Source: Phycisphaerae bacterium (GTDB lineage: Bacteria > Planctomycetota > Phycisphaerae > UBA1845). Taken from it: a stretch of DNA of 35,716 nt. Within the stretch, counting starts at the first letter, position 1, and each line of letters begins with the position of its first letter. The stretch lies in assembly GCA_016929015.1 (NCBI GenBank), contig JAFGJQ010000470.1, positions 1 to 35,716 on the forward strand, read 5' to 3'. Under the pieces are notes generated by a model, which saw only the letters and a list, made by a program, of their open reading frames with translations, ran no database searches and was not told the DNA's origin. This document shows, one piece after another, positions 1-35,716 of the stretch. The position numbers were made by a program, and so were the translations under genes.

Positions 1-3
1 GCT

Positions 4-696
<693 letters not shown>

Positions 697-738
697 GTGC
701 GCCGTCCGTCCATCTGCAGCGATCAACGCAGAAGCGAA

Positions 739-767
739 GGGCCCGCGGTTCGGATTCCCGCGGGCCC
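739..767. terminator. Perfect 10-bp stem hairpin between convergent genes (GGGCCCGCGG ttcggattc CCGCGGGCCC)
   Basis: Inverted repeat lying between the + strand ABC gene and the - strand dehydrogenase; no strong U-tract. Confidence 0.55.
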
Positions 768-822
768 GTCCGTGGATCTGCATCGGAAGGCACCCGGCAG
801 CCGGCGATCGTTGCCCCGCCGC

Positions 823-1929
823 TCAGGAGGGCATGCGGGACCGGGAGCGCGGCGGCGCTTGCCGGAGATAAGAACGCTTGAGCCTGCCGACCGTTTCCAG
901 GCGGCGTTCGGCCATCAGGTCTGCGGCGCGGGCCGTGGACAGCCCCTCGCGCTCCGCGATGTCACAGATGGTGTGGATCGTGTTGTAGATCCGGCTGACC
1001 ATCCGCGTGGCGCGTTCCTTGGAGTAAAATTCCAGTTCCAGGAACACGTTCATCAGCCCGCCGGCATTGATGGCGTAATCCGGCGCGTACAGAATGTTGC
1101 GCTTGCGGAGCACCTCCGCCATTTCCATCGTCTCCAACTGGTTGTTCGCCGCACCGGCCACGATGGAACACTTGAGCGTTTCTGCCGTTTTGGGGTTGAG
1201 GACGGCGCCCAACGCGCAGGGGGAGAACACGTCACAGGGAACGCTGAAGATCTCCGCCGGCTTGACAATGGTGACCTTCTTGAGGCCATCGGTCGCCTCG
1301 CGGCAACGCTCCTCGTTGATGTCCGTCACGCAGAGCGTGGCGCCGGCCTCGGCCAGACGGTGCGCCAGGTGGGCCCCCACGTGACCCATTCCCTGGATCG
1401 CCACGGTCAGGTCCTTCAGCTTTCTGCCCGGCAACCGCCGCTCCACGCATGCTTCGATGCCGCGGAACGTGCCGTACGCGGTGAACGGCGACGGGTCGCC
1501 GCTGCCTCCGTGAGATTCGGCCACGCCGACCACGTTCGACGTCTCCATGAAGACGTACTCCATGTCGTCCACGCACGTACCGACGTCTTCGGCGGTGATG
1601 TAGCGGCCGTTCAGCCCTTCGATGAAGCGGCCCAGGGCCCGGAAGAGCCCTTCGGACTTGTCCTTTTCCGGATCACCCATGATGACGGTCTTCCCGCCGC
1701 CGAGGTTCAGACCGGAAACGGCGGCCTTGTAGGTCATGCCCTTGGACAGCCTCAAGGCGTCGACCAGCGCTGCGTCTTCCGATTCGTACGTCCACATGCG
1801 AGAGCCGCCCAGGGCCGGGCCCAGGTGCGTGTTGTGGATCGCAATGATGGCCCGAAGGCCGACGTTCGAGTCGTTGCAGAGCACGACCTGTTCGTGCCCC
1901 ATGTCGCGGATGAGGTCAAAACTGTGCAT
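823..1929 (-). CDS. Glu/Leu/Phe/Val dehydrogenase family (leucine dehydrogenase-like)
   Basis: GPALGGSRMW, KGMTYKAAVSGLNLGGGKTVI, AEDVGT, Rossmann region VAIQGMGHVGAHLA, YAPDYAINAGGLMNV. Confidence 0.93.
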   Translation of the reverse strand: MHSFDLIRDMGHEQVVLCNDSNVGLRAIIAIHNTHLGPALGGSRMWTYESEDAALVDALRLSKGMTYKAAVSGLNLGGGKTVIMGDPEKDKSEGLFRALGRFIEGLNGRYITAEDVGTCVDDMEYVFMETSNVVGVAESHGGSGDPSPFTAYGTFRGIEACVERRLPGRKLKDLTVAIQGMGHVGAHLAHRLAEAGATLCVTDINEERCREATDGLKKVTIVKPAEIFSVPCDVFSPCALGAVLNPKTAETLKCSIVAGAANNQLETMEMAEVLRKRNILYAPDYAINAGGLMNVFLELEFYSKERATRMVSRIYNTIHTICDIAEREGLSTARAADLMAERRLETVGRLKRSYLRQAPPRSRSRMPS

Positions 1930-2300
1930 GATGGCGCCCTCCAGACTGGAACGGGAGTTGCGAATCCTCCGCCGGCCCTGACGGGAATGGAACCGGCACG
2001 GGTGGCCCGTGCCGCTCTCGTCTGCGCCGTCGGCTGGAACGGTATCGCTGCGCGGCAGCCCGCGCGGCTATGCGGATCGTATGGGCATACAAGCGTTGCC
2101 GCAACGGGCCGGGGCTCGTGCCGAGCGGACAGGGGACGCAGTGCAGGCGGCTGCCAACGGGGGCTTGCGCCTGGTCACAGGGCGGAGGCTCGTCCGGCGA
2201 GGCATCCCGTTGACTGGCAAGACGTTGCATTTGGGGCCGTATCTTCACCCCGGCAGGTCCCACGCCGATAGAACGGGGGTCTTGCACAGGAGTCGCCGGC

Positions 2301-2474
2301 ATGTTCAAGTGGAAATGCTTGTCCTGCTTCGGGGTGATCGCGATCGGCGTGGTGGGCTTTCTCCGCGTGGTCTCGAACGAGATCCTGGCCATCGAGAAGC
2401 AGTTGAAGCTGCTGGAGGTGGAGGACCGCTCCCGCCGGGCACAGGCGAAGCGGATTGATCAGCAGGCGGCCTGA
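2301..2474 (+). CDS. Small hypothetical protein (57 aa) with N-terminal hydrophobic segment and charged coiled-coil tail
   Basis: ATG at 2301 preceded by AGGAG; reads MFKWKCLSCFGVIAIGVVGFLRVVSNEILAIEKQLKLLEVEDRSRRAQAKRIDQQAA*; below the length cutoff of the ORF track. Confidence 0.45.
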   Translation: MFKWKCLSCFGVIAIGVVGFLRVVSNEILAIEKQLKLLEVEDRSRRAQAKRIDQQAA

Positions 2475-2642
2475 CGCCGACGCACACGCGCCGCCGGCCA
2501 GACCGACCCTGCCTTCGCGCCGCGGTCCCGGCACGGTCGCCGCGGTACGATAGGCCCATTATTGACTTAACCCCGTCTCCGTCTTAGAGTTGTCGCGGAA
2601 TCTCGCCCTCGCGCCCAGACGTGTTTGATCTGGAGAGAGCCC

Positions 2643-3695
2643 ATGATCTCGCATCCGGTTCGCTTCTCCAAACTCCGGACGCTGGTGTTCCTTTTTGCGA
2701 TCCTCACCGTGCTGGCCGGGGCCGCGTTGATCTGGCTGGGGGTGGATGCGGTCATTCGGCACGGTCAGCCGTGGACGACACTGATACCGTTTCTGGGGTA
2801 CGGGATCGCTCTGATCACCGCCGCCATCGTGATGATGGCCTTTACCGTGTTGCTGGTAAAGATCGAATCTCACTCCAACCGCCAGTACAACCAGACCCTG
2901 GAACTCTGCGAGCTGATCCGCAAACAGCAAAACGTGCTGGGGTCCATTTCCCAGAGCAGCCGGTTGTCGGAAGCGACCAAGTCCATCACGTCGCGCGAGG
3001 AAGAGCGGGAGGCCGTTCGTTCCGCCATTCGGGAGGAAATGGCCCGCGAAGACTGGGAGGCGGCGCTCTATCTGGTGGACCAGATGGAGCATCGTTTCGG
3101 CTATCGGGACGAGGCGGAGCGCCTGCGGGAACAGGTGATCGAGGCGCGCACGGCCGACATGCGGAACCGGTTGAACGAAGCACTGGAGCGCATCGAGGAG
3201 TGCTGGAACCAGTTCCAGTGGGACCGCGCACGTCAGGAGATTGAACGCCTGATGCGCGTGCTTCCGGACGACAAGCACACCAAGCGCCTGCCGGAGGAGC
3301 ACCAGCGACGCCGGGAGGCCCGTAAGGAGGAATTGCTGGCGGCGTGGCACCAGGCCGTCAAGCAGACCGGGCTGGAAGACGACATTGACGTGGACAAGGC
3401 CGTCGAGATTCTGGCCGAACTGGACGGCTACCTCACGCGGGAGGAGGCACGGGCGCTCGAAGAATCGGCTCGCGGCGTCTTCCGGGCAAAGCTGGCTCAG
3501 TACGGCACGCAGTTCGAGCTGGCCTGCAAGGACAAGCGATGGCGCGAGGCCCTCGAGATCGGTTTGCAGATCGTCGAGGAGTTTCCCAACTCCAAGATGG
3601 CCCATCAGGTTCAGCAGATGGAAGGTGCGCTTCGGCAGCGCGCGGGTCTTTCCGGCGATGTCGAGGTGACCGCCGGCCCCTCGTCCGATAAGTAA
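2643..3695 (+). CDS. Hypothetical membrane protein with two N-terminal TM segments and a long helical/TPR-like cytoplasmic region
   Basis: Hydrophobic stretches LVFLFAILTVLAGAALIWLGV and LIPFLGYGIALITAAIVMMAFTVLLV, then a charged helical region. Confidence 0.8.
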   Translation: MISHPVRFSKLRTLVFLFAILTVLAGAALIWLGVDAVIRHGQPWTTLIPFLGYGIALITAAIVMMAFTVLLVKIESHSNRQYNQTLELCELIRKQQNVLGSISQSSRLSEATKSITSREEEREAVRSAIREEMAREDWEAALYLVDQMEHRFGYRDEAERLREQVIEARTADMRNRLNEALERIEECWNQFQWDRARQEIERLMRVLPDDKHTKRLPEEHQRRREARKEELLAAWHQAVKQTGLEDDIDVDKAVEILAELDGYLTREEARALEESARGVFRAKLAQYGTQFELACKDKRWREALEIGLQIVEEFPNSKMAHQVQQMEGALRQRAGLSGDVEVTAGPSSDK

Positions 3696-3925
3696 TCCAG
3701 CCCGGTTTTCAGCCATTTGGGCACGGCCGGCGCGGGGTGGGCGCCCGCCGGGGTCGGTCCTCTCTATCAGCAATTCAACACCGCCGATCCGGGTTCCGAT
3801 AAGCACGCAGGCGCCCCGGGTGCGTCTCGGGGAAGGGAGCGCAGAAAAACGCGGTCCGAGATTGCCCGGGATTGGAAACGAATTGTACGGTTGGGCAGGA
3901 AGCAGCCATGATCGGACGTTGAGCG

Positions 3926-5302
3926 ATGCGGGAGGCATCCTGTCAATCACCGGATCACCGGCCATTCGCCCAGCGTATGCGGGCGTCCGTGCTCGGTTTG
4001 CAGTGCAAGTCCACCCTTCTGGTGGTCGCGCTGACGCTGAGCGTGTCCGCTCTGGTGGGCGGGCTGTTCGTTCGTTTCGCGGGCCGGCCCACGGCCCGCA
4101 TTCAGCAGACACACGCTCGGAACCTGGCGGCCATGCTGGCCGAACTGGCCGCCCAGCCGCTGGCCCGGAACGATGAAGGCGGCCTGAAGAGCCTCGCGGA
4201 CCGATTCGGACGGGGTGAACCGCTTCTGTTTGTGGCGATCTGCAACAGGGATGGGCGTCCGCTGGTGTCCGCCACCAAGGCGGGTGTTCCGTTGCGGTCC
4301 TTCTCGTTGCAGGAGGCGGCCCGCTTTCGAGAGACGCTGGGGAAACCCACGCTGCGCCGGGCCCGACCCGGAATTCCGACCTTTCTCGACGTGAGTTATC
4401 CGGTGAACGCGCCGGCGGGACAGGCGGGGTGCCCCTCGAGGTTAATCGGATACGTGCGGGTGGGGTTCGACGTCCACACGATGCTGCGCGAGTTCGCAGG
4501 CGTTATGGATCTGGTGATGGGCATCGGGCTGGTGGCCGTGCTGATCACCATCCCCTTTGCATACCTGGTGGTCCGGCAGATCGTGCTGCCGTTGGACGAG
4601 CTGTCGCGTACGGCCGATCGGTTGGCGCAGGGGGACCTGTCCGCCCGGTCGACGGTCGATCGCAGTGACGAGATCGGGCGTCTGGCCCGTTCGTTTAACC
4701 ACATGGCCGAGGTGATGGAGCGCCATGAATCGCGGGTTACGGCGCTGAACGCGGATCTGGAAGAACGCGTGCGGCGCCGCACGGACCAGTTGCGGGAGAT
4801 GGCGCTGCGCGATCCGCTGACCGGGTTGCACAATCGGCGGCATTTCGACGAGGTGTTGTCACGCAGCGTGTCTGAAGCCCGGCGGTACGGCAGCCCGCTG
4901 TCCTGTCTGATGATTGACCTGGATGATTTCAAGGCGGTGAATGATCGCTTCGGGCATCCGGTGGGGGACCGGGCGCTCATCCTGGCGGCCCAGACCATTT
5001 CCACCCAGTTGCGGGCCTCCGACGTGGCGGCGCGGTTCGGGGGCGACGAGTTCGTCGTGCTGCTGCCGCAGACAGACTGCCGCCAGGCCGAAGTGCTGAG
5101 CCGCCGTATCGCGGACGCGTACAAGACGCTCCTGCGCGAGAACCTCCCGCGGGTCTCCGGCGGCCTGAGCGTCGGCGTGGCCGCCCTGGCCGATGCGTCC
5201 TCCGGCGCTTCCGACGCTCTGCTCCGTGCCGCAGACCGCGCTCTGTACGATGCAAAGCAGCGCGGCAAGAACCGGGTCGAAATAGCGGTTTCGCCGGTCT
5301 GA
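3926..5302 (+). CDS. Membrane-anchored HAMP-GGDEF diguanylate cyclase
   Basis: Two TM segments, HAMP, DPLTGLHNRRHF, intact ARFGGDEF with RxxD (RASD) I-site five residues upstream; alternative start at 3977. Confidence 0.93.
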   Translation: MREASCQSPDHRPFAQRMRASVLGLQCKSTLLVVALTLSVSALVGGLFVRFAGRPTARIQQTHARNLAAMLAELAAQPLARNDEGGLKSLADRFGRGEPLLFVAICNRDGRPLVSATKAGVPLRSFSLQEAARFRETLGKPTLRRARPGIPTFLDVSYPVNAPAGQAGCPSRLIGYVRVGFDVHTMLREFAGVMDLVMGIGLVAVLITIPFAYLVVRQIVLPLDELSRTADRLAQGDLSARSTVDRSDEIGRLARSFNHMAEVMERHESRVTALNADLEERVRRRTDQLREMALRDPLTGLHNRRHFDEVLSRSVSEARRYGSPLSCLMIDLDDFKAVNDRFGHPVGDRALILAAQTISTQLRASDVAARFGGDEFVVLLPQTDCRQAEVLSRRIADAYKTLLRENLPRVSGGLSVGVAALADASSGASDALLRAADRALYDAKQRGKNRVEIAVSPV

Positions 5303-5497
5303 ATCCCTTCTTTCGTCCGAACTCCGACCTGCTTTCGTCGCATTTCTCTGGACCGCAGGGCTTGGCTGCGGCTTCGCGGGGCCGCTTCCTCTGGGCGATC
5401 TCGTTTGTAATCGCGGGCTCACCGACGGTGTGCTATGATGGATGGGGACGAGGTCGGCGGGTGGGAAGCCCCTGGGCCGGGGCGGAGGTGAGCACGC

Positions 5498-5908
5498 ATG
5501 TGGGCGGCGATCGGCAAATACGTGGGCGCCAAGGTCCTGACCGCCATCATCGTTGTGGCGTCGGCCGGCGCGGTCTTCTGGTTCTACCGGCACCCGGAGC
5601 ACCTCGAGGCAATCTGGAGCGTGGTGCGCAAGGCCCTGGCCTGGCTGGGCTTTGTGATTGTGCTTCCGTGGGCGCTGTTCTTTGTGGTGCCCTGGGTCCG
5701 CAAACAGGAGAGCAATCTGGTCGCGGCCCTGATGCTGGTGGCGTATCTGCTGCTGGACGTGCTGGTTGCGCTGTACCTCGCGAGCTGGCACGTGCACGGA
5801 GCGCTGAGCTGGATCGTGCTCATCCTTGGTTTCCTTGCAGCAGGAGTTTATAATTTTCTGGTGTGCGAGACCATCGACAACCGCCTGGAGGCGTCGGAGG
5901 GTCTCTGA
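5498..5908 (+). CDS. Multi-TM hypothetical protein, first gene of the putative ESCRT-like operon
   Basis: 136 aa with about four hydrophobic segments; 47 nt upstream of the kinase gene on the same strand. Confidence 0.75.
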   Translation: MWAAIGKYVGAKVLTAIIVVASAGAVFWFYRHPEHLEAIWSVVRKALAWLGFVIVLPWALFFVVPWVRKQESNLVAALMLVAYLLLDVLVALYLASWHVHGALSWIVLILGFLAAGVYNFLVCETIDNRLEASEGL

Positions 5909-5955
5909 TACCGTCACCGCTTGGCGCGGACGCGACAAGTGAAGAGGGCCGAGAG

Positions 5956-6978
5956 ATGGCCGTTCTGAAATCGGGGGATCGAATCAACAACTACCTGCTC
6001 GAGGAGGTGCGGGGCACGGGCAGTTTTGCGCAGGTCTGGAGCGCGCGGCACCACACGCTGGAGAAACGCGTGGCGATCAAGGTGCTGACGGACCCGCAAT
6101 ACGTTCGAGCGTTCCGGCAGGAAGGTGTGGTGGTCCACGGACTGCGGCACCCGAACATCGTGCGGGTGGAAGACATCGACGCGTACGATGATCCGCCCTA
6201 CCTCATCATGGAGCTCGTCGACGGACCGTCGCTCCGCCAAGTGATCGACGCGCATCCCCAGGGCCTGCCTGTGGGGGTGTGCGAAATCGTGCTGCGCGGC
6301 GTCTGCAAAGCGCTGGTTGCAGCCCACGAAGCCGGGCTGATTCACCGCGACATCAAGCCGGCGAACATCCTGCTGAACCATCCGGCCGATCAGATCGGCG
6401 GGTTGCCGGAGCACGCGGTGAAGGTGGGGGACTTCGGCCTGGGCCGGGCGTCCACCGTGACCACCGCCTCGATCATGCAGTCGGGCAGCCTGCAGACGGA
6501 CGAGGGGCGGAGCATCGCGGGCACGCTGGCGTATATGTCGCCGGAGCAGCGCGAGGGCAAATCGATCGACCCGCGAAGTGATCTGTATGCCTGCGGGATC
6601 GTTCTGTTCGAGATGCTCACGGGCAGTCGACCGGCCGGGATCGAAATGCCGAGCGAGATTCGGCCGGACGTTCCGCCGCGGCTGGACGACGTCTTCCGCC
6701 GGTGCTACACGCGGCTGGAGCACCGGTTCCCCTCGGCGAAGGCCGTGTTGGATGCCCTGCGGGAGCCCGGGCGGCGAGCGGCCGGCTCGGACAAGACGGC
6801 AGTCGCCATGTGTCCGGCCTGTCATGGACAGGTCGACGGTCGGGACCAATTCTGCATTCATTGTGGGCATCAACTGGTGGATACTGTTCCGCGATGCCGG
6901 GCGTGCCACGCATTCGTCAATGCGAGCGACCGGTATTGCATCTTCTGCGGCAGCCGATTGGGGACGGGAGGTGACTGA
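5956..6978 (+). CDS. Ser/Thr protein kinase with C-terminal double zinc ribbon
   Basis: HRDIKPANILL, GDFGLGRA, AYMSPEQ; C-terminal CPACHGQ...CIHCGHQL and CRACHAF...CIFCGSRL. Confidence 0.93.
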   Translation: MAVLKSGDRINNYLLEEVRGTGSFAQVWSARHHTLEKRVAIKVLTDPQYVRAFRQEGVVVHGLRHPNIVRVEDIDAYDDPPYLIMELVDGPSLRQVIDAHPQGLPVGVCEIVLRGVCKALVAAHEAGLIHRDIKPANILLNHPADQIGGLPEHAVKVGDFGLGRASTVTTASIMQSGSLQTDEGRSIAGTLAYMSPEQREGKSIDPRSDLYACGIVLFEMLTGSRPAGIEMPSEIRPDVPPRLDDVFRRCYTRLEHRFPSAKAVLDALREPGRRAAGSDKTAVAMCPACHGQVDGRDQFCIHCGHQLVDTVPRCRACHAFVNASDRYCIFCGSRLGTGGD

Positions 6979-6981
6979 CCG

Positions 6982-7236
6982 ATGGGCATGGGCCATCCGG
7001 TTTCGATCATCTTCTGGGCGATCGTCGTGGTGGCCGGGGTGTTGTTTGTCCTGGCATTGCTGGCTAGTCTGATATTCCAGGGCGTGTCCGGTCTGGTTGG
7101 GGGGCGGTCGCGAGGGGTGGCGAAGGCGCTGCGGTCCATGCCGACGAATGTTGTACGGTTCTGCTCGAATACCAAATGCAGGCATCCGAATCGGCCGGAT
7201 GCCCGCTTTTGCGGCCAGTGCGGCCAGCGGTTGTGA
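6982..7236 (+). CDS. Small membrane protein with C-terminal zinc ribbon
   Basis: TM PVSIIFWAIVVVAGVLFVLALLASLIF then CSNTKCRHPNRPDARFCGQCGQRL; starts 3 nt after the kinase stop. Confidence 0.85.
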   Translation: MGMGHPVSIIFWAIVVVAGVLFVLALLASLIFQGVSGLVGGRSRGVAKALRSMPTNVVRFCSNTKCRHPNRPDARFCGQCGQRL

Positions 7237-8693
7237 CGGTGACGGCATCGAACAGCGGACAACTCGGTGGCCTGAATCCGAACGCGGCGGCCGCGTTGCG
7301 CGCAGAGACGGAGTTCCTTGCGGGCGTGGAGGTGAACCTGGAGGCGGCCAAGGGGCGACAGCTTCGCGGCGACCGCTGGACGACCGTGCGTGATGACGAG
7401 GGCGATGCCTTGCGGGCGGCGATGGCCGGCCGGCGGATGTATGATCGCGGGTTGCTCAAGCAGTTGCCGCATAATCGGCGGGTGGTCCTGCACGGGTCGG
7501 AGCGGCGGTGGCTGCTTCTGCGCCGCAAGACCGGGGTGGCCGTCGGCAGCGTGCTGGCTTCCTTCGATGCGCTGTTGTCGCCGGAGGGGCAGCCGGGTCC
7601 AGTGAGTCTGGCCGAGCTGACCGATCACGTGCGGAAACTCATCGGCGAAGCCAAGGTTCCGCATGTGATCGGCGTGTGTTCGCCCAGCGGCTTTACGGAA
7701 GAAGTCCTGCAATCGCGCCTGGATGTGCCCAACGTCACGCTCGTGTTGGCGTGGCCGCGCCCGGGAGGCGGCTGGGGCCTGGCGACCCCTGGCGGAACGT
7801 TGAGCGAGGAGCTGCGCAACCTGTTTGATCCGGAGGGGGTCAGCCAGAAAATCGCCCGGGCCCGGCGGGAGATTGAGGCGTCCGGCGTGGATCTGCTGAC
7901 CGGCGGGCTGTCGGCGCGGACCATCGCCGAGCGAACCGGGTTGCCGGATTCCATTGTGTCCGCGGCGTTCGCCCTCGTGGCGACGGAGGACGGCGAGCTT
8001 CGGGTGGCCCGTAAGGGGGGCGAGGTGTTGTTGTATCGCGGGGCGCCCGCGCGAATCCAGGAGAGCGGTTCCATGAGTGTCGTTGATCGCATCCGGCAAC
8101 TCTTCTCCCGGGAAGGAGAGGAGTCCCAGAAAATCAATATGCTCTCTGAACGCCGGGCCCGGCTCAAACAGCGGCGCGACCGGCTGTACGAGGACATCTC
8201 CACGCTGGAAAAGCGGGAAGGCGAACTGCTGGCCCAGGGCCGATCGACGCAATCACAGGTGACGCGGCGCAGACTGGCGGCCCAACTGGCCCAGTTGCGC
8301 AAGGACATCGCCCGGCAGAACACCACCGCGAACATGCTGAACCAGCAGATCAACATCCTGAGCACCGACATCCACAATCTGACCCTGATTCAACAGGGCC
8401 AGATGGCCCGGCTGCCGGACACCGAGGAGCTGACCCAGAACGCCGTCAAGGCGGAGGAGATGCTGGAGACGCTTCGGGCGGACGCGGACATGGTGGGCAG
8501 CCTGGAGACCGGCCTGGCGGACGCGGCCACCAGCTCCGAGGAACTGGCCATCCTGAAGGAATTTGAGGCGGCCGCGGAGCGGGGAGCGGTGGAGCCGCAG
8601 GAGCCGGAGGACGTTCGCAAGGCCATGGCCGAGTTCGACGAGCCGGCCCCGCCGGCGGACAAGCAGAAGGGGCGAGCCGAGCCGGAAGCGTAG
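7233..8693 (+). CDS. Large protein with N-terminal region, winged-helix-like segment and C-terminal ESCRT-III (Snf7)-like coiled coil
   Basis: GTG start overlapping the preceding TGA (GTGA); GLSARTIAERTGLPDSIVSAAFALV helix-turn-helix-like; C-terminal long helical hairpin followed by acidic/proline-rich tail. Confidence 0.8.
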   Translation: MTVTASNSGQLGGLNPNAAAALRAETEFLAGVEVNLEAAKGRQLRGDRWTTVRDDEGDALRAAMAGRRMYDRGLLKQLPHNRRVVLHGSERRWLLLRRKTGVAVGSVLASFDALLSPEGQPGPVSLAELTDHVRKLIGEAKVPHVIGVCSPSGFTEEVLQSRLDVPNVTLVLAWPRPGGGWGLATPGGTLSEELRNLFDPEGVSQKIARARREIEASGVDLLTGGLSARTIAERTGLPDSIVSAAFALVATEDGELRVARKGGEVLLYRGAPARIQESGSMSVVDRIRQLFSREGEESQKINMLSERRARLKQRRDRLYEDISTLEKREGELLAQGRSTQSQVTRRRLAAQLAQLRKDIARQNTTANMLNQQINILSTDIHNLTLIQQGQMARLPDTEELTQNAVKAEEMLETLRADADMVGSLETGLADAATSSEELAILKEFEAAAERGAVEPQEPEDVRKAMAEFDEPAPPADKQKGRAEPEA

Positions 8694-8724
8694 CGCCTGG
8701 ACCATTAATCCCAGGGACCCTGGC

Positions 8725-9333
8725 ATGGACTTTTTCGACTGGCTGACGAAGCGCAAGAAGCCGATTTCGCAGATGTCGCGGACGGAGTTGCGGCGGCAGG
8801 AGCTTCTGCTGGAGAAGGACCGCAACCAACTTCTCAAGAAGATCACGAAGATCGCGGGAGACAAGCAGACGCTCTTCGAGCGGGGCGCCAAGGAGGCCTC
8901 CCCGGAGGTGCGCCGGGTGCTGGCGCAGGAGTTTGAGCTCAAGACCACCGAGCAGTTGATGCTGGGCCGCCAGCTCAACATTCGCAGCAAGGAGATGATG
9001 ACCGTCTCCCGGCTGCGGATGCTGCGGGAGAACGCGGACCGGGCTCGGGGCGCGGGAAGCAAGCTGGGCCTGATCAGCGAGAAGGACATGCTTCGCCTGG
9101 GCCGGCTCATCGAGAACGATTCGATCCGTACGGAGGCGTATCAGGAACGGCTGGACGAGGTGCTGTCCATCGGGGCGGAGGTGGATCAGGGATCCACCGG
9201 CCTGTCCGAGGCGGGGCAGGCGGTGCTGTCCATCTGGGAAAAGATGGATGCCGGGACCTTGAAGGACAGTAGCGAGGCGTTCGAGGAAGCCGATCGGCGG
9301 GTGCGCGAGCATAGCGCCCCGGCCGAAGGGTAG
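8725..9333 (+). CDS. Small charged coiled-coil protein, putative ESCRT-III-like
   Basis: MDFFDWLTKRKKPISQ... basic N-terminal helices, more acidic C-terminal half; same strand and size class as neighbour 9565-10167. Confidence 0.75.
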   Translation: MDFFDWLTKRKKPISQMSRTELRRQELLLEKDRNQLLKKITKIAGDKQTLFERGAKEASPEVRRVLAQEFELKTTEQLMLGRQLNIRSKEMMTVSRLRMLRENADRARGAGSKLGLISEKDMLRLGRLIENDSIRTEAYQERLDEVLSIGAEVDQGSTGLSEAGQAVLSIWEKMDAGTLKDSSEAFEEADRRVREHSAPAEG

Positions 9334-9347
9334 AAAGGCAGGATGCG

Positions 9348-9545
9348 ATGGCGGGTCCTCTGCGGCGCTCGACTCACAACCGGATGATCGCCGGCGTGTG
9401 CGCCGGCCTGGCGGAGCATTTCGGGCTGGACCCGACGCTGCTGCGCGTGATCTACGTGCTGGTTTCCCTTCTCTCGGCGGCGTTTCCCGGGCTGCTGGTG
9501 TACATCGTGCTCTGGGTCGTGATTCCCGAAGGCGGGGATTCCTAA
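9348..9545 (+). CDS. pspC: PspC domain protein
   Basis: LRRSTHNRMIAGVCAGLAEHFGLDPTLLRVIYVLVSL...LVYIVLWVVIPE matches PspC family hallmarks. Confidence 0.93.
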   Translation: MAGPLRRSTHNRMIAGVCAGLAEHFGLDPTLLRVIYVLVSLLSAAFPGLLVYIVLWVVIPEGGDS

Positions 9546-9564
9546 GCGGCGGGTGAGGTGCGTA

Positions 9565-10167
9565 ATGGCGTTGTTCAAATCGTCGGAAGAGCGGCGGATC
9601 GAGCGGGACATCAAGATCCGGCAGGGCATCCGGCGGATCGAGAAGGCCATCCGCGAGCAGAACAAGTTCCAGGATGAGTTCATCCGCAACGCGCAGCGGG
9701 CCCGGCAGATCGGCGATTCGGCCCAGTACGCCTTCATCCGCAACTCATTGAAGAAAACCGCCCTGGTCAAGCGGGTGCTCGAGCGGCAGTTGCTCTCGGT
9801 CAAGAACGCCTTGCTCATCAAGCGGCAGGCCGAGGCGTCCGCCGATTTCGCCGGGGCCATGGGCATGATGGCCCGGGAGATCGGCCGGCTGTTCGGCGAG
9901 ACCGACCTGCTCAAGACCCAGGCGGAGTGGGAAAAGGCCATGGTGCAGTCGCAGTCCATGGAGGAGCGAATGTCCATGTTCCTGGACACCGTGGAGGACA
10001 TTGCCGCCCAGGACGCCGAGTCGGCCACCGAGCTGGTAACGGACGACGAGATCGACCGCATGATCGAGGCCGAACAGGCGGCCGAGCACCAGAAGGAGCT
10101 CGGCAAACTCGCCGGCCTGCGAGCCGAGCTCGATTCCCTGAAGGGCGAAGGGGAAAAACAGAAGTAG
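9565..10167 (+). CDS. Small charged coiled-coil protein, putative ESCRT-III (CHMP/CdvB)-like subunit
   Basis: MALFKSSEERRIERDIKIRQGIRRIEKAIREQNKFQDEFIRNAQRARQ... basic helical hairpin, acidic C-terminal half, terminal amphipathic LAGLRAELDSLK. Confidence 0.75.
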   Translation: MALFKSSEERRIERDIKIRQGIRRIEKAIREQNKFQDEFIRNAQRARQIGDSAQYAFIRNSLKKTALVKRVLERQLLSVKNALLIKRQAEASADFAGAMGMMAREIGRLFGETDLLKTQAEWEKAMVQSQSMEERMSMFLDTVEDIAAQDAESATELVTDDEIDRMIEAEQAAEHQKELGKLAGLRAELDSLKGEGEKQK

Positions 10168-10200
10168 CGACGAAGCGCCGCGGCCGAGCCGTTTCCTTTT

Positions 10201-10235
10201 GACATTGGACATTTGACATTCGACATTTGGCATTT
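10201..10235. repeat. Heptameric tandem repeat, 5 x GACATTN-like
   Basis: GACATTG GACATTT GACATTC GACATTT GGCATTT read directly. Confidence 0.9.
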
Positions 10236-10249
10236 CGCACGGCGGAACC

Positions 10250-11368
10250 ATGCCTGTCTCCTTTGCCACATTTGACCGTCTCAAAACCAAGGGCGTCGGC
10301 GCCTACAAGAACGGCGACTACGCGGCCGCCAAGTCGTACCTGGTCGAGGCGGCGGAGTGCATGGTGGAGCTGGCGGAATCGGCGGAATCGGCGGAGGTGC
10401 GCCGCCAGCGGGAGGAGATTGCGGCGGAGCTGATCGACCTGGCCCGCGACTGCGACCGGCTCAAGAGCGCCCCGCCGCGCCGACGACAGGCCGTCCGCGA
10501 AAAGGACGACGACAGCGGCCGCGACGCGTCGGAATGGGTCGTTCGCGAGAAGCCGACCTTCGGGTTCGACGACATCGCCGGCCTGGAGGACGTGAAGCAG
10601 GAAATCCGGCTGAAGATGATCTATCCGTTCGCCCACCCGGAGCTGGCGAAGCAGTACGGCATCCCGGTGGGCGGCGGCGTGCTCTTGTACGGCCCGCCGG
10701 GCACAGGCAAGACGATGATGGCCAAGGCAGTGGCCAAGGAGCTGGAGGCCGTCTTCTACCTGATCAGCCCGGCCCAGATTCTCAGCAAGTGGGTGGGCGA
10801 GGCGGAGCAGAACATCAAGAAACTGTTTGACGCCGCCAAGGCCGATTCAAAATCGATCATCTTCATTGACGAGGTGGAGGCCCTGGTCCCGCGCCGGCAA
10901 TCGGACGGCTCGACGGTGATGCAGCGCGTGGTGCCGCAAATTCTGCAGGAGCTGGAGGGGTTTGATCGGGCGACCGACCGCGCCCTACTATTCATGGGGG
11001 CCACCAACAAGCCGTGGTTGCTGGACGAGGCCATGCTCCGCCCGGGCCGGCTGGACACTCGCGTGTACATCGGCCTGCCCGACGCTCCCGCCCGCTTCAA
11101 GCTGCTGGAAATCTACCTGGGCGGGCGCCCGCTGGCCGCGGACGTGGATTTCGGGGCGCTGTGCGACCGGCTGGAGGGCTACAGCGGGGCCGACATCAAG
11201 AGCATTGCCCAGCAGGCGGCGGCCATTCCGTTCATGGAGTCCGTGGGCGGGGCCGAGCCGCGCCCCATCGCCATGGCGGACCTGTTGAAGGTGATTCAGG
11301 CGAACCCGCCGTCCGTCAAGCCGTCGGACCTGGTCCGATTCGAGAAGTTCATGGAATCGGGAAGATGA
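10250..11368 (+). CDS. Vps4/CdvC-like AAA ATPase with N-terminal MIT-like domain
   Basis: Walker A GPPGTGKT (10691-10714), pore loop SKWVGEAEQNIKKLF, Walker B IIFIDEVEAL, sensor-1 GATNKP, LRPGRLD; N-terminal FDRLKTKGVGAYKNGDYAAAKSYLVEAAECMVEL three-helix MIT-like pattern. Confidence 0.88.
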   Translation: MPVSFATFDRLKTKGVGAYKNGDYAAAKSYLVEAAECMVELAESAESAEVRRQREEIAAELIDLARDCDRLKSAPPRRRQAVREKDDDSGRDASEWVVREKPTFGFDDIAGLEDVKQEIRLKMIYPFAHPELAKQYGIPVGGGVLLYGPPGTGKTMMAKAVAKELEAVFYLISPAQILSKWVGEAEQNIKKLFDAAKADSKSIIFIDEVEALVPRRQSDGSTVMQRVVPQILQELEGFDRATDRALLFMGATNKPWLLDEAMLRPGRLDTRVYIGLPDAPARFKLLEIYLGGRPLAADVDFGALCDRLEGYSGADIKSIAQQAAAIPFMESVGGAEPRPIAMADLLKVIQANPPSVKPSDLVRFEKFMESGR

Positions 11369-11372
11369 AGCG

Positions 11373-11414
11373 GAATTGTGAATTGCAAATTACGAATTGC
11401 GAATTACGAATACC
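11373..11414. repeat. Heptameric tandem repeat, 6 x GAATTNC-like
   Basis: GAATTGT GAATTGC AAATTAC GAATTGC GAATTAC GAATACC read directly. Confidence 0.9.
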
Positions 11415-11451
11415 GTCAAGGGGGCGCGCGGCGGCGTGGTGACGACGCGGG

Positions 11452-13221
11452 GTGGACGTCATGGCGGGCAAGTTGAACCTTGAGAACTTTTTTCGCGATG
11501 CTTCGGCGGTGGCCGCGTTGCTGCCTGCGTCCGAGGTATTCGGTTTCCTGACGCGCAGTATCAACCTGCCGTCCGCGTGGGCGGCGCTGGCCGGCGACGA
11601 GCATGGCGGGCAGCGGGTGGCGGCCCCGGGGGCCGTTCTGGGCCGCGAAGGCGCGGATGAGGTTCTGCTGGTTCGGGTCACACCGCTGGAAGTGCACATC
11701 ACAGAGGACGGGCTTCTCTCGAAAGACCGGTACCAGTGCCGTGCCAGTCTGGACGTGCGGCTGACCCTGATTCCCGAGCGAAGCGAGATGAGCTTGTTCC
11801 GCAACGCGCTGGTGGGCAGTGCGTCGGCCGTCCGCCTGGATTCGCTGGCGCGGCACGTGCAGAGCCGGATTCGAGAGACCCTGGTTGCCCTGGCGGGCGA
11901 ATCCGACGCGGCCGCGCTGGTCGATGGCGCGGCGCAGGAAGCCTGGGCGCAGGCCCTGACGGCAGCGTTGCAGCCGGTGTGTTTCCAGGCAGGGATGACG
12001 CTTGCCGGTGCGCCGGTCGTCTGTTTCGAATCTCCCACGTTGCAGCAGGTGCGCGTGACGGAAGACCGCGCGGCGCGGCGCCGGGCGGAACATCAGGCGC
12101 GTCGCCAACTGGAGACGGCGCTGGAAACGGCGCAGACGGCACACCTGGGGCACCTGGAATCCATGCTGACGCGGCTGAAGGGGCTGGCCGAGGCCTCGCC
12201 GGACGTGGAACTGCCCGACCTGATGCGAACGTTTTCCGAGCGGCAGCGCGGAGAGTTGTACGAAGCGCTGTTCGCCACGGAGCCGGCGGGAACGGCATCG
12301 CAGTGGATCGTGGCGGCCACCAGTGAAGGATTGCACTTCTTCGCGGTGTCCGCACCGGACGAGCCGAAGCGGACAATCTCCATCGCTCCGGAGGTGGGCG
12401 GTGCGCGGAGCGTGCAGCACGCGCGCACGGCCGACGGGCAGGGCGTGCTGATGGTGGGTGCGGCGCGGGGCGTGTACGAATACTCCGCGGAGGGGGTCGA
12501 GCCGCGGGCAGTGTTCCAGGTCGCCGGATCACGTGAGGTGCGCGGCGGTTTCAATGCGGTGGCCGTCGCGGGTGAGCACGTATGGGGCTCACACTCGGAG
12601 CTGGGCCTGTTGTGCTGGCATCGCGAGCGGCCCGACGCGCCGCAAGCGGGCGCGGAGGCCCTCACGGGTCCGGCTCAGGCGGTGCGCGGCGTGGCGTTTC
12701 ACGATGGCCGGGTCTGGTGTGCGATCGATGCGAGCGTGGTCGCCCTGCCGGCGGACGTGCCGAAGGCCGAACCGGTTCTGTATCGCGGTAGCCGGACGAT
12801 TCTTACGGCGCTGGCGGTGGGCCCGGGCGGCGTCTACGCCGGGAACGCGGAGGGCGAAGTCCTGCATTGGCCGCCTGACAAGCCGGATGCGCCGACGGTC
12901 CTCCACGCGGGCAATCACCGCCCGGCGGAATCGATCCACGTGCTCACGACGGCCGGCGTGGACCGGCTGTTCTTCACGGATACGTCGTTGGCGGTGTATG
13001 CGCGGGTGCGGGGCGACAGTTATGCGTGCCGGTACGAGGCGGGGGGCCAGACGCTGCGCCGCGTGGAAGTGGCGCCGGATGTAGTTGTGGCCACCAACGA
13101 CGTGCGTGATCGGCTTGTTTGCTGGCAGCCGTCGCAGCCTGCCCGGCCCCGTGCGGTGGTGCCGGTGGCGCGGCTCACGCGCCGATCGGTGCAGGACGTG
13201 TGTATCGTGCCGCAGGCGTAG
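11452..13221 (+). CDS. SPFH/band-7-like protein with C-terminal beta-propeller-like repeats
   Basis: N-terminal VRVTPLEVHITEDGLLSKDRYQCRASLDVRLTLIPERSEM... followed by helical Ala/Arg-rich segment and repeated beta/Trp-rich blades; alternative ATG start at 11461. Confidence 0.7.
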   Translation: MDVMAGKLNLENFFRDASAVAALLPASEVFGFLTRSINLPSAWAALAGDEHGGQRVAAPGAVLGREGADEVLLVRVTPLEVHITEDGLLSKDRYQCRASLDVRLTLIPERSEMSLFRNALVGSASAVRLDSLARHVQSRIRETLVALAGESDAAALVDGAAQEAWAQALTAALQPVCFQAGMTLAGAPVVCFESPTLQQVRVTEDRAARRRAEHQARRQLETALETAQTAHLGHLESMLTRLKGLAEASPDVELPDLMRTFSERQRGELYEALFATEPAGTASQWIVAATSEGLHFFAVSAPDEPKRTISIAPEVGGARSVQHARTADGQGVLMVGAARGVYEYSAEGVEPRAVFQVAGSREVRGGFNAVAVAGEHVWGSHSELGLLCWHRERPDAPQAGAEALTGPAQAVRGVAFHDGRVWCAIDASVVALPADVPKAEPVLYRGSRTILTALAVGPGGVYAGNAEGEVLHWPPDKPDAPTVLHAGNHRPAESIHVLTTAGVDRLFFTDTSLAVYARVRGDSYACRYEAGGQTLRRVEVAPDVVVATNDVRDRLVCWQPSQPARPRAVVPVARLTRRSVQDVCIVPQA

Positions 13222-13704
13222 TCACTCGGCAGAGTCGGGCGGGGGGATGAGTCCGAGGCGTTCGGCCTGTCCGGTGGTGATTCGGTTTCGGGCAATCTCA
13301 TCCGGTTCGTTCACTTCATGGCAGAGCGGGCATTGGCCGCCGGCGGTCAGAACGGAATCGTCAGCACGGACGATCTCCTTGCACCAGTCGCAGCGGAAGA
13401 AGAACCCCTGACCGGCGTGTTCCGGCTCCACCATGGAGCCGAGCACGTCAATCTCCTCCCCGCAGTGCGGACACGGCTGGGCCGTGCCCGCGGCGGAGGC
13501 GTGAAACGCGGCCCGCTCGTCGCAAAACGGGCAGATGAGCACGATGGCGCCGTCTTCGGACTCTGTCGCGGCGTCGGCTTCCTCCGCCGGGATGCCGAGG
13601 AAGGTCTCGCAACGCGGGCACGACTGCGGGCGCCGAGCCTGCTCCGCCACAAACGCATGGACTTCGCCACATCCGGGACAGACCAAATTGATCGTTTCTG
13701 CCAT
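13222..13704 (-). CDS. Zinc-ribbon protein with three pairs of CxxC knuckles
   Basis: CPGCGE...CPRCE; CPFCDE...CPHCGEE; CDWCKE...CPLCHE; ATG at 13704. Confidence 0.85.
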   Translation of the reverse strand: MAETINLVCPGCGEVHAFVAEQARRPQSCPRCETFLGIPAEEADAATESEDGAIVLICPFCDERAAFHASAAGTAQPCPHCGEEIDVLGSMVEPEHAGQGFFFRCDWCKEIVRADDSVLTAGGQCPLCHEVNEPDEIARNRITTGQAERLGLIPPPDSAE

Positions 13705-13864
13705 CGTCCGTCTCCTGCACACGGAGTTCCGTGGGGGTCTTACTCTGCCACAGTGGAGTGATTTGGGCAACCCCGGGCGGCTTGACGGTGGGCGGATGAA
13801 TCGGGCACCATACCCCAAACCGGGTCTGTACGCAGCGGACCGGGCAGAGGATACATCCACGCTC

Positions 13865-14623
13865 ATGAGCGAAGCACCCCAATCCGGCCATTCCGATCCG
13901 TTGCCACGGCCGCCCGACAACTGGGTGGACCGTGCCGTGGCGCGGGCGCCGGAATTGCCGTACGTGGCGCCCTTCTTTGCGTTCCTGATTCTGATGTTCA
14001 TCGGCGGGCAGTTCGGGCCCGAGTGGCTGCCCTGGACGTACGCCCTGCGGACGTTCGGGGCTCTGGCGGTGGCGCTGCTGTTCTGGCGTCATTTTCCGCC
14101 GCTGGGCCGGCCGCACCTGGTGTGGGCGGTTGTGTTCGGGGTGCTGGTGGCCGCGATGTGGGTGTACGTCCACAAGTGGTTCGCGGCGCAGCCGTGGTAC
14201 GACTCCACGCAACTGATGGGCAAAGACGCAAGAGGGGATGACCTTTACGATCCGTACGCACGGCTGGGAACGGGCCTGGCGTTGTGGCTGTTCCTGATCG
14301 TGCGGATCGGCGGCGCCTCCATCGTGGTGCCGATCATCGAAGAAATCTTCTGGCGCGGGTTCGTGCTGCGCATCTTTATCCGCTGGCACGCGTTTCAAAA
14401 CGTGCCGCTGGGCGCCTTCACGTGGCGATCGTTCATTCTCTGCTCGCTGCTGTCCGCGGCGGAACACCCCATGTGGGAGGTCGGCATCCTCTGCTGGGTG
14501 GTCTACAACCTGCTGTTCTACTGGAAGAAGAGCCTGCTGTTTCTCATCATCACCCACGGTATCACGAATTGCGTGTTGTATACCTACGTGGTGCTCGCCG
14601 AGGACTGGGTGTTCTGGTCCTGA
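13865..14623 (+). CDS. CPBP family CAAX-type intramembrane protease, PEP-CTERM/exosortase-associated-like
   Basis: EEIFWRGFVLR, NVPLGAFTWRSF, ITHGITN plus multiple TM segments; upstream in-frame ATG at 13797 is possible. Confidence 0.85.
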   Translation: MSEAPQSGHSDPLPRPPDNWVDRAVARAPELPYVAPFFAFLILMFIGGQFGPEWLPWTYALRTFGALAVALLFWRHFPPLGRPHLVWAVVFGVLVAAMWVYVHKWFAAQPWYDSTQLMGKDARGDDLYDPYARLGTGLALWLFLIVRIGGASIVVPIIEEIFWRGFVLRIFIRWHAFQNVPLGAFTWRSFILCSLLSAAEHPMWEVGILCWVVYNLLFYWKKSLLFLIITHGITNCVLYTYVVLAEDWVFWS

Positions 14624-14767
14624 CGTCCCAATGGGGTCGCCTCGCGGCGACTCACCTTCCCCAATGGCGGCTTCCGGGGGGCCTGGCCACGGCCGGCGCA
14701 CGGCCGGACAGACGAGTGGACGCTTTCTCTGACGCCGCCGCTTCCGAGACCTGCCGCTTGGAGCGCT

Positions 14768-15649
14768 TCAGACGTACCACGCATGCAGGATGCCCAGGAT
14801 CAGGCGGGTGTCATCATCCTGCCACATGCTCCTGGACATCCGCGCTCCCCAGGAGTTGCGGCCGCCGAAAGACTCATGGCAGATGACTGCAGCTTCCCTG
14901 TATGTGCGCGTGTCCCGAATTCTCTTGACTACGGCCCGCGCTCGATCACTCTCATCCCGAGTTGTCATGGCTACGGCCCGGCAGACGTCCTGCGCATGCT
15001 TGACGGCCGCGTTCCGCTGGAATTCCCGGTAGTCCTCGTCGCGATCCGGGTCCTCTGCTCGCTGCCGGCGATCGCGCATCGCCGTGAGCTTCATGTTGCA
15101 CCATGTGACAGGATTGGGCACCTGGATCGCGACACCATCCAGTTCAAACGAGAATGCATGAAGATCAGCCCCGGCCGCCTCCGGGTTCTGCCGCCCGTGA
15201 ATGCCGCTGCTGCCCAGGGAGGGGCTGTGTTTGACGCGTACTCCATCGGTTCGCAGGTGTTCTTCGCCGGGTTCGGGAATGCATGAATGAAACTCCACGC
15301 GCAGTTCGCGGCTCTCGCTCAGCTTCTTCTGGAACTGCCATCGCGGGTTTTCTCGAGAGACCTGAAAACCACAGTCCCTCATCGCCTCCGCCATCCTCCT
15401 TTGCGCCTCTCGCGATCCGATGAGGTCCAGCCCTACAACGATGTCCACGTCTTTCGTGACGCGAGGGGTTGCGTCAAGCCACCGTTCCATCGGAACGGCC
15501 ATCGGCACGGCCGCGTTCAGCGTGAGCCATCTTTGCTTGAGCATAAGACCATACCCCCCTCCGAGCACCATGGGGCTGCCTGCTTTCTGCAGTCCGCGCC
15601 AGAGCGGCTTGAATTCGGGCCACATCGGATCGACCGGGTTGTGGTTCAC
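14768..15649 (-). CDS. Nucleotidyltransferase-like protein (AbiEii-like)
   Basis: MVLGGGYGLMLK ... VTKDVDIVVGLD (GG and DxD-type nucleotidyltransferase signature); GTG start overlapping TGA of the upstream gene. Confidence 0.65.
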   Translation of the reverse strand: MNHNPVDPMWPEFKPLWRGLQKAGSPMVLGGGYGLMLKQRWLTLNAAVPMAVPMERWLDATPRVTKDVDIVVGLDLIGSREAQRRMAEAMRDCGFQVSRENPRWQFQKKLSESRELRVEFHSCIPEPGEEHLRTDGVRVKHSPSLGSSGIHGRQNPEAAGADLHAFSFELDGVAIQVPNPVTWCNMKLTAMRDRRQRAEDPDRDEDYREFQRNAAVKHAQDVCRAVAMTTRDESDRARAVVKRIRDTRTYREAAVICHESFGGRNSWGARMSRSMWQDDDTRLILGILHAWYV

Positions 15650-16704
15650 GGCGTCAGCTCCTGGAGCAACCGCGCTCGCAGGTCACGAGCGGCTTCCCGT
15701 TGCCTTGCGTCACCGGCTTGAAGCTCCAGCCATGTCTGCAGTCGACTGGCCCACCGGATTCCCTTCTCGTCCGCCTCAAACGCGAAGAACACTTCCGGCT
15801 TGCTCGTCTCCACGAGTTCGATATCCGCGAAGCTTCGTACGCGCTCCGGGTCTCCTTCCAGACGATCTCTCGCCAGCGACAGGTCCGACACCGCGATTAT
15901 GAGAGGACCGCTCTGCCAGAACGTGACGTACCGAGCGGCGGACGATTCACCGGTGACCACCCAGCGCAGCCGGTTGTCGAAAGACAGTGCCGTCGCCCAA
16001 TTCGTCTTCGCCACGCGGAACGCTTCACGGGATTCCACTCCCGTTCTGCTCCATCCTTCGCCCAGCTTGTCCAGCAGCCGCAGCGGCTCCTGCAATGTAA
16101 TGCTCCCCTCGTCCTTCGTGACGATCAGATCCTCTTCCAGGGCTCGTACGGCCTTGGAGGCCTGGGACAGTGAGATCGCCGCCCCCCGTCCCTGAATCGC
16201 CGCCGTCAGACTGCTCAACGATTCCCAGCGTCGCTGGGTCAACAGCATTCGAGCGACAAGGGCGGAGCGGCCCGCATACGGGTTCATAAGCGGGCGCGAA
16301 TCCCGATACTGGTTCGCCTGCCCCGTTCGAACCAGCCAAAGCCTTCCCGGTACGATCACCACGCCGTTTCCGCACAGGTCCACACCGCTGACCAACTGCT
16401 GTTCCAGCTCGGCCACTCGCTCTGCTGAGAGATACGGAACTTGGATCATCGGGTGCTCGTTGTCCCGAACCGCCGCTTTCGCCTGCGCCACCGCCAATTG
16501 CACCGATCGCGGCGTCGAGTTCGCCTTGCTTTCCACTGCGAAGCGGAATGCTGTGTCTTCGCCGGGCATGCCCACCTCAATGCGGGCGTCCACCCCGCCG
16601 GATGGACTCTCTGCGGCAAACCTGCGCACCACCAACGGTGACAGCAGGATGGAACCCACCTCAAGGCGGGCTAGCATCTGTGATTCAGTGATTTTCTTGC
16701 CCAT
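15646..16704 (-). CDS. Putative AbiEi-like antitoxin/regulator with nuclease-like N-terminal region and winged-helix-like segment
   Basis: DARIEVG...FRFAVESKAN...SGVDLCGNGVVIVPGRLWL followed by helix-turn-helix-like region; start chosen at ATG 16704 (ORF extends to 16734 with TTG). Confidence 0.55.
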   Translation of the reverse strand: MGKKITESQMLARLEVGSILLSPLVVRRFAAESPSGGVDARIEVGMPGEDTAFRFAVESKANSTPRSVQLAVAQAKAAVRDNEHPMIQVPYLSAERVAELEQQLVSGVDLCGNGVVIVPGRLWLVRTGQANQYRDSRPLMNPYAGRSALVARMLLTQRRWESLSSLTAAIQGRGAAISLSQASKAVRALEEDLIVTKDEGSITLQEPLRLLDKLGEGWSRTGVESREAFRVAKTNWATALSFDNRLRWVVTGESSAARYVTFWQSGPLIIAVSDLSLARDRLEGDPERVRSFADIELVETSKPEVFFAFEADEKGIRWASRLQTWLELQAGDARQREAARDLRARLLQELTP

Positions 16705-16737
16705 ATAAGCTATCTCGTCCGAGAAAACGCTCAATTA

Positions 16738-16763
16738 TGAGAAAAACTACAAGGCATTTCTCA
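16738..16763. promoter_or_regulatory. Perfect 7-bp inverted repeat TGAGAAA-N12-TTTCTCA upstream of AbiE-like operon
   Basis: Direct sequence reading; AT-rich, immediately upstream of the - strand operon start. Confidence 0.5.
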
Positions 16764-17094
16764 GAATAGCAATATTTCTTGACAGGGAAAACCGCCATAA
16801 GAAAGAAAACGAGTCGGCACCACCGTAACAACAGACGCACGTAATCTCATTGGATACAGCTACTTAACTGGAAGCGCCGATCACGGAATCGGCATTCAGT
16901 ATATCAGTATAGCGGTCGGTCACGTTGCTGCGTGGTGCCCACCTCCTTCCAGTTGCGGAAGCTCGCAGTGATCCGCAAAGCACTGTTAGGAAAAAGGTTG
17001 CAGCGATCCCGGTCCGATCCGGGAATTCGGCGAACTGACGTCCGTGAACGTCCGATAGTACGGGCGAGAGTGTCGTTCTGGAATCCCGGCTCAT

Positions 17095-17916
17095 ATGTCC
17101 TGGATTGGGCAAAGTTACTACAAGATCGCGTCCACCCGTGCGGGGCGTGGCGTTCTGCGGGCCGGGCTGGCCGGCCTGCGGGCGTGTGGGCTGCTTCGTG
17201 AGTTTCGGCTGCCGTTGGAGGCCCTGGCCCTGGATCACCCGCTTGCGGCGGAGCTCCAACGCCTCTGGTCGCGCATCCATTGGGCCGGAACCGACGGCAT
17301 GATGCCGCCGGAGCAACTGCTGGCGGTCGTGCGGCTGGCCTACGAATGCCCGGTGGAGGGGGACACGGTCGAACTCGGAGCGTGGGTCGGGCTGACTACC
17401 GTGCACCTGGCTGCCGCGTGTCAGGCCCGCGGCCGGGGTGACGTATTCGCGGTGGACACGTTCGCCGCGACCAAGGAGAGGGGTACCACGTACGCCAGCG
17501 CCGCCAAATACGGCGGCAGCACCCTGGCGAGATTCCATGAGACCGTTCGTGCGTCCGGGCTGGAGCGTCGTGTCCATGCCCATGTCGGGCTCACCACCGA
17601 GATGGCGGATCGCCACCGCGATCGGCCGATTCGATTCCTGTTTATTGATGCGGATCACTCCTACGACGGCGTGAAGGCCGATTTTGAGACATGGTCACCG
17701 CACGTTGCGCCCGGCGGCCTCATCGTTTTCCACGACTACGCGATTGCGGATGTCCGACGATTTGTCGACGAGGAAGTGCGCGGACAGTCCTGGCTGGAGC
17801 CGCTGCCGGGACGCGTTGACCCGAACGTCTTTGCGATCACCAAGAGCAGCGAGCCGGCCCGACGAGCACGCACGCCGTCCCGGCCTGCGCTCGCCGCGGC
17901 GGCCATCGTCCGATAA
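17095..17916 (+). CDS. Class I SAM-dependent methyltransferase (Methyltransf_24/TylF-like)
   Basis: VELGAWVGLTTVHLA, DVFAVDTFA, FLFIDADHSYDGVKADFETW, GGLIVFHDY. Confidence 0.85.
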   Translation: MSWIGQSYYKIASTRAGRGVLRAGLAGLRACGLLREFRLPLEALALDHPLAAELQRLWSRIHWAGTDGMMPPEQLLAVVRLAYECPVEGDTVELGAWVGLTTVHLAAACQARGRGDVFAVDTFAATKERGTTYASAAKYGGSTLARFHETVRASGLERRVHAHVGLTTEMADRHRDRPIRFLFIDADHSYDGVKADFETWSPHVAPGGLIVFHDYAIADVRRFVDEEVRGQSWLEPLPGRVDPNVFAITKSSEPARRARTPSRPALAAAAIVR

Positions 17917-17995
17917 GGTGCAACGCCGCACGTCCTGATCCGCTCGCCCGATAAGCAAGTGAATCCCACTTTCCGGACAGCCGATAAACGATCGG
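17909..17995. promoter_or_regulatory. Cluster of three CCGATAA motifs upstream of GT2 gene
   Basis: CCGATAA at 17910, 17948, 17981; the last within CCGAT-AAACG-ATCGG inverted repeat. Confidence 0.45.
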
Positions 17996-18049
17996 ATTGT
18001 GCGGGATCGGTCTGCGCCCGGGCAACCCTGACAAGGAACTTCTGCCCAG

Positions 18050-19048
18050 ATGAATGTCTCCGTGGTCATGACGGTGCTGAACGACCGAGCCGGCTGCGCG
18101 GCTGTGCTGGAAACGCTGCTGCGCCAGACACGCCCGCCGGACGAGATCGTCGTGGTGGACGGCGGGTCGAACGACGGCACGCGGGAGCACGTTGAGTCTC
18201 TGGCCGCCGCGCATCCGCAGGTCCGCCTGATGGTTGCGCCAAACTGCAACATCGCCCGGGGCCGCAATCTGGGCATCGCGGAGGCGGCCGGGCCGATCAT
18301 CGCCACAACCGACGCCGGATGCCGGCTCGACGCCCAATGGCTGGAAAAGCTGGTTCGGCCTTTTGAAAACGATTCGCACGTGGACGTGGTGGCGGGGCTG
18401 TATGCGATTGACGCGCATAGCCTGCTGGAGCGCGTGGTGGGGCTGGCCACCATGCGGGGCCAGATGGAACCTGTGAACCCCGCCACATTCAACCCATCCG
18501 CCCGGTCGATGGCGTTTCGCAAGGACGTGTGGGCACGGGCGGGCGGCTTTCCGGACTGGCTGTACACGTCCGAAGACACTCTCTTTGACCTGAAACTGCG
18601 GCGAATGGGCGTGCGGTGGTCGCTGGGAGAGGGGGCCGTCGTCCGCTGGCGCCCCAGGTCGTCGCTCAGGTCGATCGCGCGGCAGTTCTATCTGTATGGC
18701 CGGGGCCGTGGCCACACGCAGATCGAATCAGGAGACTATGTCTATCACCTGCGAAACCTGGGTTTGCTCGCGGGCCTGGTTGCGGTCGGGTTCTGGCAGC
18801 CCTGGGCCTGGGCGCTGGCGGCAGTTGTGTGGGCCTATTTCTACGTGTGGGGGTTTCATCGGCGCTGCCTGAAGATTTCGCAACACGCCAGGAGCCGGCG
18901 AGCGTACGCACTGGGGATGCTCGTTCTCTCGATCGTGATGCTCTGGGGGACGGCGGGGTACGTGGCCGGGACACTTCAGCGCTGGCGACGGCCGGCCGTT
19001 TTTCGCGGTCGCATGGCGGCGTACATGGCCGGGGAGGACGCCGGGTGA
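18050..19048 (+). CDS. Glycosyltransferase family 2 with C-terminal TM region
   Basis: MNVSVVMTVLNDRAGCAAVLETLLRQTRPPDEIVVVDGGSNDGT; TTDAGC. Confidence 0.93.
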   Translation: MNVSVVMTVLNDRAGCAAVLETLLRQTRPPDEIVVVDGGSNDGTREHVESLAAAHPQVRLMVAPNCNIARGRNLGIAEAAGPIIATTDAGCRLDAQWLEKLVRPFENDSHVDVVAGLYAIDAHSLLERVVGLATMRGQMEPVNPATFNPSARSMAFRKDVWARAGGFPDWLYTSEDTLFDLKLRRMGVRWSLGEGAVVRWRPRSSLRSIARQFYLYGRGRGHTQIESGDYVYHLRNLGLLAGLVAVGFWQPWAWALAAVVWAYFYVWGFHRRCLKISQHARSRRAYALGMLVLSIVMLWGTAGYVAGTLQRWRRPAVFRGRMAAYMAGEDAG

Positions 19049-20460
19049 CGAAATCCGCGGAGTCAACCGAGCGCCGCCGGTCGCTGTTGTGCGTTGCCTA
19101 CGCGTTTGCCCCCGTTCTGCGCAGTGGCACTCATCGGACACTGGCCTTCGTTCGGCACCTGGACCGCCGTGGATGGGACAGCACGGTCATCACGGTACAG
19201 CCAGACGGCGAGCCCGCGGATTTGGATTTGCTGTCTCGCGTGCCGGAACGCACTCGGGTCATCCGCACACACTGGGCGCCGCTGACGGAGCAATTCAAGC
19301 GATTCTGTGGTCGGATGCAACGGCCCCGGCCCGCCCGGGTGAACGGCCCGACGCGATCCGGGACGGGAGAAGCCGCGGGAGTCCACCGCGGCCTGCGCGA
19401 CTGGTTTTCGCGCCTGCTGCTTACGCCCGATTCGCGACTCGGTTGGGTGCTTCCCGGCCTGGCGGCGACCCGGGGCCGGAGGGTGGACGCGGTGTACTCC
19501 ACGTCGCCCTTTCCCAGTGCGCATCTGATTGCCATGCTCGCGGCCATGCGCTTGCGCCGGCCGTGGGTGGCGGACTTTCGCGATCCGTGGGGCGGTAACC
19601 CGTTTCGCGATTTGGGTTACGCGTCGCTGGCGGCGTGGGACGGCTTTCTGGAGCGGCGCGTGCTGCGGCGGGCGAGTCGCATCGTCTGTAACACGCCGAC
19701 GCTGCAGAGAAACTTGGCCCGCCGGCTGCCCTGGACGGCGGCAAAAGCGGTGACGCTGCCCAACGGGTATGACCTGGACGTGATCGAATCGACAAGGCCG
19801 ATCCGTGACGTCGGCGATGACGCCTTCGTGCTGGTTCACACCGGGAACTTTTACGGCAATCGCAGCCCGATTCCTCTTTTGCGGGGTCTGAGACTGGCTG
19901 CAGAGCAGAACGCGGATGTCGCCCGGCGGGCGAAGGTCGTTTTTGTCGGGGACCCGACGTACGACGGGCAGCGGATCGAACGCCTGGCGACGGCGGCCGG
20001 CGTGGCCGGTCTTGTTCAGGTTCTGGGCGTGCGTCCGCACGCGGAGGTGATCGGCCGGCTGCGGGGGGCGGACGCTTCCATCGTGGTCGGTCTTGACGGC
20101 CCCGGCAGCGACCTGCAGGTCCCCAACAAGCTCTACGAGTACCTGGCCGTGCGCCGACCAGTTCTGGCCCTGGCTCCGCGTGAGGGTGCCATCGCCGATG
20201 TGCTGGCCGACGCCGTTGCCGACAACCTGGTGTGTTCTCCGCAGGACGAAGGGGAAATCGCCCTCGGTATCGAGTGGATGGTGCGGCGCGGCGGCGGTTT
20301 TGTGGATGGGGCGTGGTCGGGCGTGGATCGCTACGATCGCCGTCACGCGGCGGAGGGTCTGGCTCGTCTGCTGGACGAACTGATCGGCGCTCGCCGATCC
20401 GCACGGAGCGCGGATGCGTGCGCCGCGGCAGGGCAGGGAGGGGTGGCATGCGTACCGTGA
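19045..20460 (+). CDS. Glycosyltransferase family 4-like
   Basis: GTG start overlapping previous TGA; VADFRDPWGGNPF, CNTPTLQRNLARRLPWTAAKAVTLPNGYD, VPNKLYEYLAVRRPVLAL. Confidence 0.88.
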   Translation: MTKSAESTERRRSLLCVAYAFAPVLRSGTHRTLAFVRHLDRRGWDSTVITVQPDGEPADLDLLSRVPERTRVIRTHWAPLTEQFKRFCGRMQRPRPARVNGPTRSGTGEAAGVHRGLRDWFSRLLLTPDSRLGWVLPGLAATRGRRVDAVYSTSPFPSAHLIAMLAAMRLRRPWVADFRDPWGGNPFRDLGYASLAAWDGFLERRVLRRASRIVCNTPTLQRNLARRLPWTAAKAVTLPNGYDLDVIESTRPIRDVGDDAFVLVHTGNFYGNRSPIPLLRGLRLAAEQNADVARRAKVVFVGDPTYDGQRIERLATAAGVAGLVQVLGVRPHAEVIGRLRGADASIVVGLDGPGSDLQVPNKLYEYLAVRRPVLALAPREGAIADVLADAVADNLVCSPQDEGEIALGIEWMVRRGGGFVDGAWSGVDRYDRRHAAEGLARLLDELIGARRSARSADACAAAGQGGVACVP

Positions 20461-22139
20461 CGCCGACGAACGAACGGATCGTAACGTTTGCGGTCGTGGC
20501 GTACGCGGCCCTGATCGGCTGCATATCCTGGGTCGGGGGCGATCCGTTCTACAACAATGACGAGTCGCGGCAGTTGATGACGGGTGCGTTCTGGTGCGAC
20601 GTCCTCACCGAGTGGCCGATGGACGATCCGGAAGGCTTTGCGAAACGATACTTCGCCCAGTATCCGAACCTGGGGCTGCTGGTCAGTCCGCAGTTGTTCC
20701 ACTGGATGGAAGGCGCGGCGTTCCGTGTGTTCGGCGTGGGACCGACACCGGCGCGGGTGCTGCTGGGACTGTTCACCGCGGGTTTTCTGATCGGCTGGTG
20801 GTACTGGGTTCGGGCGTACATCGGCACGGCCGCCGCCGTCTGGACGACGTTCATCGTCGGGCTGGTCCCCGATCTGTTCGAGCTTTCGGGCCACGTGATG
20901 CTGGAGGTCCCGTTTCTGGCCTGGATGGTCGCGTCCGTGCTGGCGTTTCGCCGCTACCTTCGGACGCAGCGCTCGCTGTGGCTGTGGGTGGCCTGCGCCG
21001 CGGCGACGGCGGTTGCCCTGACCCGCTTCCACGCGCCGATCGTGCTGGCGCCCCTGGCGGTGGAGTTTCTGGCGGCCCGCCGGTGGAACGTGCTACGCCG
21101 GCCGATGTTCTGGCTGCCCGTGTTCGTGTCGGCGGCGGTTTCCTGCACGTATTGCCTCGTGAACCTCTCACACTATCACACGTGGCACACGTTGCTGGCG
21201 AGTGACGGGTTCGGCCCGCTGGCTTTGTTGCCCGGGAAAATCCTGCGCTCGATCGGCGCGGCACCGGCGATTCTGACGGCCGTTGGGTTGGGCGCGCTGC
21301 TGGCCTTCCCGCGGGCGCGGCGTGCCGCCCCGTGGCCCGTTATTGCCTGGTTCCTCGCGACCGTCGCGATGTGGCTCTGCATGTCCTACCGGCCGGTCCG
21401 GTTCCTGGCGTACGCCTGGCCGGCGGGTGTGGCGCTGGGTCTGGGCGTCGTGTTTCTGTATGCCGGGCAGACCGGCTGGCGCCGGGCGGCCCACACGCTG
21501 GCGGCGGTGGCCTTCCTCGCAACGGCCTGGGAAACGTACGCTAATCTCCAGCCGGGTCTGCACGGGTACGCCCGGGCCGCGGAACAGGCGATGGCCGCCT
21601 CGCAGACCGGACGATTGTTCATCCACGGCCGGCAGGACGGGGTGTTCATCTGGCGTGTGCGCCAGCGTGATCCGGATTTGCGCTATGCCGTGTTCCGTGC
21701 CAGTAAGACTCTTTCCTCGGGCGAGCCGGACGGCATGAAAGACTATCGCCCGTTGCTGGAAAGCGCGGAGGCGATGCTGGATCGGCTTGAGGCGCTGGGT
21801 GTGGATGTGGTTGTGTCCGAGGACCGGCCGGAGATCGACAGTCCGCCGTATCACACGTTTCTGCGATTGCTGGCCACGGAACGGTTCGAGCCCATTGAAC
21901 GGGTGGACCTGGAGAATGCCATTGGACGCATTGCGGCCCGGACGCTCACGGTTTATCGCTTTCGGCGCGAGCAGCCGGTTCCGGGTCGCGTCACGTTGCC
22001 GTTGACGGCGCTGGGGCCGGACTTCGTGCTGGAGGCGGACCTGTCGCGTCCGTTGCGCGGCTGGAAAGACGATGCACCGAACCGGTCGCGAACGGTGGCG
22101 GGCGACGCCGAGTCGGGCACAGGGGGCGAACCGGGATGA
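20448..22139 (+). CDS. ArnT/PMT (GT39)-like multi-TM glycosyltransferase
   Basis: N-terminal TM then DPFYNNDESRQLMTG (acidic catalytic loop pattern), about ten hydrophobic segments. Confidence 0.75.
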   Translation: MRTVTPTNERIVTFAVVAYAALIGCISWVGGDPFYNNDESRQLMTGAFWCDVLTEWPMDDPEGFAKRYFAQYPNLGLLVSPQLFHWMEGAAFRVFGVGPTPARVLLGLFTAGFLIGWWYWVRAYIGTAAAVWTTFIVGLVPDLFELSGHVMLEVPFLAWMVASVLAFRRYLRTQRSLWLWVACAAATAVALTRFHAPIVLAPLAVEFLAARRWNVLRRPMFWLPVFVSAAVSCTYCLVNLSHYHTWHTLLASDGFGPLALLPGKILRSIGAAPAILTAVGLGALLAFPRARRAAPWPVIAWFLATVAMWLCMSYRPVRFLAYAWPAGVALGLGVVFLYAGQTGWRRAAHTLAAVAFLATAWETYANLQPGLHGYARAAEQAMAASQTGRLFIHGRQDGVFIWRVRQRDPDLRYAVFRASKTLSSGEPDGMKDYRPLLESAEAMLDRLEALGVDVVVSEDRPEIDSPPYHTFLRLLATERFEPIERVDLENAIGRIAARTLTVYRFRREQPVPGRVTLPLTALGPDFVLEADLSRPLRGWKDDAPNRSRTVAGDAESGTGGEPG

Positions 22140-23305
22140 CGGCCGGCGGTCACAACCTTCCCCGGATTCTCCACGTGCTGAACGCGCTGGATGCCGGCGG
22201 CATGGAGCGTACGCTGCTGTCACTCGTGGCGGGCACGAGCGATCGGTTCGATCACGTGATCTGCACGCTGCGGGGGCCGGGCCCGCTGGCGGATCGCGTG
22301 CCGGCCTCCGCGAGGCTGGTGTCGCTGGGTGTGCAGGGCAGGCGAGCGCCGGCGGCGATCGGACTGGCCCGTGTCATCCGGTCATGCCGGCCGGCGCTGG
22401 TTCACGCCCGGAGCTGGGGTGTCTGGGCCGACGCGGCGCTGGGTTGCGTTCTGGGCGGCCGGCCGCCGCTGATCCTGAGCTTTCACGGTCTGCAATCCGA
22501 TACGGGTTTCGGCCGGCGTGATCGAATGCGGGCGCGCTGGCTTCGGTGCCTGTGTCGGCGGTACGCGTGCGTCTCTCGCGCGGGAACTCGGCAGCTTGTG
22601 GAGGAACTGGGCATTCCGTCTTCGTGGATCACGCTGTTGCCCAACGGCGTGGACACGGATCGTTTCCGTCCCCATTCCGGCGACGTCCGCGCGCGGGCTC
22701 GGGCCGCATTGGGCCTTCCGCAGACCGCCTTCATCGCGGGGACGACCGGGTCGCTCACGCCCGTCAAGGATCACGTTTGCTTCCTGCGCGGGCTGCGGCA
22801 ATGCCGCGACGCGGGGACGGTTATCCACGGGCTGGTTGTCGGTGACGGCCCCTTGCGGGCCGACTTGGCGGAACGGGTGCGACAGGAGGGAATGGAAGGG
22901 TTCGTGCATTTTACGGGCCGGCGCGACGACGGGCCGCAATTGCTGGCGGCCATGGATGTCTACGTGTGTTCCAGCCGGTCCGAAGGGATGAGCAACGCCG
23001 TGCTGGAGGCGATGGCGGCGGGTCTGCCCGTGGTGGCGACGGACGTGGGCGACAACGGGTGGCTGCTGGACGGCGGACGGGCCGGCGTGCTGGTTCCACC
23101 CCGGGCGCCGCAACCCCTTGCATCCGCAATCTGCCGACTGGCCGAGGATGAGGCCGTTCGCCGTGCCCTGGGCGACGCGGCTCGCCGCTGCGTGTGCGGG
23201 CAGTTCACGTCTGCCGGCACGCGGCAGCATCACGTCTCGTTGTACACGTCTGTGCTGGATGAGGTCAGCCGGCCGCAGCGCAGACCGGCTCTCGCTCTTC
23301 CGTGA
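22136..23305 (+). CDS. Glycosyltransferase family 4/GT1
   Basis: LHVLNALDAGGMERTLLSL, LPNGVDTDRF, SRSEGMSNAVLEAMAAGLPVVATDVGDN; ATGA overlap with upstream gene. Confidence 0.95.
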   Translation: MTAGGHNLPRILHVLNALDAGGMERTLLSLVAGTSDRFDHVICTLRGPGPLADRVPASARLVSLGVQGRRAPAAIGLARVIRSCRPALVHARSWGVWADAALGCVLGGRPPLILSFHGLQSDTGFGRRDRMRARWLRCLCRRYACVSRAGTRQLVEELGIPSSWITLLPNGVDTDRFRPHSGDVRARARAALGLPQTAFIAGTTGSLTPVKDHVCFLRGLRQCRDAGTVIHGLVVGDGPLRADLAERVRQEGMEGFVHFTGRRDDGPQLLAAMDVYVCSSRSEGMSNAVLEAMAAGLPVVATDVGDNGWLLDGGRAGVLVPPRAPQPLASAICRLAEDEAVRRALGDAARRCVCGQFTSAGTRQHHVSLYTSVLDEVSRPQRRPALALP

Positions 23306-23936
23306 CGGCGGCGCCTCCCGCGAGACGGGATGGGGATTCCGCGTGTACGGTGCTTTCGGTCTTCCAGGCGCCGCAGATCGCCACGCCTTCGTGCCAATCC
23401 ACCGTGTAGCGGGACGTGAAGGCGGCGAAGTGGTTGCGGTAGTCGTCCAGGGTGTTTTGCCAGATGCCCGTGGACGGCTTCCGGCCGGACAGGTTCGTCA
23501 CGATGATGAGGACAAAGAGCCCGCCGGGCCGGACGTATCGCATGAGGCAGCGGGTCGTTTCGTGTACGTCAGGGTCGGCCAGGTCATAGTGGTACAGTCC
23601 GCAGCCACGGGTGACAACCACGTCAAAGCTCTCCGGGGGCACGGGCAGCGGCCGGCGGACGTCGGCGCAGTAATACCTGTGTCCGGGGTAGTACTCGCGG
23701 GCCCACCGGATCCCGGTTTCGGAGCGGTCCACACCGACGCAGTTCAGCCCCATCCGGTTGAACAGGTGCGTGTGGAACCCGCTTCCGCAGGCCGCCTCGA
23801 GCACGCGGGCCCCGCGGGGGATGCCGAACCGGCGGATGAAGTGGCGCCGGTGCCACCGCCACTCACGCCAGAACGAGTACTTCCAGCCGCCGTCGGCAAA
23901 AAACGATTCGTAGTGCATGGATTCTTCGTTGTACAT
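23265..23936 (-). CDS. Class I SAM-dependent methyltransferase
   Basis: GARVLEAACGSGFHTHLFNRMGLNCVGVDRSETGI, RYVRPGGLFVLI. Confidence 0.88.
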   Translation of the reverse strand: MYNEESMHYESFFADGGWKYSFWREWRWHRRHFIRRFGIPRGARVLEAACGSGFHTHLFNRMGLNCVGVDRSETGIRWAREYYPGHRYYCADVRRPLPVPPESFDVVVTRGCGLYHYDLADPDVHETTRCLMRYVRPGGLFVLIIVTNLSGRKPSTGIWQNTLDDYRNHFAAFTSRYTVDWHEGVAICGAWKTESTVHAESPSRLAGGAAVTEEREPVCAAAG

Positions 23937-24003
23937 GTCGACTCCCGGGGGTTACAGGGCTGGACAGTGGTCGGCGAGGCCGAGGCGTCAACCCTCTGCG
24001 GTG

Positions 24004-24112
24004 TTATCGGAAGTCCGGGCCGCGAAGGTTGAGACGGGGTGCGTCCGATAACTCCGCCCGCCGTCGATGGCGTCCGAAGATTGATTCAGGCGTGCGGGCA
24101 AGCTCCCGATAA
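24004..24112. promoter_or_regulatory. CCGATAA motif cluster (TTATCGG 24004, CCGATAAC 24045 and 24106) upstream of Wzz-like gene
   Basis: Direct reading; two copies share CCGATAACTCC. Confidence 0.45.
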
Positions 24113-24202
24113 CTCCAGCAAGGGCCATCGCGCCGGCGGGGCGGCTGCGCATGGCCCAAACGACCGGCCCGACGTATTGCGGAACGTGTGAGTTTTGCAC
24201 GA

Positions 24203-26233
24203 ATGACAGACGAGCATCACCGCTCTTCGTCCACAGCGCGGAATCGATCGGCCCCCGCAGAGCCACGGGAGCGGGTCGCGGACGATTCTCCGTTTGCGCA
24301 GGCGCAGCACACGGTGGGAGAGACCCTCCGGGTGGTGATCCTTCGGCGCTGGGCTTTCTTCGTGCCCTTCTGCGTGGTCGCCACGCTGGCCGCATTGATC
24401 AGTCATCAGATTCCCCGGAAGTACGGCGTCAGCACCGCGTTCGAGCGGCGGGACAATCCCGTGCTGCAGAACCTGCCCGCGGGCGGCGCCATCAAGCTGG
24501 TGAAGGACAGCCGGCCCACCGTCACGCGCGACCTTCGCGACATCACTCTCATGGAGGACGTGCTGGACGATATCGGGCTGACGGCGTCGCTTCCGCGCAC
24601 GGCGGAGGGCGAGCTGACGCCGGAAGGGCAGCGCGCCCGCCGATCCATGGCCGGTCGGTACGCGGCGGGCGTATCCGTTGACGTCAAGTCGTTTGCATCG
24701 GAGACGTCATTCGACAATATGACGATATCGTGCGACGGTCAGGATCCGTCGCATCTTGCCGAGGTATGCAACGCCCTGCGGGATCGGTACATCGCGCAGA
24801 CGCGGGTGAAGATGACGCAACGACTGACGGAGACGCGCGAGTATTTCGCCGAACAGGCCGCCGCGTGCCAGGCCCGGATCGCCGAATTGAACCGCGCTCG
24901 ACTGGGCAGCGTGCTGAACAGCTCGCTGGCGGACCTGGCCGATCCGCAATCCGTCGCGAATCGCCTGCAGCGCCTGCGGAACGAACGAGACACGCTGTTG
25001 CGTGAGCGCGACGACCTGGAAATCCGCATTGAGGCCCACGAGGACAACCTCAGCCGGCTGGGTCAACTGGCGGGTCGCGGCAGCGGCGGGGCAGCGGGGT
25101 CCGGTACGCCCGTGCTGTATCGCAGCCCGCAGGCCGTCCGGATCCAGACAGAGATCGAGGAGGTCGACGCGCAGATCTATCGGGAGCGACAGGAGAACAA
25201 GAAGACGGCCCGGCACCCGGACGTGGCGGAACTCCTGCGCAGGCGTGCAGTGCTGCTGGAGCGGCTGTCGCGGCAGGCGGAGGTGGACGCGCTGACCGCC
25301 GTGGTGGCGCCGGGGATCGAGTCGTCCTCCGTGCCGATGACGTCGACCGGCAGCGACACCGTTCTCGCACAGATCTCCAACCTGAAGATGGAACTCAAGA
25401 CGCTTCGCAGCCAACTCCAGCGGACGGAACGCTCCCTGGAGGTGGTCGAGGCGGACGTGAAGGATTTTGAGGCCCGAAAGAGCGAGGTATTCGAGAACTT
25501 CCAGGCCCGCGAGGACGTGACCGACGCCCTCAAGACGGCCCAGCAGGAACACATTCTCTACCAGGTGACGCTCTCCAAGCTGGACACCCTGCTCACGGCG
25601 GACGAGAGCGAGCGGGCGGTGGGCTTCACCGTGCTTTCGCCGGCGCGGGCCGCACTGGTGCCCAGCAGCCCCAAGCCGAATATCGTGTTGATGATCGCAC
25701 TGCTTCTGGGGATCATCAGCGGCGCCTGCGGCGTGCTGCTGGCGGAGATTTTCGACCGGTCGTTCCACACCACGCGGCAGGTTACCCGAAGCCTGGGCCT
25801 CAGCGTGCTGGAGTGCATCGATGAGATCGTGACGGCCGCTGACCGGGCCCGCCAGTTCCGGCGACGCGTGCTGCTGGCGCCGGTCGTGGTCCTGATTATG
25901 CTCGCGGCCGTCTCAGGCAGCAATGTCATGGCCTACCTGAGCCTCAAACGGCCGCACACCTACCAGAGCCTGATGCGCGTTCCCGAGCAGGCATGGGGCC
26001 AGGTCGCGGGGCTGTGGCAGTCGCCGGGCCCGTCGCAGGCGGGGGCCGACGAGCCCGCCGAGATCCATCCGCGCGTCGTGCCGGCGGGGGATGTGCGTCT
26101 GGCCTCCCGGCCGGACATTGCTTCGGATGACCTGCTGTTTCAGGGGATGCTCGACTCGTCGCTCCGTCCGCCATTTCCGCTTGAACCGTTCCGTCCGTTG
26201 CCGCCGGCGTTTCGCCCCGAACGCTCCGAGTAA
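24203..26233 (+). CDS. Wzz/GumC-like polysaccharide chain-length/export protein without kinase domain
   Basis: N-terminal TM FFVPFCVVATLAALISHQIP, long periplasmic coiled coil, second TM LVPSSPKPNIVLMIALLLGIISGACGVLLAE; no Walker motifs. Confidence 0.88.
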   Translation: MTDEHHRSSSTARNRSAPAEPRERVADDSPFAQAQHTVGETLRVVILRRWAFFVPFCVVATLAALISHQIPRKYGVSTAFERRDNPVLQNLPAGGAIKLVKDSRPTVTRDLRDITLMEDVLDDIGLTASLPRTAEGELTPEGQRARRSMAGRYAAGVSVDVKSFASETSFDNMTISCDGQDPSHLAEVCNALRDRYIAQTRVKMTQRLTETREYFAEQAAACQARIAELNRARLGSVLNSSLADLADPQSVANRLQRLRNERDTLLRERDDLEIRIEAHEDNLSRLGQLAGRGSGGAAGSGTPVLYRSPQAVRIQTEIEEVDAQIYRERQENKKTARHPDVAELLRRRAVLLERLSRQAEVDALTAVVAPGIESSSVPMTSTGSDTVLAQISNLKMELKTLRSQLQRTERSLEVVEADVKDFEARKSEVFENFQAREDVTDALKTAQQEHILYQVTLSKLDTLLTADESERAVGFTVLSPARAALVPSSPKPNIVLMIALLLGIISGACGVLLAEIFDRSFHTTRQVTRSLGLSVLECIDEIVTAADRARQFRRRVLLAPVVVLIMLAAVSGSNVMAYLSLKRPHTYQSLMRVPEQAWGQVAGLWQSPGPSQAGADEPAEIHPRVVPAGDVRLASRPDIASDDLLFQGMLDSSLRPPFPLEPFRPLPPAFRPERSE

Positions 26234-26236
26234 CAT

Positions 26237-26310
26237 CCGATAACGCGGTTCTTCATCCGATCACGAACGTTATCGCCGTTTCGTAAGTCACGCGGCATCC
26301 GCTCCGATAG
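26237..26310. promoter_or_regulatory. CCGATAA-related motifs and GATAACG-N22-CGTTATC inverted repeat upstream of TPR gene
   Basis: CCGATAACG 26237, CGTTATC 26268, CCGATAG 26304. Confidence 0.45.
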
Positions 26311-26353
26311 ATAGGTGAGCACTCCGGGACCCTGTTGTGACAGGAGGAGACTT

Positions 26354-27577
26354 ATGCCCCATAACGGGGAGCATCACCACGCCGCGAAAACTCCCGCCGG
26401 GTCGGCGGCAGAGCTTGTGGCGGCCGTGCGGCGATTCTTCGAGCAACGGCATCGGTTGCGGCAGGCCGTTATTCTTCTGAACAACGGTCGACACGGCGAG
26501 GCCGCCGAGTGTTTTGCGGCGCTGAGTCGGGCGTGTCCGGATCGACCATCCCTCTCGGCCTGCCTTGCGGCGTCCCTGCACGGTGCGGGTCGTCACGCCG
26601 AGGCGGTGGAAGCGAGCGCCGACGCCCTGCCCGCCCGCCAGGATGATGACGAGACTTGTGTGCGGTACGCCTGGGCGCTGTGGAATGCCGGTCGGCGGGA
26701 CGCGGCTTTGAGCACGCTTCGCGAGCGTCTGTTGCAGCGGCCGGACCGCGCGGAGCTGCATTACCAGATGGCAACGCTTCTGGCGTCTGCGGATTCCCCG
26801 GACGAGGCGGAGCTTCACTTCCGCCGGGCCGTTGTGCTGGATGAGAACCACGTGGACGCGCTGGTCGGTCTGGCCCTGTGCGAAGGCGTGCGGCGCCGGA
26901 CCTCCAATGCACTGCGGCATTTGACGCGGGCGCAGCGGCTTCGTCCGTCGGATGCCCGGACCAACCTGTTGCTGAGCCTGGCCGCCCAGGCGGCGGAGCA
27001 GATGGGGCTGGCCGATCCCGTTCAGGCGGCGCTGCCGGATGTGGGACCGAGCGAGGCCGAAGCCGTCGAGCAGCTCAGCCGGGTCATCGAGGCAGAGCCG
27101 GATTTTGTGGACGCCTTCCTGTCGCTGCCGCCGGACGATCTCGACGCCGACGTGTTCGGGCTTCTGGCGGAGACGCTTTCGCTGACTCTTCGCCGTCAGC
27201 CGGAGCATGCGGACCTCTACTACCACTGCGGGCGCGTGCTGGAACGGCTGGGTCGCCGTCGCGAGGCCATCGAGGCGACGGAGCAGGCGGTGCGTGCGGA
27301 CCCGGGGTGCGTACGGGCGCTGATCCAGTTGGGCACGCTGTACGGACAGACCAACCGGCTCGACGACGCGGCCGGCCGGCTGGAAGAGGCGATTGCCCGC
27401 GGGGCCGCGTATCCGGACGTGTACCTGCTGCTCGGGCATCAGTATCGCCGGTCGGGGCGGACAGACCGCGCTCGCTGGGCATACGGACAGGCGTTGCATC
27501 TGAACAGTCAGTTTGCGGCGGCCCGGGAGGCCTTGGCGTCTCTGGCGAACGTGGAGGTTGCGGCGGTCCAGGCCTAG
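26354..27577 (+). CDS. TPR repeat protein
   Basis: Repeated TPR-like units (GRHAEAVEAS, PDEAELHFRRAVVLDENHVDALV, GRRREAIEATEQAVRADPG); SD AGGAGG upstream. Confidence 0.88.
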   Translation: MPHNGEHHHAAKTPAGSAAELVAAVRRFFEQRHRLRQAVILLNNGRHGEAAECFAALSRACPDRPSLSACLAASLHGAGRHAEAVEASADALPARQDDDETCVRYAWALWNAGRRDAALSTLRERLLQRPDRAELHYQMATLLASADSPDEAELHFRRAVVLDENHVDALVGLALCEGVRRRTSNALRHLTRAQRLRPSDARTNLLLSLAAQAAEQMGLADPVQAALPDVGPSEAEAVEQLSRVIEAEPDFVDAFLSLPPDDLDADVFGLLAETLSLTLRRQPEHADLYYHCGRVLERLGRRREAIEATEQAVRADPGCVRALIQLGTLYGQTNRLDDAAGRLEEAIARGAAYPDVYLLLGHQYRRSGRTDRARWAYGQALHLNSQFAAAREALASLANVEVAAVQA

Positions 27578-27598
27578 TTGCCCTGGGGCGGAGAGATC

Positions 27599-29296
27599 AT
27601 GTCATACCTGCTGGAAGTTCTGGGCCGCGGATTGCTGTGCGAAATGGCGGCGGCGTTTCGTCGCTCGCTCGCCGACGATCCGGACGTGCCCTCTGCCGAT
27701 CTGCGGCAACAGGCGGCGGATTGCCCGGATGACCTGGAGGCCGGCCGGCGCTGGGGCGCGCGTTGCCTCGCCGAGAAGAACTTCGTGCGAGCCCGGGACG
27801 TGTTTCGCCACTGCGTCGCGAAGTTCCCCGACGACGTGACGTCCCGGGCGGGCCTGGCGTGTGCGCTGGATGAGCTCGGCGAGATCGAGGAGTGCATTCA
27901 GAACCTGCGGGCGGCGCGGCGCGTCGAGCCGGAGGACGGCCCGCTGCTGTTCGCCCTGGGCTACGCGAACGAAAAGGCCGGGCACACGCGGGATGCCGTC
28001 GAGGCGTATCGCGCGGCGGTGCATCACGCACCGCACCTGCGCAACAGTCACGAACGACTCGCGGCCATTTACCTGAAACAGGACGACTACGAGCGGGCGA
28101 TCGACCATTACGAACACTTGTGCCATTCCGAGCCGGGCGACGTATCCTTGTCGCTGTCGCTGGCGAACCTCTACTTCCAGGTGGGGATGTACGACGAGGC
28201 GATTCGGCGGTACCAGTTCGCCCTATCCATCGATCCGGAAAACTGGGAGACCCGCAACGACCTGGCCGACGCATACGAGGAGGCGGGCCTGTTCCGCGAG
28301 GCGATTGACCAGTTGGAGAAATCGCTGGCGAAGCAGACGGACAGCGCCGACATGCACCTGCGGCTGGGCGACCTGTACGCGCGCATCGGGCTGGATGAAT
28401 ACGCGCTGAAGCATTACGAGCGCGCCGTGCAACTGCATCCCAGCTACCTGGAGGCGACCATCAAGGTCGGCACCACGAACCTGCGCCTGGGCCACTACCT
28501 GGAGTCGGCCCAGTGGTTCAACAAGGCGGTGGAGATCAACGACCGGCTGCTGGCCGGATATGTGGGCCTGGCGGTGGCGCAGTACGAACTGGGGGACGTG
28601 GCCGAGGCGAACGCCAGCCTGGACCTGGCCCTGAGCGCCGAACCCAACAGCACGCTGCTGTTTTCCGAGATGGCCCGCCTGCAGCTCAAGCTGGGCGCGG
28701 CGCGGGAGTCGAAGCGATATCTCGGCTCGGCCGAGACGCACCCGTCGTCCAGACGGGGCACGGACCTGGCCGTGGACGATCTCGTGGCCCGCCAGATCGA
28801 TCGGCACCGGGAGGCGATCCGACAGCGCCCGAACCACGCCGATCTGCACTACCGGCTGGGCCTGCTGCTGCGCCACTGCAACGAAACCGAGGAGGCGATC
28901 CAGTGCTTCCGCCAGGCGGTGGCCATCAACCCCACGTACGTCAAGGCACTGATCAAGCTCGGGCTCTGCCTGAAGGAAAGCGGGCAGATGGAGGCCGCCG
29001 TGGAGCCGCTGCGGCAGGCGGCCGAGCTGGACCCGCACGATGCGGACCTGCACTATACGCTCGGCCTGATCTTCGCCGACCAGCGGAAGTTCTCCCTGGC
29101 CGTCGAGCAGTTTGAGACCGCCCTGTCCCGCGACCCCAAGAACATCGACTTCCACGCCAACCTGGCGCTGGCTCTCCAGAACATGGGCTTGGTGGACCGG
29201 GCCGCCGCAAGCTGGCAGACCCTCTGCGACATGCTCCCCGAAACCGCCGCCGGCCGGACCCTGCTCCGCCAGGCGACGCAGCGGGAAGAGGAATGA
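27599..29296 (+). CDS. TPR repeat protein
   Basis: Many canonical TPRs, e.g. YDEAIRRYQFALSIDPENWETRNDLADAYEEAGLFREAIDQLEKSL. Confidence 0.93.
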   Translation: MSYLLEVLGRGLLCEMAAAFRRSLADDPDVPSADLRQQAADCPDDLEAGRRWGARCLAEKNFVRARDVFRHCVAKFPDDVTSRAGLACALDELGEIEECIQNLRAARRVEPEDGPLLFALGYANEKAGHTRDAVEAYRAAVHHAPHLRNSHERLAAIYLKQDDYERAIDHYEHLCHSEPGDVSLSLSLANLYFQVGMYDEAIRRYQFALSIDPENWETRNDLADAYEEAGLFREAIDQLEKSLAKQTDSADMHLRLGDLYARIGLDEYALKHYERAVQLHPSYLEATIKVGTTNLRLGHYLESAQWFNKAVEINDRLLAGYVGLAVAQYELGDVAEANASLDLALSAEPNSTLLFSEMARLQLKLGAARESKRYLGSAETHPSSRRGTDLAVDDLVARQIDRHREAIRQRPNHADLHYRLGLLLRHCNETEEAIQCFRQAVAINPTYVKALIKLGLCLKESGQMEAAVEPLRQAAELDPHDADLHYTLGLIFADQRKFSLAVEQFETALSRDPKNIDFHANLALALQNMGLVDRAAASWQTLCDMLPETAAGRTLLRQATQREEE

Positions 29297-29374
29297 ACAA
29301 GGCGAGCAGGCTGTGCGTATCTCCGACGCAGCCGTCGTGCCTATGAAGGCCGTCGAGTATCCAGTTCACACCCA

Positions 29375-31153
29375 CTACTCGTGATAAAGGCTTGTCCCGG
29401 TCGAGAGGATGTGCTCCAGCGTGGGACGGTAGGTGACGGCCATGCGATAGAAGCCCAGGTCAGTTGGGTGGACGCCGTCGACGGTGCCGTTTTCGGGGCC
29501 GGCCAGTTGCTCGGCGCCTTCCAGGTAGAATAGATGTTTCACGCCGTCCTTCGTTAACGCGTCGAACGCTTCACGCAGGGCCGCATTGCCGGGATTCGTG
29601 GCGGGCAGGAGCGGGTTCTCCACCAGCAGGATCGGTGTGTCCGGATGGGCCTCGCGCAGGCGGCGCACGGAAGGCTGAATTCGCTCGCGGACCAGCTCCG
29701 TGGTCATGTTCGGCAGCGCTTCCAGCACGTAGACCGCCGGGTCCAACTCGCTCAACAGATCGACCAGGGCGGGCTCCATTTTGCCGGCACCGGAGAAGCC
29801 AAGATTGATGACTTCCCGATCGAGCCAGCGGCCGAGGATGGCGGTGTGGCACATGCCGGCGCGGGATGCGCATCCGCCCTGCGTGATGGACGTGCCGTAG
29901 AAGACAATCGGTCGGGCTTTCTCCGCCGGGCGGGGCGGCGCCTTGGCCAGCGTGGCGCCGGGCTCAATGCCAAGCTGGAGTTCCGCCGTGCCGTTGTACA
30001 GCGGCAGATAGAGCATGTACTCGGTGAGCTCGGTCCCAAGTCCCTTTGCGACATCGGCGGTGGTCTTCTCCGTCTTCGGCCGGCCGACGCCGCAGAAGAC
30101 CCATTGGCCCTCGCGGCGGGCGTAGAGGTCCAGGCCGCTGTTGCCGGTGGCGGCCATGTGGTTCATCGCCCCGCCGCCGTCCCAGGTGGCGGCGATGCGG
30201 GGTGAATTCGTGACAAAGCGGACGGCGATGCCCGCGGTGTGCTTGCTCAGCGACCAGACCGCACCCGGCACCACGTCTTTCGCCTTGGCGGGCAGACGGT
30301 TGTAGAAGCCTTCGGTGTCGGTCCAGCCCTTGCCCTCGATGGTCAGCTCCTTCGCGTCGTACCAGAGAAGTTCGGAGGACGGTTGCGACGTGGCGTGGGT
30401 GGGGTCGAGCTTTCCGGGGACTGGCGCCGCGGCGGCCAGTGCGCTCTCGATCCGGGCGGCCCAGATGCGGTAGCCGGCCTCGTTGAGGTGCAGGCCGTCG
30501 CGGGAGTACTCGGCCTTCAGTGCTCCATCCGCATCCACGTACGGCGCGTGGACGTCCATGAACGGGCAATGGGCGTCGTCGGCGATTTTCTTCAGCCGTT
30601 GGTTCAGATCGACGATCATCGGGTTCAGTTCGGCGTAGTTGTCCCGCGTGGGGAACAGCCCGACAATCACCAGCGGCACCTCGGGCAGGCGGTCGCGGAT
30701 GCGTTTGACCACTTCGCGATAGCACGTTTCCACCTCGTCGATGGAAGGCGTGCCGTGCCGCCACAGCTCGCCCAGGTCGTTCACGCCGTTTTCCAGGAAG
30801 ATGACGGACGGCTTGCAGTCAAACACCGAGCAATCCAGTCGGTGCAGGATGCCGCGATCGGTCAGGCCGATGCGGTCGGATATGATGCCGCGGTTCACGA
30901 TGCGACGGCCGGGCAGCAGCTTGCCTGTGTCAAAGCCCTCCACGTGCGACGAGCCGACCAGCACGATGCCGCCGGGCTCCACGTTCTCCGCCCGGAAGAG
31001 GGCGACGCGGTCATGGTAGTGCTTCGCCCATTTGTCGACGGGCGGCGGCGTCTGCTCGGATGGCGTCTGTGCGCCGCCGGCGCAGACCACTCCACCGAGA
31101 ATCGCACAAAGACCCGCCGCTGTGATCCTGCGTCGGTTGCAGCGAAACATCAT
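29375..31153 (-). CDS. Secreted protein with two tandem SGNH/GDSL hydrolase domains
   Basis: N-terminal signal-like MMFRCNRRRITAAGLCAILGGVVCAGG; GSSHVEGF/ENGVND/DGLHLNEAGY and YGTSITQGG/DGVHPTDLGFYRM. Confidence 0.87.
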   Translation of the reverse strand: MMFRCNRRRITAAGLCAILGGVVCAGGAQTPSEQTPPPVDKWAKHYHDRVALFRAENVEPGGIVLVGSSHVEGFDTGKLLPGRRIVNRGIISDRIGLTDRGILHRLDCSVFDCKPSVIFLENGVNDLGELWRHGTPSIDEVETCYREVVKRIRDRLPEVPLVIVGLFPTRDNYAELNPMIVDLNQRLKKIADDAHCPFMDVHAPYVDADGALKAEYSRDGLHLNEAGYRIWAARIESALAAAAPVPGKLDPTHATSQPSSELLWYDAKELTIEGKGWTDTEGFYNRLPAKAKDVVPGAVWSLSKHTAGIAVRFVTNSPRIAATWDGGGAMNHMAATGNSGLDLYARREGQWVFCGVGRPKTEKTTADVAKGLGTELTEYMLYLPLYNGTAELQLGIEPGATLAKAPPRPAEKARPIVFYGTSITQGGCASRAGMCHTAILGRWLDREVINLGFSGAGKMEPALVDLLSELDPAVYVLEALPNMTTELVRERIQPSVRRLREAHPDTPILLVENPLLPATNPGNAALREAFDALTKDGVKHLFYLEGAEQLAGPENGTVDGVHPTDLGFYRMAVTYRPTLEHILSTGTSLYHE

Positions 31154-31204
31154 CCTTCCGTCTCCAGTTTGCAGTTTTCCAGTCCTTGTGGCCCCGGCTT
31201 CTTC

Positions 31205-31232
31205 TGTGGGACCGGCTTTCCAGCCGGTCTCT
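31205..31232. repeat. Dispersed hairpin repeat TGTGGGACCGGCTTTCCAGCCGGTCTCT
   Basis: Identical 28-mer at 35687-35714; contains ACCGGCT-ttcc-AGCCGGT stem-loop. Confidence 0.85.
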
Positions 31233-31272
31233 ACGCTCGGGCGAATCAGGCGAGCCCGGATTCCAGCCGGTC

Positions 31273-32601
31273 TCAGAACCGTCCCGCCGCCAGCGAGAAC
31301 GTGATCCGATCCTCCGGAATCTTCACGACGGTCTGCCGCTCGAAGCGCTTGCCGTTCCAGTCGTATCGCCGCAGTTCCTGTTGCGGGTCGGAGGCCACGT
31401 AGACTTCGTACTTTCCATCGCCCTCCAGGTCCGTCACCAGCGCCGCGTGCTCGAAGCCGAATGACTCCGCGTCGATCCGGTCGGCCGTCCAGGCCCCCGT
31501 TTCCTCCTGCCGCAGCACCCAAACGCCCGACTCCGCCCCGGTGGCCACGATGTCCGTCTTGCCGTCACCGTCCACGTCGCCAGGTGACAGGAATCGGCAC
31601 TGCCTGTCCGGAAGCGTGGCCACGACGCGGGCGCTGAAACCGCCGTCTTCCCAACGGTATTCGCGGATTTCCACCGGGTTGACCATCACCGTCTTGCCGT
31701 CCCGCAACTCCATGCGGGCCTCGACGGCGGCGAACAGCGATGGCCGGCCGCCGCCCCGGGCGTCCACCGCCATGATCTCCTTGACGTGCGTTCCCTCCGG
31801 CTCGTCTACCAAAGTGTTCTCGAACGATGTACCGTCGTACCGGTACATCACGATGCGCCCCGGCTGCGACAGGCCGGTCGCCTGGTTCGGCTCCGACGGC
31901 GTGGCGAAGAACTCGTTCCGCCCGTCGCCGTCAATGTCCGCGATCTCGACCTCATGCACAAAGACCCGCGGCTTGCGATCCAACTCCGTTACCGACCAGC
32001 CTGTTTCCGCTCGCTGCAGCACGGCCACCACGCCCTGGTCGTGCGTGGCCAAGACCATGTCGTCCGCGCCGTCGCCCGTCACGTCACCGATGGCCAGGTC
32101 CCGCAGCCGGCTCCACTGCCCGCCGAAGTTCGGGCGCCAGAGCGTAGCCTGGTGCCATTGCCCGTCGGCATAGTGCCACCGCTTCAAAACGGCGTCCGTG
32201 CCGCCCAGCGTCAGGAAACCCGCGGGCTCACCGTCCCACGCCACCGGGACCGCGCCGTGGAATACGCGGCTGTCCGGGTCTTCCAGCGAGCTGGTCCGCC
32301 AGCCGTCCGGCGTTTTTCGCACGATCATCAGCACGGCATCGCCCGGCTTTGGGGTCTTCTTGCCGTTCGCACCGGTTTCCCAGACGAATTGCGCTTGCGA
32401 GACCAGCAGGGTCGGAAACGGCCCGCCCGCCATGGTGTCCGGATGAGGGGCCGCCGCCTGCGGAGCGGGCGCTTCGTTCGGCTTGGTCGGTTTTTCTCGC
32501 TCGCAACCGGCGAACGTGAGCAACAATGTCAGGCAGGCGTATCCGACGACCGGCCGGAACGCCGGTGCGGTCGGAGCTGGGTGGGACTGCGTCTGCTTCA
32601 C
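31273..32601 (-). CDS. FG-GAP/VCBS-repeat lipoprotein
   Basis: Lipobox LLLTFAGC; repeats DVTGDGADDMV, DIDGDGRNEFFA, DVDGDGKTDIVA, DLEGDGKYEVYVA; GTG start overlapping upstream TGA. Confidence 0.85.
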   Translation of the reverse strand: MKQTQSHPAPTAPAFRPVVGYACLTLLLTFAGCEREKPTKPNEAPAPQAAAPHPDTMAGGPFPTLLVSQAQFVWETGANGKKTPKPGDAVLMIVRKTPDGWRTSSLEDPDSRVFHGAVPVAWDGEPAGFLTLGGTDAVLKRWHYADGQWHQATLWRPNFGGQWSRLRDLAIGDVTGDGADDMVLATHDQGVVAVLQRAETGWSVTELDRKPRVFVHEVEIADIDGDGRNEFFATPSEPNQATGLSQPGRIVMYRYDGTSFENTLVDEPEGTHVKEIMAVDARGGGRPSLFAAVEARMELRDGKTVMVNPVEIREYRWEDGGFSARVVATLPDRQCRFLSPGDVDGDGKTDIVATGAESGVWVLRQEETGAWTADRIDAESFGFEHAALVTDLEGDGKYEVYVASDPQQELRRYDWNGKRFERQTVVKIPEDRITFSLAAGRF

Positions 32602-34556
32602 TTCTCGGCCTTCAGTATCTGTTCGTGGAAGCGGTGCATCTGCCGGAACCGGTACAGCAGGTTCTGGTTCGGCATGTTGCGACCGTCCTTGTCCGGGTCG
32701 TCTGCGAACCGGTTGCGGTCCCAGTTCGCCTCGATCCACGTTAACGCCTCCACGCAGCCCTTGTCCAGTTCGGCCAGCCGCGCCCGGTCCCATTGGCCGT
32801 CGTGACGCACCTGGGGTGCCGCCAGGAAATGATCGAACACGTACGCGTACACCGCCGCCGATTGCACCATGGCGTCCCACGCCTCCACGTTCCGCCGGAC
32901 GCTGCTTCGCATCCCGGCCAGCGCCTCACGAATGGGTCCCAGCCGGGCGCGATACGCGCGCGCCTCGTCACCCCAGGCGCCGGCCTTGGCCTGTGCTTCG
33001 GCCAGCGTCGCCTCGTCCATCCAGCAGCTTGTGTTGAACCGGTCCAGCCGCCATTTGATACTGTACAAGTCTCTCCAAACCCGGCCGAACTCCTCGCCCT
33101 GGGGTGACCCGAAGAAGTCACGAACGAAGCCTCGATAGAACTCAGCCTCATCCCACTTGCTGCCGGACCAGGCGTGGGCCGCCGCATAGGCAAACCCCGG
33201 CCACATCGCGTCGCTCATGTAGCGCGTGGGCGTCCACACCGTGATGTCAAACCCCGGCAAGTCATGCGTGCGTGCGATTTCCGCGAAGCGCTGGATGTTC
33301 ACGTAGTTAAAATCGGACGGCAGGATCATGTGTGGATGGCACATCAGGGCCGGGCAGGCGATGATCTCGAAGCCCTTGGACTTGAAGAACTTCACCGACT
33401 CGTCCGTCATGTCCGGGTTGTAGTGCCAGTCGTAGATGAGGGTCCGATCCACAGGCAGGGCGTCCGCGATGTCCCGGTGGTGCAGGATCATATCGCCCCA
33501 GAGAGACATCTTCCGCCCACGCTGGTCCACAAGGGCCTGACAACGCTGGAGGTGCTTGATGAACCACTCCACGTGCGAGATGCCCGGCCACTTCTCCTGG
33601 CAGCGGGCACACTCCGTCTGGTCCACCTCGTCCAGCCCGATGTGCAGCTCCCGCGCGGGAAAGACACTCGCCGCGGTATACATCCCGTCCAGGTACTCGT
33701 ACGTCTTTTCACTGGCCGGACAGAGGACGTTGGTGTAGCCCGGCACTTGCGTGCCCGCCCAGCTTGCCTTCGGCGTCTTGTCCGTGGTCTGGTGCAGAAT
33801 TTCCTTGAAATCCGGATGCCGCACGAAGAGCCGCGCGTGTCCCAGCGACTCAACCTCCGGTATCAGCGTGATGTGGTGCCGGTCGGCGAACGCCACTAAC
33901 TCGCGAAGGTCCGCTTCCCGCCACGGATGCGGCGACATGAGCCACGGGAAACTCTCGTGGTACAAGGCCGCGTTCTCGTCATCCGTCAGGTGCAGGTGCA
34001 GGTAGTTGATCTTGTACCGGTCGCAGAACTCCACCACGCGCCGGTAGTAATCCATGTTCTCGTTCGCTCGGGCCATGTCGACCATGATCATCCGCCGCGC
34101 GAAGTCCGGCCAATCCAGCACGACTCCCGCCGGCACCGTCTGCTCGTCGGTGATCATCTGCCGGAGGGTCTGGATACCGTAGTGAATCCCCGCCCGCGTC
34201 GCCGATTGAATGGTGATGCCTTCCGCCTGGACGGTCAGCCGGTACGCCTGCCGTTCGATCTCCCGGCGGTAGGCGGACGAGAATTCAGGGATATCCACCT
34301 TCCCCAGCACCATCCGCAACGGCACTCCGTCCTCCTTGACGTCCACCTGCCGTTCTGCCAGCGCCGTTCGCAGATGTTCGATCTCTTCATTGATCCCAGC
34401 CATTACAGGTGCGATGGACACGGCCTTTAGTGACACCTCGCCCGTTCCGGCTGCGAAGGCTTTCACGGCCGGGACCACCGTTGGCGAAGCCGCGGACGCG
34501 ATAGACGACAGCGTGAACACCGCCACGGCCAGGCATCCGACTCGAATTGCGTCCAT
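32598..34556 (-). CDS. Glycoside hydrolase family 20-like (beta-N-acetylhexosaminidase-like)
   Basis: Signal peptide; YGIQTLRQM, NYLHLHLTDDE, ITLIPEVESLGHA, ELHIGLDEVDQT. Confidence 0.85.
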   Translation of the reverse strand: MDAIRVGCLAVAVFTLSSIASAASPTVVPAVKAFAAGTGEVSLKAVSIAPVMAGINEEIEHLRTALAERQVDVKEDGVPLRMVLGKVDIPEFSSAYRREIERQAYRLTVQAEGITIQSATRAGIHYGIQTLRQMITDEQTVPAGVVLDWPDFARRMIMVDMARANENMDYYRRVVEFCDRYKINYLHLHLTDDENAALYHESFPWLMSPHPWREADLRELVAFADRHHITLIPEVESLGHARLFVRHPDFKEILHQTTDKTPKASWAGTQVPGYTNVLCPASEKTYEYLDGMYTAASVFPARELHIGLDEVDQTECARCQEKWPGISHVEWFIKHLQRCQALVDQRGRKMSLWGDMILHHRDIADALPVDRTLIYDWHYNPDMTDESVKFFKSKGFEIIACPALMCHPHMILPSDFNYVNIQRFAEIARTHDLPGFDITVWTPTRYMSDAMWPGFAYAAAHAWSGSKWDEAEFYRGFVRDFFGSPQGEEFGRVWRDLYSIKWRLDRFNTSCWMDEATLAEAQAKAGAWGDEARAYRARLGPIREALAGMRSSVRRNVEAWDAMVQSAAVYAYVFDHFLAAPQVRHDGQWDRARLAELDKGCVEALTWIEANWDRNRFADDPDKDGRNMPNQNLLYRFRQMHRFHEQILKAEK

Positions 34557-34595
34557 GGTTGACCTCCGTGCATCTCGCGCAGTTGTGTGTCGCGT

Positions 34596-35642
34596 TCAGA
34601 TTCCAAACGGCAGGGCCAGTTGCGGCGCCTTCAGGCCCGGGAACAGCGTGTTTCGCAGCCGCGTCCACGCGTACCACGCCGCGTCGGCGCTGAGCCCCCC
34701 GAACCGCACCGTGTTGTAGTAGCCCTGCACCGGCGTCAACGCCGATCCGGCATAATTGTCTCCGCCGGGGAACCGGACGATGCGATCCGGCCCCACCGTC
34801 AGCTCCAGGTGTCCCATCCGATACGTTCCCGCCGGTGCGCCGGCCGGGCTTGCGGCATCCGTGATCATGGCAATCCGGCCCGGGCCGAGCATCCGCACCA
34901 CGTTGCCCAGCGCCATCGGCGGTACGTGCAGGCCGTCCGGAATGAGTGACACCGGCAGGTCCGGAATCGAAAGCACGCGCTGGATGATGTTGTCGTACCG
35001 GTGCATAAGTTGCGGACATGCGTTGCCGAGGTGCGTGAACATCCGCGCCCCGGCCGTCTGGGCGGCCAGCAGCGTCTTGCGGTCCGCATCGGTATGTCCC
35101 AGGCTCACGAACACGCCCGCCGTGGCGGCCTTTGTGATGAACTCCAGGCCTCCGCGGCACTCCGGGGCCACGGTCATCATCGCGATCCGCCCGCCCGCCG
35201 CGCGCTGCCAACGTTCGAACAGGCCCCAATCCGCCGGCCGTACGTGCTCTCGTGGATGCGCGCCGAGGTAGCCGTCCGCGCCGTTCAGGAACGGCCCTTC
35301 CAGGTGCAGGCCGGGAATGGCCTCACGCAGCAGAGCGTTGCCGGCGATGTATTCACCGATTCGCCGGCATTGCTCTTCGAGGAACGTTGCATCGGCGGTG
35401 ATCAGCGTAACCAGAAAGTGCGAGCAGCCTGCCTGCTGCAATGCCCGCGCGGCGTGCTCCAGGCCTTCCAGTGTGACATCCGGATCCTGAAAATCCACGC
35501 CCGCAAAGCCGTTCACCTGCACATCAAAGAACGCCGGCCCGATGATGTACGCGTCGGCCGACCCATCGTCCACGTACCACGTCTCGGGCGACGGTGTCGT
35601 CGGTTCGGCGGTCAAGGCATCGTAGTATCGGGCGGTTGCCAT
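34596..35642 (-). CDS. nagA: N-acetylglucosamine-6-phosphate deacetylase-like
   Basis: VNGFAGVDF, GLHLEGPFLN, SLGHTDAD, THLGNA, LIPDGLHV, MITDAASPAG. Confidence 0.88.
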   Translation of the reverse strand: MATARYYDALTAEPTTPSPETWYVDDGSADAYIIGPAFFDVQVNGFAGVDFQDPDVTLEGLEHAARALQQAGCSHFLVTLITADATFLEEQCRRIGEYIAGNALLREAIPGLHLEGPFLNGADGYLGAHPREHVRPADWGLFERWQRAAGGRIAMMTVAPECRGGLEFITKAATAGVFVSLGHTDADRKTLLAAQTAGARMFTHLGNACPQLMHRYDNIIQRVLSIPDLPVSLIPDGLHVPPMALGNVVRMLGPGRIAMITDAASPAGAPAGTYRMGHLELTVGPDRIVRFPGGDNYAGSALTPVQGYYNTVRFGGLSADAAWYAWTRLRNTLFPGLKAPQLALPFGI

Positions 35643-35686
35643 TTTCCTCTGTGGGACCAGCCCCCGTTTGTGAGACCCGTGCCTTT

Positions 35687-35714
35687 TGTGGGACCGGCTT
35701 TCCAGCCGGTCTCT
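35687..35714. repeat. Second copy of dispersed hairpin repeat
   Basis: Identical to 31205-31232; a degenerate copy starts at 35650. Confidence 0.85.
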
Positions 35715-35716
35715 CC

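What the first reader, a model, noticed from the sequence alone, without database searches (positions are those of the whole stretch)
8073..10167. Three consecutive ESCRT-III-like coiled-coil proteins with divergent sequences
The C-terminal part of 7233-8693 (MSVVDRIRQLFSREGEESQKINMLSERRARLKQRRDRLYEDISTLEKREGEL...), 8725-9333 and 9565-10167 share a layout: short N-terminal aromatic/aliphatic plus basic segment, long basic helical hairpin, then an acidic helical C-terminus. This is the charge and helix layout of CHMP/Snf7 subunits. Several divergent subunits side by side suggest a hetero-oligomeric filament rather than the single-subunit PspA/Vipp1 arrangement.
Basis: inference. Interest (0 to 1): 0.82.

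Follow-up and report, generated by a model that had tools for sequence, protein, structure and literature searches.

The report
Bacterial ESCRT-III/Vps4-like membrane-remodelling operon
A planctomycete bacterium and dozens of its relatives carry an operon that looks like the ESCRT machine which cuts and repairs membranes in archaea and eukaryotes: three filament-type proteins beside a Vps4-type motor. A recent survey of ESCRT evolution says this pairing does not occur in bacteria.

Summary
Three adjacent genes, E1 (C-terminal part from 8073), E2 (8725-9333) and E3 (9565-10167), encode basic helical hairpins with acidic C-terminal helices, conserved in dozens of Phycisphaerae. The ESCRT-III idea is largely supported. 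E3 relatives hit Pfam Snf7 (best E 4e-5, below its cut-off). The E3 profile matches PspA (E 9e-6) and, weakly, archaeal ESCRT-III (E 0.002-0.003). Its AlphaFold model ranks Sulfolobus CdvB first among 350,542 PDB chains, without a significant E-value. E1 and E2 are homologous to each other (E 1e-9) and to E3 (E 1e-4). E1 also carries a winged helix, as CHMP7 does. The next gene is a Vps4-type ATPase: MIT-like N-terminus, AAA domain, Vps4_C above cut-off, tree position beside archaeal Vps4. All 17 genomes with a detached ATPase gene still hold exactly one E3. The gene downstream has an SPFH domain, as in the PspA-YdjI membrane-stress complex. Best reading: a hetero-oligomeric bacterial ESCRT-III/Vps4 membrane-remodelling or repair machine, in about 19% of sampled Planctomycetota and 3% of one sampled Bacillota group. 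Filament formation, membrane action and cellular role are inferred, not shown.

The parts
7233..8693 (+). E1: alpha/beta N-terminal domain, winged helix (residues about 204-270, 7842-8042) and ESCRT-III-like hairpin (8073-8693), an arrangement reminiscent of CHMP7
   Evidence: AF2; Foldseek winged-helix hits prob 0.99-1.00 and VIPP1 7o3x_B prob 0.95; E1cc homologous to E2; split into wH and hairpin ORFs in L171
8725..9333 (+). E2: ESCRT-III-like helical protein, paralogous to the C-terminal part of E1
   Evidence: hhalign E2-E1cc E 8.7e-10; orthologues in about 20 Phycisphaerae loci; Bacillota E2-like genes match at E 2.6e-6
9565..10167 (+). E3: core ESCRT-III/PspA-superfamily subunit with acidic C-terminal tail ending in a MIM1-like leucine motif
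   Evidence: Snf7 hits in relatives, PspA profile match E 9e-6, Foldseek CdvB/CHMP, tail motif
10250..11368 (+). Vps4/CdvC-type AAA ATPase: MIT-like domain (about residues 1-75), AAA core (GPPGTGKT, SKWVGE pore loop, RPGRLD), Vps4_C (residues 336-369)
   Evidence: NF041006 CdvC best NCBIfam hit E 3e-71; PF09336 29.0 bits, cut-off 21.3; MIT; tree; motifs
11452..13221 (+). SPFH/Band-7-like domain plus beta-propeller-like C-terminus; probable membrane-microdomain partner
   Evidence: L022 orthologue PF01145 24.6 bits, cut-off 23.6; L001 E 8.5e-4; the window's own N-terminal part gives no hit; follows the ATPase gene in most Phycisphaerae loci
6982..7236 (+). small membrane protein with C-terminal zinc ribbon
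   Evidence: PF13240 27.1 bits, above cut-off; conserved position
5956..6978 (+). Ser/Thr protein kinase with double zinc ribbon, probable regulator
   Evidence: PF00069 E 3e-37, PF12773; conserved position
5498..5908 (+). small hydrophobic multi-TM protein, conserved operon member
   Evidence: orthologues at the same position; TM segments read by eye
2625..3695 (+). membrane-anchored helical protein, peripheral and less constant neighbour
   Evidence: orthologues upstream in L011, L012, L014, L029, L031, L032

Best explanation
This is a bacterial ESCRT-III/Vps4-type membrane-remodelling machine. E3 is the core filament subunit, and E2 and the hairpin part of E1 are further subunits. All bind the inner face of a membrane through short amphipathic N-terminal segments and polymerise through helical hairpins. 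E1 also carries a winged helix and is probably the nucleating or recruiting subunit, as CHMP7 is in eukaryotes. The MIT-like domain of the ATPase binds the acidic, MIM1-like tail of E3, and the ATPase hexamer pulls subunits into its pore to remodel or disassemble the filament. The SPFH protein and the small membrane proteins position the complex, and the zinc-ribbon kinase regulates it. The likeliest job is envelope membrane repair or remodelling, as for PspA-YdjI; division or vesicle formation remain possible. Shown here by computation: gene order, homology of the subunits, fold predictions, ATPase type and co-occurrence. Inferred: polymerisation, membrane binding, tail-MIT contact, and cellular role.
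For: Pfam Snf7 is the family matched by most E3 relatives (6 of 29, best E 4.4e-5). E3 profile against PspA E 9e-6 and against archaeal ESCRT-III 0.002-0.003, reversed controls 0.12 or worse, while the accepted PspA-ESCRT-III pair itself scores only about 0.1 with the same small profiles. Foldseek: ranks 1-3 are S. islandicus CdvB, rank 5 CHMP2A-CHMP3. E1 hairpin hits VIPP1 and its winged helix is clear. The ATPase has Vps4_C above cut-off, best NCBIfam hit CdvC, an MIT-like domain whose top PDB hit is chitin synthase 1, an MIT-containing protein (E 2.2e-5), and groups with archaeal Vps4 rather than Cdc48 or PAN. E3 and the ATPase travel together: same-strand neighbours in 31 of 38 loci; 17 of 17 genomes with separated genes still have exactly one E3; distance correlation 0.94. 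MIM1-like tails: 10 of 88 strict against 0.6 in shuffles. SPFH partner in both phyla; SPFH protein YdjI anchors PspA in B. subtilis (PMC8581546).
Against: The window's own E1-E3 have no Snf7 match at E<=1, and the L052 relative stays below Snf7's gathering score (21.0 bits, cut-off 27.3). Foldseek E-values are 0.06 or worse, and BAR domains score nearly as well. E1/E2 against archaeal ESCRT-III is weak (0.006-0.2). The strict MIM1 motif is absent from the window's E3, and relatives are not independent. The ATPase lies far below the CdvC equivalog cut-off (240 of 650 bits).
Confidence: 0.74

Rival explanations
1. A divergent PspA/Vipp1-type (phage-shock-like) membrane-stress system that has independently acquired a Vps4-like ATPase. 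The subunits belong to the ESCRT-III superfamily but not to the Snf7/CdvB branch.
For: E3 matches PspA better than archaeal ESCRT-III (9e-6 versus 0.003). SPFH-domain partners as in PspA-YdjI. The own genome lacks PspA.
Against: No member of the E3 or E2 alignments shows PF04012 among its listed Pfam hits, whereas Snf7 is the family hit by most E3 members. A MIT-bearing Vps4-type ATPase, MIM1-like tails and several paralogous subunits are Snf7/CdvB-type traits. E3 and PspA coexist in about 8 of about 20 E3-bearing genomes (hand count).
Confidence: 0.18
2. Generic or BAR-like helical scaffold proteins, unrelated to ESCRT-III, that happen to be substrates of a Vps4/katanin-like ATPase.
For: BAR and F-BAR domains are among the Foldseek hits. 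Long-helix proteins give inflated similarity. In some bacteria a Vps4-like ATPase is reported with snf7 displaced by a TPR/6TM protein (PMC11237479).
Against: Snf7/PspA profile matches aligned along the hairpin, with reversed-profile controls far weaker; CdvB ranked above BAR; hairpin lengths and charge layout fit ESCRT-III.
Confidence: 0.06
3. An immunity or signalling island (kinase, SPFH, AAA ATPase; in Bacillota also kinase, PP2C-like and vWA-like neighbours) in which the coiled-coil proteins are effectors or scaffolds.
For: Kinase next door; Bacillota neighbours that look like a kinase, a PP2C phosphatase and vWA proteins by eye; PADLOC kinase hits.
Against: PADLOC hits are to generic kinase and AAA models; E2, E3 and the SPFH gene give none, and E1 only weak coiled-coil matches (E 0.002 or worse). 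Single copy in the genomes tested and strongly conserved together, unlike typical fast-turnover defence islands.
Confidence: 0.04

Closest known systems
Archaeal Cdv / ESCRT system (CdvB plus CdvC/Vps4)
   Same: ESCRT-III-type hairpin gene directly upstream of a MIT-AAA-Vps4_C ATPase; winged-helix component; several subunits; ATPase in the same branch of the tree
   Different: Bacterial host; no CdvA seen; three subunits in a row; winged helix fused N-terminal to the hairpin (E1) instead of C-terminal as in CdvB; SPFH and kinase partners; ATPase well below the CdvC equivalog cut-off
Bacterial PspA/Vipp1 (phage-shock system, e.g. PspA with YdjGHI in B. subtilis)
   Same: Superfamily fold; SPFH partner with zinc ribbon (clearest in the Bacillota operons); small membrane proteins
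   Different: Not matched by PF04012; several distinct subunits; dedicated Vps4-type ATPase
Eukaryotic CHMP7 / Snf7 / Vps2-Vps24 with Vps4
   Same: CHMP7-like winged helix plus ESCRT-III domain; hetero-subunits; MIM1-like tails; MIT-AAA-Vps4_C ATPase
   Different: Sequence very divergent; the E1 N-terminal alpha/beta domain has no assigned counterpart
Vps4-like ATPases transferred to bacteria (Ravi et al. 2024, PMC11237479, e.g. ACB74714.1)
   Same: Vps4-type ATPase in bacteria
   Different: There snf7 is reported displaced by an unrelated TPR/6TM protein; here ESCRT-III-like genes are retained next to the ATPase

Membership tests
ESCRT-III / Snf7 (PF03357) | Match to the Snf7 profile at the curated cut-off | tested here: not met
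   Window proteins: none at E<=1. E3 relatives: best E 4.4e-5; L052 21.0 bits against cut-off 27.3, similar to two Sulfolobus ESCRT-III proteins in the same test (24.2, 21.2 bits)
ESCRT-III / Snf7 (superfamily) | Long alpha1-alpha2 hairpin followed by further helices | tested here: met
   AF2 models of E3 and E1; Foldseek CdvB/CHMP/VIPP1 among the hits, E-values not significant. E2 not modelled; homologous to E1cc
ESCRT-III / Snf7 | Basic N-terminal half, acidic C-terminal half | tested here: met
   +7/-15, +9/-8, +11/-13
ESCRT-III / Snf7 | C-terminal MIM motif | tested here: inconclusive
   Strict MIM1 in 10 of 88 E3 against 0.6 in shuffles; relaxed form in 66 of 88 against 14.6; window has the degenerate LRAELDSLK; none in E2
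ESCRT-III / Snf7 | Polymerises on membranes and is remodelled by Vps4 | not testable with these tools
   needs biochemistry
Vps4 / CdvC | AAA core with Vps4_C oligomerisation domain | tested here: met
   PF00004 134 bits, PF09336 29.0 bits over 21.3; motifs
Vps4 / CdvC | N-terminal MIT domain | tested here: inconclusive
   N-domain profile against archaeal Vps4 N-termini E 3e-5 to 7e-5, reversed 0.03-0.04; PDB top hit chitin synthase 1 2mpk E 2e-5, Calpain-7 0.047; PF04212 reached only by L052, below cut-off; TPR_2 hits more members weakly
Vps4 / CdvC | Groups with Vps4 rather than Cdc48, PAN | tested here: met
   SH-aLRT 94 for a clade with archaeal Vps4-type, excluding Cdc48 D1/D2 and PAN; eukaryotic Vps4, katanin and spastin not in the tree; unrooted
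CdvC equivalog NF041006 | Equivalog score 650 | tested here: not met
   240 bits
PspA/Vipp1 (PF04012) | Match to PspA_IM30 profile | tested here: not met
   No PF04012 match in the own genome at E<=0.001 nor among listed hits of E2/E3 alignment members, although profile-profile similarity of E3 is strong

The most novel reading that the evidence does not exclude
Bacteria (Planctomycetota and some Bacillota) possess a complete, old, hetero-oligomeric ESCRT-III/Vps4 system with a CHMP7-like winged-helix subunit and SPFH partners. The ESCRT-III plus Vps4 pairing would then not be an archaeal-eukaryotic invention confined to those domains, and this lineage would link PspA and Snf7.
Probability: 0.5. 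Interest if true: 0.92.

Novelty: new variant of a known kind. Interest (0 to 1): 0.83.

Why it matters
[quoted passage not shown] An operon that keeps both, in a phylum where FtsZ is nearly absent (0 of 157 good genomes), would change where and how often ESCRT-III met Vps4. It also offers a bacterial system in which hetero-ESCRT filaments can be studied. No publication describing it was found in the open-access library searched, which does not cover most subscription journals.

Tried and rejected
Sequence-only searches of window E1-E3 against Pfam, NCBIfam and PADLOC gave nothing useful. hmmsearch of the E3 and E2 profiles against PDB sequences gave only histidine kinases and designed or unrelated helical proteins; the more divergent E3 set reached CdvB2 (0.021) and CHMP2A/CHMP3 (0.8-1.7) among unrelated hits. 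An early E2 profile drifted to include E1; it was rebuilt from clean alignments. PspA replacement (mutual exclusion of E3 and PspA) was considered and not supported: they coexist. A universal division role was considered: the phylum lacks FtsZ, but E3 is in only 55 of 297 species, so it cannot be the general divisome. Archaeal contamination of the MAG was considered and rejected: the operon recurs in dozens of Planctomycetota assemblies, and the E3-ATPase-SPFH part is on a chromosome-level one (L001, CP070718.1), among bacterial genes. E2 was not modelled separately (only two structure jobs).

Full report
WHAT IS THERE. The window lies in a contig of a 5.8 Mb genome whose closest relatives are Phycisphaerae (Planctomycetota) MAGs. 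On the + strand runs a gene row: a small membrane protein (5498-5908), a Ser/Thr kinase with zinc ribbons (5956-6978), a membrane/zinc-ribbon protein (6982-7236), E1 (7233-8693), E2 (8725-9333), E3 (9565-10167), an AAA ATPase (10250-11368) and a 589-aa protein (11452-13221). Orthologues occur in the same order in dozens of Phycisphaerae assemblies. Protein identity within this group is 65-84% for E3, 55-72% for E2 and 28-60% for E1.

THE THREE SUBUNITS. The window proteins have no useful Pfam match. With relatives, the picture changes. Within the E3 family, Snf7 is the Pfam family matched by most members (6 of 29, best E 4.4e-5). The L052 member, which lies directly upstream of its own ATPase, was found with the Snf7 model in a whole-genome search at 21.3 bits. 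In the same search two Sulfolobus ESCRT-III proteins scored 24.2 and 21.2 bits. None of these three reaches the cut-off of 27.3. In profile-profile comparison E3 matches PspA at E 5e-5 (29 sequences) and 9e-6 (88 sequences), and archaeal ESCRT-III at 0.002-0.003. Reversed-profile controls for these pairs lie at 0.12-0.49. The accepted homologous pair PspA-ESCRT-III scores only about 0.1 with the same small profiles, so this test is hard and E3 passes it better than the textbook pair. The lowest reversed control in the whole set was 0.0074, so the ESCRT-III value alone is only suggestive. E1cc and E2 are homologous (E 1e-9). Pooled, they match E3 over 124 columns at E 1e-4. E1/E2 against archaeal ESCRT-III directly is weak.

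STRUCTURE. The AF2 model of E3 (pLDDT 75.6) has four helices including a 43 + 59 residue hairpin. Foldseek places S. islandicus CdvB at ranks 1-3 of 350,542 chains and CHMP2A-CHMP3 at rank 5. E-values are 0.06-0.2, and BAR domains follow closely. The E1 model (pLDDT 78.9) shows an alpha/beta domain, a winged helix (about residues 204-270), a short helix (283-291), a 42 + 46 residue hairpin and a C-terminal helix. Foldseek finds winged helices at probability 0.99-1.00 and VIPP1 at 0.95. In locus L171 the winged-helix part and the hairpin part are two adjacent genes, followed by E2, E3 and the ATPase. Winged helix followed by an ESCRT-III domain is the layout of eukaryotic CHMP7 (established knowledge).

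THE ATPASE. It carries AAA (134 bits) and Vps4_C (29.0 bits, cut-off 21.3). Its best NCBIfam hit is CdvC, E 3e-71 over residues 14-369. Its N-terminal 75 residues match archaeal Vps4 MIT domains at E 3e-5 to 7e-5 (reversed 0.03-0.04). A profile of 22 N-domains has as its top PDB hit 2mpk (chitin synthase 1), E 2.2e-5, with Calpain-7 at 0.047. Chitin synthase 1 of Saprolegnia has an MIT domain (PMC8851075). The tree puts the ATPase in a clade with archaeal Vps4-type ATPases and away from Cdc48 and PAN (SH-aLRT 94). Eukaryotic Vps4, katanin and spastin could not be included.

THEY BELONG TOGETHER. In loci fetched by E3 alone, 31 of 38 have a same-strand AAA gene within the short flank, often 0-65 bases away. 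In 17 genomes whose ATPase locus showed no E3, every one has exactly one E3 elsewhere, although only 55 of 297 sampled Planctomycetota have E3. Pairwise distances of E3 and ATPase correlate at 0.94 over 55 loci; vertical inheritance also contributes to that. E3 tails carry MIM1-like leucine motifs above shuffled expectation. In Bacillota about 9 of 299 sampled genomes have clear E3, mostly followed directly by the ATPase; in the three operons read in full it is preceded by an E2-like gene and an SPFH/zinc-ribbon protein (PF13421, 51-75 bits, cut-off 24). In the Phycisphaerae operon the 589-aa protein has an SPFH/Band-7 domain (L022 above cut-off). In B. subtilis the SPFH protein YdjI brings PspA to the membrane together with two integral membrane proteins (PMC8581546).

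HOW IT MOST LIKELY WORKS. E1-E3 form a composite filament on the cytoplasmic face of a membrane. E1, with its winged helix, recruits or nucleates. E3, with the conserved tail, recruits the ATPase through its MIT-like domain. The ATPase hexamer extracts subunits, which drives filament turnover and membrane deformation. The SPFH and small membrane proteins fix the site, and the kinase regulates it. The homology, fold and co-occurrence steps are computed here; polymerisation, tail binding, membrane action and role are inferred. Repair or envelope-stress remodelling is preferred over division because of the SPFH link and the patchy distribution. The absence of FtsZ from the phylum (0 of 157 good genomes) keeps a division role possible.

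KNOWN OR NEW. [quoted passage not shown] another says that in bacteria with a Vps4-like ATPase snf7 is displaced (PMC11237479). The operon described here combines both in bacteria. It works like an ESCRT-III/Vps4 system. Strict membership fails on curated cut-offs (Snf7, CdvC equivalog, PspA) and is met on Vps4_C, fold prediction, charge layout and gene pairing. It is therefore filed as a new variant of a known kind.

Noticed in passing
L185:8171-10039 (also L165:2056-3504): In one Bacillota genome an E3-like domain is fused to FtsK alpha and FtsK/SpoIIIE ATPase domains (623 aa) directly downstream of an E3 gene, where the Vps4-like ATPase usually sits. It suggests a link to chromosome segregation or division.
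   Followed up: partly
L049:4488-5783, L170:8750-10015 and similar loci: Many planctomycete loci carry a second AAA ATPase upstream of E3, in a branch next to Aenigmatarchaeota MIT-AAA ATPases.
   Followed up: partly
L170:11590-13098, L049:1004-2596: The E1 N-terminal/winged-helix module also occurs without the hairpin, fused to a MerR-type HTH, near E3 and ATPase genes.
   Followed up: partly
L172 (about 2750-13100): In Bacillota the operon sits among proteins that look like PP2C phosphatases, a kinase and vWA proteins (read by eye; not tested against profiles).
   Followed up: no
window 10168-10249 and after 11368: Short repeated motifs in the gaps flanking the ATPase gene, seen as repeats in the translations of ORFs that cross them (MSNVKCPMS-like and NCELQITNCELRI-like).
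   Followed up: no
G000 whole genome: No PspA (PF04012) and no FtsZ (TIGR00065) match in a 92% complete genome.
   Followed up: yes
L014: A MAG titled Alphaproteobacteria carries the full Phycisphaerae-type operon on a 558 kb contig at 70% ATPase identity; probably mislabelled or misbinned.
   Followed up: no
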